Assembly: GCA_028819845.1 (NCBI GenBank)
Contig: JAPPKS010000002.1
Location: forward strand, 16,605 to 80,604
DNA length: 64,000 nt
From: Candidatus Poribacteria bacterium
Lineage (GTDB): Bacteria; Poribacteria; WGA-4E; PCPOR2b
Reading direction: 5' to 3'
Shown: positions 1 to 64,000 of the stretch, in pieces
Layout: every line of letters begins with the position of its first letter
Numbering within the stretch: the stretch's first letter is position 1
The notes under the pieces: model-generated
Told to the model about the DNA's origin: nothing
Databases searched by the model: none
The model's input: the letters and a program-made list of their open reading frames with translations, nothing else
Made by a program: the position numbers and the translations under genes

Positions 1-342
1 TATCATGATTTGGTGTAAGATTGTGCCCACTAACAGGCACCATATTTCGTGAATTTACCCCCTTTGTAGGCGCGGCATCTTGCCGCGCAATTGATGAGAA
101 ACATCGACTGCTTCTATCATGATTTGGTGTAAGATTGTGCCCACTAACAGGCACCATATTTCGTGAATTGACCCCCTTTGTAGGCGCGGCATCTTGCCGC
201 GCAATTGATGAGCAACATCGACTGCTTCTGTCATGATTTGGTGTAGGATTTCGCTCACTAAAGGACACCATAGTTCGTGAATTGACCCCCTTTGTAGGCG
301 CGGCATCTTGCCGCGCATTCGCTGTGAAACAGCGAATCACTC
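1..342. repeat. 114-bp tandem repeat carrying REP hairpins
   Basis: Three head-to-tail copies begin at 1, 115 and 229. Each contains a REP element (66-88, 180-202, 294-316) spaced exactly 114 bp apart: GTAG, then stem GCGCGGCA, loop TCT, stem TGCCGCGC. The third copy is the most diverged. It is followed by a different 9-bp hairpin at 317-337 (ATTCGCTGT, loop GAA, ACAGCGAAT). Reading frames through this block merely translate the repeat. The array may extend left of the window. Confidence 0.9.
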
Positions 343-433
343 CACGTCATCGTTAAATTTCGTTTAAAACTACCGGACATTATCACAAATTTGGCGGCTG
401 CTGCCTCCCCTAATTGGAAATCAAATATAAATT

Positions 434-1228
434 ATGCACGAACACCCTTCATTTGCGCCGAATCAACGCGATGACATACTCGACTTTTTCCAGCGGAACA
501 ACTATGCGGTCATTTCGGACGGGTTAACGTCAAATGAAATAGATTTTCTCAATGAATTTGTGGCGGAAAGCCAACAGCGGATTCCGGACGAATGGGGAAT
601 AGGCACCCGCGATATTCACGACCACGGACAAATCCTCGTCGAACACCCGCAGCTTGACGCCTTCGTCCAGCATCCGACCACGTATCCGCTCATAGAAACA
701 ATCCTCGGAGAGGATGTGCGCTTCGCGCAGTTCGATTTTCGTGAGTTGCCGGACGGCGATGGAAAGAATCCCATGCGTTTCCATCAGGACCACTCTTACC
801 TTACCCGCGATAACTGGGATCCAAATCACGATTACCAGTGCCGCTATCTGTGCCGCATCTTCTACCTGACGGATGTGACAGAAAAGACGCCCTGTTTCTC
901 CGTTGTCCCGAATAGCCACCCCTACGCCACGGCAGAAGATGCCAAAGCCGAGATGGCTGATTATCGCGAAATTCCGATTCGCGGTGCCGCAGGTACCGCT
1001 ATCCTTTACAATATTGCCACCTATCATGCGCGTTTCGCTGGGACAACCGATGCAGGCAGGCGGACGCAACACACCTATTATAGCCGCGCCGCAAGTCCGG
1101 TTTTGACGGAGTGGGTACTCATTCCTGAACGCCTGGCGCAGCATCCGAACCCGGCGCAGCGTGCCTTTTACAGCCAGTGGACACCCGCAACCCAAAGATA
1201 CGCGGACGCCGGCTTCATAAATGAATGA
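434..1228 (+). CDS. Phytanoyl-CoA dioxygenase (PhyH) family protein
   Basis: 264 aa, cytoplasmic, no signal peptide. The PhyH family comprises non-haem Fe(II)/2-oxoglutarate oxygenases that hydroxylate small molecules. The metal-binding triad is visible: H117-x-D119 in RFHQDHS and distal H198 in TYHARF, with Arg209/210 as likely 2-oxoglutarate ligands. Length is typical. No strong Shine-Dalgarno precedes the ATG, but conservation-like sequence begins near residue 14, so the start is reasonable. It is followed 104 bp later by a sugar-isomerase-like gene and then an aldo/keto reductase, which suggests a small-molecule catabolic group. The substrate cannot be read from sequence. It is one of five PhyH genes in this window and is not close to the tandem pair at 12.7-14.4 kb. 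Confidence 0.88.
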   Translation: MHEHPSFAPNQRDDILDFFQRNNYAVISDGLTSNEIDFLNEFVAESQQRIPDEWGIGTRDIHDHGQILVEHPQLDAFVQHPTTYPLIETILGEDVRFAQFDFRELPDGDGKNPMRFHQDHSYLTRDNWDPNHDYQCRYLCRIFYLTDVTEKTPCFSVVPNSHPYATAEDAKAEMADYREIPIRGAAGTAILYNIATYHARFAGTTDAGRRTQHTYYSRAASPVLTEWVLIPERLAQHPNPAQRAFYSQWTPATQRYADAGFINE

Positions 1229-1332
1229 CCAAATTCAGGTGATTCCGGCGTTTTTCCCATTGATTCTGCACTTTTGAACAGGTCAATAATCTCTCGGTTT
1301 GAGTATACCGACAACATGAAGGAGTATCGCAA

Positions 1333-2181
1333 ATGTGGAAAATATGTCTTGGAATAAATGGCTTCGCCGTGTTAGGCCCTATCCACAACGTCAAAGTTAC
1401 GTATGAAGAAGTGCTTGAACATGCAGTCGAGCTGGGTTATGACGGCATAGAACTCGACGGCAGGGACGGAGCTGGAATTGCGCCCTACCCCGACATTCAC
1501 GATGCGGCGGCTGTTGCCGCTTATGCCCGGCAGGTCACTGCGCACGGCTTGGAAGTCGTGGGCATTCAGGCAGGCGTGACGCGGGGTGAAATCGGTTCGC
1601 CAGATCAGTCGAGCCGATTGGAATGGGGGCGGTGCGCAGTTGAACAGGTCGAGTTCTGCCACGCCATGGGCGGCGTTCAATGCGGATTTTGGCCCGCCAT
1701 GAAACAGCCAGACCTGCCGCAGGACGAAGTCGTGTCCAGAATGGCGGAAGCGCTCCGGCCCGTCGCTGCGCGCGCAGAGGAACTCAATCTGATGACAACC
1801 ATTGAGCCGGAGGCTATCCAACTTGCGTACAACTACGCGCTCGCTGCGCGGGTTGTGGACGCCGTGGGATCGCCCAACTTTCGCTTGATTTACGACTGCG
1901 GCCATGCGCAGATGCTTGACGGCGACGCGCTCGAAGCTGTCACGAAGTATGCGGATTACATTGGTCATGTGCACTTCTGCGACTCGGACGACAGCAACTT
2001 TCAAAATGTTGCACGCCACCTCGGCGCAGGCGAAGGAATCCTCGATCTGGACGCAATCCTCAGTGCGCTGCGAAACGTTGGATATGACCGGTGGGTACAA
2101 GCGGATGTTTGGGGCCACCCTGACCCGTTCCGCGCCTCTCGACTATTGAAAGCGACGCTTGATGCCTTTCAAGCGGCATGA
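1333..2181 (+). CDS. Sugar phosphate isomerase/epimerase-like TIM-barrel protein
   Basis: 282 aa of the xylose-isomerase-like TIM-barrel superfamily (AP endonuclease 2/IolE/hydroxypyruvate-isomerase type). Putative divalent-metal ligands are at the expected barrel-strand ends: E158 (TIEPE), D188 and H191 (YDCGHAQ), H214 (GHVHFCD) and E234 (GAGEG). The Shine-Dalgarno AAGGAG lies 8 bases before the ATG. Members isomerise or epimerise sugars, inositols or ketoacids. The neighbours are a PhyH oxygenase upstream and an aldo/keto reductase downstream on the same strand, consistent with one catabolic unit. Exact substrate unknown. It is diverged from the paralogous pair at 46.9-48.8 kb. Confidence 0.88.
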   Translation: MWKICLGINGFAVLGPIHNVKVTYEEVLEHAVELGYDGIELDGRDGAGIAPYPDIHDAAAVAAYARQVTAHGLEVVGIQAGVTRGEIGSPDQSSRLEWGRCAVEQVEFCHAMGGVQCGFWPAMKQPDLPQDEVVSRMAEALRPVAARAEELNLMTTIEPEAIQLAYNYALAARVVDAVGSPNFRLIYDCGHAQMLDGDALEAVTKYADYIGHVHFCDSDDSNFQNVARHLGAGEGILDLDAILSALRNVGYDRWVQADVWGHPDPFRASRLLKATLDAFQAA

Positions 2182-2260
2182 ATTTCGCCCATCCCCCATA
2201 CAAAGCGCTAAACCACTGAGGGAACCGGTTTAAAATTCAAGAATGAAAGGAGAACCACCA

Positions 2261-3196
2261 TTGGCTAACACAATCGAGAAACGGCCTTTTGGCAGCTCGG
2301 ACGAACATGTAACCGTCGTAGGATTGGGCGGCTCTCATCTCGGAGATATTTCCCTGAACGACGGCGTAGCCACAGTGCATTGCGCGCTCGACATGGGTAT
2401 AACCTACATCGATACCTCCCCGCTTTATGGGCCGTCGCAGATGATTTTAGGCGTGGCATTGAGGAGCCGCCCTGATGGGTACGTATTGGCGACGAAAGTT
2501 GGTCATTTCCGCGACACGCGGCATTTCCGTTCCGTCGAGGCGATTCATGTTCAAATTGGAGAAAACCTGCGTACGCTGCAGCGGGATAGCATTGGTGCGT
2601 TTCAGGTGCATGAGGCGGATTGGCGCGCTTGGTGGACGGACGAATTGCCGCACGACGAATACGTCGATCCAGATCAAGACTACGATTTTGCGGATTCCCC
2701 TGTCATGCAGGCGCTGAATGAGGCGAAAGCGCAGGGGCTTTGCCGGTTTACCGGTGTAACCGGTAACAGCGCAACCGAGACGGCTCACGCATTACGCCAT
2801 GTGGATGTAGACGCTTATCTGGTTGCAGGTCACTACGACCTGATATGGCGTGACATTCGCCGCGAATCCCTACCGCTCGCACGCGAGCGGGGCGTAGCCA
2901 TGGTGTTGGGCGGCGCGCTTCGGGGCGGGATGTTTGCGTCATCTCAACAGGAGGTCGCTGAATCTTTCCCGCCGGATATCCGGCGGCGGTTCGAACGCCT
3001 ATACGAATTACAGCGCGAGAGCGGTCTTTCAATTGCTGCACTAAGCGTCCGGTATCTCATGGGCGATCCGGACGTGACCACGATGTTGATCGGTCCAAAA
3101 AGTCCCGCTGAGGTAGAGGAGAACGTTATCGCGGCCTATGACGGCCCGCTGCCGTCCGATTTGCATCAGGAGATTGAAGCGCTGGGCATCCCGTAG
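2261..3196 (+). CDS. Aldo/keto reductase
   Basis: About 311 aa, NADP(H)-dependent aldo/keto reductase family, which reduces or oxidises carbonyl/alcohol groups on small molecules. The catalytic tetrad is recognisable: Asp and Tyr in DTSPLYG, Lys in LATKVG, His in QVHEAD. The longer frame opens with ATG at 2243, but a strong ribosome-binding site (AAAGGAG, 2246-2252) lies inside that extension, 8 bases before an in-frame TTG at 2261, so the TTG start is preferred. The gene ends with TAG. It is the third gene of a plus-strand run with the PhyH and isomerase genes. The family resembles L-fucose-dehydrogenase/galactose-dehydrogenase-like AKRs, but the substrate is not established. Confidence 0.88.
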   Translation: MANTIEKRPFGSSDEHVTVVGLGGSHLGDISLNDGVATVHCALDMGITYIDTSPLYGPSQMILGVALRSRPDGYVLATKVGHFRDTRHFRSVEAIHVQIGENLRTLQRDSIGAFQVHEADWRAWWTDELPHDEYVDPDQDYDFADSPVMQALNEAKAQGLCRFTGVTGNSATETAHALRHVDVDAYLVAGHYDLIWRDIRRESLPLARERGVAMVLGGALRGGMFASSQQEVAESFPPDIRRRFERLYELQRESGLSIAALSVRYLMGDPDVTTMLIGPKSPAEVEENVIAAYDGPLPSDLHQEIEALGIP

Positions 3197-3221
3197 ATCC
3201 CTGCTAATGCCGCTTTTATCA

Positions 3222-3424
3222 GTGGATGTCTTTCCATAATATTACCGGATTAAGCCCCAGAGGGGCGGCAGGTATATAGACTAAATTATAGACACTTATT
3301 CAATAATATACCGGTGCCCGATGGCATCAACCCAGGATCCGATTGGCTTGGGAAAAATGTCAATCGTCAAAACTCCTAGGCCCGTACGTTCCGTCCACAA
3401 CATTGAGTTATTTGGGAAAGATGT
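3222..3424. repeat. MITE-like repeat (GACATCTTTCC-type ends) with GGGGC hairpin
   Basis: After the AKR stop there is ATGTCTTTCCATAAT, then a short hairpin (GCCCC AGA GGGGC) followed by GGCAGGTATATAGA, then a segment with CCCGATGGCATCA. The right side ends with inverted copies GGGAAAAATGTC (3352) and GGGAAAGATGTC (about 3411-3422). The same ends and interior words recur at 12.60 kb and 61.34-61.58 kb, so this is a dispersed non-coding element. Only the short spacer to the convergent tricorn gene lies beyond it. Confidence 0.6.
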
Positions 3425-3456
3425 CCAGTAATCCTTACCGGTGTTGTTCCCTACGC

Positions 3457-6400
3457 CTAATTTCCGCTATCAATTTGTGCAAGCAACTGTTCGACCGCGG
3501 CATCAAGTTGGCTGTCTACACCCTGATCGGCTTCTCCAAGCGGGCGGTCGACCTCCACATCAACCGGTCTGCCAACCCCTTCGGTATTTTCGCCTTCAAG
3601 GGTTGTTACCTTAAACCGCGGCAATCGGAACCATGTCCCGTCGAGCAATCTCAAGTTCGTAGTCCAGATAACGGCGCCGGCGGTGGGCATCCCGACGACC
3701 TTGCCCAATCCTAGCTTGCGGAATCCTTCGCTGAACATCTCTGCGTTGCTTGCCGAATGCTCATTGACCATGAGTATGAGCGGCTTGTCAAGGATGCGGC
3801 TCCCAGCTAAGTGCGTGTCCGGTGTGGCGATACGCCCGCGGTAACTTGAACTCGTATATGCTTTTCGGTACAGCACGTCGAGGATGAACGGTGCGATGTG
3901 TCCACCGGGGTTGAAGCGGACATCTATGATGACCCCCGCTTTGTTGTGCGTTTCGGCATCGAGATCGGCGGTGAACTGGAGGTAGGCGTCATAGGACATC
4001 GCGCGGATATGGACGTATCCGAATCGGCCGTTACTCTTTTCATTGACATATGCGCCATTGCATCGCACCCAATTTTTATAACGCAGATCGGCGTATCGGC
4101 TTGCGTCAATCGGCTGAACCGTTAGTTCGCGTGCGCCCGCGAGTGCCGGTTTGTCGTTGAGTTTTACCCTGACTCGCTTACCGCTTTTTCGCTGGAGTAG
4201 TTCGGAGAGGTTGACTCGCCCATTGAGTTCAACGCCATCGACCGCGAGTAGATACTCGCCAACCCCGGCGGGTCCTGATGGCAGGGCCAATGGCGATTCC
4301 GGTAGAACATGCGTAATTTTGAAATGCCCGCGGCCCTCCAATGCCACCTGATCGAAATCCGCGCCGAGGTGGCTGTCAGAACTATTCGTGTTACCGCCCC
4401 GTGCGCCAAGGTGTGAAGCGTTCAGTTCACCGACCATCAAATTCAAAACCTCACGGAAATCCGTTTGCGTTTGGACGCTCTGAATAATCGGTCGAAATTG
4501 TCCCAACAGCCCTTCCCAATCGCAGCCGTGAAATCGGGAATCATAGAAACTATCCCGTATCATCCGCCACGCCTCATTGAAAGCTTGCATTTTCTGAAGG
4601 TGAAAATCAATTTTAACCTCTGCTATAGTTTCAATCACTCTTGAATCACCTTCTTTACCGCCGTCTTCACTAAGCCCAAGCGTGTGAATTCGCCCGCCGT
4701 CGTTGTAAAAGATTCTTTTGCCATCTGGCATAAAATGAACATTGCCTTTACCGGTTGCGGTAGAAGTTAGCTGCTTCGGAAGTTCGCCTCGCTTGTCGTC
4801 CTCAAGAAACATACTCCAGAGATTGGGGTGTCTGTTCATGACAGCGCGGAAGATTAGGGTTTTATTGTCAGGGTGAATACGCAACGCCGCCGCGTTTAGC
4901 TTAGCATCCGTGAGGAAGCGAAGCCGGTGCTTGATAGACTCGAAAGAAATCTCGACCGGTTCTATTTGCGCTTTATCCGTATCGTTTTCTTTATCGGATG
5001 CCTTGTCATTTTCGGATTGTTTGGCGCTTGTCTCCGGTCTTTCTTCTTCGTTAGCGATATCCTTTTCCGCTACAAAAAGCTTATCAAAATCCTCTTCCTT
5101 GAACATTGGTTGGATCGGCTTAAGGTCTACCCGTGCAATCTGGTTTTCTGTCCGGTACTGTCCCGTATTGAATATGATGAATTTTCCGTCGGGCGACCAA
5201 AGCGTGTTGTAAGCGCGGACGTTGCTCAAGAAAGTAATCTGTTTCGGCGTGCTGTCTTCGATATGTTGGACGTAAAGGTTGCTGAAGAAATTCTCGTCTT
5301 GACCGATAAACGCAAGCCATTTGCTATCAGGGGACCAGCCGAAATCTGCAGGTACGGGCACATTGACGAATACCTGATTCATAATGAAGGGGCGGCTTTC
5401 GAGCGTTTCGGTGTCCAGCAACCAAATTTCGGTATTGCCTTGCATGTATGCGAGCGTTCTGCCATTCGGCGAATATTTCGGCGCGTATTTCTGCTCTGGC
5501 GAATGGGTGAGTTGCGTCTCTTCGCGCGCTACAAAATCGTACGCGAAGATTTGGTTGTTTCCCAACCTATCCGATGCATAAACAACCCGATTACTGTCCG
5601 GATGCCAACGCAACTGGCTCTCCCGGGCGGGCGTATCCGTGACCTTAAATGAATCCCCGCCTTTTTTTACTTTCTCACCCTTATCGGCGAGATCCGCAAA
5701 AACGTCTCCGTGGACAATGAACGCAGCCTTTTTCCCGTCCGGTGAAAGTTGGAATTCGACGATGTCCCCCGTGTAAGTTCGATGCGTCACAGGGTTAGAT
5801 TTCTCGTCAGTGTGCACAGCGATGTCTATCGGTTCGCACTCTCGATTACTGAGGTTTAACCGCCAGAGTTGAAAGCCGCGCTCAAACGCAATCCATTCGC
5901 TGTCCGCGGAGATTGATGGGCGCAACACACGTCCGTCGGTAAAATGCGTAATCTGTTCAGCGGTGCCATCGCCATCCAAGCGCATACGCCAGATATTTTC
6001 CTGGCCGCCGCGGTCGCTGAGATAATAAAGTGCATCCCCGTCCGCATTCCACATCGGGTTCAGATTTTTGCCGAGGTACTGCGTTAACCGCCTGTATTCT
6101 GTTCCGCAAACGTCCACCGTCCAAATGTCGGAATGCCCCGCCGGATTAAGCCCCCGCCGCCACCACGCGTGTCCGTTGTTGTTAAACGCCAACATACTTC
6201 CATCTGGGGAAATAGCCGCGTTATAGTGGGATTCCATAGGGTCGCCGGCAATGCGGATTGGCGTGCCGCCATCAACCGAAATTTTGTAAATTGCGCCGCA
6301 GATGCCATCGTACATTGATGCAAAATAGATCCAATTTCCGTCAGGCGACCAACATGCAGGCGGAACTGATGCGCTGTGATATGTCAAACGCCTCGGCGGC

Positions 6401-6720
6401 TCGCTTGAGTTGAGCGAGATAACGTAAATATTTCCATCGCCTGTACGCTGAGAGGCAAACGCCAATTCGCTCCCATCCGGTGAGAAAATGGGATGTGAAT
6501 CGTGGCTCGGGTGAGTCGTAACCCGCCTAGCCTGCCCGCCTTCTGCAGATGCTATCCACACGTCACCGGAATAGCAAAAAGCGATTTCGCTCCCGTTCGG
6601 CGAAACGCTCGGTTGGCACAGATATGGGAAATGAGCGGTTTTGGACCTGTCTCCATTGCGGTTTCCGGCGGTGTAGAGGGTTGATAACAACGTCAAATAA
6701 GGATGGCTCAAATTGGCCAT
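3457..6720 (-). CDS. Tricorn protease homologue (S41 peptidase)
   Basis: 1087 aa. Tricorn proteases degrade oligopeptides released by larger proteases. Domain order matches the family: an N-terminal beta-propeller of SPDG-type repeats (about 30-300), a second propeller (about 310-690) interrupted by an acidic Glu/Lys/Asp-rich insert (about 555-590), a helical core domain (700-790), PDZ (790-870) and the S41 catalytic domain (875-1075). The nucleophile is S991 in the EHSASNAE segment, the base is H770 in ELNASH, and an acidic residue lies in the 1044-1047 segment. There is no signal peptide, so it is probably cytoplasmic. A good ribosome-binding site (GAAAGGAA) precedes the ATG. It is monocistronic and flanked by repeats on both sides. 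It could also be described as tricorn core-like, but the two-propeller architecture favours full tricorn. Confidence 0.92.
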   Translation of the reverse strand: MANLSHPYLTLLSTLYTAGNRNGDRSKTAHFPYLCQPSVSPNGSEIAFCYSGDVWIASAEGGQARRVTTHPSHDSHPIFSPDGSELAFASQRTGDGNIYVISLNSSEPPRRLTYHSASVPPACWSPDGNWIYFASMYDGICGAIYKISVDGGTPIRIAGDPMESHYNAAISPDGSMLAFNNNGHAWWRRGLNPAGHSDIWTVDVCGTEYRRLTQYLGKNLNPMWNADGDALYYLSDRGGQENIWRMRLDGDGTAEQITHFTDGRVLRPSISADSEWIAFERGFQLWRLNLSNRECEPIDIAVHTDEKSNPVTHRTYTGDIVEFQLSPDGKKAAFIVHGDVFADLADKGEKVKKGGDSFKVTDTPARESQLRWHPDSNRVVYASDRLGNNQIFAYDFVAREETQLTHSPEQKYAPKYSPNGRTLAYMQGNTEIWLLDTETLESRPFIMNQVFVNVPVPADFGWSPDSKWLAFIGQDENFFSNLYVQHIEDSTPKQITFLSNVRAYNTLWSPDGKFIIFNTGQYRTENQIARVDLKPIQPMFKEEDFDKLFVAEKDIANEEERPETSAKQSENDKASDKENDTDKAQIEPVEISFESIKHRLRFLTDAKLNAAALRIHPDNKTLIFRAVMNRHPNLWSMFLEDDKRGELPKQLTSTATGKGNVHFMPDGKRIFYNDGGRIHTLGLSEDGGKEGDSRVIETIAEVKIDFHLQKMQAFNEAWRMIRDSFYDSRFHGCDWEGLLGQFRPIIQSVQTQTDFREVLNLMVGELNASHLGARGGNTNSSDSHLGADFDQVALEGRGHFKITHVLPESPLALPSGPAGVGEYLLAVDGVELNGRVNLSELLQRKSGKRVRVKLNDKPALAGARELTVQPIDASRYADLRYKNWVRCNGAYVNEKSNGRFGYVHIRAMSYDAYLQFTADLDAETHNKAGVIIDVRFNPGGHIAPFILDVLYRKAYTSSSYRGRIATPDTHLAGSRILDKPLILMVNEHSASNAEMFSEGFRKLGLGKVVGMPTAGAVIWTTNLRLLDGTWFRLPRFKVTTLEGENTEGVGRPVDVEVDRPLGEADQGVDSQLDAAVEQLLAQIDSGN

Positions 6721-6780
6721 GCGGGTTCCTTTCTAAATCAACAAGCTAACTCTCAATAATGTGTCGAACCGCTATCATCT

Positions 6781-6853
6781 GTAGGAGCGATTTCCGAATC
6801 GCGACCCTTATTTGAAACCGAGTTTTTTTTCTTCAAAACTCGGTTTCTTAAAC
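6781..6853. repeat. REP class 2: GTAGGAGCGAT hairpin plus AAACCGAG hairpin
   Basis: GTAG is followed by a hairpin of GCGATT and AATCGC (6787-6802), then by a second perfect 12-bp hairpin: AAACCGAGTTTT at 6815-6826 pairs with AAAACTCGGTTT at 6835-6846. The same two-hairpin module recurs near 36.35, 41.97, 42.42, 43.97 and 44.24 kb. The first hairpin alone recurs at 61.64 kb and the second alone at 15.85 kb. No gene was found in 6721-7749. Confidence 0.85.
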
Positions 6854-6880
6854 GCAGCAAAATTTTGCGATTTAGCTCTT

Positions 6881-6983
6881 GTAGGTTGGGTAGAGCGTAT
6901 TCAGCCAAAAACCGCCCATCAACACCAATCGCCCCATCAACCTCACCGCGTGCAAATTCCGATGGATGGAGCGAAACCCAACG
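6881..6983. repeat. 103-bp GTAGGTTGGGT...ACCCAACG element
   Basis: The element starts GTAGGTTGGGTAGAGCG and ends GAGCGAAACCCAACG, with GTTGGGT and ACCCAAC as inverted ends. It is exactly 103 bp, like six other complete copies in this window. It is followed by a frequent companion segment (ATCAACCGA... GGGCGATAG) and, near 7070, by a fragment of an inverted copy (GCGTTGGGTTCGC). Confidence 0.85.
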
Positions 6984-7231
6984 ATCAACCGAGTGAATAA
7001 CGAGGGCGATAGTCTTTTCTTGCCTTATCCGTATCGCTTCCGATAAACCAAACGCGCCGCAACATCCAAAAGCGTTGGGTTCGCTCTGCTTTAACAGTTT
7101 CCGCACAAATTCAAATGCCGATATCCGTTCGACATTTTTTGCGTCTTTCCTTTAACCCGCTTAACCCAACCTGCAAAAGCTTAATCATAGCCCATCATTC
7201 AATCACAAAAATCACAGTTCAGACAGTTTTT

Positions 7232-7334
7232 GTAGGTTGGGTAGAGCGGATTCAGCCAAAAACCGCCCATCAACACGAATCGCCCCATCAACCTTACCGC
7301 GTGCAAACTCCGAGGGATGGAGCGAAACCCAACG
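7232..7334. repeat. 103-bp GTAGGTTGGGT...ACCCAACG element
   Basis: This is a second full-length copy, same orientation and same 103-bp length, about 350 bp downstream of the previous one. It is preceded by the dispersed word AATCACAGTTCAGAC, which also sits beside copies near 36 and 42 kb. The remaining sequence to 7749 shows no supportable gene. Confidence 0.85.
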
Positions 7335-7749
7335 CTTTTGAAACCTCTCCCATCCCAAATGATTACCCAACACGAACACCGTCCCAAACACCAATTGACG
7401 CAATCCTATTTGTTGTAAGCGTTAGCCAATCCGCCTACGCTTCAACACCGAATCATTATGTGCTCCCACAATCATAGCCCATCATTCAATCAAATAAATC
7501 ACAGTTCAGATCAGGTATTCCAAAAATCTCTAGACAATTGGGTGGAGGGGTGTTATTCTCTTTTCAAGGCAGAAATGAGCGGACAATTCGCGAATATCAT
7601 AGCCGACCCGTTAACCGCTGTCAAGATCGATATTCTGGCACAACAATTTGGCGCAATAAACAGCAAACGAAGCATTAACAATTCATATAGAGCGCCAAGA
7701 CTTAATGTTAGCACCGCGCCCCTACACCTTAGCTTGAAGGAACCCTACC

Positions 7750-10119
7750 GTGACATTTGCAACTCATCCACAAACCTCTCAACCTGAGTCTATAGCATTG
7801 CCAGACATGGACCAGTGGTTGAAACAGCACGATCTCCTGTATGAACGCGCACCCGAAATTTGGGACGAGGGAATGCTGCTCGCCAACGGAGATATTGGCG
7901 CCGTACTCTGGTTTGAACGGGAACGGCTGAACATTTCGCTTGATAAGCTCGACCTATTCGAAACCGCCCCGCAGACTAGAGTTATCCACCCGGACTTCCA
8001 TTGGAGCACCCTTGTTGCGGGCTTGGAATCTGGACGGTGGAAGGACACAGAAGGATTTTTCTCCAAAAGCTGGCAGCTCGTTTACCATCCGCCGGTAGGT
8101 CGAATCGAAATTGACCTCGGTTCTACGCCGACGGATTTTCGAGGACGGCTTCAGTTAAGTCGTGCGCAGGCAATAGCCCGGATGGTTTCAGGAAAACAGA
8201 ATCTCAACCTGTCAGCCTTCATCCCACCGCAAAGAAATGTGATCGTAATCACTATCGAGTCGGACGCGCATACATTCTCTCCATCAGTTGCCTGTCACCC
8301 GGCTGAGGTGGAATTGGGGCAGTTCCGCTTCAGCGGTATGCCGGGCGATGTTCGGGCGGCAGGTCCCGGACAGCCCATTGAGTACCCTCCCGCTGACCAC
8401 TATCTCGGCGGGCGGGAGTGGGGTTGGAGGCAGACGATGTTGAACGGGCAGGAGTTCTATGTCCGCGGTATAACCGACCATCCATCCCCGAATCGTTGCG
8501 TCTTCTACATAACTTTGGCAAGTTCCGCAGAGGCGCCCAATCCTGATCTACGCGCCAGAGCCGCGCTCCGAGAAACACAACAAGAGGGCGTTGCATCGCT
8601 TTTGGAGGCGCATACGGCTTGGTGGCGTGCATTTTGGTCGCGTTCATTTGTCTCCATCCCGGATTGCCAACTCGAAAGCCTATACTATTTGGGAATCTAT
8701 CAGCTCGGTTCGGCTTCAAATTCCGAAAAGCATTGGCCCATGGGACTTCTGGCGCCCTGGACGCCGGATACGGACATGGTGGTTGGCGCTGGGCGGCCTC
8801 ACTTTGATCTCCCAATGTATTATTGGCCCATCTTCACCTCGAATCGGCTTGAGATGTTAGACGCGCTCTGCGAATGGAGTTGGAAACTCCTCCCCGAATT
8901 CTGCCGGCGCGGCAGGGAGTTCGGCTGGGAAGGTCCGTGGCTCGGCGGCGCGCTTGGCGCAGATGCTACAATCAGCCTAATGGGCGATGCTAGCACCACC
9001 TATTGGCCCGGTTGCGGTGCATGGGTGTGTCATTTCTTTTGGCTGCGCTACCGCTATTCGCTCGACGAAAAATTTCTGCGGGAACGCGCCTACCCGATGA
9101 TGCGCGAGTTCATGAAGACCTATCTCGGCATGCTTGAACGAGGCGGCGATGGACTGTGGCATCTCCCGTGGTCCTGTTCGCCGGAATTCATCCCCGAAAA
9201 TGGGATTCCGTGGGGACCTGACGCCTCCGCAGATTTGGCGCTCATCCGTTTTCTAACGGAGTCTCTTCTTGAATCGGTGGGTATTCTCAAAATCGACGAT
9301 CCGGATGCCGAACGCTGGCGGGATGTTCAGTCGAATCTCGCGCCCTTTCCGCAAGGGACGGATGGGATCCACATCTGGAGCGGGCAACCGCTAGACCGTC
9401 CGCACCGCCACATGACGCACCTGTTTCCGATGTATCCGATGCACCAGATTTCGATTGACGGCGGTTCCGAAGAGGAAAACCTCATCAATCAGAGCCTTGC
9501 ACAGGTTGAATCTCACGGATTTGTAGCTGACTGGCAGTGCTGGTCCTACGTGTACCTCGCGATGATTTATGCGCGGGTTGGAAAAGGTGATAAGTGTGTC
9601 GAAGCGCTTAAAGCGTATGAGAACTATGTTACGCCGGTTGGTCTCGCCACCAATGCGCCGTACGAACGGGGCAAAGCTGCGGAAGGCGTGCCATTGGAAC
9701 CGAGTCTCGGAATGCCTGCGGTAATTATGGAAATGCTGATCCAAAGTTGGGGCGGGACTATCCGTGTGTTTCCGGCGCTGCCAAAAGCGTGGGAGGATGC
9801 CGCTTTTTACCGGCTGCGTTCAGAAGGTGCGTTTCTGGTCTCCTCGTGCCTGAAAGCGGGTCAGGTCAAATTCGTGAGCGTGGAGAGTACAGTTGGCGGG
9901 ATGTGCCGTATTGTAAACCCTTATTCCAGCCCCCCGAAGTTGTACGATTCTTCAGGAGAACTCGTCCAGTCGTTCACTAATCCAATCGTGGAATTTCCAA
10001 CCGCACCGGGGGCGGTCTACTTCCTCTTGCCCGCCGACGAGGATTTCAACACCGCGGACTTCGACTTGTACCAACCGGTGCGCCCGCCAACCGAACAAAA
10101 CACCTACGGCGCACGTTAA
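7750..10119 (+). CDS. Glycoside hydrolase family 95-like protein
   Basis: 789 aa. GH95 enzymes are inverting alpha-fucosidases or alpha-galactosidases that release terminal sugars. An N-terminal beta-sandwich (about 20-290, with the family-like opening LLANGDIGAVLWFERERLN) is followed by an (alpha/alpha)6 barrel (about 310-690) and a C-terminal beta domain. The barrel motif HRHMTHLFPMYP (about 551-562) closely parallels the GH95 HRHxSHLxxLxP signature, and SPEFIPENG (about 477-485) occupies the expected position of the SPE catalytic segment. The start is GTG, with AAGGAA 7 bases upstream. No secretion signal is seen, so action on imported oligosaccharides is inferred. A divergent GH65-clan enzyme is the alternative; substrate uncertain. 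Confidence 0.82.
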   Translation: MTFATHPQTSQPESIALPDMDQWLKQHDLLYERAPEIWDEGMLLANGDIGAVLWFERERLNISLDKLDLFETAPQTRVIHPDFHWSTLVAGLESGRWKDTEGFFSKSWQLVYHPPVGRIEIDLGSTPTDFRGRLQLSRAQAIARMVSGKQNLNLSAFIPPQRNVIVITIESDAHTFSPSVACHPAEVELGQFRFSGMPGDVRAAGPGQPIEYPPADHYLGGREWGWRQTMLNGQEFYVRGITDHPSPNRCVFYITLASSAEAPNPDLRARAALRETQQEGVASLLEAHTAWWRAFWSRSFVSIPDCQLESLYYLGIYQLGSASNSEKHWPMGLLAPWTPDTDMVVGAGRPHFDLPMYYWPIFTSNRLEMLDALCEWSWKLLPEFCRRGREFGWEGPWLGGALGADATISLMGDASTTYWPGCGAWVCHFFWLRYRYSLDEKFLRERAYPMMREFMKTYLGMLERGGDGLWHLPWSCSPEFIPENGIPWGPDASADLALIRFLTESLLESVGILKIDDPDAERWRDVQSNLAPFPQGTDGIHIWSGQPLDRPHRHMTHLFPMYPMHQISIDGGSEEENLINQSLAQVESHGFVADWQCWSYVYLAMIYARVGKGDKCVEALKAYENYVTPVGLATNAPYERGKAAEGVPLEPSLGMPAVIMEMLIQSWGGTIRVFPALPKAWEDAAFYRLRSEGAFLVSSCLKAGQVKFVSVESTVGGMCRIVNPYSSPPKLYDSSGELVQSFTNPIVEFPTAPGAVYFLLPADEDFNTADFDLYQPVRPPTEQNTYGAR

Positions 10120-10229
10120 AGTCGCTGCTGCCAAGAATTACACATTTTTGCTCGATTTCCCTATTAGCGCTGTTAATTCGTCATCAGGGAGATATCTGAA
10201 TGTGTGCAAAATAAATGGCTATAATTCTT

Positions 10230-11732
10230 CTACTTTTGTTCGTCGTCAGTAGGAGGTGCGTGTGCGGGGTCGGTTTCTATTTTTGAATTTTTCGTCTCCA
10301 TCTGAGTTGCGCGCTGCCACCTTCGTTTCCGCGCTTCGTATTCGGATTTCAACGATTGCAGCGCTGGTGGCAATTCGGTGCCTTCTGTTTCATGCTTTTT
10401 AAAGACTTCAGCGATTCGCCGTTTCATTGTAGGGGTTTCAAAGCCGCGCAGCTTTTTCCCGGGAGGGGATGTGGGCGAGGGCTTATCTCTATCCGGGGAC
10501 GGTATCTGTGGGTTTACGGGATAGTCGTCAGGGATAATATCAGTAGCGGGCGCTTCAAATCCATGATGCTTCTGTTCGTCCGGCTCATAGATTTCATTCA
10601 AGATTTCTGTCATCAATGTCCAATCGTCATCACTCATGTTGTGTAAAGCTGCATTCCAATCGTATTTTGACCAATCTAACCGCGGTTTGACATCGGGAGG
10701 CAATGGTTTGTCGAATTCGTCGAGGTAGACCACGTCAAGTCCTTGCGGCGCAATTCCGTCAAACACGAGTGCTTCTTCGTCATCATCAGATAAGTTGTCT
10801 AGATCGCCATAAAAGTTAGCACTGAAATTCTTCTCATCAACTTTGACATAGAGCGTATTTTCCCGCGCGGGGATGAAACCGTGACGGGTGCCGAAGCCGC
10901 CCGCCACGAGCGGGTCCACAAGTTCCGCCTGTTTCATCGCTTGCAGATTTTGGTGAGATTTATCAATAATTGCCTGTGCGACTTCCTCCCAAGGCGCATT
11001 TGGCGGGAGTCCGTAATACTCTTGCTTGGATAACATAACGTGATCCTCATTCGGATTGTCTTCATAGGCCATCAGAGTGCGGCGGATTCCAAGATACCCG
11101 GAATAATCGCCATAATCTTCAAAAACCACGCCATTGTCAAGCATATGTTGTATCCATTCCCCGCGAGGGTATCTTCGGTCTACCGCATCGTCATCCGGTT
11201 CGGGAGGACTTGCTCTGTCCATTTCCTCAAACGATTCCATAATCGCCTCAACCGTTTGCGGTCCCTCATGGAGTTTTCCCCTGGAGGAATATTCAGTTCG
11301 TGTGGGTATGTTGTTAATATCAAAACCTAGAAGTTCTGACAACTCTGGGATTACGTCGCCCGCTGTTCTTTTAGCGTCAATCGAGGCGAGAAGTTGTGCT
11401 TGAAGTCGCTCTAGGTGTTCTGGTGAAAGTGAAAGTCCGTCTTTTGCCGCCACTTCTTCGTAAGCTTCTATCACGCGTTCCATCGAGTTGTTGTAAAAGA
11501 CGATCCACGGATCATCGTTTTTCAGTTCAGTCCACGGTACGTCTCGCGATTGCATACTCCCAGGGGGTTTTTTGTGTGCCTTTGCGCGCGAGTGAGATTG
11601 GGGTTGGGGGGTATGTTCGGTTGTATCCGTTGTTGGCGGAGATGGCGTCAGCCACCGGAGCCCCAAATATCCTAGAATCGCTAGAAGAGGACCAGCGGCG
11701 GCGATGATGAAAACATGGCGTTTGTTTTTCAT
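10230..11732 (-). CDS. Unknown single-pass membrane protein, acidic
   Basis: 500 aa, no recognised family. Residues 5-29 form a hydrophobic N-terminal segment after a basic MKNKR start, most likely an uncleaved anchor with the rest outside the inner membrane. A Pro/Thr/Lys-rich linker (30-60) follows, then a largely helical acidic region, with a second Pro-rich stretch (about 405-430) and a basic then Gln/Lys/Asp-rich tail. GGAGGA precedes the ATG by a good distance. Upstream on the same strand, 87 bp away, lies a small secreted protein gene; a strong hairpin (11768-11806) separates the two, so co-transcription is uncertain. Function unknown. Confidence 0.75.
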   Translation of the reverse strand: MKNKRHVFIIAAAGPLLAILGYLGLRWLTPSPPTTDTTEHTPQPQSHSRAKAHKKPPGSMQSRDVPWTELKNDDPWIVFYNNSMERVIEAYEEVAAKDGLSLSPEHLERLQAQLLASIDAKRTAGDVIPELSELLGFDINNIPTRTEYSSRGKLHEGPQTVEAIMESFEEMDRASPPEPDDDAVDRRYPRGEWIQHMLDNGVVFEDYGDYSGYLGIRRTLMAYEDNPNEDHVMLSKQEYYGLPPNAPWEEVAQAIIDKSHQNLQAMKQAELVDPLVAGGFGTRHGFIPARENTLYVKVDEKNFSANFYGDLDNLSDDDEEALVFDGIAPQGLDVVYLDEFDKPLPPDVKPRLDWSKYDWNAALHNMSDDDWTLMTEILNEIYEPDEQKHHGFEAPATDIIPDDYPVNPQIPSPDRDKPSPTSPPGKKLRGFETPTMKRRIAEVFKKHETEGTELPPALQSLKSEYEARKRRWQRATQMETKNSKIETDPAHAPPTDDEQK

Positions 11733-11767
11733 TGAAATCCTCCTTTGCAGAAACTTAAGCGGTCAGT

Positions 11768-11806
11768 GTCCGGTGGCTAGTGGCTTGCCTTTACTAGCCA
11801 CCGGAC
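11768..11806. other. Strong intergenic hairpin
   Basis: A perfect 14-bp stem: GTCCGGTGGCTAGT at 11768-11781 pairs with ACTAGCCACCGGAC at 11793-11806, with an 11-base loop. There is no T-tract on either strand, so it is not a canonical intrinsic terminator. It may attenuate read-through or stabilise a 3' end. A near copy of its right arm (15 of 17 bases) lies inside the neighbouring gene at about 12150-12166, so it is probably another dispersed repeat family. Confidence 0.7.
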
Positions 11807-11819
11807 AACGGGACGCTGT

Positions 11820-12314
11820 TTATGGCCACGAGTCCCAGGCGCCGCTAAGGGTTGAGCCTTGCCAATTTCCGCTGGAGTTGGAGAATTTTTCGCGGAAGGA
11901 GCCATACGCGGATTTTGACCGGCCCTGAGTGTGTGCGTAGTTATATGGTACAGCTACGACAAACGGGGGGACTCCATAGTAACGCGTTTTTTCCTTTATT
12001 TTTACGAAGATCTCGCCAGAGTCTATATTACCCGGCTTAGAGGGGCGGTACCATGGACCGAGTCCGGCTTCTGCGCGACCGCTTCCTTTCCAAATCGTGT
12101 CTATTGGAAATAGCTCGGCATTGCCAGTAAAAGTCACATTAACCTGACCACTAGCCACCCGCCAACCCGCGGAGGCACTGCAACTCGCATGGGTGGAGGC
12201 ATACACGAGTGTAGTTAAGGTAGACCAAAGTGTAACATTTAGGATAAGGAGTCCTAAGCATAGAAGCCCTACAGGACGCAATACGGTGGATTTGCAACGA
12301 CGTGAAGTTTTCAT
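11820..12314 (-). CDS. Small secreted protein of unknown function
   Basis: 164 aa. A basic N-terminus (MKTSRRCK) is followed by a long hydrophobic stretch (about 12-37) ending near VYASTHA, a typical Sec signal peptide. The mature part (about 120 residues) is rich in Ser, Gly, Tyr and Trp and has no motif I recognise. AAGGAG precedes the ATG by about 10 bases. Just after the signal peptide, the codons for WRVASGQ coincide with a near copy of the repeat arm found in the hairpin downstream, so part of the mature N-terminus may derive from repeat DNA. An intrinsic terminator on the same strand lies immediately upstream, so the gene must have its own short promoter there or be expressed by partial read-through. 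Confidence 0.65.
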   Translation of the reverse strand: MKTSRRCKSTVLRPVGLLCLGLLILNVTLWSTLTTLVYASTHASCSASAGWRVASGQVNVTFTGNAELFPIDTIWKGSGRAEAGLGPWYRPSKPGNIDSGEIFVKIKEKTRYYGVPPFVVAVPYNYAHTQGRSKSAYGSFREKFSNSSGNWQGSTLSGAWDSWP

Positions 12315-12347
12315 AATGACTATCTCCTTAGTGCCATCATGTAGACC

Positions 12348-12396
12348 AAAAAAAACGGGACTGCGTTCTCGAATATTCTCGAATCACACAGCCCCG
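12348..12396 (-). terminator. Rho-independent terminator
   Basis: Read on the minus strand, CGGGGCTGTG (from 12396) pairs with CGCAGTCCCG (ending 12356), with two wobble pairs and an AT-rich inner hairpin, followed by eight T residues (12355-12348). It lies only 33 bp upstream of the small secreted protein's ATG. It either ends transcription coming from the PhyH pair or acts as a leader attenuator. The rest of the gap to 12748 holds only a fragment of the GACATCTTTCC-type element (about 12603-12650) and no supportable gene. Confidence 0.75.
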
Positions 12397-12602
12397 CCTT
12401 TTAGATCGACATCAATGGCATTAAAGGGTTATACTTAAAATAATGAAGTGATTCGAGGTCTAGGCTCGGGTGACTTCAACAGGGGATTCCGAGTGCCTGC
12501 TCGGGTCCCCGACCCGAAATAATTGTACGCCACTTCTAAAACAATGTCAACACTTTTTTGTAAAAAAATGATTTTTTTTAATCTGTTCAACCCAATCCTA
12601 CA

Positions 12603-12650
12603 AGACATCTTTCCCAAAATATTCTCCGAGACCGATGGCATCTACCTACC
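12603..12650. repeat. Fragment of GACATCTTTCC-type element
   Basis: GACATCTTTCCCAAAATAT is followed by CCGATGGCATCTACC. The same word order occurs at 3.22-3.42 kb and at the left end of the 61.34-kb element. No opposite end is seen here, so this is a truncated copy. Confidence 0.5.
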
Positions 12651-12748
12651 TTTGCGCTGATAAACATGGAACTGTGCGTAGATTAAGTTTGCAAAGTGCC
12701 TGTGAATCAATCAATTGATGACATCACGCTGTCCAACCTTCCGGATGG

Positions 12749-13543
12749 CTACCCAATGCGATATCCGCAATACTTACACAGCTTCCTCGCCTCGTAGTAG
12801 TAGGAGGGTAGGTTGTTTCGGCGTGCGCGGTACTCACTGTGCCGCCCGCAAAGCCAATAGAACATCTCCGCCGTGTCGGAAATCGAAACATGATAGGCGT
12901 GCTCGAGCTCGAACTCCGGCTCGATAATCCAATCGCGCTCTGGCGGCACCGTCCGCATGTACCAATACTTCAACAGATTCCGCGTCCCGCTCGCCGTAGA
13001 CACAGTACGCCGGTGCCATATCGAATAGACAGTGAGGAAAATCGAGCCGGCAGGCGCCGCAGTGGACACCGAATTTCGAATGCTGCCGTAGTGGCTCATA
13101 GCGATTCCATCGGCGTATCGAAAATGCGACCCCGGTATGATTTCCGTCGGGCCAAGCTCCAGAGGCGTATCCTGTGGATAGTAAAACACCTGCAACGAAT
13201 CCAGCCCATGAGTAAACACCGAGCCTTTGTCCCGATGCCACCCCTGTGCGGTCTCCGGACATTGGACTCGGTGATTTGCCATGTAAGGCATGGTCAGCGC
13301 AAAATTCTTGCCCAACACCGACCGAATCGCACCAGCCGCGTCTGGATTAAGGATGACATTGTCGACAAACCAGTCCTCCTCCAAAATTTGGAGCGGCGTA
13401 TGTTCGGGATGCTCGTCCAAATAATCGAACGCCCTTGTGTTAATCTCGTCCGGAACAACGCCTTCAAGCATCAGAAAGCCCGCACGGCAAAAATCCAAAA
13501 CTTGCGAGTCAGTCAACGTTGGCGCGCAATCGTAAGTTCTCAT
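12749..13543 (-). CDS. Phytanoyl-CoA dioxygenase family protein, paralogue A
   Basis: 264 aa, cytoplasmic Fe(II)/2-oxoglutarate oxygenase fold. The triad is H103-x-D105 (GWHRDKG) and H177 (IWHRR), with R188 as likely co-substrate ligand. It is a close tandem paralogue of the upstream gene (12749-13543 versus 13574-14404, 30-bp gap, same strand): both start MRTYDC, share PYMANH, YYPQDTPL and TAAPAGSIFLTVYS, and both end with an unusual CKYCGYR tail. The Cys-x-x-Cys tail could bind metal or form a disulfide. No strong ribosome-binding site is seen, so translation may be coupled to the upstream gene. Substrate unknown. Confidence 0.88.
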   Translation of the reverse strand: MRTYDCAPTLTDSQVLDFCRAGFLMLEGVVPDEINTRAFDYLDEHPEHTPLQILEEDWFVDNVILNPDAAGAIRSVLGKNFALTMPYMANHRVQCPETAQGWHRDKGSVFTHGLDSLQVFYYPQDTPLELGPTEIIPGSHFRYADGIAMSHYGSIRNSVSTAAPAGSIFLTVYSIWHRRTVSTASGTRNLLKYWYMRTVPPERDWIIEPEFELEHAYHVSISDTAEMFYWLCGRHSEYRARRNNLPSYYYEARKLCKYCGYRIG

Positions 13544-13573
13544 AACTGTGTCTTATCTCCACATTTGGCATGT

Positions 13574-14404
13574 CTACCGCACGCGGTATCCGCAATATTT
13601 ACAGAGTTTTCGCTGTTCATAGTAATACACGGGCAGATTGTTGCTTCGTGCGCGGTATTCGTTCTGTTTCCCGCACAACCAATAAAACATCTCCGCGGCG
13701 TCATTGCGCGCTCGATGCCCTTCTCGGTTGAAGGTGTTTTTGACGGGGACGTGATAGGCGTGCTCTAAGTCAAATTCCGGGTCGATTACCCAGTCCCGTT
13801 CCGGCGGTGAAGTCCGCATGTACCAGTATTTGAGCAAGTTGCGGGTACCGCCGAGGGTGGACGCACCGCGACGGTGCCATATTGAATAAACGGTAAGGAA
13901 GATGGATCCAGCCGGCGCAGCGGTAGAAACCGCCTCTCGGATTCCCGTGTAGTGATGCATAAAACCTTGTAAGGCAAAAAGAAAATGGGAGCCCGGTACC
14001 ACTTCAGTTGGCCCCATCGCTAAGGGCGTATCTTGCGGATAGTAGAAAACTTGAAGCGAATCGAGTTCGTGGCTATATACAGAGCCGCCGTCCCGGTGCC
14101 AGCCTTGCGCTGGCCCCGGCCCCTCAGCTTGATGATTTGCCATGTAAGGCATCGTCAGAGAGAAATCCTTGCCGAGCAGTGACCGCACCGCACCCGCCGC
14201 CTGTGGATTGGTAAGCACATTGTCCACAAACCAGTCTTCATCCACAATTTTGCCGAACGTCTCTCCTGTGCGTTCTTCCAGAAACTGGGTAGTTCTTTTG
14301 TTAATTTCGTCCGGCACAACGCCCTCTAGCATCAAATAACCGTTATGGCAGAATTCCAGAACTTGTAAGTCATTTAACGTCGGTTCGCAATCGTACGTTC
14401 TCAT
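13574..14404 (-). CDS. Phytanoyl-CoA dioxygenase family protein, paralogue B
   Basis: 276 aa, first of the tandem PhyH pair in transcription order. Triad H103-x-D105 (GWHRDGG) and H177, with R188. Relative to its twin it carries an insertion of about a dozen residues (NTFNREGHRARND, about 222-234) just before the AAEMFYWLCG segment, and keeps the terminal CKYCGYR motif. The high similarity over full length indicates a local duplication. A perfect hairpin (14467-14495) separates it from the NHL gene upstream. The product is probably cytoplasmic; natural substrate not deducible. Confidence 0.88.
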   Translation of the reverse strand: MRTYDCEPTLNDLQVLEFCHNGYLMLEGVVPDEINKRTTQFLEERTGETFGKIVDEDWFVDNVLTNPQAAGAVRSLLGKDFSLTMPYMANHQAEGPGPAQGWHRDGGSVYSHELDSLQVFYYPQDTPLAMGPTEVVPGSHFLFALQGFMHHYTGIREAVSTAAPAGSIFLTVYSIWHRRGASTLGGTRNLLKYWYMRTSPPERDWVIDPEFDLEHAYHVPVKNTFNREGHRARNDAAEMFYWLCGKQNEYRARSNNLPVYYYEQRKLCKYCGYRVR

Positions 14405-14466
14405 GTCGCCTCTGGTCTTTCAATATAAATCTGATTGTGGTCGATACGGTTTGCTGGAGCGTGGAA

Positions 14467-14495
14467 CCTTCGGAAGGCTGAAGTCCTTCCGAAGG
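14467..14495. other. Intergenic 11-bp hairpin
   Basis: CCTTCGGAAGG at 14467-14477 pairs perfectly with CCTTCCGAAGG at 14485-14495 around a 7-base loop. It sits between the NHL gene stop and the downstream PhyH start, both minus strand. No T-tract, so it is a terminator-like or processing hairpin at best; it may also be a dispersed repeat. Confidence 0.65.
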
Positions 14496-14515
14496 CAAAT
14501 ACATTCAAATTAGAT

Positions 14516-15463
14516 TCAAATTCGGATAAACTTCTGCAAATGATGTCGATTCGGCGATTCTGGCATAAGACCGACTTCTCCCACGTACAAGTCTCCATGC
14601 GCATCAACATAAATCCCGTGGGCGCCTTGTAAATCGCCCGGAATGTCCGCCCCGCTGCCGGTACCCCACCGTGCTTGGAGTGCGCCGTTGAGATCAAAAA
14701 TACTGACTCGGCCGGGCAATTCCGCTACGTAAGCATAGTCGTCGGCATCAATGTACAACTGGCACGGCGCCGTCGTGTCCGTCCATTCGGTTAGATACTC
14801 GCCGTCAGCCGTGAAGATTTGGATACGGTTGTTCGACCGATCCGCCACGTACACTTTGTCATTCCGGTCCAAAGCTACGCCGTGCGGGAGAATAAATTGC
14901 CCGGGCCCAGTGCCGGGTTCTCCCCACGATAAAAGCAACTCGCCATCCGCCGAAAATTTGTGGACGCGCGCGTTGCCATAGCCATCCGAGATATACATGT
15001 CGCCATTCTGGGAAAGACCTAAATTGGTCGGCAAATTGAAGGGCGGTCCCGCGCGGACAACCGTGCCGGGATCCATGTTTATTACGCCGGTATCCGGGCA
15101 TTCGCCGCTGACACCCAACGTCAGGAGTAGCTCGCCGTCTGTCGTGAACTTCCGAACGGTGTGGTCGAAATCATCGGTAAGATACACTGAATCGTCAGGT
15201 CCAATAAATATGCCGTGTGGTCGAGCGAAGTCTCCCTCGCCCCAAGAGTTCACAAAAGTGCCGTCGCGCTCGAAGATAACAACCGGAGTCTCGCTGCGGT
15301 GGAAAACATAAACGCGGTCGTTTGAGTCTACCGCTACCCCTGCCACTTCGCCGAAGCGTAATCCTTGCGGCAACTGTTCCCAATCTTGGGCGACCTCGTA
15401 TCTAAACCCGCCGCTGCCCTCAATTTCAATCTCGGCGCCGCGGTTCGATGTTGATTGGTCCAT
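14516..15463 (-). CDS. NHL-repeat beta-propeller protein
   Basis: About 315 aa, made of six NHL-type blades with repeated words such as PHGIFIGPDDSVYLTD, PHGVALDRNDKVYVAD and AHGIYVDAHGDLYVGE. NHL propellers bind proteins, peptides or ligands, and some are lyases related to peptidyl-alpha-hydroxyglycine lyase. No signal peptide or extra catalytic domain is visible. ATG codons occur at 15469 and 15463; GGGAGA lies 1-2 bases from the first but 6-7 from the second, so 15463 is chosen. It is upstream of the PhyH pair on the same strand, separated by about 110 bp with a hairpin. Specific function unknown. Confidence 0.85.
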   Translation of the reverse strand: MDQSTSNRGAEIEIEGSGGFRYEVAQDWEQLPQGLRFGEVAGVAVDSNDRVYVFHRSETPVVIFERDGTFVNSWGEGDFARPHGIFIGPDDSVYLTDDFDHTVRKFTTDGELLLTLGVSGECPDTGVINMDPGTVVRAGPPFNLPTNLGLSQNGDMYISDGYGNARVHKFSADGELLLSWGEPGTGPGQFILPHGVALDRNDKVYVADRSNNRIQIFTADGEYLTEWTDTTAPCQLYIDADDYAYVAELPGRVSIFDLNGALQARWGTGSGADIPGDLQGAHGIYVDAHGDLYVGEVGLMPESPNRHHLQKFIRI

Positions 15464-15610
15464 TATCATTCTCCCATAAAATATGCATCAGATATCAAAA
15501 ACGAAGGGGCAATCTGCGGTAGACTGCCCCTTACAATCGGGCTTAACTAAATATTATATCAAATCTTCAGATAAAATTGTGTATAAATATTGCTCACATC
15601 CATTCCCATT

Positions 15611-15880
15611 GTAGGCGCGGCATCTTGCCGCGCAAAGTAGTAGGCACACTCCGTGTACCGTAACTTTTTTGTGCAAACGCACTACCCACACACGGTAGAC
15701 CGGGATCAAGTTTTTGTAGGTTGGGTAGAGCGGATTCATCCAAAAATCGCCCATTAAAACGAACCATCCTGTCAACCTCACTGCGTACAAAACCCGATGG
15801 ATGCAGCGAAACCCAACGCTTTTGAACCTACAAAAACCTATTTAATTTAAAACCGAGTTTTTTCTTCAAAACTCGGTTTT
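15611..15880. repeat. Cluster of REP class 1, 103-bp element and AAACCGAG hairpin
   Basis: A class 1 REP (from about 15611) is followed by GTAGTAGGCACACTCCGTGTACC, a second weaker GTAG-headed hairpin. A full 103-bp GTAGGTTGGGT element lies at 15716-15818, and a class 2 right-hand hairpin (AAACCGAGTTTT ... AAAACTCGGTTT) starts at 15850. This fills the 15470-15909 gap and no gene is seen. Confidence 0.85.
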
Positions 15881-15909
15881 TTAAACGCATAGAATTGTTC
15901 CGTCACCCA

Positions 15910-18900
15910 TCATTCAACAACAAGAACCTTGCCAACTACATTTGCGCGTTCTTCTGAACCGGTACGCTGTGCCTCAAGCCGGAATATATAAACCCCGCGT
16001 GCAACGTCGGCGCCCGATTGATTTTCCAGATTCCACGTCACGAGCTGATCGGTTCGGCCCGCGGAAATTTCTTGAAACTCCTCATAGTATACGAGATCGC
16101 CGGCAAAATCGTAAATACTTAAGAGTACGTCCATCCGATCGTCGACCGGGGCGTTGATATCGAAGGAGAAGTTAGCCGCATCCCCGATTGAATGTCTCAC
16201 GGGATTCGGCCAAACATACGTCGATCCCTTGAAAGAGAGCGATACCGAGAACGTCGCCGTTACGCCGTCAACCACCGAAACGTTGCCCGCCTGATCAGTG
16301 GCGCGAATATCAAGGTTGTATACTCCGGATTGCGTGGGCAGAAAATCGGCCGACCAGCGGCTCCACGGTTCCTCCTCCGCTTCACTTACATCTTGCGCCG
16401 GCACCGGATTGATCGGGGCGCCATCGGGACCGACGCCAACAATCTCAATCTGCAGAACTCCGGATGCGGAAACTTCTTCCGTCTCCGGATCATGAGCCGT
16501 GCCACTTAACGGAATCGGTTCGTTTTCAAGTGTCGTGACGCCGCCGAAATCCGTGAGCGCGGCAACCGGTTCAGTTCTTTCATAAAGAAACTCCGTAGAG
16601 ATTGAATCCATCGGTTGAAAACCGAGATCCGCCTCATCTAACCCAACGCTCGTGATGGTAACCTGATAAAGCCCTTCGATTGATAGTGCGTCAGATTTCA
16701 ACTCAATCGCATCCACGCCGTTTTGGCGCATGTGCCCGTTTATCGGATTTCCCCCCGGATCATGCAGAGCAATTGTTGATTGAGAGAGGTCAACTCCCAG
16801 CCCGCGCGTGCCGTCGCGGGCAATATCTTCCAGTCTTGCCCGAATGACTACGCCGATAATTCTGTTAGTTGCCGATGGATAGTCGGTATGCTCCCTATCG
16901 TAGAGCAGAGGCTGATCATTGATTTCTAAGGAATGCGTAATAACTAGCGGCGGACGTGTATCGTAGGTGAACTCGTACATCACCGGATCCGAGGTATTCT
17001 TTGCGCGGTCCGCAGCCACTACGGTTACGCGGTATGCGCCATCTTGGCTTCCGTCGCTGGCAAGCGGCGTCGCCAGTCGCAAGGAAAGCGTTTCCTGTTC
17101 ATCGCTAGACAACGTACCGCGAATGCGCTGACCCGTCTCAATGTTCTCAAGCGTGAGCCAAGACTCAGCCAAATCGTCCCAATTTATTCCCGAACCCGGC
17201 TCGGCGTCGGTAATCAATACCTGAATCTCGTTGAGCGCGTTGTTAACGCCCGGTTCCGCTACAATCAACGATACGGTATCCGGATCGGCCTCGGGTGGAA
17301 TCGTATCGTAAGCAAAGGTAAATTGCCGCGTCGCCCCCTGGCGTCCGGCGCGATTGACCGGTATCACCGAAATGGTATACATGCCATCGTCAGATCCATC
17401 CGAAGCAAGAGGGCGCGACAGCCGATACACTAATCTGCTTCCAGCTTCAGTCTGTATTCCCGCCACAGGTGTGCCGTCGGGAGAGAGCAGTGTAATCGTT
17501 GAACGATCCGAGTCGTCTCCGTCAAACTGAAGTTGAGCTTCAACCTGGCGAAGGGGTCTGTTCGTAGTTGCTCTTTCAGGAGGCGAAGTCGCTGGGATTG
17601 TCGAAACCACCGCCGGTATACTTGACGAATAAAGGAAACGCGCCGTGAAAGGCGAATCGGCGCCATTTCCCGCGCGATCCACAGCTAGGACGCGGATAGT
17701 ATAGTTCCCGTCCGTCACAAGCCCCGGAATTTGCAGTGTCATCCGCCCGCGGCCATCGTTGTTCGGCTCACCGGTAATTTCTTCGCCGCTTGCATCCAAA
17801 AGGGTCAAAGTCGACGCGTCGAAGTCAATGCCGCTGCCGCCCGTATCCCGTAAATCGGCTGAAATTGTACGAATATCATCACGAATCGCCTCGCCGTCTG
17901 CCGGGTGTGTTTGCACCGTTGGGGCTATCGTGTCATACACCACCTGATGCGCAATGCCGCTCAAATTGCCAGCATTGTCGCTGAGAACAAGTATTACGGT
18001 GTATGTTCCATCGTCGCTGCCATCGGTTGCCAAAGACTGAGAAAGCGTGAAGATTATCAGTTCGGTGCCGTCATTGGTTAAATCTCCTGGGATAAGGTTC
18101 TCGTGTGAATCCAATAAGTGAATTCGCTGTTCATTGATTTTCAGCCCAGCCGGACCCGTGTCAACTACCAATGCAGCGATTTGCGAAATCTGCTCCCCGA
18201 TATAAGATACCGGTTCCGTGAGAGTGATTGGCGACACCGCACTTACCGCGGGCGGCTGCGTATCCAGTATGAATTGATGCCGCGCCGGAATGCCGGCTTC
18301 ACCAGCAGCATCAATTGGGGTGATTGTCGCCGTATAGGTGCCGTCCATTGTACCGTCCGTCGCCAGTTGCAACGGCGTCCAGACAATCTCATTCGTGCCG
18401 CGCGTGCTCTGAATTCCGTCAACCTCTCCGTCGGGTCCAACCACAATAATTCTCGACCCGTCGGAGGTCAAGTCTAAACCGATGCCGCTGACATCTATAA
18501 GCGAGGCGGCGATGGTGTCCACCGCATTAACAAACTCAACCGGTGCAGAATGTCCGCCAATGGTGACTGCTTCCACGCGGGGAGGCGCCAACTCAATGCG
18601 GAAATTGTAAGGGATGGCGCGCCCCGATACGTTGCCGGCGAGGTCATGCGGTGTGATTTCGAGCGTGTAGTTGCCGGAACGGGTCAAGCGCGTAAAAGTG
18701 ACGGTCATCGTGTCAACCCCGTCGTCCCGGGCGTGTACGTCGACCTGAGTTTCCCCCGGCGCAATCAATCGAACCGATGTTCCCGCGAGGTCTACCCCGC
18801 TGACTGCGGTTATTTTATCATATGCGTCTGAGAATATGACAGCAATCTCATGCAACGACGTATCTATAATTTCTAACTGGTCAGCCTCGATGTTCGTTGG

Positions 18901-21900
18901 GGGATCGGTATTTGCGGTCACGGACACAATCCGTGGTATCTGCGTGTCGTATATAAACGTGTTAGATGCTTCGACGACGTTGCCCGCTTTATCGGCGACG
19001 GTCAGTCCGATGACGTATTCTCCATCTGCATCCCCGTTTCGAGCCAGGGCGGTATTCAAATCCAACGTGAGTGTCGAAGCCGCTTTGTCTGCGCGAATGC
19101 GTCCCGCGGCCGGGTTGCCCCCTGGCCCCGTAAGCTGAATAGTAGATCGCTCGAAATCAATACCCTCGCCGCTGTGATCTAGCAGCGCCGCGCTCACAGA
19201 CGTGAGCCGGGCAGCGTATGAAAACGCAGCCGGTGTCGTCGAGACTATCTCCGGATTCTGGGTACTATAAAAGAACGGAAATTCGATTGGACTGGTGTAC
19301 GTGTTACCCGCCAAATCTGTTGGCGTCACCTGAATGCGGTAACGCCCGTCAGCCAATCCGTTTACCGGCAGCGCATTAAAACTGAAAATCGCAGTACCGG
19401 CCCCATCATCGGATTGATTTCCGCCAATCTCGTCCCCGTTCGGGGCGGTTAGACGCACAGCCGTCCTTGAGAAATCCATGCCGCTGCCGCCATCGTCCGA
19501 GAAAGCTACGATTAGACGGTGGACGGGGGACATGATGACTGTAGATTCCTGAAGCACATCAATACTCACACCGTCAGTCTGTTCAGCACGAATAGATTCT
19601 ACGTTCGGCGCTTGCGTGTCGTAACGCAGGATGAACGATATGTCTTCAAAATTTCCGGCTTTATCGTAGGCTTGTACGCGGATTGAATACGCGCCGTCGG
19701 CGTCGCCGGTACGAGAAAGAGGCGTATCAAGCAGCCGCCAAACCGTTTCGCTGCTGTCGTTATTAAGGGTGCCGGCAACTGCGTCCCCGTCAGGGTTCAA
19801 AATCTGCACCGATGTGCGGTTAAAATCTATCCCTGCACTGTCGTCGCTCAAGACAACCTCGACACGCGTCAACTGGTCGCTGATGTTAGACGCACCGCCA
19901 ATAATGTCGAGGGGAACGGCGTCCGATGGCGTAATCGCGTTCAACGCCTCAATGACGGGTTTTTCCATGTCGTATGCGATTGTAAATGTCTGCGGAATCC
20001 CGCTGTTTCCCGCGGTATCCACCAACGTTACCACGAGGGTGTATGTTCCGACACTCGAAAACGCGGCGGATTCAAAGGTGATGCGGCTTATTCCGTCGTA
20101 GGTCTTCTCGCCGTCAATTGGAGAATTGTCCGGCGCCAGCAATTGCACCTCTGACGCAGAAAAATCAATCCCCGACCCTTCAACACCATCTCTTGCCGTG
20201 GAAGGCGCCGGGTCTACTACTTCAAATTCAACTTCAATTTGATTCCGGTTCGTCGCACTGTCCGCGGGCATGCGGGATTCCGGCGTAATCTGCGGCGGGT
20301 GGCTGTCATACAGAAAAACGCTTGTGTAATCCGCTGCCGTGCCGAGTTCATTAACTAAATTAAGTTCGATTGTGTACTCCCCGTCCCCCGCGCCGTCGGT
20401 TGGTAGTGTAGTCTCCAGCGTGAGCGTCTGCGCGCCGTCATTTCTCAAAACGCCCGCTATTCTCTCGCCGAGGGCGTTTTTCAGTATGATTGTCGATCGG
20501 GAAAAATCAATGCCGCTTCCGCTTTTGTCAATCAGTGTCGCCGTAATATCTTCCACGCTGTTGACAATCGCGTTGTCAGTCGGTACCAGCGTGTCAATCA
20601 TCGGTGACTGTGTTGCGAACGTAAATTCAAATCGAAATGGCGCTTCGGAGATATTTCCCGCACCATCCACGGACGTGACTTCAATCGCGTAAATCCCGTC
20701 AGCAGCCCCATCTGTCCGTAGCGGATTAAATTGCAGCGTAATTGTGTCAAGCCCGTCGTTTGACGTGTTCGACAAAATCGGCGTGCCATCAGGTTGAATT
20801 AGATCCACTTGGGAAGCGGCGAGGTCGACACCGCTAAGGTCCGGCTCGAATTTAACAATAACTTGACTCAACGCGGAGATGTTGTCGCCGGCACTCGGCT
20901 GTGTGTTAGCAACGGTCGCAATCTGCGTGTCAATAATGAGGGTAAACTCTTCGGCGAAAGCGCTGCCCGCGGAATCTTCATACCTCACACTGACGGTGTA
21001 TTGCCCGTCTGCCGTCCCGTTGCGGGGCAAGACGGTGTCAATCGCCCATGTTAAACGCGCGTTTTCCGCGTCGGCAGTTATCTCCTCTGCCGGTACCACC
21101 TGTCCATCGGGCCCTGTCACCTGAATCGTCGATCTCCGGCGCAAATCGCTGTCTTGCAACACGGGTGAGAAATTGATGCCGGGACCGGTGTAACCCAACA
21201 GTTGCGCCTCAATGGTAGTCAAGTTGCTGATGTGAGTTTCGCTGGGGGAATTCAGTCGAATCTCCGGAGTTTGCGTCGCGTACGTAAATTCAAACCGCAA
21301 TGGTGCCTCCGCCGCATTCCCCGCCCGATCCGCGGACGTGACTTCAATCGCGTAAATACCGTCCGCGGTCCCATCTGCCGGCAGCGGATTAAATTGCAAT
21401 GTAATTGTGTCAACCCCGTCATTCGATATGTTTGACAAAATTGGCGAACCATCAGGCTGAATTAGACGCACTTCGGAAGCACCGAGGTCCACGCCGCTGA
21501 CATCCGAGTCGAATTTTACAACTACCTGATTCAACGCCGTGACGAAATCGCCGGTTCCCGGTGTTGTATTTGCGACGGTCGGAATCTGCGTATCAAAAAT
21601 AAAGGTAAAGTCTTCCGTAAAAGCAGAGTCCGTTACATCGACATATCTGACCGTGACAGTGTATTCGCCGTCTGCCGAGCCGTCGCGCGGCAGAGGCGTA
21701 TCAATCGTCCAATTCAACCGTGCGTCTTCCGCATCGGCGGTTATCTCTTTGGGTAAAACAATGCTTCCATCCGGTCCAATCACCTGAATCGTCGATTCGC
21801 TGCGCGAGACGCCGTTTTGCATAACAGGGGTGAAACTTATCCCGGGACCCACGTAATCCAACAGTTGCGCCTCGATTGTCGTTAAGGTGCTGACTTGGGA

Positions 21901-24141
21901 CTCGCTGGGGGTATTGAGCCGAATATCAGGGAATCGTGTTTCAAAGAAGAACCGATTGTGGCGCACCGTTCCAATGTTGCCGGCGCGGTCGGCCGGCGTA
22001 ATCTCAATCGTGTATTCGCCGTCGTCCGAGCCGTCGGTTGCCAGCGGTTTCGCCAACGAGAGCATCGCCGTATTTTGACCGTCATCGCTCGTGTCAGCGC
22101 TGACCGCATTCCCCCCACGCAGCAGCCTCACGGTTGTCGATGAAAAATCAATCCCGCTCGTCGCATCGTCGAGGCGAACAGTGACTTCGGACAGAGATGA
22201 AACCGTTGCGTTATCCGCTGGTGTTGTCGAGATAAGTACGGGCGCCTGCGTGTCATAAATCAGAACAACACCTGTTGTTTGAGCGTTGCCCACCTTATCC
22301 GCAAAACTCACCTGAACGCTATATGTGCCATCCTGACTGCCATCGCGGACTTGCAGCGGTTGGTTCAACCGAAAGACCAGGGTGCTGTCGTTCACATTCG
22401 GAATCAACTCACCTGCTACCAGGGCGGTATCACCAACTTCAACTTGACGTACCATCTCAATTGTCGTCGTATCAAGATTGATGCCGCTGCCATCCCCATC
22501 GTCAAAGGCGGCGGTTACCTGAGAAAGCAGAGTGTTCCGGAACGTCCGCGGTTCCGATATCTCAATCGGGGTAAGTGAGACGAGTTGCGGCGGTTGGGTG
22601 TCGTAAATGAAAGAAATCTGCCGCTGTGAACCTTCGTTGGCTGCGTTGTCCACAGGCACAACCGTGAGTGTGTAAGTGCCGTCGTCCGTTCCATCTGTTT
22701 CTAAGGGGAAACTCAACCAAAATTGGATGCCGTTCTCGCCGACGGGCCCCTGTCCGCCATCGACCGCGCCGCTAGGCCCATTCAGGCGGATGGTCGAGGC
22801 ATTGCGATTCAGTGCGATGTTATCGGCAAGGAAGGCTTGCACAAATCGCACCGGCGTGTTGGTTTTTGTTCCGGGTTTCAGGTCCACGCCGTTGGCAGTA
22901 AGTCTGGTCACTATCGGCGGGCTTGTGTCAAATGTGAAATTCACGGTTTCCTGAACGCCGTTCCCCGCTAAGTCCAAAACATCGGCGGTGACCGTGTATT
23001 CTCCGTTTTCCGCAATGTCGTCCAAAGGTGTATCGAGACTCAAGGTGAGACTGTTATCGTTGCGGTTGAATCTCCCCGAGATTGAATCGCCGGATTCGTT
23101 TTGTAACGTAATATCTGTTCCCGTCGGCGTGAGATCAATGGCGGATCCGTCACCCGGATTGACTATCACTTCAATTACTGAAATCGGCGCGTTTTGATAG
23201 GAATTGGCGCCCGGCGTGACCTGCAACACGGCTGGCGGTTCAGTGTCTATGGTTACCGCTTCAATTTCGAAAGTACCGACATTGCCGCCTTTGTCAACGC
23301 CCCGGAGTTGAAGATTGTAAGTGCCGTTGCCCATCGGTATGCCGGAACCGTCATTACCTTCCCAATTGTAAGGGTGGTCTCCTTCTGAACGTATCGGCAG
23401 AGAAATCGCGGGGCGGTTGGGTTGGGTAAACTCTAACTGTAGTGCAGGCTCACGCGCCGCCGAATCGTCAGGTAGGGATTCGGAGAGGGAATAAATAAAC
23501 TCCGTTGAGTCTTTGATACCGTCATCATTGGGTGAAAACTCGCGTCGGGAAATCTGTGCGGTCACCCGGGGCGAGGTTGTGTCAACAGTAGCGGTTACGG
23601 TCTCCGTTTCACGGCGGCCAAATACCCCGTCCACAATATCGACGCGAATCGTGTACGTTCCGTCCCTCACGGCACGAGCCGTGGTCGGCCCCTCGTGTTC
23701 CGGAGACCGGTCTTTACCGTCCCACTCCTGGCGAATAACTTTGGGAGCGTCATTTTCAGTAGCTCCCGAACCGATTTCACCGATGATTAGCCAATCATCG
23801 TCGGGATCAAATTCGCCGTCGGGGGGGCCAATCCCGCCTCCACCGTGCACGTCAATAATAATCCGAAAATCCCCTCGAGCGCCATCCGTCACAAAACTGA
23901 TTAGCAGTTTATCCTGAACATCGTCTCCGTTTGGGCTGAAAACATCATCTTCGTCTGCGTCATCAATGACCTGCGGTTCGGAGTCAAAACCCAATCCCCA
24001 AGCGAGCGGCTGTACCGGGGAAAACGGTAAGGGTAGATGAAGCAACAGCTGGAGGACAGATAGAAGTAAAACAATATGAAAACGCCCTGCGGTCAAAATC
24101 CTTTCAGCCGGATGGCGCTTAAATTCTTTGATAATCAACAC
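15910..24141 (-). CDS. Giant multi-Ig-like surface protein with C-terminal sorting domain
   Basis: 2743 aa. A signal peptide (about residues 15-48) leads to a mature start with the FSPNGDDVQD motif typical of exported CHU_C/FlgD-type proteins. About 22 Ig-like units of 95-120 residues follow, each recognisable by a closing F-x-YDTQxP-like strand plus DGxYT and DxAGN motifs. The last about 100 residues (YVWPNPVR ... SIYDFAGDLV ... GVYIFRLEAQ) form a FlgD/T9SS-type A sorting domain. This is an adhesin or surface-layer-like architecture. A two-unit block beginning IRLN(T/S)PSE is duplicated with high identity, suggesting recent expansion. Function in adhesion is inference. The PorV-like gene at 58.97 kb belongs to the type of system expected to export such proteins. 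Confidence 0.9.
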   Translation of the reverse strand: MLIIKEFKRHPAERILTAGRFHIVLLLSVLQLLLHLPLPFSPVQPLAWGLGFDSEPQVIDDADEDDVFSPNGDDVQDKLLISFVTDGARGDFRIIIDVHGGGGIGPPDGEFDPDDDWLIIGEIGSGATENDAPKVIRQEWDGKDRSPEHEGPTTARAVRDGTYTIRVDIVDGVFGRRETETVTATVDTTSPRVTAQISRREFSPNDDGIKDSTEFIYSLSESLPDDSAAREPALQLEFTQPNRPAISLPIRSEGDHPYNWEGNDGSGIPMGNGTYNLQLRGVDKGGNVGTFEIEAVTIDTEPPAVLQVTPGANSYQNAPISVIEVIVNPGDGSAIDLTPTGTDITLQNESGDSISGRFNRNDNSLTLSLDTPLDDIAENGEYTVTADVLDLAGNGVQETVNFTFDTSPPIVTRLTANGVDLKPGTKTNTPVRFVQAFLADNIALNRNASTIRLNGPSGAVDGGQGPVGENGIQFWLSFPLETDGTDDGTYTLTVVPVDNAANEGSQRQISFIYDTQPPQLVSLTPIEISEPRTFRNTLLSQVTAAFDDGDGSGINLDTTTIEMVRQVEVGDTALVAGELIPNVNDSTLVFRLNQPLQVRDGSQDGTYSVQVSFADKVGNAQTTGVVLIYDTQAPVLISTTPADNATVSSLSEVTVRLDDATSGIDFSSTTVRLLRGGNAVSADTSDDGQNTAMLSLAKPLATDGSDDGEYTIEITPADRAGNIGTVRHNRFFFETRFPDIRLNTPSESQVSTLTTIEAQLLDYVGPGISFTPVMQNGVSRSESTIQVIGPDGSIVLPKEITADAEDARLNWTIDTPLPRDGSADGEYTVTVRYVDVTDSAFTEDFTFIFDTQIPTVANTTPGTGDFVTALNQVVVKFDSDVSGVDLGASEVRLIQPDGSPILSNISNDGVDTITLQFNPLPADGTADGIYAIEVTSADRAGNAAEAPLRFEFTYATQTPEIRLNSPSETHISNLTTIEAQLLGYTGPGINFSPVLQDSDLRRRSTIQVTGPDGQVVPAEEITADAENARLTWAIDTVLPRNGTADGQYTVSVRYEDSAGSAFAEEFTLIIDTQIATVANTQPSAGDNISALSQVIVKFEPDLSGVDLAASQVDLIQPDGTPILSNTSNDGLDTITLQFNPLRTDGAADGIYAIEVTSVDGAGNISEAPFRFEFTFATQSPMIDTLVPTDNAIVNSVEDITATLIDKSGSGIDFSRSTIILKNALGERIAGVLRNDGAQTLTLETTLPTDGAGDGEYTIELNLVNELGTAADYTSVFLYDSHPPQITPESRMPADSATNRNQIEVEFEVVDPAPSTARDGVEGSGIDFSASEVQLLAPDNSPIDGEKTYDGISRITFESAAFSSVGTYTLVVTLVDTAGNSGIPQTFTIAYDMEKPVIEALNAITPSDAVPLDIIGGASNISDQLTRVEVVLSDDSAGIDFNRTSVQILNPDGDAVAGTLNNDSSETVWRLLDTPLSRTGDADGAYSIRVQAYDKAGNFEDISFILRYDTQAPNVESIRAEQTDGVSIDVLQESTVIMSPVHRLIVAFSDDGGSGMDFSRTAVRLTAPNGDEIGGNQSDDGAGTAIFSFNALPVNGLADGRYRIQVTPTDLAGNTYTSPIEFPFFYSTQNPEIVSTTPAAFSYAARLTSVSAALLDHSGEGIDFERSTIQLTGPGGNPAAGRIRADKAASTLTLDLNTALARNGDADGEYVIGLTVADKAGNVVEASNTFIYDTQIPRIVSVTANTDPPTNIEADQLEIIDTSLHEIAVIFSDAYDKITAVSGVDLAGTSVRLIAPGETQVDVHARDDGVDTMTVTFTRLTRSGNYTLEITPHDLAGNVSGRAIPYNFRIELAPPRVEAVTIGGHSAPVEFVNAVDTIAASLIDVSGIGLDLTSDGSRIIVVGPDGEVDGIQSTRGTNEIVWTPLQLATDGTMDGTYTATITPIDAAGEAGIPARHQFILDTQPPAVSAVSPITLTEPVSYIGEQISQIAALVVDTGPAGLKINEQRIHLLDSHENLIPGDLTNDGTELIIFTLSQSLATDGSDDGTYTVILVLSDNAGNLSGIAHQVVYDTIAPTVQTHPADGEAIRDDIRTISADLRDTGGSGIDFDASTLTLLDASGEEITGEPNNDGRGRMTLQIPGLVTDGNYTIRVLAVDRAGNGADSPFTARFLYSSSIPAVVSTIPATSPPERATTNRPLRQVEAQLQFDGDDSDRSTITLLSPDGTPVAGIQTEAGSRLVYRLSRPLASDGSDDGMYTISVIPVNRAGRQGATRQFTFAYDTIPPEADPDTVSLIVAEPGVNNALNEIQVLITDAEPGSGINWDDLAESWLTLENIETGQRIRGTLSSDEQETLSLRLATPLASDGSQDGAYRVTVVAADRAKNTSDPVMYEFTYDTRPPLVITHSLEINDQPLLYDREHTDYPSATNRIIGVVIRARLEDIARDGTRGLGVDLSQSTIALHDPGGNPINGHMRQNGVDAIELKSDALSIEGLYQVTITSVGLDEADLGFQPMDSISTEFLYERTEPVAALTDFGGVTTLENEPIPLSGTAHDPETEEVSASGVLQIEIVGVGPDGAPINPVPAQDVSEAEEEPWSRWSADFLPTQSGVYNLDIRATDQAGNVSVVDGVTATFSVSLSFKGSTYVWPNPVRHSIGDAANFSFDINAPVDDRMDVLLSIYDFAGDLVYYEEFQEISAGRTDQLVTWNLENQSGADVARGVYIFRLEAQRTGSEERANVVGKVLVVE

Positions 24142-24335
24142 GTGTTTCCTCTGGAGTTCAGTAAAATGTGCTTGGGGCTGCCAAGACTTCCTATCTCTAC
24201 CGTGTTTAAGTGGCGGTACATTCAGTCTGTGTTAGACGCAAAAACATCTGATTGGTTGAGGAATTGGCGAATCCACACCAAGATGCCTATCCTATGCCTT
24301 GCCTCTTCCCTCGCATATTTCTACCGTCGTCGCGC

Positions 24336-25716
24336 CTCGTTCCCCTTTACCCCTGTCGTAGGTGCGGCTTCTTTCCCCTTTACCCTAACCGTAGGCGCGG
24401 CATCTTGCCGCGCTCAAAGTAGAATTCACACTCCGTGTTCCGTCACCCCGTATCCGTTGCCACTTCCCCCGCATTTACCTACTGCAGTCGCGTCCTCTTT
24501 CCCATTTACCCTCTTCGTAGTCACGGCTTCTTTCCCCTTTACCCTAACCGTAGTCGCGTCCTCATTCCCTTTTACCCCCATCGTAGTCACGTCCTCTTCC
24601 CCTTCACCCTTACCGTAGGCGCGGCATCTTGCCGCGCTCAGAGTAGCATGCCCACTCCGTGTTCCGTCACGTCGTATCCGTTGCTTCTTCCCCCGCATAT
24701 CCCTACTGTAGTCGCGGCTCTATCCCCTTTACCGCCATCGTATTCGCGTCATCATTCCCTTTTACCCCTCTCGTAGTCACGGCTTTTTCCGCTTTACCCC
24801 CTGTCGTAGGCGCGGCATCTTGCCGCGCTTAAAGTAGCATGCCTACGCCGTGTTCCGTCACCCCGTATCCGTTGCTTCTTCCCCCGCATTAACCTACTGT
24901 ATTCGCCTCCTCTTTCCCCTTTACCTCCATCGTAGTCACGGCGTCTTTCCCCTTTACCCTAACCGTAGTCGCGTCCTCTTTCCCCTTTACCTCCATCGTA
25001 GGCACGGCCTCTTTCCCGTTTACTTTTACCGTAGGCGCGGCATCTTGCCGCGCTTAAAGTAGCATGCCCACGCCGTGTACCGTCACCCCGTATCCGTTGC
25101 TTCCTTCCCCGCATTTACCTACTGTAGCCACGGCGTCTTTCCCCTTCACCCTTACCGTAGGCGCGGCATCTTGCCGCGCTCAAAATAGAATTCCCACTCC
25201 GTGTGCCGTCACGTCGTATCCGTTGCTTCCTCCCCCGCATTTACCTACTGTAGCCACGGCGTCTTTCCCCTTTACCCCTATCGTAGCCGCGGCTCTTTCC
25301 CTTTTACCCCCATTGTAGTCGCGTCCTCTATCCCCTTCACCCTTACCGTAGGCGCGGCATCTTGCCGCGCTCAAAGTAGCATGCCCACTCCGTGTTCCGT
25401 CACGTCGTATCCGTTGCTTCTTCCCCCGCATTTACCTACTGTATTTGCGTCCTCTATCCCCTTTACCCCCTGTCGTAGTCACGGCGTCTTTCCCCTTCAC
25501 CCTTACCGTAGGCGCGGCATCTTGCCGCGCTCAAAGTAACATTCCCACCCCGTATGCCGCCACACCGTATCCGTTGCCTTATTCCCTTTTATCCCCCTCG
25601 TAGTCACGGCTTTTTCCGCTTTACCCCCTGTCGTAGTCGCATCCTCTATCCGCTTTACCCCCATCGTAGTCACGGCGTCTTTCCCCATACCGTAGGCGCG
25701 GCATCTTGCCGCGCTC
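24336..25716. repeat. Ordered array of REP units and 33-bp repeats
   Basis: Eight REP class 1 copies start at 24391, 24615, 24806, 25031, 25157, 25348, 25508 and 25692. Each is followed by a GTAG-headed second partial hairpin (CACTCCGTGT), a constant segment ending ACCTACTGTA, then n copies of a 33-bp unit of the form GTAGTCACGGC...TTTCCCCTTTACCC. Distances between REPs (224, 191, 225, 126, 191, 160, 184) fit about 93 + n x 33 with n = 4, 3, 4, 1, 3, 2 and about 3. The 24142-25743 gap contains nothing else. Open frames across it in several phases are repeat translations. Confidence 0.9.
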
Positions 25717-25743
25717 AAAGTAGCAGGTCCACGCCGTGTGCCG

Positions 25744-26331
25744 TCACCCCGAAGCCGGGTCTTCGAATATTTTCCGGACTCGCCGGCTTCCGTTCTCCCG
25801 GTCAATTTCGTCGGTGTGAAAGATTAGCTGGGGTTCGGTGAAGGCATTAAAATCGGAACTGGTGGAGAGCCAAACGGAACGTCCCCATTCCGTACTCAAC
25901 TTGACCATTGCTAGAAACTGGCTCGACTCGATGTCATGCGTAAACTGGGACTCGTCTTGGCAGGGGATGGGCGGCGAGTCGTGGAGCCTCCAGTCAAATC
26001 CGTCCGGGGACACGGCAAGGCGGCCGTTGGCATTGAACATCCCTTTGTAACGGCGTCGCGGATCCGGATCGGTCTAGTCGCGCACAACGTGAAAAGGGAT
26101 TCCCTGCCCCATATTTTCCGGGTCGAATGCGATGTTGTTGTCCCTTGAACCGCCGAATTCGTACAACCCCATGGCCGGCTTTTTCCAATGCTCCCCGTCA
26201 TCGGAGACCGCCTAGTACAAATGCCGGCCGAAATACCACCATTCCCACAGTTTCTTCTCGGAATTCCATTGCGGGCTGGAACGGCTCTGAATCCCCCCAT
26301 ACACAAGTGTATCGTCCACTATCACCGTTTG
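25744..26331 (-). pseudogene. Decayed glycosidase-like (arabinanase/invertase fold) gene
   Basis: One continuous minus-strand frame reads a protein-like sequence (SPQWNSEKKLWEWWYFGRH, then AVSDDGEHWKKP, GLYEFGGSRDNNI, RYKGMFN, SPDGFDW) typical of five-bladed propeller glycosidase-like proteins. It is broken by two in-frame TAG codons at 26212-26214 and 26074-26076, both at places where a Gln or another residue would fit. There is no start codon or upstream part: the frame begins directly after the TAG stop of the PLP-enzyme gene, and the 3' end runs into the repeat array. I read it as a 5'- and 3'-truncated pseudogene. Amber read-through is possible but unsupported, since TAG ends other genes here. 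Confidence 0.7.
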
Positions 26332-27462
26332 CTAATGCACACAACCACGCGCTGCGATGTCCCACTGCTCGGTGATGTGTCCGTCTTTTAGCACCGCATA
26401 AGTGTCTAGTAGGTTTGCTACGACACATGCGTGGTTTGGCACGATTCGAAGGTTTGCGCCAATCTCCAAATCTAAACACTTCCGTGTTACGAATCCATGT
26501 TCTTCCGATAGTTTGGCGACTATCATTTCATAGTCTCTATTCTCAAACCGATCCGCGGGATACGCGAGTCCGAATCCTTCCATCCCCGACATGCCGTGTG
26601 CGCCTTGATCAGAACTCAAGGTTTTCGAACCGGCGTCAATAATAAAGTAGTCGGAGTTTTGGCTCACGACCGTTGCCAGCACGGAGAGCGCAATCTGGTT
26701 TGGCTCGATGAGCTTGAGGCGCAGCGGCATCCTATCCATGAAAACGTAATTGCCGGGTCGAATTTCCGTGATGCCGTCGTAGCTATCGCTCGCAAGCGTG
26801 CCGGGTGTGGATCCAACGGACACCTCCGCGACGTCAATACCGGCGCCTTCCAATTTCGCACGCACGCGCATCATAGTCTCGCACTCTTCTTGGGCGATTT
26901 TCCGTGCCGCCCCCATGTCTTCCGCGCCGTAGGTGTGTCCCGCATGGGATAAAAGCCCTACAAAATTCAGAGTGGGTTCTTGCACGATGTTCTGCACCAG
27001 CCCGACCATATGCGGATCGCCTTCCGTGAGTCCGCATCGGTGCAGCCCCACATCAATTTTCAAGAAGACATCAACCTGTTTTTGGTGTTTCTCCGCCGCC
27101 GCAGCGATTGTATTTACCCCTGTCCGGCTGTCTACGATGAGTCGAAGATCGGCGTTGTACGCGTGTGCAGCGGTAATCAGGCGGTCTAGCTTTGAAGCCA
27201 CTACGAGTGGATACGCCACAGTGACGGAACGGATTCCGTTTTTAATGAAAACCAGCGCCTCGTCTACCTTTGAAGCCGTGATACCGACCGCGCCTGCATC
27301 TATCTGACGCTGCGCGATTTCAAGGCATTTGTGGGTTTTGATATGCGGGCGGAGATTGACACCGCGCGCGTCGGCGATGTTCTGAATCAAACGGATGTTT
27401 GCCTGCATCCGCTCGTAATCCAATAAAATGTGAGGCGTTTCGACATCTAGATTCAATCCCAT
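26332..27462 (-). CDS. D-threonine aldolase / D-serine dehydratase-like PLP enzyme
   Basis: About 376 aa, fold-type III PLP enzyme (alanine-racemase N-terminal domain family). The Lys-containing motif RPHIKTHK (about 38-45) carries the PLP lysine. Near the C-terminus, PNHAC matches the His/Cys metal site of eukaryote-type D-serine dehydratases and related aldolases. The likely role is cleavage or deamination of D-hydroxy amino acids in the cytoplasm. An upstream TTG (27477) is in frame, but GGAGG overlaps it and lies 8 bases before ATG 27462, so the ATG is chosen. The gene ends with TAG, and the decayed reading frame at 25.7-26.3 kb continues in phase after it. Confidence 0.87.
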   Translation of the reverse strand: MGLNLDVETPHILLDYERMQANIRLIQNIADARGVNLRPHIKTHKCLEIAQRQIDAGAVGITASKVDEALVFIKNGIRSVTVAYPLVVASKLDRLITAAHAYNADLRLIVDSRTGVNTIAAAAEKHQKQVDVFLKIDVGLHRCGLTEGDPHMVGLVQNIVQEPTLNFVGLLSHAGHTYGAEDMGAARKIAQEECETMMRVRAKLEGAGIDVAEVSVGSTPGTLASDSYDGITEIRPGNYVFMDRMPLRLKLIEPNQIALSVLATVVSQNSDYFIIDAGSKTLSSDQGAHGMSGMEGFGLAYPADRFENRDYEMIVAKLSEEHGFVTRKCLDLEIGANLRIVPNHACVVANLLDTYAVLKDGHITEQWDIAARGCVH

Positions 27463-27544
27463 TTTTTTTGCCTCCAAGCCAGCGCGTCCGTGCTAACCCA
27501 CCCACCAGAAAAAATAATGGGCAGACCCAAGACCTGCCCCTACC

Positions 27545-27614
27545 TTACTCCTTACGCATTACTCATCACTCATTACTTATTACTCATTACTTATTACTTA
27601 TTACTCATTACTCA
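27545..27614. repeat. ATTACTCATTACTT microsatellite-like tract
   Basis: Irregular tandem copies of ATTACTCATT/ATTACTTATT (about 10-bp period, several copies) lie between the permease stop and the PLP-enzyme start. The tract is low complexity and has no coding sense. Slippage could vary its length. Confidence 0.8.
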
Positions 27615-27621
27615 TTTCTCT

Positions 27622-28836
27622 TCACTCGTGCCTCAACGCATCAATCGGAGACAACTTGGCGGCTTTCCATGCCGGATAAGCGCCGAAAAAAATTCCGATC
27701 CAACCCGCAACAAAGAACGCTAACCCCGTGTAAATCGGCGAAATAATCGTCCGCCATTCCCATAAGGAAGGCACCATCTTGGCGCAAAACACGCCGACGC
27801 CAATCCCAATCAATCCGCCGATTACCGAGAGCGCGGTGGATTCAATTAAGAACTGGCCCAAAATGTCCCGGCGCTTAGCGCCCACCGCCTTCCGTAAACC
27901 AATTTCCTTTGTACGCTCCGTTACGGAGACCAACATGATATTCATAATCCCGATGCCTCCCACAACCAGCGAGACAATGGCAATACCGAGAATCATATAG
28001 GTGAAGGTCTGCCCGGATTCCTCTAGCGTCTCTAAGAACATGGCTTGGTTGCGCACGTGAAAGTCGAGCGGTTTATTGGCGGAGAGCTTATGTTGTTTCC
28101 GCAGCAAATTTTCGATTTCAGCCTGTGCCGGTTCCATGGCTTCGCTGCTAGCGGCTTGCACACTGATACTCGACAGGTACTCGGTTCCGAAGACCCGTTT
28201 CATTGCCGTGCTCACGGGTATAATTATCTGGTCGTCCGGATTACGGAACCCGGACGCGCCTTTCTCCTTCAACACACCGAGCACATAGAAGTTGTGCCCC
28301 TTAATCTTAACGGTTTTCCCAATCGGATCGGCATTTTCATCAAATAGTTCATCGGCGACCGATTTTCCGAGCACGCACACCCGCTGCCGCCGGCGAACAT
28401 CGTTATCGGTGAAAAACGAGCCGGTCGCAACGGGAAAATTTTCGGTATACTGAAACGCGGGTGTTGACCCGACTACGGTTGTGTTCGTGTTGCGGTTCAA
28501 GTATTTCGCTTGCGTGCGTTGGTTCAACCGGGGCGAAACATGAAGCGCATTTGTCATACGGCCTTCCAGCACCTCAACATCCTTGTACGTCAACGTTCGC
28601 TGGCTTTCTCCGAAGCTGCGTCCGCGGAACCGGGTCTGTCCGGGACGGATGCTCAGAATATTCGCACCCAATGTTTGAATCCGTTCCGTGATGTCGGCTT
28701 TTGCGCCCTCGCCAATCGCGGTGGTCGTCATAATCGCAGCCACACCGATGATGACTCCGAGCATCGTCAGCGCAGACCTGAGTTTGTTGGCGAACAAACT
28801 GCGTACAGCATTGCTTATGCCTTCAAGAAGTCCCAT
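27622..28836 (-). CDS. MacB/FtsX-family ABC transporter permease
   Basis: 404 aa. An N-terminal transmembrane helix (about 20-42, LTMLGVIIGVAA) is followed by a large periplasmic MacB-PCD domain and three C-terminal helices (about 280-400) containing the FtsX-type segment TERTKEIGLRKAVGAKRRDI. Such permeases pair with an ATPase and a membrane-fusion protein for tripartite, mechanotransmission-type export of lipoproteins, peptides or drugs. The fusion-protein gene lies 146 bp upstream on the same strand, but no ATPase gene is adjacent. The start ATG matches the usual N-terminus (MGLLEGISNAVRSL). It is probably co-transcribed with the upstream genes. Confidence 0.92.
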   Translation of the reverse strand: MGLLEGISNAVRSLFANKLRSALTMLGVIIGVAAIMTTTAIGEGAKADITERIQTLGANILSIRPGQTRFRGRSFGESQRTLTYKDVEVLEGRMTNALHVSPRLNQRTQAKYLNRNTNTTVVGSTPAFQYTENFPVATGSFFTDNDVRRRQRVCVLGKSVADELFDENADPIGKTVKIKGHNFYVLGVLKEKGASGFRNPDDQIIIPVSTAMKRVFGTEYLSSISVQAASSEAMEPAQAEIENLLRKQHKLSANKPLDFHVRNQAMFLETLEESGQTFTYMILGIAIVSLVVGGIGIMNIMLVSVTERTKEIGLRKAVGAKRRDILGQFLIESTALSVIGGLIGIGVGVFCAKMVPSLWEWRTIISPIYTGLAFFVAGWIGIFFGAYPAWKAAKLSPIDALRHE

Positions 28837-28982
28837 TTTTCTTCTCTTTAAGGTATTGGCATGTGAGAAATTCGCCGGTTATTCGCATCACGCACTGTTT
28901 TGTGTTATCTGATAAGATTTTCGTTCTAGGTCTCGCCGCGAGACCATTCGGCCTTGAAAAATCCTTGTCCCGCACAACGCAC

Positions 28983-30983
28983 TCACCGCCCTCTCCCTCG
29001 TCCGCCAAATCCGCCGCCCATACGGCGCATCGTAGACGCGGGATTCTGCATCATTCTGCGGAATCGCTGCATATCTGCGTCACTACCGCTAGGTCGTCCG
29101 CCCCCGATGGCGACACGCTGCCCCTCTTCCGCGCCGGAGACGACTTCAGTTGTGTCAAAACTCGCGGCACCGGTAACAACGGGTTGCGGGCGCCCCGGCT
29201 GCCCATCTTCGCTGATGGGACGTATCATCTTACGGTTGCCAAATGAAATAATAGCCTCATTGGGCAATACCAATACGGCTCGCCTGCTTGCCGCAGAAAT
29301 CTGCACCGTCGCGTTCATACCGGGTTTCAAGAACGGCGCTTCGACCTGAACATCTTGTTCATCCGCGCCTGCCGGGGAGGGCTGGTCGCCCATAAAACTA
29401 TCCATCATCGCCATCCACGGATCTACATCATCAGAACTATCCGCACCTCTGTTTTCGGTGCGGGAATCCTCGGCGGCACCGGTTTCGTCGCGCTGCCCTC
29501 GCATCCGTTGAAATTGTTCTCGCTGTTCCGGGTTAAATCCGCCGGCGCCGCGTCGGAATCGTCCGCGCTGCTCAGCCCTGGTATTTTTTATTTCGCTTAT
29601 CACGTTAAAGGTGGTCACATTTTGCACCACCTGCCCTTGCGGCGAAATCCGAAGTATCTCGCCTTCAAACGGCTGATCGGGATAGGCTTCCACGGTAATC
29701 GTCGCCGGCTGCCCAACCTTCACCTTGCCGATGTCGGTCTCGTCGACTTCCGTGACCACGTAAACCCGTGACAGGTCTGCCATGGTTACAATCACCTGCC
29801 CTTCAGACGTGCCGAACGAAGATCGGCTGCCGCCCCCGAAGCTAGAGAAGATAATCTGGCCCTCCTCAACCCTTTTTTCCAGGACGGTTCCGGAGATCGG
29901 CGCTCTGATTTCCGTGTCGCTCATCTGCTCCCGCGCGAGTTGTAACTGCCCTTCGCTGCGTTTGACCTGGGCTTGGGCGTTCTCAAGCTCCTTTTCCTTG
30001 ACGCTAATTTGAGCTTTGTTTGCGACAGCGAGGTTCAACGATTCCTTCGCCTGTTCGACGCGGTTGCTTTGAATTTCAATCTCCATGTCGCGGTACGGCT
30101 GTTTTTCAATCTGCTCTAGCGCCGCATCTAGGGCGAACTTTGCTTTGTCTATCTCTGCCTGCGCTAGCTTTAGCTCCGCTTCGCTGGCTGGTTGCTTGAC
30201 CAATTTCGCTTGCTCGACGGCAGACTGGTGTTGCGCCTCGGCGGATTGCAGTTGAGTTTCGGCGGCGTCCAGCTCTGATTGGGAGATGAGATTCTTTTCA
30301 AATAACCCTTTCTTCCGTTCGTACTCTTTCTTTGCCAGGTCCCGGTTCGCCTCCGCTTGGTTTACCGCCGCGTTTGCCCGGTTTATCTCTTCAGCACGAA
30401 CAGTCTCCGAGGTCAACAACTTGAACCGCAAGGAGGCAATCTTAAGGTTGTTTTCCGCATCAGCCACTTGCCGCTTATTCGTCTTCTCTTTTTCGATGCG
30501 AATCTGCTCGCTGAGCTGCTCTAGCTGCTTTTTGGATTCGGCGAGCTTTTCTTCAGCCTGTTTAATCTGAATTTCCGACTGGTCTTTCTGCAGTTGGATA
30601 TTGATTTCGGCTTGCTTCAGTCTTGCCTGTGAGGCGCGAAGGTCGGCTTCCGCCTGCTCAAGGTCAACCGCAACATAGGTGGTTTCGATACGCGCAATCA
30701 CGTCGTCTTTTTCAACGGCGTCTCCTTCCTCTACAGAAAGAGAAAGAATTTTGCCGCTCGCCTTAGAACTCACCTCGACAATATTCAGTGGTTCAATTGT
30801 ACCCGTCGCATCAATCACGACATCAATATCGCCGCGTTCAACCGTTGCGGTTCTTAATTCAGGCATTCCGGAATTGTTCGACTCTTCTTTGGTAGACGAG
30901 AATAGCCTATCGTAAAGCAAATAGCCGCCAACTCCGATAATACCCACTACGATAATACAAATTATTACCGTCTTTTTTCTCAT
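28983..30983 (-). CDS. HlyD/MacA-like membrane-fusion protein with long coiled coil
   Basis: About 666 aa, longer than the usual 380-450. An N-terminal anchor (about 4-24) is followed by a lipoyl-like barrel half, a very long Ala/Glu/Gln-rich helical hairpin (about 95-370), the second barrel half (RAPISGTVLEKRVEEGQI) and a C-terminal part with an Arg/Gly/Glu-rich insert (about 480-560) and a Gly/Arg-rich tail. It should span the periplasm between the FtsX-type permease and an outer-membrane channel. GTG at 31001 is possible, but ATG 30983 begins the usual basic stretch (MRKKTVII). The ATPase and outer-membrane partner are not in this window. Confidence 0.9.
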   Translation of the reverse strand: MRKKTVIICIIVVGIIGVGGYLLYDRLFSSTKEESNNSGMPELRTATVERGDIDVVIDATGTIEPLNIVEVSSKASGKILSLSVEEGDAVEKDDVIARIETTYVAVDLEQAEADLRASQARLKQAEINIQLQKDQSEIQIKQAEEKLAESKKQLEQLSEQIRIEKEKTNKRQVADAENNLKIASLRFKLLTSETVRAEEINRANAAVNQAEANRDLAKKEYERKKGLFEKNLISQSELDAAETQLQSAEAQHQSAVEQAKLVKQPASEAELKLAQAEIDKAKFALDAALEQIEKQPYRDMEIEIQSNRVEQAKESLNLAVANKAQISVKEKELENAQAQVKRSEGQLQLAREQMSDTEIRAPISGTVLEKRVEEGQIIFSSFGGGSRSSFGTSEGQVIVTMADLSRVYVVTEVDETDIGKVKVGQPATITVEAYPDQPFEGEILRISPQGQVVQNVTTFNVISEIKNTRAEQRGRFRRGAGGFNPEQREQFQRMRGQRDETGAAEDSRTENRGADSSDDVDPWMAMMDSFMGDQPSPAGADEQDVQVEAPFLKPGMNATVQISAASRRAVLVLPNEAIISFGNRKMIRPISEDGQPGRPQPVVTGAASFDTTEVVSGAEEGQRVAIGGGRPSGSDADMQRFRRMMQNPASTMRRMGGGFGGRGRGR

Positions 30984-31096
30984 TACAAAATCTGCCCCCA
31001 CCTACCATAAGCGAGGCATCTTGCCCCGCATATAGTAGTAGGCACACTCCGTGTGCCGTAATCTTCCTTCACCTACCGCACACGCCGTATACCTAA

Positions 31097-31603
31097 CTAC
31101 TGCTGACCCCGTCCCCTACCGCCGGGCCGTCCGCCTCTCATCCGCTCCATCCGCTTCTGCTGCAATTCATCAAGCTTTGCGGACTGCTCTTCAGTCAATA
31201 TCTCTTTCAAATCGGACTCAAACGATGTCCGAACCTCCATCATGGCAGCTCGCATCGAACCGCGGTCACCCGTGTCGCGCGCCTCCTTCATGGCTTTCTC
31301 AAGGGAATCTCGCGATTTCTGATACACGGGACGCGCTTTGATTAGCGTCTCATCATCAACTTTGACGACAAACGTCAAATCAGACCACGAACTGTCAATT
31401 AAAGAAGTCGGTGAAAATCCACCGCCGCCTCTTGCGCCCCGCATACCGCCGCCGCGTCTATCGCGCATTTCGCTCCGATCAGGTCGCTGGGCTTGTGTGA
31501 TCTGGTTTGTCATAAACACGACAACCGTCGTAACTGCTAACATGGCAACTAACAAAAACCATTTCGAGTATCGGGATTCTCCGGTGTTCATTCTGTTTAT
31601 CAT
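31097..31603 (-). CDS. Spy/CpxP-like periplasmic protein
   Basis: 168 aa. A hydrophobic segment (about 14-34) ending TQAQ suggests a signal peptide or anchor. A Gly/Arg-rich linker leads to a helical region with the LTEEQSAKLDELQQKRMERM pattern typical of Spy/CpxP (LTxxQ) metal-sensor or chaperone proteins, and a Gly/Arg-rich C-terminus. AAGGAG lies 8 bases before the ATG. It is the first gene of a minus-strand run with the fusion protein and permease, the gap being mostly a REP, so it may sense or protect during envelope stress. The family assignment rests on the LTxxQ-like helix only. Confidence 0.7.
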   Translation of the reverse strand: MINRMNTGESRYSKWFLLVAMLAVTTVVVFMTNQITQAQRPDRSEMRDRRGGGMRGARGGGGFSPTSLIDSSWSDLTFVVKVDDETLIKARPVYQKSRDSLEKAMKEARDTGDRGSMRAAMMEVRTSFESDLKEILTEEQSAKLDELQQKRMERMRGGRPGGRGRGQQ

Positions 31604-31777
31604 GGAAAACTCTCCTTTTCGTTCGGGTTTTGGAAATTCAAATTCTTTGGCTTCAACTTCTTCCTTTAGACAAACAAAAATAGATAAAGTTCGCTGTTTT
31701 GCGGATTTTTAACCTCTGTAAAACTGTGTCCGCGAAAAAATATACACTTATGCGTTAATGCTCCAATATGCATGGAA

Positions 31778-34700
31778 CTACCGCATTGACATCTTTGGCT
31801 GTTCAATCGTTCGCCGTAGCACGACGCCCCACTGTCCAACGACCCAGAGGGTGTTTCCTGTCTTCGATCGGGCGATACGGTACAGGTCGTTGCTGATGTC
31901 GGTATGCTCCCGTTCCCACGTGTCGCCGCCATCGGTCGAGTGGAGGATCGTCCCTTTCGCGCCTACTGCATAAATTCTCTGCTCGGTCAGCGCTATCACA
32001 CTGTATAAATCTGTTGTGACACCGCTCGACAAGGGCTCCCAACTAAAGCCGCCGCCGGTCGTTCGCAGAATGATGCCGTAGCGTCCGACAGCCCAACCTT
32101 TCCGTTTGGTAATGAACGACACATCGTGCAAATCGTAGCCTGTATCCGTTTCATGGTATTTCCAGTAGCCGCCGCCGTTAATTGTTCTTTGCACGATGCC
32201 GTCCCGCCCGACCGCCCATCCAAGCGGCGCATAATTCATATTAATGCCTAAAAGGTCATTCGCGGTAGATGTTCGTTGTTGCGTCCATATGGGGCCGCCA
32301 TCTTGATTGTGAATTATCTGCCCTTCGTTGCCAGACGCCCAACCTTGCGAAAATTCGCCAAACGCAACATCGTTGATGGCAAACGACCGTGGTGGATCCT
32401 CTTCGAATAAGCCCGGTCGTGTGGGCGTTGAACCCGCAGTCCATTTCGTACCGTCCGTCGTGTAGTACACCGTGCCATCCCGTTGCATGGCCCATCCCCA
32501 TTTTGGATCGAGGCTGGGAAAATGTACGCCGACAAGCGGTTGCCGAGTGTCGATGTTCAGGTCCTTCCAGGTCAGCCCGCCGTCTTGCGTCTCTAGTAAC
32601 TGTCCGTTGTCGCCTGCAATCCAACCCTGAAGGTCGTTGAGAAAAAGGACATCCCTGGCGCCATCAAGTCTTTCGCCGAGTTGTCGTTCCCACGTTTCGC
32701 CGCCGTTCGCAGTGTGAAAGACATGTCCGGCGTCGCCGACTGCCCACGCTATCTGGTCGTTTAAGAAATAAACCCTGTTCAGTGAAGGGTTGCCGCGTAT
32801 TCTGGTGACCGTGCGGCGCATTCGCTCCGGTTGGGAATCCGTCCGCTGTGTCTGCGATTCGTCGGCGGACGCATCGCTTTCTCCTTCCAGGTCGCCTTCC
32901 GGCGTAAATCGACCGGTGCGTTGCCGTTGATCGCTCATTTGCGCTTGGAACTGCTCGGCGAAATCCGCATCCAAAATCGAATCGTCAGTATTACTTGGCG
33001 GGTCGCCAGCGGCCCCGGATTCTCCGTCGCCGCCAGTCCAGAGCGAAAACCAATCGATCTCGTCTCCGGCGGCATTCTGGTGTCCGGCTGAAGCCTCGTG
33101 TTGCGGAACTTTTGCCGCTTCCCACCTTTGACCGCCGCTGCTGGTGAGGTAAAGGATGCCATCTCTATTTAAAGCCCACGCCTCATTTTGGTTTCGGAAT
33201 GTTACCCGCTCAAGCGTACCCGTTGACGAGCCTAATTCCGAATTGACCCGTTTCCACGTGGCGCCGCCGTCGTGCGTGACAATCGATGAACCGTTTGCCT
33301 GCACAACCCACCCCAAATTTGAATCGGCGAAATAAACCCCAATTCCGGCTAAATTTGTCTTGTCGAGTATCTTCCAGTAACCGCCGCCGTCGGTGGTATG
33401 AAGAACCAGTCCGCCCACTTGGCGATCTCTCAAAACCGCCCAGCCCTCACTTGAATTGATAAAATGCAAATCTGTTATAGGCTGGTCGGAGGTGCCGGTT
33501 TGTTGGCGCAGCCACGTCAACCCGCCGTCGGTTGTGTGCAGGATTTGTGCCGTATCAACGCCAAGCCACCCCTCTGTAGGGGTGATGAATTGCATCGTAT
33601 TGATACCCTGTAAGTTCTGCAAAACACCTCTCACCACCTGCCAAGTGCCGCCGCCGTCATCAGTCCGCAGCAACATGCGGCGGCCCGTAATCCATCCGTG
33701 CAGGGAGTCAACAAATGCCACCTGAGTAAGGTCCGCCTCAACGCCGCTATGCTGTGGCAGCCAAGTTTTTCCGCTGTCAGTTGTGTGAGCAATAACGCCG
33801 CCTTTACCGACAGCCCATCCGGTGTGCGCATTGAGGAAGAACGTGTCTGTAAAATCGGTCTGCCACGTGGCGCGGCGGATAATGTCCCAATGGTAAGTCA
33901 CCTCTTCGACTGTAACGGCATCCTCGGAAGGTTGTGGTTCTTCAACTTTGGCTACAGACGGCAGCGTCACCGGGAGTTCCGCCGGATCAATCGAATAACG
34001 CATCGCGATACCGCCTCGGCCGACCACCACCATGCCTTCCGGTGAAATTGAGAAACCCATAAGGTCGTTCTCTGTGCCGCTCACCTGCTTAATCCAATTC
34101 TCGCCGCCGTCCGTCGTAGTCAGAATAATTCCATTGTCGCCGACGATGATGCCGTGCATAGTGTCCGCAAGGTAGATTTTATTGAGATTCACCTTGACGC
34201 CGCTCCACTGAAATCTCCAAGTTTGCCCTCCATCCTTCGTGCGCAGAATCTCGCCGAACTGACCCACCACCCAACCGTTTTGGCTGTCAGCAAAGTGCAC
34301 CGCGTACAGTTCGTTAAAGGTACCGGACGTCTGCGGCGTCCATGACATCCCGCCGTTAGTCGTGTGTTGGATAACCCCTGGCCAGCCGACAACCCAACCC
34401 TCTTTTCCATTGAGAAAGAAGACGCCTTTGAGCGACTGAAATTCCGTCGCTGTTTGGGAAACCCAGGACGCGCCGCCATCGGCGGTGTAAAGCACTGTGC
34501 CGAGTTCGCCGACGACCCATCCCTTCTGCCGCGTCACAAAGTACACGCCGTTGAGCATGTGGCCCTGGCCCGCGTACTGGCGCGCCCACGTCCGTCCGCC
34601 GTCGGTCGTATGGGCAATCATGTTCCGTTCTCCAATCAACCAACCCTCTTGATCGGATATGAAGAAGATGTTGCGGATATTGTCCCAGATATCGGTATCG

Positions 34701-35818
34701 ACCTCCTCCCATGTTTGACCGCCGTCTTCAGTGATTGCAATCGTACCCCGCTTGCCGACGGCAACTGCGCGGTTTTCCGACGCAAATTGGATGTTTTCAA
34801 GGTCGTTCGATGTGGTGCCGCTTTTCATCGTCCACGTAGTTCCGCCGTCTTTGGAGTGCATGATTGTCCCGTGCCAGCCGACCGCCCACGCTTCGTTCCG
34901 GCTCGTGAACTGTACCGCCATCAGGTTGTTTTCCGTGCCGCTCTCTAGCAGGCGCCAGTTGTCGCCGCCGTCTTCAGTGAACGTGATAAACCCGATATCC
35001 GAGACCGCCAGACCGCGCTTTTTGTCCAAAAAGTGAACCCCGTTGACCGTCTCTCTTACGTGGCCGTTAATGCTCGGAATGCGGCTGTCCTGGCCTTGCC
35101 ATCGTGCGCCCCCGTTCTGTGTATGGTAAATTGAACCATCGCTGCCGCCCATCCAGCCGACGTTGTCGCTGATGAAAAACACACGCCGGTTGTCGTTGAC
35201 CAATCGATTCCGTACGATGCCTTCGCGCGTAGTTTGTTCACGCCAAGAGTTTCCGCCGTCGTCTGTGCGGAGCACGCTCTCATATTCGCCGACAGCCCAT
35301 CCCCGCCGATTATCGACAAACCAGACGCCATTCAGCGTAAAATCGCTCACATATTGTTGGCGCTCCCACGATTTTCCGCCGTTCTTTGTGGCAATCACGT
35401 AATTGTCTTCTCCCACAATCCAGCCCTTATTCGAATCCGCAAAGACGACATCTCTCAGCATACCGGAGGTGTTACTCTTCTGGAGATGCCAGTGTCTGCC
35501 GCCGTCATCGGTCGCGGCAATCACACCGTTGTCGCCGACTGCCCATCCGTATTTTCGGTTCGTAAAGTAGACAGCCTTGAAATCTTCCGCGGTCCCAACC
35601 TCCTGGCGGTGCCATGTCTTGCCGCCGTCCCCCGTGTGAATGATAAACCCCTTTTCTCCCACAATCCAGCCGTGTTTGGGGCTGGTGAAGTGGAGATCTG
35701 TAAAATGAGTTTCCCAATCAGCCTTGCGGGTGACCTCCTCTTGACAGCCATTCAATATTACGAGCATCGCGAAAGTGATTGTCAAGCCTTGCCAGACGGG
35801 CTTAATTCCAAATTTCAT
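31778..35818 (-). CDS. Giant lipoprotein of YCF48/BNR-type repeats
   Basis: About 1346 aa. Signal peptide with lipobox ILNGC, so lipid-anchored. About 26 copies of a 40-50-residue repeat with consensus GWxVGxxGxIxxTxDGGxTW, as in photosystem II assembly factor YCF48/Hcf136 and BNR/Asp-box propellers, forming several seven-bladed propellers in series. Low-complexity linkers lie near residues 625-650 (Pro/Glu/Val-rich) and about 920-1010 (Ser/Asp/Glu-rich). ATG codons occur at 35821 and 35818; AGGAGG is 3 and 6 bases away, so the second is slightly preferred. It is probably a cell-surface or periplasmic scaffold; no photosynthesis genes are present, so YCF48 function should not be assumed. Confidence 0.9.
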   Translation of the reverse strand: MKFGIKPVWQGLTITFAMLVILNGCQEEVTRKADWETHFTDLHFTSPKHGWIVGEKGFIIHTGDGGKTWHRQEVGTAEDFKAVYFTNRKYGWAVGDNGVIAATDDGGRHWHLQKSNTSGMLRDVVFADSNKGWIVGEDNYVIATKNGGKSWERQQYVSDFTLNGVWFVDNRRGWAVGEYESVLRTDDGGNSWREQTTREGIVRNRLVNDNRRVFFISDNVGWMGGSDGSIYHTQNGGARWQGQDSRIPSINGHVRETVNGVHFLDKKRGLAVSDIGFITFTEDGGDNWRLLESGTENNLMAVQFTSRNEAWAVGWHGTIMHSKDGGTTWTMKSGTTSNDLENIQFASENRAVAVGKRGTIAITEDGGQTWEEVDTDIWDNIRNIFFISDQEGWLIGERNMIAHTTDGGRTWARQYAGQGHMLNGVYFVTRQKGWVVGELGTVLYTADGGASWVSQTATEFQSLKGVFFLNGKEGWVVGWPGVIQHTTNGGMSWTPQTSGTFNELYAVHFADSQNGWVVGQFGEILRTKDGGQTWRFQWSGVKVNLNKIYLADTMHGIIVGDNGIILTTTDGGENWIKQVSGTENDLMGFSISPEGMVVVGRGGIAMRYSIDPAELPVTLPSVAKVEEPQPSEDAVTVEEVTYHWDIIRRATWQTDFTDTFFLNAHTGWAVGKGGVIAHTTDSGKTWLPQHSGVEADLTQVAFVDSLHGWITGRRMLLRTDDGGGTWQVVRGVLQNLQGINTMQFITPTEGWLGVDTAQILHTTDGGLTWLRQQTGTSDQPITDLHFINSSEGWAVLRDRQVGGLVLHTTDGGGYWKILDKTNLAGIGVYFADSNLGWVVQANGSSIVTHDGGATWKRVNSELGSSTGTLERVTFRNQNEAWALNRDGILYLTSSGGQRWEAAKVPQHEASAGHQNAAGDEIDWFSLWTGGDGESGAAGDPPSNTDDSILDADFAEQFQAQMSDQRQRTGRFTPEGDLEGESDASADESQTQRTDSQPERMRRTVTRIRGNPSLNRVYFLNDQIAWAVGDAGHVFHTANGGETWERQLGERLDGARDVLFLNDLQGWIAGDNGQLLETQDGGLTWKDLNIDTRQPLVGVHFPSLDPKWGWAMQRDGTVYYTTDGTKWTAGSTPTRPGLFEEDPPRSFAINDVAFGEFSQGWASGNEGQIIHNQDGGPIWTQQRTSTANDLLGINMNYAPLGWAVGRDGIVQRTINGGGYWKYHETDTGYDLHDVSFITKRKGWAVGRYGIILRTTGGGFSWEPLSSGVTTDLYSVIALTEQRIYAVGAKGTILHSTDGGDTWEREHTDISNDLYRIARSKTGNTLWVVGQWGVVLRRTIEQPKMSMR

Positions 35819-36003
35819 CATTGTCCTCCTGCTGCAATAATAACATAGTCAACCCTAAAATTCTCGTAATACACAGCGGAAACTCATACCTTAGCTCACT
35901 ATAGTGCCGCGATTTGTTTCATTTTACAAACATCTTCGTGTTATAATCAGGCATAACGAACCACGAACGAGTTTCAATATTTAGAATCTGTTTGAAAGCT
36001 CTT

Positions 36004-36106
36004 GTAGGTTGGGTAGAGCGAATAATCCCAATACGGTTCAGGCAGCGATTGACGTTCAGCATTTCTAAAGATGCTTCTGTCAATATACACAGAGCGAAAC
36101 CCAACG
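36004..36106. repeat. 103-bp GTAGGTTGGGT...ACCCAACG element, diverged interior
   Basis: It has the same conserved ends and exact 103-bp length as the other copies, but the interior is unlike them. It contains nested inverted repeats around the centre (ATTGAC ... AGCAT / ATGCT ... GTCAAT), so it can form a long hairpin. Its end overlaps the start of the duplicated block that follows. Confidence 0.8.
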
Positions 36107-36793
36107 ATCAACCGACCGAATAGGGAGGGCGATAGTCTTCTGCCTTAAAAACCTCCCGCAACCCAATCAAGCTCGATTATCAAAAATTATGTATTGACTC
36201 ACCGTTGTGTGGGAGAGGCTTCCCAGCCTCGATTTTCAATCACACAAATCACATTTCAGACTAATTTTGTACATTGCCTCGACCACACAAACCCATCATC
36301 GCCAATCTTCCATCCTTCCATTCTTCCAACAATCCTTCACCCGCCGTAGGAGCGATCTCCGAATCGCGACCCGTATTTAAAACCGAGTTTTTTCTTCAAA
36401 ACTCGGTTTCTTAAACTCACAGATTTTCCTTGCCCCGTGTGCGCCACCACACGCCGAAGGCGGGCATCTTGCCCTACGTGTGCCACCACCCCATGTAGGC
36501 GGGGCATCTTGCCCCGCCAATGCTGAAGTAACGTAATTGGTGGAATCACGCGGCGAAATAGGATCAACTGAGCGAAACCCAACGTTCAACCGACCGAATA
36601 GGGAGGGCGATAGTTTTCCTAAGGTCTTCTGCCTTGAAAACCTCCCGCAACCCAATCAACCTCGAATATAAAAAATTATGCATCGACTCACCGGTGTGTG
36701 GGAGAGGCTTCCCAGCCTCGATTTTCAATCACACAAATCACGGTTCAGACTATTTTTGTAAGTTGCCTCGACCACACAAACCCATCATCGCCA
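36092..36793. repeat. Duplicated block with GAGGCTTCCCAGCCTC hairpin; REP classes 1 and 2
   Basis: Two diverged copies of a roughly 215-bp block lie at 36092-36305 and 36572-36793. Each runs from AGCGAAACCCAACG through GTGTGGGAGAGGCT TCCC AGCCTCG (a 6-bp-stem hairpin) to ACCCATCATCGCCA. Between them are a class 2 double-hairpin REP (about 36346-36415) and class 1 variants with GCGGGGCA/TGCCCCGC stems. No gene is seen between 35822 and 36812. Confidence 0.8.
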
Positions 36794-36812
36794 CCCTTCC
36801 ACCCTTCCACGC

Positions 36813-37427
36813 TTAGGAACACATCGGAAATCGTTCGTTAATCAACATTATCGGTTGTCCGTCTGACACAATGCGATACGTGCGGGTAAGAAACGCTGTT
36901 TCCTCCAAATTAGCGAGACCTGCCGGTAGATCTACCGGGCGTTCCACCCCGCACCATAGTAAATCTCGGCGCGTTTCCAAGCCGCTTCGCTGCAGCAGCG
37001 TCCCTAACCCATCGCTCTGAAGTGCTAAACCTTCTCTGATAATCGTCGGAGTACGGCTCAGCACAATGAGGGACGTCGCATAGGTATGGATAGTCGGCGG
37101 TTGGGCTGTGCAATTCAGTGTTTGCAGTGAAACCTGACGTCGAATTACCTCTGTGCCCTTTTTTGCTTTGAGCCACTCGTGATTGGCAGGTAGGGTTTCC
37201 ATCTCCTGCTTGAGCAACACAATCTTGACCGGCGAAAGGGTGTAAGCTTCGAGAAACCGCGTAACTGTCCCGTCCGTGACCAATAGCGCACGTTGAAACG
37301 GTGTTAATCGACTTAGATTTATCTCCTCTAAATCCACAGGTGTCTCACATTGCGCGATAAAAAGATCTGTTATCTGCTTTTCCGTATCAAGCGCCGCTGC
37401 GGCAATTTTATTCTCATTCGATGTCAC
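36813..37427 (-). CDS. Chorismate pyruvate-lyase-like (UbiC/DUF98) protein
   Basis: 204 aa. It matches the UbiC-like/DUF98 fold: LTPFQRALLVTDGTVTRFLEAY (about 41-62), a central Arg-rich strand (EVIRRQVSLQ) and the C-terminal INERFP signature. Family members either release 4-hydroxybenzoate from chorismate or bind similar aromatic ligands; the specific reaction here is not proven. There is no signal peptide. The gene is only 6 bp downstream of the small secreted-protein gene on the same strand, a clear two-gene operon. No ubiquinone or phenolic-lipid genes are nearby. Confidence 0.8.
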   Translation of the reverse strand: MTSNENKIAAAALDTEKQITDLFIAQCETPVDLEEINLSRLTPFQRALLVTDGTVTRFLEAYTLSPVKIVLLKQEMETLPANHEWLKAKKGTEVIRRQVSLQTLNCTAQPPTIHTYATSLIVLSRTPTIIREGLALQSDGLGTLLQRSGLETRRDLLWCGVERPVDLPAGLANLEETAFLTRTYRIVSDGQPIMLINERFPMCS

Positions 37428-37433
37428 AATCTT

Positions 37434-37889
37434 TTACTCTACTCCGTCTGCTGATCCTTCCAAGATTTGATACACTTCAAATTTCGGTGCGCCAGCTTGT
37501 ATCTTCATCTGTTTCCCATACTCTTCCAAATCATCTGTCGGTGCCGCCCACAGTTTGGCAAGAACGGTCAAATCCGAAACTTCAGCCATCATTATGAAAT
37601 CGGGCTGTTTGGTCCGCATTTGACTTGATGGCCCCGGCATCTGCACCCGCTTCAGCGCCGTAATTTTTAAACCCTCAATCCTTTTGGCAGCAGGCAGCAG
37701 TTTCTCTACCATGAGTTTTTCGGCAGTTTCCGCGTCGCCTTTCGGGGTCAGGTGCAATCTGCCGAGTACAAGAATAGTGTACTTAGGGGAAGCATCTTGT
37801 TGGCCTATTGCAATTACGGATATTCCTATTCCCAGCATACATACTAGAACGAATCCAATACATAATGTTTGGAAACTAAATCGCTTCAT
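37434..37889 (-). CDS. Small exported protein, possibly dimeric alpha-beta barrel-like
   Basis: 151 aa. Residues 8-30 form a signal peptide or anchor (FQTLCIGFVLVCMLGIGISVIAIGQQ). The mature region (about 115 aa) has a beta-alpha-beta pattern: YTILVLGRLHL, a helix with LMVEKLLPAAKRI, a second strand and a final helix and strand. This vaguely resembles ferredoxin-like Dabb/EthD proteins, without a diagnostic motif. It is first in a two-gene operon, 6 bp before the UbiC-like gene, so the two products may act in one pathway. A plausible Shine-Dalgarno (GAGGTG) precedes ATG 37889. Confidence 0.65.
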   Translation of the reverse strand: MKRFSFQTLCIGFVLVCMLGIGISVIAIGQQDASPKYTILVLGRLHLTPKGDAETAEKLMVEKLLPAAKRIEGLKITALKRVQMPGPSSQMRTKQPDFIMMAEVSDLTVLAKLWAAPTDDLEEYGKQMKIQAGAPKFEVYQILEGSADGVE

Positions 37890-38093
37890 TGCTTTTCACC
37901 TCGTTTAGAGTTTGAGTTTATGCGCTGCAAAATATGCTATGCGTAGAACACGCCATTTGCGCAGGCATCGTCCTTTGAATGCCCTCTATTTAGGACGGCA
38001 AAACTCAAAAACCGTTTACCCTTTGTCTATTGCGGTAGGCGCACCCGCGGCGTTCAATGGAATAATGCAGCCGTTTCTATACTCTTCTGTCGT

Positions 38094-39251
38094 TTACTGC
38101 GTCCCGTTGAGAACATCTGAGACCTTCACCCAACGCTCCTCTTCAATCGAGTGTCCGACCGCCTCAAGCACAGCCTGCACTCCAACCGCTTCGCGGAAAT
38201 CGGGCGACGGAGATTTGTTCTCGGCGACACCGTTGAGGAAGTCGTAAACCGTGTGCACAAATGAAGCATCGTAGCCTATCCCCAGTCCGGGCGGCCACCA
38301 GCGCCTCCCGTAAGGGTGTTCGCTCTGGCCGACGAAGATGGTTCGATAGCCTTGTGTGCGCGCATGTTCACGCCAGGAAAAATATCGCAGCTCATTCAGC
38401 CGTTCAAAGTCAAAATACACGCTGCCGCGGCTGCCGTTAATCTCGAAAATGAACCGTTCGCGGCTGCCGCCCGCCACTCGGGTCGCCTCGAAGCTGCCGA
38501 TTGCACCGTTCTCAAATCGCGCAAGAAATAGCGCGCCGTCATCCACGTTTACCGAACCTGTAGTGACTCCCGGTTTACACTCAGTAGGAAGCAGGGGCCG
38601 TTCCTTAATGAAAGTTTCGGTTAATCCAATTGCTTTTTCAATCGGCCCAATTAGGTAATGCGCCAAATCTATCAGGTGAGATCCGAGATCGCCGAGCGAA
38701 CCGCTGCCGGCTCGCTCTCGTTGGAATCGCCAAGTAATGGGAATGTAGGGACTAGTCGCCCAGTCTGACAACCAGCACGCTCGCCAGTGATAAATTTCGC
38801 CTATTTCGCCCGCTTCTATCAGCTCCCGCGCCAATACAACCGCCGGCACTCGGCGGTAGTTAAAACTGACCATATTGACTACGCCCGCCGCTTCAACCGC
38901 TTGAGCCATTTCTTGCGCGTCTGACAGTGAATTCGCCAACGGCTTTTCGCACAAGATATGTTTCCCCTGCTGTGCCGCCGCAAGCGCGATCGGGCGGTGT
39001 ATATCTCCCGGCACCGAAATGTCGACGATTTGAATGTCGTCCCGCCTTACAACCTCCTCCCAGTTGGTGCTGTATTCCGGCCATCCGTAGCGGTCGGCGG
39101 CGTCCCGGACTCCCGATTCGTCGCGCCCGCAAATTACCCGGAGTTCAGGACTGGTTTTCGGTTCAAAGAGCACGATAGCATCACGGTACGCCCTCGAGTG
39201 CACCTTTCCCATAAACTTATAGCCAATCATTGCTACGCCTAGAGTCTCCAT
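38094..39251 (-). CDS. Gfo/Idh/MocA family oxidoreductase
   Basis: 385 aa. N-terminal Rossmann domain (GVAMIGYKFMGKVHSRAY, about 5-22) and the catalytic CEKPLANS motif (about 99-106), followed by the C-terminal alpha/beta substrate domain with GDLGSHLIDLAHYL (about 188-201). These NAD(P)-dependent enzymes oxidise inositols, sugars or other polyols. AGGAGG lies about 11 bases before the ATG, which is a little long. The next genes on the strand are an AtuA-family protein and a PhyH gene upstream, so the three could be co-expressed, although intergenic gaps exceed 120 bp. Substrate unknown. Confidence 0.92.
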   Translation of the reverse strand: METLGVAMIGYKFMGKVHSRAYRDAIVLFEPKTSPELRVICGRDESGVRDAADRYGWPEYSTNWEEVVRRDDIQIVDISVPGDIHRPIALAAAQQGKHILCEKPLANSLSDAQEMAQAVEAAGVVNMVSFNYRRVPAVVLARELIEAGEIGEIYHWRACWLSDWATSPYIPITWRFQRERAGSGSLGDLGSHLIDLAHYLIGPIEKAIGLTETFIKERPLLPTECKPGVTTGSVNVDDGALFLARFENGAIGSFEATRVAGGSRERFIFEINGSRGSVYFDFERLNELRYFSWREHARTQGYRTIFVGQSEHPYGRRWWPPGLGIGYDASFVHTVYDFLNGVAENKSPSPDFREAVGVQAVLEAVGHSIEEERWVKVSDVLNGTQ

Positions 39252-39416
39252 CTATTTTTGTTCCTCCTTTTAATCGCGCGATGCATCGGCCCATGTGCCG
39301 CACCCGGTCGTTGAAATCAACCCACGCTATCCTCGCGCCAATTTCACGCATGCAACCGGAAAGTCCTATTCTGGCGGATTGCAACTTACCGTATGTCCGC
39401 GTCTGTCGGCGCGAAG

Positions 39417-40760
39417 TTAATTCGGCGTGAGTAATTCAATCTTTGTTTGAACTGCGCCCCGATCGATAAAGGCCGTATACATTGGAGTAACTTCCCGAAC
39501 AGATTTGCGCGCCCCGCCGCCGCCGGCGGGTCCGTTGAGAAATAAGCTTTCCACCTCTTCCCCCACGCTTTCCGCATGACGCCGTGTGCCTGCGCGCCCG
39601 CTGACGCGTAATCGAACTTCCGGCGGCGGACTTTGTAACTGTAGGGAAGCGCTCTGATAAAGATGATTAACGCCAATTAAATCCACCCGCAGTTCACTGA
39701 GTTCTACGCATTCAGATTCTAGCCATTCGCGCACACATGACGCAGCGAGCTGGGCGCGTTCGTAGGCGCCAGGGCCTCCATAGGAGATTTCACCTTCGCC
39801 GATGTAGCCCTCTTGAACACACAGCAGCACCCGAAGTTTGTCCGGTTGCAGTCGCCCGCTTCCGCCGAAGACCTGCACGCGGTTAGGCGCCGACTGTTCA
39901 AACCGTACATCGGTCAAATCCGAAACTGCGTCCGGTGTGATTAGGCGTGAGGGGTCGCGGACTTCATATAGCAGTTGTTCTTTGCATGTGCCTACACTGA
40001 CCTCTCCTCCGCTGCCGGGCACCTTTGTAATGTAGGCGCGTTCGTCCTCATGAACCTCAAGGATAGGATAGCCCAAGCGTACGAGATCTTCAACATCCTT
40101 GTAGCCTGGATCCGCGTAGTAGCCGCCGCTGATTTGGCAGCCGCACTCCATCAGATGCCCTAACATGACCGCGCGCCCCACCCGGTTCCAATCATCATTC
40201 GCCCAGCCAAATTCATACAGTAGGGGGGCTACAAAAAGCGAGGGATCCGCGACACGTCCGGTAATCACTACATCTGCCCCCTGTCGCAACGCCTCCAAAA
40301 TGGGGGCTGATCCGAGATAGATATTTGCCGACACTACATGTTCTTCAATTTCCTGTGGGTTGAGGTCCAAATCATGAAGTTGGAGCTGCCCGCGTTTCAC
40401 CTCGTCGAGTATATCGTCGCCGCTGACAACCGCTGTCGTGAGGTCCCCAATCCCCATTTCTTGCATCAAACGCACCACTAAATTGCCCGCTGCTCTTGGG
40501 TTTGCCGCTCCCATATTCGTAATAATCTTTATGTTCTTCTTCGCGCACGATTCGAGTATGGCGCGCATACGCCTTTCAAATAAAGGGTCGTATCCCTTCG
40601 ACGGGTCAAGGCGTTTACGTTGCTGGGCAAGCATTATGGTTCGTTCAGCGAGGCACTCGAATACAATGTAATCAATATCACCGGATTCCACCAACTCAAC
40701 AGCGGGCGAAATTCTGTCTCCTGAAAAACCTGCACCGCCGCCGATACGAACTTTTTTCAT
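39417..40760 (-). CDS. Acyclic terpene utilization AtuA family protein (DUF1446)
   Basis: 447 aa. The opening (KKVRIGGGAGFSGDRISPAVELVESGDIDYIVFECLAERT) is diagnostic for the AtuA/DUF1446 family, named for acyclic terpene catabolism in Pseudomonas but widespread with unknown chemistry. A long form carries an extra C-terminal domain, and this copy's tail (FIDRGAVQTKIELL) is compatible with that. No signal peptide. It lies between a Gfo/Idh/MocA oxidoreductase and a PhyH gene on the same strand. No other atu/liu homologues are present, so terpene use is not supported by context. Confidence 0.88.
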   Translation of the reverse strand: MKKVRIGGGAGFSGDRISPAVELVESGDIDYIVFECLAERTIMLAQQRKRLDPSKGYDPLFERRMRAILESCAKKNIKIITNMGAANPRAAGNLVVRLMQEMGIGDLTTAVVSGDDILDEVKRGQLQLHDLDLNPQEIEEHVVSANIYLGSAPILEALRQGADVVITGRVADPSLFVAPLLYEFGWANDDWNRVGRAVMLGHLMECGCQISGGYYADPGYKDVEDLVRLGYPILEVHEDERAYITKVPGSGGEVSVGTCKEQLLYEVRDPSRLITPDAVSDLTDVRFEQSAPNRVQVFGGSGRLQPDKLRVLLCVQEGYIGEGEISYGGPGAYERAQLAASCVREWLESECVELSELRVDLIGVNHLYQSASLQLQSPPPEVRLRVSGRAGTRRHAESVGEEVESLFLNGPAGGGGARKSVREVTPMYTAFIDRGAVQTKIELLTPN

Positions 40761-40884
40761 CGCGTCCTCAAGGAATGCTGCGCATTATGCTAAACATTAA
40801 TATCCCGGCCAAAATGTGCTAATGAACGTACGAGCAACCTACCTGCACGCTGGATGTGCTCGCGGCTGAATCGTTCATGCGTTG

Positions 40885-41724
40885 TCAAATTGCGCGGTTC
40901 TCCTTCGAATACTCGTCATTCGTCTGGCCGACGCCCATCCATACCCCGCGAAATAGGCTCCGCCGCTTCGGCGGCATCGCCATCACGGTTTCGTGTGGCG
41001 GCGCCCCGTAATGCCACTTTGACGAGGCGTGCATATAGTGGAAAAACAACGCCATACGGTCATGTTCCGGATCCAGCCAATGTGGACCGCCATGGCAAAC
41101 CGATTCCGAAAAGAACAGCACCGTACCCGCCGGGCACCCATAGGTTTCATACAATGGGCTGTCAGTCTGGCGGTGTTCCGGTGGGATGGTGAAGTTGCTC
41201 TTGTGGCTCCCCGACATAAACAGCGTGCCCCCCATCCATTTCTTCACAGGGTTCACCTCCCACACCACCCGGGTCACCGGCGAAGAGATGCGCCCGTTAA
41301 AGACATTGAAACTGTGCGTTGGATACATCTCCACACCGCCGTTATGCGGCGGTGATGGCGGCGCATCCGAAGCGCTGCGGTTCGGATCGTAGGTTCGGCG
41401 GGCAAGATGCCAACCGTCGCAGCGGAAACCGTAAGGTTTTGCCTCGTCACCCGCGTCTGCGGGTACGTCTCCGTCCCGCAGCGAACCCGGTGAAAGGATA
41501 ATCTCGTTTAACACACCCACTACCACGGGGTGATCTAGCAGTTGGGAACATGCGCCCCCGCAAACATGCCTATCCCGCTCAGGAAGCGTTTCCGGATTGA
41601 ACTCTAAGGCATCCAGAAATTCCTTAATCTCTCTAATTTCGTCCGGTTGCAACACGGACGGAATCATCAGCCAACCCTTCAAATCGAAGGTAAATCGCTG
41701 CTCGTCAGTCATAGAATAAGTCAT
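40885..41724 (-). CDS. Phytanoyl-CoA dioxygenase family protein lacking the HxD motif
   Basis: 279 aa with PhyH-like overall layout. The distal His (H211 in SVCHGG) and an Arg (R223 in HDRMALFFHY) are present, but at the expected HxD position the sequence is GWHLARR (H106-L-A108), so the carboxylate ligand is missing. It may be inactive, use a different ligand set, or catalyse a halogenase-like reaction (halogenases of this superfamily replace Asp with Ala/Gly). A Pro/Ser-rich loop (SASDAPPSPPHNGG, about 117-130) is another oddity. It is upstream of the AtuA gene on the same strand. Function inferred from fold only. Confidence 0.8.
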   Translation of the reverse strand: MTYSMTDEQRFTFDLKGWLMIPSVLQPDEIREIKEFLDALEFNPETLPERDRHVCGGACSQLLDHPVVVGVLNEIILSPGSLRDGDVPADAGDEAKPYGFRCDGWHLARRTYDPNRSASDAPPSPPHNGGVEMYPTHSFNVFNGRISSPVTRVVWEVNPVKKWMGGTLFMSGSHKSNFTIPPEHRQTDSPLYETYGCPAGTVLFFSESVCHGGPHWLDPEHDRMALFFHYMHASSKWHYGAPPHETVMAMPPKRRSLFRGVWMGVGQTNDEYSKENRAI

Positions 41725-41772
41725 AATTCAAATCCCTCATACAGCCAAAACCCAGAACGGGCGGCAGCTCTT

Positions 41773-42634
41773 GTAGGTTGGGTAGAGCGGATTCATTCAA
41801 AAAACGCCCATTTTAACGAACCGCACCACCATCCCAACTGCGTGCAAAATCCGATGAATGAAGCGAAACCCAACGCTTTTAAAACCTCACCCATCCCGAA
41901 TGATAATGTCCTCCCTTAATCATAGCCCATCATTTAATCATATAAATCACAGTTCAGACAGCTCCTGTATCCTGTAGGACCAATCTCCGAATCGCGACTT
42001 TTTTTGAAACCGAGTTTTTTATGGTTTTTTTCTTCAAAACTCGGTTTCTTAAACGCAAAAGCGTTGGGTTCGCTACACCTTAACAACTTCCGCAAATATT
42101 CAAATAACACTATCCATTCGAAATTTTACGCGACTATCGTTTAAACCGCTTAACCCAACCTACATGAGCTTAATCATAGCCCAGCTTGTAGGTTGGGTAG
42201 AGCGGATTCATTCAAAAACCGCCCATCAAAACGAACGGCACTACCATCCTATCTGCGTGCAAAATTCGATGAATGAAGCGAAACCCAACGATCAACCGAC
42301 CGAATAGGGAGGGCGATAGTCTTCTGCCTTAAAAACCTCACCCATCCCAAATGATAATGTCCTCCCTTAATCATAGCCCATCATGCAATCATATAAATCA
42401 CAGTTCAGACAGCTCCTGTATCCTGTAGGACCAATCTGCGAATCGCGACTTTTTTTGAAACCGAGTTTTTTATGGTTTTTTTCTTCAAAACTCGGTTTCT
42501 TAAACGCAAAAGCGTTGGGTTCGCTACACCTTAACAACTTCCGCAAATATTCAAATAACACTATCCATTCGAAATTTTACGCGACTATCGTTTAAACCGC
42601 TTAACCCAACCTACATGAGCTTAATCATTGCCCC
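41773..42634. repeat. Tandem duplicated repeat block (103-bp element + REP class 2)
   Basis: Two copies of a composite block lie about 415-450 bp apart. Each has a 103-bp GTAGGTTGGGT element (41773-41875 and 42188-42290), the CACCCATCCC...ATAATGTCCTCCC linker, the AATCACAGTTCAGAC word, a GTAGGACCAATCT class 2 double hairpin and a stretch ending AACCCAACCTACATGAGC. From 41910 and 42361 about 270 bp are almost identical, differing at only a few positions, which indicates a recent duplication. No gene is seen in 41725-42880. Confidence 0.88.
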
Positions 42635-42699
42635 AACGCGGCGGCAGGTAAATAGAAATATCCGTCCGATTAGCTTCTGCGCGCGTCCATCCTTTTTTG

Positions 42700-42728
42700 T
42701 TGCAAAATTGTCACCCAATTGCTATAAT
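42700..42728 (+). promoter_or_regulatory. Sigma70-like promoter upstream of the PhyH gene
   Basis: TTGCAA at 42700-42705 and a perfect TATAAT at 42723-42728 are separated by 17 bp. It lies 152 bp upstream of the PhyH ATG at 42881, giving a long leader. Assignment is by consensus match only. Confidence 0.5.
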
Positions 42729-42880
42729 TGCAACATATTTCACGGAAGAGTTTTTGCTGAAGTTGTCGTATTGTTTATAATTTCCTCGAAGTCATGATAC
42801 CACTTGAAGTATTTTCTTCCGCAAAACCTTAGCAAAAACGTCACATCTTCAACAACATTAGGAGGCGCAACGCAAATTCC

Positions 42881-43639
42881 ATGAACGATGATATCAAAGC
42901 TGCAATTGACTCAATGAATGATTGCGGTTACTGCGTCCTAGAAGATCGCATTCCAGAAGACATGGCTCGCAGCATGGCGGAGCGATTCTTGGAAATTCAC
43001 GCAGATCCCCAATACCAGCGCTATAACACCGGCGACAAATACTACCAAACACTGTTTGGCATGTTAAACTTGGACGATAGGGTCTGGACCTGCGCCAGCC
43101 ATCCAGACATTGTAGCCGTAGTCAGACATTTTCTTGGAGAAACCTGTCGTGTTGCCGAGGCTTGTTCCAAGCCAACGTGGCCGGGAGCAGGCCCTCAAGG
43201 ACTGCACGTCGATTCCGCTGCACATTTCGCTGAAGTGCCGGACGTGGCGTGGATGGTAAATTCTATCTGGATGCTCACTGACTTCACCGTTGAAAATGGC
43301 GCAACGGGAATTGTACCGATGAGCCATCGCTCCCGGCTCAAGGGGCCGCCGCCGAGCATAACTCACGATAGCCCGTTAATCAAGGCGGTCACGGGCAGGC
43401 CGGGTTCCGTTATGATGTGGCACAGCGGTCTATATCACATGGCTCGCCCCAATTCAACTACCGACGAAATTCGCGTCGGGCTTAACATCGCTTACTACCC
43501 GCGCTGGTTCAACAACTGGAACGAAGGCGGCCACCAACCGCTCTGGCCCGAGACGTATGAACGTATGCCTCCGGAAATGCAGCGATTGTGCCCCGGTCGA
43601 AGGGGCCATAGCCGCGAAGATGTCTATGAACAGTTTTAA
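42881..43639 (+). CDS. Phytanoyl-CoA dioxygenase family protein
   Basis: 252 aa. Triad H109-x-D111 (GLHVDSAAH) and H186 (GLYHMARP), with R198 as probable 2-oxoglutarate ligand, so it should be a competent Fe(II)/2-oxoglutarate oxygenase. The ATG at 42881 begins the family's usual helix; a strong AGGAGG lies 15 bases upstream, rather far, but no better in-frame start is visible. A consensus promoter sits at 42700-42728. It is single, plus-strand, flanked by repeat regions. It is diverged from the four other PhyH proteins here. Substrate not deducible. Confidence 0.88.
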   Translation: MNDDIKAAIDSMNDCGYCVLEDRIPEDMARSMAERFLEIHADPQYQRYNTGDKYYQTLFGMLNLDDRVWTCASHPDIVAVVRHFLGETCRVAEACSKPTWPGAGPQGLHVDSAAHFAEVPDVAWMVNSIWMLTDFTVENGATGIVPMSHRSRLKGPPPSITHDSPLIKAVTGRPGSVMMWHSGLYHMARPNSTTDEIRVGLNIAYYPRWFNNWNEGGHQPLWPETYERMPPEMQRLCPGRRGHSREDVYEQF

Positions 43640-43927
43640 GCGCAATGCCCCTGAATATCAGAACTTCCCCTTTTCAGTTCTAAACCTAGCCGCGGCATCC
43701 TGAATTGACAAATGTAATTGAGATGCCGCCGCTGGCGGACAATATCTTTCTTGGGTTCTAAATTCCCAGTTTGTCATCTTCGCCCGGGACGCGGCTGCAA
43801 CTGTTGAACCGCTTCCACGGTGCGATGCGAATGATGCGGCATGCACCGGTTTTCACGTGTTCACATAAGATTATAGCATATCAAATGGGCAGGTACGCGT
43901 CAATCTAAATCACTGCACTTGCAAGCT

Positions 43928-44300
43928 CGTGTAAGTTGGGCAGAGCGGATTCATCCAAAACCCACCCGCCGTAGGAGCAATCTCCGAATCGCGACCCCTA
44001 TTTGAAACCGAGTTTTTTCTTCAAACGGTTTCTTCAAAACTCGCCGCATCTCAACCCTCTTCTTCCCCCGTATCCGCACCCTCTTGCTTCACTCACATCC
44101 ATTTCCGTTGTAGGCGCGGCATCTTGCCGCGCATAAAGTAGCAGGCACACTCCGTGTGCCGTCCGCAAAGTTCTTGTAGGTCGGCTTGCGTCGGGAATCA
44201 AGACAAGATTAAAACCGGAGAAAACTATCGCCCCTGTAGGAGCAATCTCCGAATCGCGACCCCTATTTGAAACCGAGTTTTTTCTTCAAAACTCGGGTTT
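43928..44300. repeat. REP cluster: interrupted 103-bp element, REP classes 1 and 2
   Basis: A GTAAGTTGGGCAGAGCG left end (about 43931) is cut after some 40 bp by a class 2 GTAGGAGCAATCT double-hairpin REP. Next come a class 1 REP with the GTAGCAGGCACACTCCGTGTGCC companion hairpin (about 44110-44162) and another class 2 REP (about 44237-44300). This suggests REP insertion into an older element. The rest of 43640-44701 holds no supportable gene. Confidence 0.8.
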
Positions 44301-44675
44301 TTAATTGCAATCCGCCCCGCTCAATCCCCAACATCCCTCCTGTTTTTTACATCCCAATCAAACGACCAAAAATGGGTGTGACGCAGAGACATCGCAATTT
44401 CGAAATTGCGCATTGGACATCCGGTGTCCGGAAGCATACGCGAAGATCATCTTTAAATAATGCATCGGGTTGGCGTTTCAGGCAGGACATCAAATCCAAT
44501 AGGGGATAAACAATGTGCGGACGGGTTTTACACGGACTAGCGGAAAGGTTGCCTTGCGGCGCCGATTTCCAAATCGGCGATTTTCCAACTATCTAGTTAT
44601 GAATGCAGAATAAACTTTAGAATTTTGGCAGGGATGTGGCGATACAGATTATACTGAAAGATTGTGCAGCAGTAC

Positions 44676-44697
44676 CGGGAAATTTAGGTATTTCCCG
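44676..44697 (-). terminator. Hairpin just after the HEAT-repeat gene
   Basis: CGGGAAAT at 44676-44683 and ATTTCCCG at 44690-44697 form a perfect 8-bp stem with a 6-base loop, 4 bp beyond the stop of the minus-strand HEAT-repeat gene. The position suits a transcript end, but no T-tract follows, so it may need Rho or act in 3' processing. Confidence 0.5.
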
Positions 44698-44701
44698 ACC
44701 G

Positions 44702-45922
44702 TTAGGCCGACTCTAACATAAGCAACAAAAGGTTTAACTCCTCTTTCACCATGTCATTCTTTTCTTCGTCGTTATAATATTTCCAGAGATTGTATTCAAG
44801 ATTGTCCTCTGACGGATGGGCTTTAATCTGTTTTACAAGCTCTTCGGTTTTGAGTATCTGGACAACCCGCAGACGGTCGTTTGGGTCATCTAACTGATCC
44901 AATTCATTGATTAAACGCACCGCCATGTTTTTCCCCAACCCCTTTTTGGCGTGCACAATCAGCGCTCTCGTTGCCGCTTTTTTGGTGTCCGCATCGGAAT
45001 CCGACTTGAGGACTTTAATTAACGGGACGACCGCAGTCTCCGTCGGAAACTTTTGAAGCGCTCGTGCGCCATACATACGCACTTCAGCGTCAGAGTCTTG
45101 TAAAACACTGACGATTTGAGCCGCGGGCGAATCGTTCAACTCCGACAGTGCCTTCGATGCGGCACGGCGCACGGAAACCTCACTATCACTTAAGCCTGCG
45201 ATAATTTTCGGTTTATAAATTGATTTCTTGCCTAGCTTATAGAGCGCAACGTTAAGTTCCATTATCAACCCTGCATCCGCGGCGCTCAGCCCGTCTCGAA
45301 TTGATTCCAATTCTGAAAGTACGCGAGTATCGTTAATCTTCCCAACTATCTGCACAAGCGTAGACTTCGCATCAGCCGAAGTATCAGGCGATTTGAGCGC
45401 AACGATTACGTGGTCTAGGCCTTCCGAACCAATCTCATATAACATATCGATAATTTCACCCTTTATCTGCGCATACTTCCAAGCCCGCCCAAGGCTTTCA
45501 ATCAATAAAGGTACGGCCTCGGCCCCTTTATCGATTAACACTTGCATTGCATCTTTTTGGACGCGGTGCCGTTCATTAAGCACATCTAAGATTTTCCTCA
45601 TTTCCGCCGTGTTCAACGCGGCAAGTCTCCTCTGCCGCTCTTCTTTATAATCATCAACAAGATTTGCCTTCAAGGTCTTAGCATCGCCGCTTGAAAGCGC
45701 TGTCGTATAGGCAATCAACAATAATGCCCGCGGTTCCACTTTTTCGATTTCAGACTTGGCTTCTTTATTTTCAGCCAATGTTAGGTGCTCAATAGCCTCG
45801 ATTTCCAGACCTGCGTCGAGCAGCTTGTCTCGACCAACTTCCAGTTGCGTAATCACCTGTTGGTTACACCCGGCACCGGCAACCGCCACAAGAATCATGA
45901 GTATCTTTAATAACCTCTTCAT
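44702..45922 (-). CDS. HEAT-repeat lipoprotein
   Basis: 406 aa. Signal peptide with lipobox (AGAGC, cysteine about 19), so lipid-anchored in the envelope. After an N-terminal helical region, residues about 120-360 contain about seven HEAT-like helical pairs, e.g. VPLLIESLG, DHVIVALKSPD, ISEVSVRRAASKAL-like and DAEVRMYGARALQKF. HEAT solenoids mediate protein-protein contacts. AGGAGA lies about 11 bases before the ATG. A candidate promoter (46171-46199) is about 250 bp upstream and a hairpin immediately follows the stop, so the gene is probably monocistronic. Partner unknown. Confidence 0.88.
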   Translation of the reverse strand: MKRLLKILMILVAVAGAGCNQQVITQLEVGRDKLLDAGLEIEAIEHLTLAENKEAKSEIEKVEPRALLLIAYTTALSSGDAKTLKANLVDDYKEERQRRLAALNTAEMRKILDVLNERHRVQKDAMQVLIDKGAEAVPLLIESLGRAWKYAQIKGEIIDMLYEIGSEGLDHVIVALKSPDTSADAKSTLVQIVGKINDTRVLSELESIRDGLSAADAGLIMELNVALYKLGKKSIYKPKIIAGLSDSEVSVRRAASKALSELNDSPAAQIVSVLQDSDAEVRMYGARALQKFPTETAVVPLIKVLKSDSDADTKKAATRALIVHAKKGLGKNMAVRLINELDQLDDPNDRLRVVQILKTEELVKQIKAHPSEDNLEYNLWKYYNDEEKNDMVKEELNLLLLMLESA

Positions 45923-46170
45923 GTTCTGTTTTTCTCTCCTATTCAGAATTTTTTGATAATCTGCTACTTTTAGTCAAGTGTGACACAGAATGGAAGTAAT
46001 TCAAGATGTAGCTCCGATTCGCCGCTAAGTCCTAATGGGAAAATGAATCTTGCATTCTGACCGAGCCAACGTTCACAAGGATGTGTGTTCCGTAAATTAG
46101 CCAAACTGGCCTAGCTATCCGAGCCTTCTCACAAGGCTGAAAGAAACGGCAAATCTGAACAGTTTGCTTA

Positions 46171-46199
46171 GTTTACAAAAAATTGACATTTCTGTCAAG
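46171..46199 (-). promoter_or_regulatory. Candidate sigma70-like promoter for the HEAT-repeat gene
   Basis: On the minus strand a perfect TTGACA (46199-46194) is followed after 17 bp by TAAACT (46176-46171). The -35 is also one arm of TTGACA GAAA TGTCAA, a palindrome that could be an operator. It lies about 250 bp from the ATG. Confidence 0.4.
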
Positions 46200-46319
46200 C
46201 ATAAATTCTTTCCTGCCGGGACATTTTATTCCAAGCTAACCATTCCGGATGGTTCGCAGCGTAAATCCAAGAACTTGTTCGTATTTTCATGTTTTACAGC
46301 ACCAGTGAGCCACTACATC

Positions 46320-46640
46320 CTGTAGGCGGAGCATCTTGCCCCGCTCATTGCTGGCGCTCTTGTAGGTTGGGTAGAGCGGATTTCACCAAATATCGTACAA
46401 TTTCACATTGCGCTTCGGAAGCCTAACGACGTCCAAAATCTAATGAATGTAGCGAAACCCAACGCTTTTAAAACCTCACCCATCCCAAATGCATTACCAA
46501 TCGCCAACTCCGCCGCTATTCCCCAACAATCCTCTTGTTTTTTCCATACCAAATTGCATAATTCATTCAGCCCGACAACCAGCCGCCCTCACACATCAAA
46601 AACCTGCCCTATAGCCCCCGCGGGGCGGCAGGCATATAGA
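46320..46640. repeat. REP class 1 variant, 103-bp element and GCCCC/GGGGC hairpin
   Basis: A class 1 REP with GTAGGCGGAGCATCTTGCC (about 46322) is followed by a 103-bp GTAGGTTGGGT element at 46362-46464, whose interior differs from the others and centres on GCTTC G GAAGC. A GCCCCCGCGGGGC hairpin with GGCAGGCATATAGA is at about 46612-46640. Otherwise the 45923-46941 gap holds only the promoters listed. Confidence 0.8.
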
Positions 46641-46732
46641 ACGTCGCCACCCTCCGTGTGCGCGGCATCTTGCCCCGCGTGCGCCTGCAGATTCTTGCCA
46701 CGTTTCAACACGATTTCGCCGCAAAATTTTTC

Positions 46733-46761
46733 TCGACGCTCAAATGCATATTTGATATAAT
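46733..46761 (+). promoter_or_regulatory. Candidate promoter upstream of the paired isomerase genes
   Basis: TCGACG (46733-46738, four of six matches) and perfect TATAAT (46756-46761) are separated by 17 bp, 181 bp upstream of the first isomerase ATG. The match is moderate and the implied leader long. Confidence 0.4.
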
Positions 46762-46941
46762 GAACATTACGCCGACTAAGTGCGGTAATCTCCTAACGTT
46801 GTCGGGCATTTTGAAAAATATACTGACATACATTGTTCTACGGTCCTGCCGAAATAATATTTGTAATCATGCTGCGAAAATCGCAGAACCACTAACGAAT
46901 CGGGACAAGTCTTCAATTCATCACAACGGAGAAATCAAAAA

Positions 46942-47808
46942 ATGAAAATCTGTCTTGGTGAAGGATTTCAATTTGGACAATACACCTTTGAAGACGCAAT
47001 GGATGCCATCAGCAAAGTCGGTTATGGCCATGTAGAACTTCTCAACGGAGGCGCCCATCTAGATCCAAATGCGCCTGACGACCACATTAAGGAGAAGGCG
47101 AAGGTCATGGATCATTACGGCATCAAACCAGCGGCTGTTTTGGGTGGCGGGCCTCTCGCTTCACTCGACTCGGAAACCCGTCGCCAGGCGGTTAAGGGTT
47201 TCAATCGCCAAATTGTTGTTGCACGCCTTCTCGGATGTGACTATATCACCAGCGAGATGAACGGCGGCACTTCGCTGCAGCTCAATGACTGTATTGACGC
47301 GTTTAAGGCGTCTATGCGCGAAGTGGCTCCGGTGCTCGAAGGTGAAGGTGTACAGGCCTCCTTTGAAGCCCATCCCGGCGATTTTGTTGAAGACAATAAT
47401 CTGGGTGTGGATATAATCAAGGAAATTGGGCACAAGAGCATCGGATACCTGTATTGCGGCCCGCACACATTCATTTTAGGCGAGGACCCCGCCGCCATGA
47501 TTGAGTATGCCGCTGATGTATTGAATTGGGTCCATATCGCTGATACCTATCGAGAGGAGCGCATCATCATTAGCTTCGCCCCCATGGGATATGCAACTGT
47601 CGGAGGAACCCCGGAATTCAAGGACACAAGGGGGCATTTGCATCTCGTTCCCGGAGACGGTGAAGTTGATTTCGCGTCCATCTTTCGCACCTTGAAGAAG
47701 ATTGGATATGACGGATTTGTCAGTGCAATACCTTTCGACTCGATAACTCCGGTGGAAGCTGTGACACAATCCCTGAAAATGATTCAAAAGTACATTTCAG
47801 AATCGTAA
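46942..47808 (+). CDS. Sugar phosphate isomerase/epimerase-like TIM-barrel protein, paralogue 1
   Basis: 288 aa of the xylose-isomerase-like TIM-barrel superfamily. Metal-site candidates lie in SFEAHPGDFVEDNN, GYLYCGPHTFILG, WVHIADTYREERI and the terminal GDGEVDFASIF. The ATG follows CGGAGAAATCAAAAA, so the ribosome-binding site is GGAG. It is nearly collinear with the next gene (47967-48818): LGEGF start, KPAA-GGGPxASLxxETRRQAV and AHPGDFVEDNN shared. The duplicated pair is not adjacent to any dehydrogenase or kinase in this window, so no pathway can be assigned. Confidence 0.88.
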   Translation: MKICLGEGFQFGQYTFEDAMDAISKVGYGHVELLNGGAHLDPNAPDDHIKEKAKVMDHYGIKPAAVLGGGPLASLDSETRRQAVKGFNRQIVVARLLGCDYITSEMNGGTSLQLNDCIDAFKASMREVAPVLEGEGVQASFEAHPGDFVEDNNLGVDIIKEIGHKSIGYLYCGPHTFILGEDPAAMIEYAADVLNWVHIADTYREERIIISFAPMGYATVGGTPEFKDTRGHLHLVPGDGEVDFASIFRTLKKIGYDGFVSAIPFDSITPVEAVTQSLKMIQKYISES

Positions 47809-47966
47809 CGGGGAAACTTCGCGCTAGTGTTGAAGCCGAAGTTAAGGCGTCCGCGGTTGGTCCCGAAATTGCCGCGGGCGCTAGCCATTGTATAAAATCC
47901 TCGGTCCTTAATTCCCCGCTCGCCTACTTGATGGCATCTACACCACAAGAAAAGGAAGGTCGCAAT

Positions 47967-48818
47967 ATGAAACCCTGTCTTGGTGAGGGATTTCTATTCT
48001 CAAAGTATTCGTTTGAAGCGCGCATGGAAGAAATTCACAGAATCGGATATGAGTACGTAGAGACCGGCATTAACCCGCACGCACCGAAGGATGAAATTGA
48101 GGAACATGGGCGCATAATGCGGCGAAATAGCATAAAACCTGCCGCGATAGGCGGCGGCGGACCGATTGCCTCTCTCAATGAAGAAACCCGCCGCCAAGCC
48201 GTGGATAATGTCAAACGACAGATTAACCTCGCACAAATGTTGGATTGCGGCGTGATTACCTGCGAGATGAGCGGCGGCACCTCAGGCCAACGAGATGAGT
48301 GCATTCAGGCGTTCAAGGTATCCGCAGAAGAATTGGCGCCGGTGCTCGAACGAGCGGGTGTATACGCAGCGTTTGAAGCGCATCCCGGCGACTTCGTTGA
48401 GGACAATAATACCGCGGTCGATATTCTCAAGGAGATCGGGCACGACAATATCGGATACATGTATTGCGGTCCTCACACATTTATCTTGGGCGACGACGCT
48501 GGCGCCATGATCGAATATGCCGCCGATATCTTGAAATGGGTTCACATCGCCGACACCTACAAGCAAGAGCGAATCATCGTCAGCGACGCCTCCAAGGGTT
48601 ACGTCAGTATGGTGGGGCTTCCAGACTACAAGGGGTTAACCGCGCATATGCACCTCGTACCCGGCGATGGCGAAGTCGACTTTGGAAGTATTTTCCGCAC
48701 GCTAAAAAAAGTTGGATACGGCGGTTTTGTGAGCGCAATTCCTTTCGACTCGGTCACCCCTGTTCAAACTGCCGCACAATCTCTCAAGATGATGCGGAAG
48801 TACATTGATGAGGCGTGA
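47967..48818 (+). CDS. Sugar phosphate isomerase/epimerase-like TIM-barrel protein, paralogue 2
   Basis: About 283 aa, tandem paralogue of the preceding gene after a 158-bp gap. An in-frame ATG exists at 47928, but GGAAGG is placed 8 bases before ATG 47967, which aligns with the MK-CLGEGF start of the paralogue, so this start is preferred. The second member lacks four residues in the early loop (ETGINPHAPKDE replaces the longer LLNGGAHLDPNAPDD), which would reshape the substrate pocket and hints at divergent specificity. The catalytic-region words (AHPGDFVEDNN, YCGPHTFILG, GDGEVDFGSIF) are retained. Likely co-transcribed with the first. Confidence 0.88.
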   Translation: MKPCLGEGFLFSKYSFEARMEEIHRIGYEYVETGINPHAPKDEIEEHGRIMRRNSIKPAAIGGGGPIASLNEETRRQAVDNVKRQINLAQMLDCGVITCEMSGGTSGQRDECIQAFKVSAEELAPVLERAGVYAAFEAHPGDFVEDNNTAVDILKEIGHDNIGYMYCGPHTFILGDDAGAMIEYAADILKWVHIADTYKQERIIVSDASKGYVSMVGLPDYKGLTAHMHLVPGDGEVDFGSIFRTLKKVGYGGFVSAIPFDSVTPVQTAAQSLKMMRKYIDEA

Positions 48819-48897
48819 TAAATGGAAACCGACAATTGGCTGCCGCCATCACTGTGCGCGGCATAGGTCAATACCATAAATTACGCCGCCACCATCC

Positions 48898-49000
48898 GTA
48901 GGCGGGGCATCTTGCCCCGCGTGCGTCACGGCGTCTTGTAGGCGGGGCATCTTGCCCCGCGTGCGCCACGGCGTCTTGTAGGCGGGGCATCTTGCCCCGA
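48898..49000. repeat. Three REP class 1 copies with a 40-bp period
   Basis: GTAG starts at 48898, 48938 and 48978, each followed by stem GCGGGGCA, loop TCT, stem TGCCCCGC (the last with a terminal change). Compared with the commonest GCGCGGCA/TGCCGCGC form, both arms changed together, keeping pairing. Nothing else is seen in 48819-49230. Confidence 0.9.
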
Positions 49001-49230
49001 CCCATCCTAGATTAAGGCATTTGGCGGGATCAAGCGGCCGCTTAGAATCAACTGAGCGAATATCGAAAGCGATAGTAAATCCCGTGCGATAGAAATTCCA
49101 CGGATTATTGCGGCTCAAACGCCCAAGAATGGGCTTGCCGCCTATTTTTCAAAAAAGCTCTGGACGCTAAAATTCGTTGCCGCATCTTAATGCACGATGC
49201 ACGGCATAGTTCAATTCCATAAAGGCGGAA

Positions 49231-50151
49231 ATGGATTGGAAAACGGAACTCGCCTCAATTATTCAAACTCCCTCCAATGCTTCAAAGCTGCGTTTCGGCG
49301 AGCCGATGAGCAAACACACATACTTTGGAATTGGCGGGCGGGCAACTGCTTACGTTGAAGTCGCCGCAGTCCAAGAACTTACCGCCGTTGCAGGTTTGAG
49401 TAAACGTTGTCAAATTCCGGTCGCATTCATCGGCCGCGGCTCAAATCTGTTAATCAATGATGCTGGGTATGATGGGATTGTCATTCGACTGGCCGGGGAA
49501 TTCGACCAAATCGAGTTTAACGGTAACCGCGTCCGCGCTGGTGCGGGCGTTTCATTGCCCAAACTGTCCAAAACTACCGCACGCCGCGGCTTGAGCGGTG
49601 CCGAATTCGCGCTTGGTATCCCCGGCTCGGTCGGCGGAGCGTTGATAATGAACGCCGGTGCCTGGGGTAGTTGCTTCGCGGACCTTGTGGAACAGATTCA
49701 AGTGATGTCATACGACGGAGAATTGATTGACATCAGCCGTGATGAGGCACAATTTGGTTACCGCAAGAGCCGGTTACAAGACTACTTATGCGCGGCGGGC
49801 GCCGTGCTAAACCTTACTCCCGGCAATTCAGAAACCATTACTGCCCGCATGCAAGAACTCTACAAACAGAAAATCGAAAGCCAGCCGTTTGTAGAAGATA
49901 ACGCAGGATGTATGTTCGTAAACCCGCCCGGCTCTTCCGCAGGCAAGTTAATTGACGAATGCGGCTTGAAAGGATATCGAATTGGAGGAGCGGAGGTATC
50001 CAGAATTCACGGAAACTTCATCATCAACGCTGGAGCCGCAACCGCACAGGATGTACTCACTCTAACACACCGCATCCAAACCCATGTCAAGAAGGAGAAA
50101 GGTGTAAATCTACAAATGGAAGTCAAACTACTCGGCTTTGGCGATCGATGA
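49231..50151 (+). CDS. murB: UDP-N-acetylenolpyruvoylglucosamine reductase MurB
   Basis: 306 aa. MurB reduces UDP-GlcNAc-enolpyruvate to UDP-MurNAc with NADPH and FAD in cytoplasmic peptidoglycan synthesis. FAD-binding motifs are present: YFGIGGRATAY (about 31-41), IGRGSNLLINDAGYDG (about 70-85) and GIPGSVGGALIMNAGAWG (about 129-146), as is the YRKSRL Arg segment. The proton-donor segment is DNAGCMFVNPPGSSAGKLID, with Cys where E. coli-type enzymes have Ser; both occur in the family. The Glu/His-containing GAEVSRIHGNFIINAG closes the site. The length fits type II MurB. It is isolated from other mur genes and bounded by REP arrays on both sides. Start ATG 49231 follows AAAGGCGGAA. Confidence 0.95.
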   Translation: MDWKTELASIIQTPSNASKLRFGEPMSKHTYFGIGGRATAYVEVAAVQELTAVAGLSKRCQIPVAFIGRGSNLLINDAGYDGIVIRLAGEFDQIEFNGNRVRAGAGVSLPKLSKTTARRGLSGAEFALGIPGSVGGALIMNAGAWGSCFADLVEQIQVMSYDGELIDISRDEAQFGYRKSRLQDYLCAAGAVLNLTPGNSETITARMQELYKQKIESQPFVEDNAGCMFVNPPGSSAGKLIDECGLKGYRIGGAEVSRIHGNFIINAGAATAQDVLTLTHRIQTHVKKEKGVNLQMEVKLLGFGDR

Positions 50152-50223
50152 ATTCTAAATCACCAAGCTTGGTGAAGGTCGCGTTATCTAAACGTGTCCG
50201 CCGTGCGTGCGCTGCGGCATCTT

Positions 50224-50683
50224 GTAGGCGAGGCATCTTACTCCGCGTGCGCCACGGCATCTTGTAGGCGGGCATCTTGCCGTGCGTGCGCCATGACATC
50301 TTGTAGGCGTGGCATCTTGCCGCGCGTTCGCCGCGGCATCTTGTAGGCGTGCGCCCTGCTCCGCGGACACTAACTCGCTCCGTAGGCGCGGCATCTTGCC
50401 GCGCGTGCGGCACCACGTCCTGTAGGCGCGGCATCTTGCCGCGCGTTTACCATGACATCTTGTAGGCGCGGCATCTTGCCGCGCGTTCGCCGCGGCATCT
50501 TGTAGGCGTGCGCCCTGCTCCGCGGACACTAACTCGCTCCGTAGGCGCGGCATCTTGCCGCGCGTTTGCCATGACATCTTGTAGGCGAGGCATCTTACTC
50601 CGCGTGCGCTGCGGCATCTTGTAGGCGCGGCATCTTGCCGCGCGTTCGCCATGACATCTTGTAGGCGCGGCATCTTGCCGCGC
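50224..50683. repeat. REP class 1 array (about 12 units, about 39-40-bp period)
   Basis: Copies of GTAGGCG-GCATCTTGCC-type hairpins recur every 39-40 bp, separated by short GC-rich words such as GTTCGCCGCGGCATCTT and GTGCGCCACGGCATCTT. Some units are degenerate (GTAGGCGTGCGCCCTGCTCC). A segment of several units (from GTTCGCCGCGG to the next GCGCGTTTGCC) is itself duplicated. Spacers are short, repetitive and not unique. 50152-50929 has no gene besides. Confidence 0.9.
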
Positions 50684-50929
50684 TCAATGCTGGAATAATT
50701 TACTTGGTGGAATCAAACGACCGAATTGGGAGCACGATAGAATCTCTTAAATTTTAGCAACTCCAACGTCCAAGAACGGCTTTTTCACCCATTATTCAAA
50801 CCGGCTTTCGGTCCCGCCGTATCTCCCCGTTTCAATTCCAAATTTTTAATCCAGTTGCTTGGCGGCAAAAGCGCATTCCCGCGTTGGCAACATCTACACT
50901 TCGAGTAAATCGTAAATAAATTTAATCCG

Positions 50930-52855
50930 ATGAAGCGTGAATCCTTTCCAATTATCAGCAAGCGCGCTGTGGTAGTCGGCGCAATATTAATTATTGCCAA
51001 TAGTTACTGGCTCGCCTACGTCGAGATGATATGGCATACCGCACACCTGACCATCGTTGCATTGTCGGTCAATGTCGTGTTTGCCCTTCTGCTGATAACC
51101 TGGCTGAATTTGGCTGTGCGTCGGTCTTTCCCAAAAGCCGCGCTGAGTCAACAAGACCTGCTCATAATCTATGCCATGCTGGCCGTTGGCAGCGCATTTA
51201 CCGGACACGATTCTATCCCGCGTTTGATGGGATTGATGCCCTATGCCGCCCGGTTCGCAACACCTGAAAACGACTGGGAAGCTCTGCTGTTTCACCATTT
51301 ACCCGACTGGCTGGTAATCTCCAATCCAAAAACCGTAACAGATTTCTTTGAGGGCGAAGTCAATTTTTTTACCGGCGGCTACCTGCAACATTGGATAAAG
51401 CCCATTTTATCGTGGTCAATCGTCATATTCTTATTGATGGTAGTTTTCCTTTGCATGACGATAATTATCCGGCGGCAATGGGTGGCGCATGAGAAATTGG
51501 CGTATCCCATTATCCAGATTCCCCTTGAAATCACAGGGCGTTCGGGTGCAATATTCAGAAACCGCTTGCTGTGGATTGGGTTCTCGGTTGCCGCAACGAT
51601 TGACTTGATAAATGGCTTAGAATACTTCTTTCCAGTCCTGCCAAGTTTTCCGGTCAAGAAATACAACCTAGCGGTTTTCTTTACCCAAAAACCTTGGAAC
51701 GCCATCGGCAACACACCGCTCCATTTCACCCCATATCTAATCGGTCTCGCATTTATCCTCCCCTTAGATCTCTCCTTCTCTTGCGCTTTTTTCTATCTCC
51801 TTCAAAAGGCGCAACTTCTGTACGGCGGCATGGCTGGTGTCGCAATTTTGCCCGGCTACCCTTTCTTTGGCGAACAAGGCGCAGGTGCGCTGCTCGCATT
51901 ACTTGCCGTTGTGTGTTGGAACAGCAGAAAGCACTTTGCTCGTGTCATGGCTCGAATTGTCCGGCCAAATCAAGTAGAAGAAGCAGATGAACCCGTTCCC
52001 TATCGATGGGCAGTGATCGCGTTGTGCGTCTGTCTTGTGTTGTTGTTAATTTTCTGCACTAAAGGTGGAATGTCAATCTGGGCTTATGTGCTCTTCATTG
52101 GCGTATATCTGGCAATCGTCATAGGCTTGGCGCGCATTCGAGCCGAATTAGGTCCGCCGCTGCATGCAATCGGTTATCTCACGCCCCAATACTTGATTGT
52201 CTCGATGCTTGGTACCCGGCGTCTCAGGACGGGGAATTTGACAATGCTATCGTTGATGAACTGGCTCAGCGGGGCAAGCTATGCCTCATTTCGAACGCAT
52301 CCTTTAGCCGATCAGCTCGAATCCTTCAAACTTGCCGATCAGACCGGCATTAGAAATCGAACAATGCTCATTGTCCTGCTTATTGCCTGCATCGTTGGGA
52401 TTGAATCAAGTCTCATTCTCTATCCATATACCATTTACAAGGAAGGGGTCGCCGCCGGTTCAGAGCAGATTCACGCCGGTGGTGCGGATACCTACAATTT
52501 CCTCAACTCATGGTTAGTCAATCCCAAACCCACAGACTGGGTGGCAATGATTGTCTTCGGTTTTACGTTTATTTTGAATCTCGGGATAATGGTCCTTCGC
52601 GCGCGGTATGTCTGGTGTCCGCTGCACCCCGCAGGTTATGTTATAGGCATCGCCCCCGGCATAACAGACTCCCTCTGGCTTCCCTTAATGATCGCTATGA
52701 TTGTCAAGTGGTTCATACTTAAGCACGGCGGCATTCGAGCCTATCGCCGCGCAATTCCCTTCTTTGTCGGTTTGGTACTGGGCGAAGCGCTAATGGGGTG
52801 TTTCTGGCCAATCCTCAGCCTCATCCTGCGATCTGCCGTGTATTCGGTCATTTAA
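50930..52855 (+). CDS. Polytopic inner-membrane protein, DUF6785-like
   Basis: 641 aa. About 14 hydrophobic segments are spread over the whole length, e.g. 13-32, 41-60, 166-185, 215-232, 268-290, 300-320, 360-375, 380-400, 475-495, 540-560. Conserved-looking cytoplasmic or lumenal loops include PRLMGLMPYAARF, ENDWEALLFHHLPDWL and RRQWVAHEKLAYPIIQIP, typical of the DUF6785/DUF6784 membrane proteins common in Poribacteria and Planctomycetes. Function unknown; a permease-like role is a guess. The first ATG lacks a clear Shine-Dalgarno. It is single, between two repeat arrays. Confidence 0.82.
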   Translation: MKRESFPIISKRAVVVGAILIIANSYWLAYVEMIWHTAHLTIVALSVNVVFALLLITWLNLAVRRSFPKAALSQQDLLIIYAMLAVGSAFTGHDSIPRLMGLMPYAARFATPENDWEALLFHHLPDWLVISNPKTVTDFFEGEVNFFTGGYLQHWIKPILSWSIVIFLLMVVFLCMTIIIRRQWVAHEKLAYPIIQIPLEITGRSGAIFRNRLLWIGFSVAATIDLINGLEYFFPVLPSFPVKKYNLAVFFTQKPWNAIGNTPLHFTPYLIGLAFILPLDLSFSCAFFYLLQKAQLLYGGMAGVAILPGYPFFGEQGAGALLALLAVVCWNSRKHFARVMARIVRPNQVEEADEPVPYRWAVIALCVCLVLLLIFCTKGGMSIWAYVLFIGVYLAIVIGLARIRAELGPPLHAIGYLTPQYLIVSMLGTRRLRTGNLTMLSLMNWLSGASYASFRTHPLADQLESFKLADQTGIRNRTMLIVLLIACIVGIESSLILYPYTIYKEGVAAGSEQIHAGGADTYNFLNSWLVNPKPTDWVAMIVFGFTFILNLGIMVLRARYVWCPLHPAGYVIGIAPGITDSLWLPLMIAMIVKWFILKHGGIRAYRRAIPFFVGLVLGEALMGCFWPILSLILRSAVYSVI

Positions 52856-52939
52856 CCTAACGGCTGCCATGTGAAATACTCATGCATTTGTCTTGACATC
52901 TGAACGTTCGTTTGCTAAGGTATTTTCGAAATAATACTT

Positions 52940-53080
52940 GTAGGCGCGGCATCTTGCCGCGCGTGCGGTGCCACGTCCTGTATGCGGGCATCTTGCCGCG
53001 CGTGCGGCACCACGTCCTTTACGCGGGCATCTTGCCCCGTGTGCACCGCCTCCGTTGTCGGTGCATCTTGCCGCGCGCAT
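52940..53080. repeat. REP class 1 cluster
   Basis: Four REP-like hairpins of class 1, with variants lacking part of the stem (TATGCGGGCATCTTGCC, ACGCGGGCATCTTGCC), are spaced about 40 bp apart and separated by GTGCGGCACCACGTCCT. No gene is seen in 52856-53236. Confidence 0.8.
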
Positions 53081-53236
53081 TGCTTAATTCTAAACAAAAT
53101 ATTCATCATTTGCCAGAAACCTACATAAACCGACTAGCAAATCGGTATGGCAACTCACTCCGCCGCTATTCCGCTTCAATTAGAGAGCCTTTCATTGCTT
53201 CGATGTTGTTTCCTAATTAGCAGACTGGAGCGACAC

Positions 53237-55096
53237 ATGCCGCTAACCGATCGGGTACACCTCGGACCTACTCGCAGAATTACCGCCCTAACCATTATAA
53301 CGATTCTCCTGTTTATGGGAACGTCCAAGGCGATTGCTCAAGACAATGGTCACCCGCCTGAAATTAGCAATGTCCACGCACAACAGCGCTTCGGAACTCG
53401 CCTAGTTGACATCACGTTCGATCTCCGTGACCCTGATGAAGAACCGCTCTCTATCAAACTTACTGCATCGGAGGATGGCGGCAATTCATATTCGATAACC
53501 CCGCGTACCCTCAGCGGCGACGTAGGCGAAGGAATTCACCCCGGCGAACGCAAACGAATCGTCTGGGACGTGGGAGTCGACCTTCAAGGCGTGAAAAACC
53601 CAAGGCTAAAAATCCGTCTAATTGTAAGCGATATCCGCCGCCCGCCCGAAGAGGCAATCTCCGATATTGATGGCGCAGTGATGCGGTTAATTCCCGCGGG
53701 CGATTTTGAGATGGGCGACCCTTTCAATGAAGACACGCTGCCTGAGCGTCCGGTTCATACGGTCTACCTTGACGATTTCTACATGGATGCTTTCGATGTA
53801 ACCAATGCGCAATTCAAAAAATTCGTCGATGCTAATCCGGAGTGGAGCAAAGATTTAATCCCGCACAAATTTCATGACCGAGACTACCTGAAGGATTGGG
53901 ACGGAAACAACTACCCGATAGGGCAAGCTGACTATCCTGCCGCGTGGATCAGTTGGTACGCCGCTGCCGCTTATGCGCAGTGGGTGAAAAAACGGCTTCC
54001 AACCGAAGCGGAGTGGGAGAAAGCTGCCCGCGGGGGCATGGTCGGCAAACGTTACCCAAACGGGGACGCCATCACACACGACGAAGCGAATTTTACCGGT
54101 GTAGGCGGTCGAGACCGGTGGACCGGAGCGTCTCCGGTGGGCAGTTTCCCGCCGAACGGCTATGGATTGTATGATATGGCGGGAAACGTCTGGAATTGGT
54201 GCATGGACGAGTTCATTGCGCTGTTCTACGTCATTAGCCCAATGAATAACCCGCTAGCTGGCGAAGTTTTCAATTTCGTTGATGACGATTTCGCACGCAT
54301 TCAAAAGCCTCGCTCGCTGCGCGGTGGAAGTTTCGAAGGTCATACGCGCCACATGCGCACTTCGCTCCGCGTTGCCGCCCGGCCAACATACACCGATGTA
54401 TACGTCGGTTTCCGCTGCGTAAAAACGGTTAATCTGTTCAGAAATGTAGTCGAAGAAACGCCTCCGTTTGTCGTGGCTGCGCCGAAAAGCACACCGGCGG
54501 ATGTGAACCGGGATGGCGTCGTAGACACATCCGACCTCGTACTCGTCGGGAACGCCCTTGGATCGGCAGGCATAGGCATTCCCGCTGACGTGAATGGTGA
54601 CCGGTTGGTGGATGCGTTCGATCTGGTGGCAGTGGCAAAGCGTATTCAGGCAGAAGCATCAACCGCACCCAGCCGGCCGGATATCCGGCAGCCAATTCCA
54701 GTTGCCGACTGGTTAGTTGATGCTGAGGCAGCACACGACGGATCGGCAGGTATGCAGCGTGGGATTGCGCCTTTAGAGCGTCGCCTAACGCTCGTTGCCC
54801 CTGAAAAGACGTCGCTGTTCCCAAATTACCCGAACCCCTTCAATCCGGAAACATGGATACCCTACCAACTCGGCGAGGCGTCCTCAATGACAATCACAAT
54901 CTATGACATGCTCGGAAACGTCGTCAGGCGGATAGAATTAGCTAATCAACCGAAAGGAGTATATCGAACACAAAATCGCGCTGCTTACTGGGACGGTTTC
55001 AATCAAGCTGGCGAACCCGTACCTACCGGCGTCTATTTCGTTCAATTAAAGACAGAGGGATTCCAACAAACCCGGCGGATGGTCTTACTAAAATAG
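53237..55096 (+). CDS. FGE-fold (SUMF1) protein with dockerin and C-terminal sorting domain
   Basis: About 619 aa. Signal peptide (about 15-36, ITALTIITILLFMG ... AIAQ), an Ig-like/fibronectin-like N-terminal part, then an FGE-sulfatase/SUMF1 fold (about 145-395: IPAGDFEMGD, PERPVHTVYLDDFYMD, RLPTEAEWEKAARGG, RSLRGGSFEG, VGFRC). The FGE catalytic cysteines are absent around GGSFEGHTRHMRTSLR, so formylglycine formation is unlikely. A dockerin follows (two Ca-loop motifs DVNRDGVVDTSD and DVNGDRLVDAFD, about 420-473), then a FlgD/T9SS-type sorting domain (about 525-619, FPNYPNPFNPET ... GVYFVQLKT). ATG 53147 is open too, but GGAG sits 6 bases before 53237, at the signal peptide. Probably exported and cell-attached. 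Confidence 0.9.
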   Translation: MPLTDRVHLGPTRRITALTIITILLFMGTSKAIAQDNGHPPEISNVHAQQRFGTRLVDITFDLRDPDEEPLSIKLTASEDGGNSYSITPRTLSGDVGEGIHPGERKRIVWDVGVDLQGVKNPRLKIRLIVSDIRRPPEEAISDIDGAVMRLIPAGDFEMGDPFNEDTLPERPVHTVYLDDFYMDAFDVTNAQFKKFVDANPEWSKDLIPHKFHDRDYLKDWDGNNYPIGQADYPAAWISWYAAAAYAQWVKKRLPTEAEWEKAARGGMVGKRYPNGDAITHDEANFTGVGGRDRWTGASPVGSFPPNGYGLYDMAGNVWNWCMDEFIALFYVISPMNNPLAGEVFNFVDDDFARIQKPRSLRGGSFEGHTRHMRTSLRVAARPTYTDVYVGFRCVKTVNLFRNVVEETPPFVVAAPKSTPADVNRDGVVDTSDLVLVGNALGSAGIGIPADVNGDRLVDAFDLVAVAKRIQAEASTAPSRPDIRQPIPVADWLVDAEAAHDGSAGMQRGIAPLERRLTLVAPEKTSLFPNYPNPFNPETWIPYQLGEASSMTITIYDMLGNVVRRIELANQPKGVYRTQNRAAYWDGFNQAGEPVPTGVYFVQLKTEGFQQTRRMVLLK

Positions 55097-55119
55097 GCAA
55101 AAATTACACCACCGTATTC

Positions 55120-55603
55120 TGTAGTCCCGGCATGTTGCCGCGCGAGTGGCAGCACACGTTGTGGGGGCGGCATCTTTCCCCGCTTACCGCACCACACCCT
55201 GTAGGCGCGGCATCTTGCCGCGCGTGTGACACCGCCCCACACCTCGTAGGCGCGGCATCTTGCCGCGCGAGTGGCAGCGCACGTTGTGGGGGCGGCATTG
55301 TGCTCCGCTTACGACACCACACCCCGTAGGCGCGGCATGTTGCCGCGCGAGTGGCAGCACACGTTGCGGGGGTGGCATCGTGCCCCGCTTACCACACCAC
55401 ACGCTGTAGGCGCGGCATCTTGCCGTGCGTGTGGCAGCACACGTTGCCGGGGTGACATCGCGCCTTGCTTACCACACCACACGCTGTAGGCGCGGCATCT
55501 TGCCGCGCGAATGGCACCGCCCCACACCCCGTAGGCGCGGCATCCTGCCGCGCGAATGGCACCGCCCCACACCTCGTAGGCGCGGCATCTTGCCGCGCGT
55601 GTG
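55120..55603. repeat. Mixed REP array with GTAGGCGCGGCAT and GTGGGGGCGGCAT units
   Basis: About twelve hairpin units at 39-40-bp spacing alternate between the class 1 form and a GTGGGGGCGGCAT...CCCCGC form, joined by GAGTGGCAGCACAC and TTACCACACCACAC words, so the period is about 80 bp for the pair. The last unit lies only about 20 bp before the glycerate kinase ATG. Contains no gene. Confidence 0.9.
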
Positions 55604-55624
55604 ACTGTCAATTGGAGAAAATCA

Positions 55625-56788
55625 ATGAAAATCGTCATCGCGCCCGACTCATTCAAGGGGAGCATGACTGCGCTGCGCGCCGCGGACGCAATGGAAATTG
55701 GACTGCGCCGCGTCTTCCCTAACGTCGAGATTGAAAAAATCCCCATGGCGGACGGCGGTGAAGGCACGGTGCAATCTCTCGTTGACGCAACGGGAGGTGA
55801 AATCATCACTGAGCAGGTGCTCAATCCGCTCGGAGTAGAAATTGACGCAGGTTACGGCGCCCTCGGTGACGGAAAAACTGCCGTCATCGAAATGGCGGCA
55901 GCCTCCGGTTTAACACTCGTACCGCCCGATAAACGCAATCCCCTCGTTACAACGACGTACGGCACGGGACAACTCATCCAAGCAGCTTTGAATCGCGGAT
56001 GCCGCAAGTTGATTATCGGAATCGGCGGAAGTGCCACGAACGATGGTGGTGCCGGTATGGCGCAAGCGCTCGGCGCAAAGTTGTTGACCGCTAGCGGAAA
56101 ACAGGTAGAATGGGGAGGCGGCGGTTTAGGCAATCTCGCAACAATAGATATTTCCGGATTGGATCCACGCCTCGCTGAAACAGAAACTATCGTCGCTTGT
56201 GACGTTAACAACCCTTTAACGGGCGAACAGGGTGCGTCTCGTGTTTATGGGCACCAGAAAGGCGCAACCCATGAAATGATTGAACTGTTAGATACAAACC
56301 TAGCGCATTTCGATAAGATTTTGCAGCGCGGCCTCGGAAAATCCGTCGGGAACATCCCCGGCGCCGGGGCAGCCGGCGGCTTAGGCGCAGGATTGCTCGC
56401 TTTCCTTGATAGCACGTTAAAATCCGGTGTTGAAATTGTAATGGAAGCAACCAAACTTGAGCAAATAATCGAAGGTGCTAATCTCGTCATAACCGGGGAA
56501 GGACAGATTAACTTTCAAACGGTTTTCGGCAAGACACCGGTTGGCGTCGCAGCACTTGCGAAGACGCGCAACATCCCCGTCATTGCAATTGCCGGCAGCA
56601 TTTCCACTGACGCTGATGGAATTTACCGTGCAGGCATTGATGCGGTGATTGACATTGTACCTGAACCAATGACTTTGGATGATGCAATCAATAACGCCGC
56701 CGCGCTAATTGCCGACGCAGCCGAACGCGCCGGGCGAATGGTCGCCGTAGGATTGAAATTGCGCGATGGAAATGAGGGTTTTTCTTAA
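55625..56788 (+). CDS. glxK: Glycerate kinase
   Basis: About 387 aa, GlxK/GarK-type glycerate kinase, converting glycerate to phosphoglycerate with ATP in the cytoplasm, as in glyoxylate, serine or tartronate catabolism. Family signatures: APDSFKGSMTALRAADAM at the N-terminus, PMADGGEGTVQSL (about 42-54), GIGGSATNDGGAGMAQALGAKL (about 133-154) and FGKTPVGVA near the C-terminal half. GTG 55601 is in frame, but TTGGAGAAAATCA places a ribosome-binding site for ATG 55625. It overlaps the convergent BNR-propeller gene by 4 bp, sharing a TTAA. No other glyoxylate genes are nearby. Confidence 0.93.
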   Translation: MKIVIAPDSFKGSMTALRAADAMEIGLRRVFPNVEIEKIPMADGGEGTVQSLVDATGGEIITEQVLNPLGVEIDAGYGALGDGKTAVIEMAAASGLTLVPPDKRNPLVTTTYGTGQLIQAALNRGCRKLIIGIGGSATNDGGAGMAQALGAKLLTASGKQVEWGGGGLGNLATIDISGLDPRLAETETIVACDVNNPLTGEQGASRVYGHQKGATHEMIELLDTNLAHFDKILQRGLGKSVGNIPGAGAAGGLGAGLLAFLDSTLKSGVEIVMEATKLEQIIEGANLVITGEGQINFQTVFGKTPVGVAALAKTRNIPVIAIAGSISTDADGIYRAGIDAVIDIVPEPMTLDDAINNAAALIADAAERAGRMVAVGLKLRDGNEGFS

Positions 56789-57750
56789 AGGGCAGATAAA
56801 CTCCGTATGGAGGGCAGGTTGGCAGCTACAGTTGACCAAGACTCACCTGCGTCGCTGCTAGCATAGAGTTCGCCTGAGCGAACACCGCACAGAACCTGGT
56901 CGGAACTTTCTCGGGAGAATGCGATGCCGTGCGTGTCGATTTCCGAATCGCTCTCTTCGGGAAACCCGTGGGACACTTGCTTCCAATGTGCTCCGTCATC
57001 AGTGCTGCGGAAAAGGGAAAACCGTTTCCCATGGGTGCGCCAGCCCCACGGGGATGTTGGCGAGCCGCTAATGAGGATGGTCTCCGGTTGGTCTGGATGG
57101 ATGGCAATACCGCGTGAATAGCGGATTGCTAATCCATTATTGCGTGCTTTCCACGATGCACCGCCATCCTCGCTCAGATAAAAGCCGTCTGCAGTCGCCG
57201 CGTATAGTGCATGCTCACGATTGTGGCACGTCGCAACTTCATGAACGTCCAATTCGAGTCCTTCATTTGTCGGTTGCCACGTTGCGCCGCGGTCCAGAGT
57301 TCGCAAAACACCGCCAACGTGAATATTTAGGTAGAGTCCATCCCTGTAAGCTGGCGCGGCACTCCGCACGGCGGGCGGACCGCCCCAAGGGGTGTACCAA
57401 GATTTAGAAGTTTCGAGCGTGCGTAAATCTGTTACTAATTCCCAGTCTTGACTGATACAATTGTAACGGTAGATCTTGGGCGGTTCCGTACCAAAATAAA
57501 TGTCGTCGTCGATCGGGTGAACGAAGAGCACGGTAATCTCCTCGTTTATAGGGGAGGTCGCAATCCGATCCCAGGATTTTCCCCGGTTGCTGCTAGTCCA
57601 GGTCGCCCCTTCGGCATCGTAAGCAATTAGCGTTCCGTCGAGCGTAGCGGCAACTTGGCGGATGTCCTTGCCTTCCAGGGCATAGCGGCTAAGAGTTTGG
57701 CTGGATTCATCCCAGCCGTAGATACCGTTTTGTGTGCTGATTAATATCAT
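56785..57750 (-). CDS. BNR/Asp-box beta-propeller protein
   Basis: 321 aa. About five Asp-box/BNR blades: TSSNRGKSWDRI, TLDRGATWQPTN, SEDGGASWKARN, STDDGAHWKQVS and SSDAGESWSTVA (the S-x-D-x-G-x-x-W motif of sialidases, sortilins and YCF48-like proteins). No sialidase Arg triad or Tyr/Glu motif is apparent and no signal peptide is present, so enzymatic sialidase activity is not supported. It overlaps the convergent glycerate kinase stop by 4 bp. The N-terminus MILISTQNGIYGWDES is typical of standalone propellers of this kind. Function unknown. Confidence 0.85.
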   Translation of the reverse strand: MILISTQNGIYGWDESSQTLSRYALEGKDIRQVAATLDGTLIAYDAEGATWTSSNRGKSWDRIATSPINEEITVLFVHPIDDDIYFGTEPPKIYRYNCISQDWELVTDLRTLETSKSWYTPWGGPPAVRSAAPAYRDGLYLNIHVGGVLRTLDRGATWQPTNEGLELDVHEVATCHNREHALYAATADGFYLSEDGGASWKARNNGLAIRYSRGIAIHPDQPETILISGSPTSPWGWRTHGKRFSLFRSTDDGAHWKQVSHGFPEESDSEIDTHGIAFSRESSDQVLCGVRSGELYASSDAGESWSTVAANLPSIRSLSAL

Positions 57751-57944
57751 GCGAAATCCTTTTTGTCGCCAACAACTTTGCTATGCTGACCCTTTGAATG
57801 AACAATCGGTTTGCGTATAAAATTCAAGGCTGAGGATTCCAGACCGACAACTGCCGTTATTTTATAAACCTCCTGCTGTACATGTCAACATTTTTTCGAT
57901 TTCTGAAACGAAAGGACTGTCCCAATCGTGCAACAAAATATATA

Positions 57945-57983
57945 CTTTAACGTGTCATTCACGTTTCCAACGCGTTTTATCAG
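57945..57983. repeat. Left 39-bp direct repeat flanking the RAYT cassette
   Basis: From CTTTAACGTGTC to GTTTTATCAG. It matches 58889-58927 at 37 of 39 positions, same orientation. The RAYT gene and all its REPs lie between the two copies. Confidence 0.85.
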
Positions 57984-57999
57984 CACAAACCTCAGCCTT

Positions 58000-58062
58000 G
58001 TAGGCGCGGCATTTTGCGCCGCGTACACCACCACGTTCCGTAGGCGCGGCATCTTGCCGCGC
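58000..58062. repeat. Two REP class 1 copies upstream of the RAYT gene
   Basis: GTAG starts at 58000 (a form with GCGCGGCA TTT TGCGCCGC, near palindrome) and 58040 (consensus form). The second ends 22 bp before the transposase ATG. Confidence 0.85.
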
Positions 58063-58083
58063 AATGACCCGACACATAATTCA

Positions 58084-58569
58084 ATGGCAACTACCATGAC
58101 CGCAATCCCAAATCGAAAAAACCATCAATTGCGCAAAGGCCGACACACGATATCGGGCGCATATTACTTTTTGACAACCGTCACATTCAAACGACGACGT
58201 TTACTCTCGAGCTCCCACGCCGCACAAATCGTTTTCGATGCATTCCAATGGCTTGAAAACGAGGGACGCATCAAGCGGATATGTATTATAATAATGCCTG
58301 ACCATATTCATGCGGTGGTTCAACTGGGGTGCAACCAAGCGCTGGCACGCATCATGCATACCTTCAAGAGTTTCACGGCGAAGAAGATTAACGCGCTGCT
58401 TGATGAAGCTGGTTCCGTATGGCAAAAGGGGTATTATGACCATGCCGTTCGGGATGAGGGTGCGTTGAATGACACTATACGGTATTGTTATGACAACTCG
58501 GTGCGGAGTGGCCTAGTCAAATTGGCAAAGGATTATCCGTATTGGTGGTGTAAATTTGAGCTGGAGTAG
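58084..58569 (+). CDS. REP-associated tyrosine transposase (RAYT, Y1_Tnp)
   Basis: About 161 aa. HUH endonuclease-type Y1 transposase of the REP-associated subgroup: HUH motif H74-I-H76 in MPDHIHAVVQ, and catalytic Tyr134 (or 136) in DTIRYCYDNSVRSGLV. RAYTs bind REP hairpins and their 5' GTAG tetranucleotide and nick single-stranded DNA. An ATG at 57928 is in frame but would translate the upstream REPs, so ATG 58084 is chosen. Domain and length are complete, so it may be active. It is embedded in class 1 REPs on both sides and flanked by 39-bp direct repeats. It is the only transposase in the window. Confidence 0.9.
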   Translation: MATTMTAIPNRKNHQLRKGRHTISGAYYFLTTVTFKRRRLLSSSHAAQIVFDAFQWLENEGRIKRICIIIMPDHIHAVVQLGCNQALARIMHTFKSFTAKKINALLDEAGSVWQKGYYDHAVRDEGALNDTIRYCYDNSVRSGLVKLAKDYPYWWCKFELE

Positions 58570-58581
58570 ACCGCGTGGCCT

Positions 58582-58760
58582 GTAGGCGCGGCATCTTGCC
58601 GCGCACAAACGTCAGATCTTGTATGCGTGGCATCTTGCGCTGCGTGCGTCACCGCCCCTGTAGGCGCGGCATCTTGCCGCGCGCAAAATTCAGGCTTTGT
58701 ATGCGTGGCATCTTGCGCTGCGTGCGTCACCGCCCCTGTAGGCGCGGCATCTTGCCGCGC
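58582..58760. repeat. Three REP class 1 copies in 78-bp tandem units
   Basis: GTAG starts at 58582, 58660 and 58738, exactly 78 bp apart. Each of the first two is followed by a less perfect REP-like unit (GTATGCGTGGCATCTTGCGC) and GCGTGCGTCACCGCCCCT. Starts 12 bp after the RAYT stop. Confidence 0.9.
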
Positions 58761-58888
58761 CCAATACCGGATTAACGTATACTATGGGAATAAGCGCCCA
58801 AATTGTGAGCGCAATAGACATTTTTTGGGCGTATAGAAATCATGGCAACACATCAACATTGAATTAACCAGGAAAGATGCGCATTAAC

Positions 58889-58927
58889 CTTTAACGCGTC
58901 ATTCACGTTTCCAACGCGTTTTATCGG
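58889..58927. repeat. Right 39-bp direct repeat flanking the RAYT cassette
   Basis: From CTTTAACGCGTC to GTTTTATCGG, with two differences from 57945-57983. It lies about 40 bp upstream of the PorV-like gene, so it may contain promoter or leader sequence of that operon. Confidence 0.85.
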
Positions 58928-58966
58928 TATTCGGCTTTACACAAAAGACATCAAAAGGGAAAAAAT

Positions 58967-59920
58967 ATGATAAAATTGAAAATCGTCATCTCCGGAATTG
59001 CGGTTTTATTTGTACCCGGCGGTTTAGCGTTCGCTGCATTCAACGATATCGGCGTGGGAGCACGCCCGCTGGGGTTGGGCGGCGCATTCGTAGCCATGGC
59101 GGACGACGGCAATGCAGCACATTATAACGCTGCGGGACTAGGCTATATTGATAAATACCAGTTAAGTGCGACGTATGCGCAGCGGTTCCAAGGACTTGTC
59201 CGTTACGACTACATCGGCGGCATATTGCCGCTCGCAGCCGCCGGCACACTAGGATTAAGCATCGGTATTCTCAGCGAAGAATCTCAAGTTTATGATGAAC
59301 AGACTATAAAACTCTCTTACGGCAAATCGTTCTTACAGAAATTTGCGTTTGGCGTAAACCTCAAATCTCTGGGGACTCGCTTCGATGAAGAAAATGAATC
59401 CGTTCGCGCCAATCCGTATTTTGCCGAGAAAACCGATGCTTCTGCTTTTTCATTTGATGTCGGTTTGCTAGCAAAGCCGGTGCTAGGCTTCAGTTGGGGG
59501 CTTTCGGTGGAAAACCTGCTTCCGGCGGATATAAGCGTCTCTGAGGCACATGAGGATAAAATTCCTGTCAATATGCGCACCGGATTCGCGTACAGCCTTG
59601 AGGCGATTGCAGAGACCATTGCGCAGGAATCCTTACGTGAAGCGCTAAAATCCAGCGTCGGGCTCCTCGACTTTAGTATTCGAGATGGAAATCGTCAGAT
59701 TCACGCCGGTGCGGAAGTGTGGTTCAATCAATCCATAGGCGTTCGCGGCGGCTATGCGGTGTCAAGCGGTGTGAATAGCGCGGGCGCTGTCGTAGTCGGC
59801 GGGAGCGCTAGAATTCCCATTTCAGAGTTCAACCTCCAACTGGACTACGCGTTCCAGATTCTCACAGGTAATCTTGAGAACAACACGACGCAGCGCATTT
59901 CACTAAATGTGATGTTTTAG
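58967..59920 (+). CDS. PorV/PorQ-like outer-membrane beta-barrel protein (UPF0164)
   Basis: 317 aa. Signal peptide (about 1-24, ending LAFA) and FNDIGVGARPLGLGGAFVAMADDGNAAHYNAAGLG, the N-terminal hallmark of PorV/UPF0164 barrels, followed by alternating amphipathic strands ending in the typical aromatic terminus (RISLNVMF). In T9SS, PorV shuttles cargo with C-terminal sorting domains. The next gene, 16 bp downstream, is such a cargo-like protein, so the pair is probably one operon. The ribosome-binding site is AAAGGGAAAA. No other T9SS core gene is in the window, so export-system membership is inferred. Confidence 0.87.
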   Translation: MIKLKIVISGIAVLFVPGGLAFAAFNDIGVGARPLGLGGAFVAMADDGNAAHYNAAGLGYIDKYQLSATYAQRFQGLVRYDYIGGILPLAAAGTLGLSIGILSEESQVYDEQTIKLSYGKSFLQKFAFGVNLKSLGTRFDEENESVRANPYFAEKTDASAFSFDVGLLAKPVLGFSWGLSVENLLPADISVSEAHEDKIPVNMRTGFAYSLEAIAETIAQESLREALKSSVGLLDFSIRDGNRQIHAGAEVWFNQSIGVRGGYAVSSGVNSAGAVVVGGSARIPISEFNLQLDYAFQILTGNLENNTTQRISLNVMF

Positions 59921-59936
59921 GTAAAAGGGGGAAAAC

Positions 59937-61334
59937 GTGACAAAACGCCATTTCACCATCGGAATAATTACCTTGTTTCTTCTGTGTGCGGCGCTTAGCG
60001 CTAACGCTGCCGTAGACTCCAGAGGCGAAATAAACGTTGAAGGAGACAATCAAGGGCGTGCACCCGCAAGTTCCACGGTGACGTTAATTGTAGCCCTTAC
60101 CATCGATCGGTCGCTCGCAGAACCCGGCACAGAAGACATCAGAACCATGGAAATCAGGTTGGCACAAGCGCAGATGTTCTGGCAGACGAATTTTCGATTC
60201 GTGGCGCGAGACGGCGAGCCAATTGCAGCTGTGCCGGAAATCACAGGGAATATCCTGCGAATTGTTCTCACCAATCCCATTGCGGATCTGAGTAACGCAT
60301 ATTACGAAATTGTTTTCGACAGCCGAACCCCGGAAACCACGGGCGCGGCAAATTTTAACGTGCGGCTCAGAAATAAGGAAGACCGCCCAATCGGCGAAGC
60401 TATCAAACCGGGCAATGTAGACGGCAAATCAAACAATAATGACTTTTCCCTACTGGTTATTCCCAACGTACCCCCGGCCCCCGTACAAGGGTTTACAGTG
60501 GAGACGGAGCCCACTGGCGAAAACGACGTAATCATTAAATGGCACAAGTCGGCTGACTCGGATGTCAACGGCTATTTCATTTATCGTGACGCTGATCCGC
60601 CAATCAATGTCGAAACGCCGTCTGCGACCGTTTTTCAAGATGTGAATGTTCCTCCGGGAACGCACAGTTACTCAATTTCAGCCTACAAGACACCGCTATT
60701 GCAATCCACCCGTTCTGAGCCAATCTTCGTTGACGTTCACCCGGATACTGCCGCGCCGCGACCGCCCGCGGGCGTCGCAATTAATACAGTCGGCGGCAGG
60801 ATTGAAGTGACGTGGGAGAGTAGTCCCACTCGCGATGTTGCGGAATACAGACTCTTTTTTGGGCGGTTAAGCGAACCGTTGACCCCTATACTTGATGAGA
60901 CCGGTAACGATGGAAAAATTCCTGCCGATCAGCCGTTGGAATTTATCGACCGGCGCGCACTCGGCGTGGGCGTTTTTATTTACGCTGTCGAAGCAATTGA
61001 CGAAGCCGGTAACAGGTCAGAACAAACCGCTCAAACGCTTCGAATTCTCGGCGAACCCTTTCCCAATCCTTTTACCCCGCTTTCGAGCAATGCCGATTAC
61101 AACCGTGTTGTGTTTCCCGCGCGCGCAATTGAAGATGCTGAAGGAGAATTCACGGTCCTGATTTTCAACATCAACGGCGTGCTTGTCAAAGAGTTGATAG
61201 GAGATGCGGGCGCGCGCGAGCTAGAATGGAACGGCGAAGACGAGGATGGCAATCTCGTCGAAAGCGGCGTTTACGTTTACCAAATGCAGGTCGGCGAAAG
61301 CTTCAAAACCGGCACCGTAATCGTCGCGAAATAA
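59937..61334 (+). CDS. Exported protein with FN3 domains and C-terminal sorting domain
   Basis: 465 aa. GTG start with GGGGG 9 bases upstream and a signal peptide (about 6-25, ending ANAA). An N-terminal beta-rich domain (about 30-170) reminiscent of cohesin or exported Ig folds is followed by two fibronectin type III domains (about 177-268 and 270-368; WHKSADSDVNGYFIYRD) and a FlgD/T9SS-type sorting domain (about 372-465; GEPFPNPFTP ... VYVYQMQVGE). It lies 16 bp after the PorV-like gene and ends at a strong terminator, so the two form an operon. Ligand unknown. Confidence 0.88.
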   Translation: MTKRHFTIGIITLFLLCAALSANAAVDSRGEINVEGDNQGRAPASSTVTLIVALTIDRSLAEPGTEDIRTMEIRLAQAQMFWQTNFRFVARDGEPIAAVPEITGNILRIVLTNPIADLSNAYYEIVFDSRTPETTGAANFNVRLRNKEDRPIGEAIKPGNVDGKSNNNDFSLLVIPNVPPAPVQGFTVETEPTGENDVIIKWHKSADSDVNGYFIYRDADPPINVETPSATVFQDVNVPPGTHSYSISAYKTPLLQSTRSEPIFVDVHPDTAAPRPPAGVAINTVGGRIEVTWESSPTRDVAEYRLFFGRLSEPLTPILDETGNDGKIPADQPLEFIDRRALGVGVFIYAVEAIDEAGNRSEQTAQTLRILGEPFPNPFTPLSSNADYNRVVFPARAIEDAEGEFTVLIFNINGVLVKELIGDAGARELEWNGEDEDGNLVESGVYVYQMQVGESFKTGTVIVAK

Positions 61335-61335
61335 T

Positions 61336-61582
61336 AGACATCTTTCCAAAATAATTCCACCGCCCGATAGCCCCAGACGGGATCTTCGATCGTCAAATCG
61401 AAGATAGTTTTTTCAGACAAATAGAAATCACTGTTACACAACAACATCTAGCCCCAGCGGGGCGGCAGGTGGAAAACGACTACCCTGACATTGGGCTAAT
61501 ACACTGTAGGGGCAACCCTTGTGGTTGTCCTTAACGCTTCGGTTTTGTCAACCACATTGAGTTAATTTGGGAAAATGTCTAA
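61336..61582. repeat. MITE-like repeat with TIRs and an internal terminator
   Basis: Left end GACATCTTTCCAAAATAA, right end TTAATTTGGGAAAATGTC, inverted to each other with few mismatches. Inside are a terminator hairpin (61382-61413) and GCCCCAGCGGGGC with GGCAGGT (about 61450). About 247 bp, non-coding. Confidence 0.65.
61382..61413 (+). terminator. Rho-independent terminator of the PorV operon
   Basis: ATCTTCGAT (61382-61390), loop CGTCAA and ATCGAAGAT (61397-61405) form a perfect 9-bp stem, followed by AG and six T (61408-61413), about 48 bp after the FN3 gene stop. The same terminator sequence recurs at 61941-61972. Confidence 0.8.
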
Positions 61583-61637
61583 TATCTGACGACCACTGTC
61601 CTATGGACACTGGTTACGTCACATGTCCCTCTGCACC

Positions 61638-61663
61638 GTAGGAGCGATCTCCGAATCGCGACC
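61638..61663. repeat. REP class 2 left hairpin
   Basis: GTAGGAGCGATCTCCGAATC followed by GCGACC, lying directly before the ATPase relic. The second (AAACCGAG) hairpin is absent here. Confidence 0.85.
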
Positions 61664-61667
61664 CACA

Positions 61668-61806
61668 AATCATGTTGATGTCGCGGCACAATTCACGAGA
61701 TTGGACATCGCGAACCTAAAAAACAGGCTATCGGCCTACAACCTAGGCTTCGCCGGCCGACCGGCACCCGAATCCGCAAACCGGTGTCCAGCCCATGGAC
61801 TCCTCA
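61668..61806 (+). pseudogene. 3' relic of an AAA-family ATPase gene
   Basis: The reading frame NHVDVAAQFTRLDIANLKNRL...YNLGFAGRPAPESANR closely matches the last 45-50 residues of the intact ATPase that follows (NRVEGATQFTRLEGEKLKNWL...GGRPAPESENR), with a gap of about seven residues. The rest of the gene is missing and a class 2 REP sits directly upstream, so this is the truncated tail of a second ATPase copy. Confidence 0.8.
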
Positions 61807-61822
61807 ATTCACTTTACATCAA

Positions 61823-61903
61823 AAGCCCCGGAGGGGCGGCAGGTATATAGAGTTCATAGTAACACATCAACATTTAGCCCCAGCGGGGCGACAGGTGTAT
61901 AGA
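61823..61903. repeat. Left flanking repeat of the AAA-ATPase cassette
   Basis: Two GGGGC-type hairpins (AGCCCCGGAGGGGCGGCAGG and, 50 bp later, AGCCCCAGCGGGGC) joined by TCATAGTAACACATCAACATTT. Nearly the same about 72-bp sequence occurs at 63309-63380, so the intact ATPase gene lies between direct repeats. Confidence 0.8.
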
Positions 61904-61940
61904 ATCCTCAATTCACCATAAAGCCAAAACCCTGGCGGCT

Positions 61941-61972
61941 ATCTTCGATAATCAAATCGAAGATAGTTTTTT
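61941..61972 (+). terminator. Second copy of the terminator hairpin, upstream of the AAA-ATPase gene
   Basis: ATCTTCGAT, loop AATCAA, ATCGAAGAT, then AG and six T. It differs from the first copy (61382-61413) only in the loop. It would isolate the ATPase gene from upstream transcription. Its flanking TTTTTTCAGA...ATAGAAA is also shared. Confidence 0.7.
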
Positions 61973-62051
61973 CAGATTAATAGAAACCTTCCCGCTAGCT
62001 ATACGCTGCGGCGCACATCGTTGAACGTTATTCTCGCGCGGGGTGGTCCCA

Positions 62052-63179
62052 ATGTCAGCAATTGACTGGATTACAGTAAAAGGGCTCAGGAGTATCAAAT
62101 CAATTGAAAAATTAGAACTCCGCCCAATCAACGTACTAATCGGTCCGAACGGCGCAGGGAAGTCAAACCTCCTCCATGTCTTCTCCTTGCTGAATGCCAT
62201 CAGCGATGGGCAGTTTCAAAACTACATCTCACGGTCTGGCGGAGCGAATCGGGTATTGTATTTCGGCGCGGGAACAACACAGCATCTGACAATTCACATA
62301 TCATTCGAAAACGAAAAATACCGGTATGAGATTAAGTTTGACGCGGATGATTTCGATGGCATGTATCCTTCCGATGAAAATGCTGCCTATTGGGACAAGG
62401 AAAGATGTCCCAATCAGCCCTACAAGGAGCCACTTATCGGACGGGCAGGCGAAGCCGGGATTCGCATTCCACATCGGCGATCTCAAGCAATATCGGGCGT
62501 TCGTAGCCACCTTATGCGATGGCGAGTGTATCATTTTCACGACACAAGTTCCACATCACCCTTGAGGACTATAAGCTACCAAAGCGACAATCGCTGCTTG
62601 CGTGCGGACGGCTCGAATCTCGCGTCTTTATTGTTTCGCCTGCGTGAAAAACACGAGAATTATTATGATTTGATACTCCGTACAGTGCGGCTGGTTGTAC
62701 CGTTTTTTGTCCTTGAGTTATTTACACTCAAGAGAGATAAAATCCGGCTTGAGTGGCGGCATGATGGAAACGACAATTACTTTGACGCGCATTCCCTGTC
62801 CGATGCAACGCTGCGGTTCATAGCATTGGCGACTTTGCTGCTGCAACCGAGAAGACTGCGACCTACCGTGATCCTATTGGACGAACCCGAACTGGGATTG
62901 CATCCGTCCACAATCGCAATTCTCGCCTCTCTTATCAAACAGGCGTCCGTGGAAACCCAGATTGTCCTCGCGACACAGTCATCTCTATTGCTCGACCATT
63001 TCGACCCAGATGATGTACTTGTAACTAATCGAGTGGAAGGCGCAACACAATTCACAAGGCTGGAAGGCGAAAAACTGAAAAACTGGCTAAAGGATTACAG
63101 GCTCGGCGAACTTTGGGAGAAGAACCATTTCGGTGGCCGCCCGGCTCCTGAGTCCGAAAATCGGCGGGCACCACAATGA
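62052..63179 (+). CDS. AAA-family (RecF/OLD-like) ATPase
   Basis: About 375 aa, SMC/RecF-type P-loop ATPase of the AAA_15/AAA_21 kind. Walker A GPNGAGKS (31-38), signature-like FNAHSLSDATLRFIALATLLLQP equivalent (YFDAHSLSDATLRF), Walker B VILLDEPELGLHP (about 273-285) and a D-loop/switch ATQSSLLLDHF. The middle WRVYHFHDTS is typical of this subgroup. GTG 62043 is in frame, but ATG 62052 starts the conserved MSAIDWITVKGLRSI. Such ATPases occur in defence and toxin-antitoxin contexts, with unproven function here. It is flanked by direct repeats, with a relic of a second copy upstream and another ATPase gene downstream. Confidence 0.88.
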   Translation: MSAIDWITVKGLRSIKSIEKLELRPINVLIGPNGAGKSNLLHVFSLLNAISDGQFQNYISRSGGANRVLYFGAGTTQHLTIHISFENEKYRYEIKFDADDFDGMYPSDENAAYWDKERCPNQPYKEPLIGRAGEAGIRIPHRRSQAISGVRSHLMRWRVYHFHDTSSTSPLRTISYQSDNRCLRADGSNLASLLFRLREKHENYYDLILRTVRLVVPFFVLELFTLKRDKIRLEWRHDGNDNYFDAHSLSDATLRFIALATLLLQPRRLRPTVILLDEPELGLHPSTIAILASLIKQASVETQIVLATQSSLLLDHFDPDDVLVTNRVEGATQFTRLEGEKLKNWLKDYRLGELWEKNHFGGRPAPESENRRAPQ

Positions 63180-63308
63180 CCAGATTACATGTTAATAATT
63201 ACGAATGGAATTCCTGAAGAGCTTGCTTGAAAAAACACTTTTTCTGATCTGTTGGCGGTTATAACCTTTTCGACAATTCACTTGTTACAGCTCAGTTGCC
63301 TTAAGCCA

Positions 63309-63380
63309 AAGCCCCGGAGGGGCGGCAGGTATATAGAATTCATAGTAACATATCAACATTTAGCCCCAGCGGGGCGACAG
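63309..63380. repeat. Right flanking repeat of the AAA-ATPase cassette
   Basis: AGCCCCGGAGGGGCGGCAGG, then TATATAGAATTCATAGTAAC and AGCCCCAGCGGGGCGACAG. It matches 61823-61894 with few changes. The rest of 63180-63444 has no gene. Confidence 0.8.
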
Positions 63381-63444
63381 AATATTACTGGCATCAATTG
63401 AACGTGTTACAACTGAGATTTTGCCCGAAAATTGGAGACTCGCT

Positions 63445-64000
63445 ATGAATAAACAGACCGGCCCCGATGCCGCGGATAATCAGATTTCGACACGCCCTAA
63501 CGTCCAGATTTCGGTAAGTAATTTCGGGCCGATCGCAAGTGGCACCGTCGATCTCCGGCCGTTGACCGTATTCGTCGGCCCGAGCAACACTGGAAAAACC
63601 TATTTCGCCACGCTGATTTACGCGTTGTCTCGCCAGCTCGTGTTTGGATTCGCAAGGCTTCCTATCATAAATTGGCGAATCCACAGCGATAGGGACGGCT
63701 TCCAAGATGTTCTCAAAAAATTACAAACCGACGCACGAGCCTTGAGGTTATCGGATTTGCCGGAAGGAGTCCGTAACGTGTGGCAGGCTTGCCTCATGGA
63801 GCCCGACGGTTTGAGCGGACTTCTCAAGACCGAACTCAAACGTTGCTTCGATCTCGAGTCTGTTTCCGGCCTGGTTCGTTTGGCTGGGGGCACCGATGAC
63901 ATGAAACTTTCGCTGCATGTCCGTGAGGAAGGTCAAAATCTCTGGCATTTCAACATGGGAATCTCAAAATCGGGTATCACCGTAGATGGACGAATCCAGG
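63445..64000 (+). CDS. AAA-family ATPase, N-terminal part (cut by window end)
   Basis: 185 codons are visible, open at the window edge. The N-terminus begins VQISVSNFGPIASGTVDLRPLTVFVGPSNTGKT, with Walker A GPSNTGKT at about 45-52, the typical start of RecF/OLD-like AAA ATPases. GGAG lies 7 bases before ATG 63445. It is 265 bp downstream of another ATPase gene on the same strand. The two could form a unit, but the sequences are not close paralogues at the N-terminus. C-terminal half unknown. Confidence 0.82.
   Translation, partial: MNKQTGPDAADNQISTRPNVQISVSNFGPIASGTVDLRPLTVFVGPSNTGKTYFATLIYALSRQLVFGFARLPIINWRIHSDRDGFQDVLKKLQTDARALRLSDLPEGVRNVWQACLMEPDGLSGLLKTELKRCFDLESVSGLVRLAGGTDDMKLSLHVREEGQNLWHFNMGISKSGITVDGRIQ

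Follow-up and report, generated by a model that had tools for sequence, protein, structure and literature searches.

A RAYT gene set among lineage-specific GTAG REPs in a Poribacterial genome, and REP orientation that follows GC skew

A single gene that appears to code for a REP-associated tyrosine transposase (RAYT, or TnpA-REP) and is closely hemmed in by palindromic repeats raises the question of whether its product generated the many copies of those repeats found around it, and what their arrangement records of the process. The gene lies in the 64,000-nucleotide stretch of DNA analyzed here (the window; C9:16605-80604), which belongs to a 4.6-Mb (4.61 Mb) Candidatus Poribacteria-type MAG, G000, from a bacterium of the sponge-symbiont type. 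An initial annotation had proposed a RAYT with an HIH motif and Tyr134, flanked within 25 bp on both sides by REPs of one class (class A below), and had named it as the likely source of their expansion. The locus is organized as follows.

57945..57981, + strand: left copy of a 37-bp direct repeat that brackets the RAYT-REP cassette
58000..58022, + strand: variant class A REP, GTAGGCGCGGCATTTTGCGCCGC
58040..58062, + strand: exact class A REP, ending 21 bp before the ATG at 58084
58084..58569, + strand: RAYT gene, 161 aa counted from the ATG at 58084
58582..58604, + strand: exact class A REP, starting 12 bp past the RAYT stop
58621..58643, + strand: degenerate REP, GTATGCGTGGCATCTTGCGCTGC
58660..58682, + strand: exact class A REP
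58699..58721, + strand: degenerate REP, a copy of that at 58621 within a 78-bp tandem unit
58738..58760, + strand: exact class A REP
58889..58925, + strand: right copy of the 37-bp direct repeat, 41 bp before the ATG of a PorP/SprF-like gene

The open reading frame at 58084-58569 is confirmed as a genuine RAYT of a known kind. It matches the NCBIfam model NF047646 (REP_Tyr_transpos) with an E value of 1e-36 (126 bits against a cut-off of 80), Pfam Y1_Tnp at 5.8e-12, and the Escherichia coli TnpA-REP (PDB 4er8) at 1.2e-6. Alignment with the last places the DHIH of the window RAYT opposite the HUH motif, Tyr134 opposite E. coli Tyr115, and the Asn138 position opposite N119, a residue whose role in the E. 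coli protein has been described (PMC6006769). D73-H74-I75-H76, Y134 and N138 are invariant across an alignment of seven rows (the window RAYT and six Poribacterial homologue rows), two of which are near-identical; after the tyrosine, the window RAYT has DNSV, whereas all its aligned homologues have ENPV or HNPV. The homologues begin at a position corresponding to an internal ATG at 58096, which is the likely true start. The closest named relatives are from Poribacteria MAGs, and the Poribacterial clade is 48-70% identical to the window RAYT. A dN/dS of about 0.13 against the orthologue in the relative G001 (locus L006), with synonymous sites near saturation, points to purifying selection. The protein is related to the Y1 transposases of the IS200/IS605 group (IS608, ISDra2), but its gene is single-copy in the genome and its score against the IS200 model is 43.4 bits, under the cut-off of 55, placing it outside that family. 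Like described TnpA-REP systems (NF047646, 4er8), it combines an HUH motif in the HIH form, a single tyrosine, a downstream asparagine and a single gene flanked by GTAG REPs; it differs in belonging to a Poribacterial clade, in which the L006 orthologue carries, besides its flanking REPs, two further class B REPs (see below) in frame within its coding sequence, the frame remaining open over 180 aa. Downstream of the window RAYT, 58967-61334 codes for the PorP/SprF-like protein and then for a protein with an FlgD-Ig domain and a CHU_C type IX secretion sorting-type domain, the latter below the cut-off.

The class A REP, GTAG-GCGCGGCA-TCT-TGCCGCGC, consists of an unpaired GTAG, a perfect 8-bp stem and a TCT loop, as initially described; as ssDNA it folds as ....((((((((...)))))))) with -11.7 kcal/mol and a z score of -4.6. 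A sister type, class B (GTAG-GCGGGGCA-TCT-TGCCCCGC), differs from it by one flipped stem base pair. Elsewhere in the window, the two classes are distributed as follows.

66..316, + strand: class A array, 3 exact copies with a 114-bp period
24391..25714, + strand: class A array, 8 exact copies interspersed with a 33-nt repeat
36495..36517, + strand: single class B REP
44110..44132, + strand: single class A REP (other singles at 15611 and 52940)
48898..49000, + strand: class B array, 3 copies with a 40-bp period
50303..50683, + strand: class A array with 40- and 79-bp periods
55121..55598, + strand: class A array with 40- and 45-bp periods

The dozens of copies claimed for the window are borne out: it holds 40 with up to 3 mismatches, class B included, all on the + strand, with none in shuffled sequences. 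Genome-wide, class A has 73 exact copies and 221 with up to 3 mismatches (0 in a reversed control), and GTAG is strongly overrepresented ahead of 8-bp hairpins (166 occurrences versus 2-14 for each of seven other tetranucleotides). With an unpaired GTAG, a perfect stem, a short loop, more than 100 copies and a mostly intergenic location, these elements belong to the GTAG REPs; 51 of 234 lie inside predicted ORFs of at least 120 aa, some of which are probably spurious products of the arrays themselves. They resemble the Stenotrophomonas-type GTAG REPs (PMC3686654, PMC3733652) in having a perfect stem (8-9 bp in that type) directly after GTAG and a short loop. The extreme copy density that had been proposed as new applies locally but not genome-wide, since classes A and B together amount to about 260 copies with up to 3 mismatches in 4.6 Mb, while Pseudomonas fluorescens SBW25 has 1,422 REP 16-mers in its extragenic space (PMC3116915).

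Several further observations concern these repeats. The 33-nt repeat interleaved with REPs at 24358-25714 contains TTTCCCCTTTACC. A third GTAG hairpin type, GTAGGCACAC-TCC-GTGTGCC, occurs in 16 copies in 1.92 Mb of the genome, and related sequence directly follows class A at some sites (C9:32215, C9:60714). Outside the window, C9:151406-152200 is made up of 191-bp tandem units with one class A REP each and includes an N gap, which indicates that REP arrays break the assembly. A search of viral contigs for class A and B REPs found none.

The distribution of the two classes bears directly on the source of the expansion. Class B is represented in G000 by 87 copies with up to 1 mismatch, with singletons dispersed over the genome, and is also present in eight relatives (G001, G004-G009 and G012); class A is absent from those eight, bar one hybrid match with 1 mismatch, and is lineage-specific. 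Exact class A loci are concentrated on the RAYT contig, C9, which has 12 of the 22 but makes up 3.3% of the genome (p=9e-13), versus 2 of 40 class B loci. This concentration fits the cis-preference of RAYTs proposed in PMC3686654, with the caveat that class A copies lie at the ends of C22, C28, C29 and C32; these contigs may be adjacent to C9, and segmental duplication could then account for part of the spread of class A.

Class B REPs directly adjoin both ends of the L006 orthologue (G001:C54, 6004-6546), which shares 70% identity with the window RAYT and stands in a different gene neighborhood, beside a gene for a RecQ-like helicase (a name given from its sequence, without a database search). 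Orthologues in G005, G006, G007 and G009 adjoin REPs of the form GTRGGAG-stem-TCCN-stem, as read by eye from their flanks. The second RAYT of G000 (L004; C26:282111-284095), 48% identical to the first, is flanked by head-to-head REPs of another design, GTAGGAGGGAATTCCGATTCCCGAC / GTAGGAGCGATCTCCGCATCGCGAC, in one of which its contig ends, and is for that reason an unlikely source of class A or B. Thus, each RAYT sits in its own REP type, and orthologous RAYTs are associated with different variants of one orthogroup (class A here, class B at L006), as in the orthoswitch model put forward, like cis-preference, in PMC3686654. Our case shares with that model the persistence of the older variant elsewhere in the genome; it differs in coming from Poribacteria and in that the new variant is concentrated locally, near its RAYT. 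The model also has the older variant decay once the switch has occurred; class B shows little more decay than class A (49% versus 60% exact copies, p=0.12), and a search of G000 found no class B-flanked RAYT. On the basis of the near-absence of class A from the eight relatives, its concentration near the RAYT and the class B flanks of the orthologue, the window RAYT probably gave rise to the class A expansion, in line with the initial annotation. The accompanying expectation that the REPs would be confined to RAYT-bearing relatives is partly contradicted by sister class B: G012 has 144 class B-type copies and no RAYT closer than 26% in a MAG that is 92% complete, and G008 has 32 such copies and no RAYT match in one that is 88% complete. 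These cases weaken a strict rule that REPs need a RAYT, though this is tempered by the incompleteness of the MAGs and by a published survey in which REPs with a missing RAYT are common (PMC3686654).

What is unusual in this genome is the head-to-tail, skew-aligned orientation of the REPs rather than their density, so that of the array assembly originally singled out as novel, it is the order and strand bias that stand apart. Neither head-to-tail order nor skew tracking had been mentioned there, and the same is true of the 37-bp repeat. Our analysis of orientation covered 1.92 of 4.61 Mb, with 234 REPs with up to 3 mismatches and 64 scored clusters. Adjacent REPs are mostly head-to-tail with a dominant 40-bp period, having the same orientation in 135 cases versus the opposite in 15, and thus do not form the inverted pairs of a REPIN or BIME; neighboring clusters agree 35 times and disagree 4 times. 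Most published GTAG families, in contrast, form head-to-head or tail-to-tail dimers, with head-to-tail pairs absent or underrepresented (PMC3733652), a difference that extends to the Stenotrophomonas type.

The strand carrying GTAG is the C-rich strand in 58 of the 64 clusters. Clusters sharing a contig are not independent, and more weight therefore goes to the agreement of orientation with the sign of GC skew in 23 of 26 100-kb bins after coding-strand correction (p=9e-5) and in 12 of 13 whole contigs (p=0.003). The match extends to the subsets scored: singletons (28/32), arrays (30/32), class A (20/21), class B-only clusters (32/36) and the clusters left when C9 and C10 are set aside (31/36). 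Transcription was rejected as a cause because REP orientation matches flanking gene direction in only 34 of 59 cases (p=0.30). The arrays were likewise rejected as the maker of the skew, which is also seen in intergenic DNA at distances above 300 bp from REPs and at the third positions of codons. As for markers of replication polarity, the S10 and atp operons on C10 agree with the REP direction, tRNAs tend the opposite way, and a search of the MAG for 16S rRNA found none. Among relatives, G009 and G012 have mixed orientations, and no bias was detected at the sites in G005 (8/16, with low power), an outcome unchanged by the reading of sites L150 and L153 on the strand opposite to their listing; G005 is a single contig in which the sampled skew is too weak to place the origin and terminus. 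SBW25 offers a partial precedent in that its tandem arrays run forward in one place and in reverse elsewhere, on opposite sides of the chromosome (PMC3116915), but there such arrays are a minority beside the inverted pair as the main unit, whereas in the Poribacterial genome the alignment with strand skew is genome-wide and extends to singletons as well as arrays, in class A and class B alike.

Taken together, these observations are best accounted for by a REPtron, i.e., a single-copy RAYT with cognate GTAG-hairpin REPs, that underwent an orthoswitch, with copying by the RAYT and fork-linked orientation of the copies, an overall explanation to which we assign a probability of roughly 0.75. Class A would have replaced class B as the REP flanking this RAYT, after which the enzyme would have placed new class A copies elsewhere, with a preference for sites close to its gene, and with tandem duplication building the 40-bp head-to-tail arrays. 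The RAYT is predicted to bind and nick the GTAG strand of the class A hairpin, its probable substrate, and may recognize that strand alone, in single-stranded form. Because the hairpin is palindromic, only GTAG and the neighboring sequence would tell the strands apart; in keeping with this, TnpA-REP binds the REP but not its reverse strand, and GTAG discriminates strands in small-stem REPs (PMC8266576). Y1 transposases have been linked to the lagging strand, and for IS200/IS605 both the use of ssDNA and coupling to the lagging-strand template are documented (PMC6006769). By analogy, the RAYT may work at replication forks with one of the two template strands as its main target, which would give new copies a set orientation with respect to replication. 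Strand-specific insertion at forks appears to be the best-supported reading of the orientation bias; that REP polarity records, across the genome, a transposition of REPs that is strand-specific and coupled to replication, together with head-to-tail array growth, is a more tentative proposition, to which we give somewhat less than an even chance. Counting against the explanation, neither an insertion event nor an empty site was seen.

An alternative in which the RAYT is incidental, merely one REP-adjoining gene, and class A copies are passengers of tandem or segmental duplication with hairpin slippage, would account for the multiscale tandem units of the arrays (40, 78, 114 and 191 bp), the clustering of class A on one contig and the adjacent sequences that some loci have in common. 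We consider it unlikely, because slippage of a palindromic hairpin alone gives no orientation preference, yet singletons are oriented as noted above; moreover, the sister RAYT at L006 also has REPs on both sides in its different neighborhood, and class B singletons are scattered over the genome.

The 37-bp repeat, CTTTAACGYGTCATTCACGTTTCCAACGCGTTTTATC, coincides with the ends of the interval first reported (57945-58927) and may have been left behind when the cassette inserted or by a tandem duplication. Its copies are 36/37 identical and are the only two sites in the genome with up to 3 mismatches; with no copy elsewhere, it was rejected as a dispersed element. This uniqueness would suit a transfer of the whole cassette (57945-58925) as a mobile REPtron, with the repeat as a target duplication or recombination footprint, as would the fact that, with the cassette and one repeat copy removed, the divergent genes on either side would be separated by an ordinary intergenic stretch of about 270 bp, and the location of the L006 orthologue at another site beside its helicase gene. 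Such a transfer is compatible with the REPtron explanation but is itself rather improbable. Transposases of the IS200/IS605-type Y1 HUH group are not known to make such duplications, and no empty site was found. Furthermore, other REP clusters also have flanking direct repeats of at least 20 bp (9/63 versus 6/315 controls), some of which look like dispersed elements.

The notion that orientation is instead kept by selection, with REPs serving as polar motifs of the chromosome, comparable to Chi or the sites that guide FtsK, or as one-sided landmarks for replication or supercoiling, and the RAYT only supplying copies, would explain why they track skew across stretches of hundreds of kilobases whatever the direction of transcription but is very improbable, given that the copies are clumped in arrays with uneven spacing, the REP type turns over between genera, class B-rich relatives have mixed orientation, and no partner protein is known.

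RAYT-REP pairs and the orthoswitch pattern are known from published work; what is added here is the phylum Poribacteria and a fresh, lineage-specific REP class, so that the group now has a documented RAYT-REP pair, apparently a recent one, with an orthoswitch. The spread of REPs is still poorly understood, and their insertion by RAYTs is inferred rather than seen. That orientation follows skew in both REP classes, including singletons, is evidence for strand-specific insertion, and the combination of oriented REPs with class A concentrated at its RAYT makes a replication-coupled model of REP spread testable.
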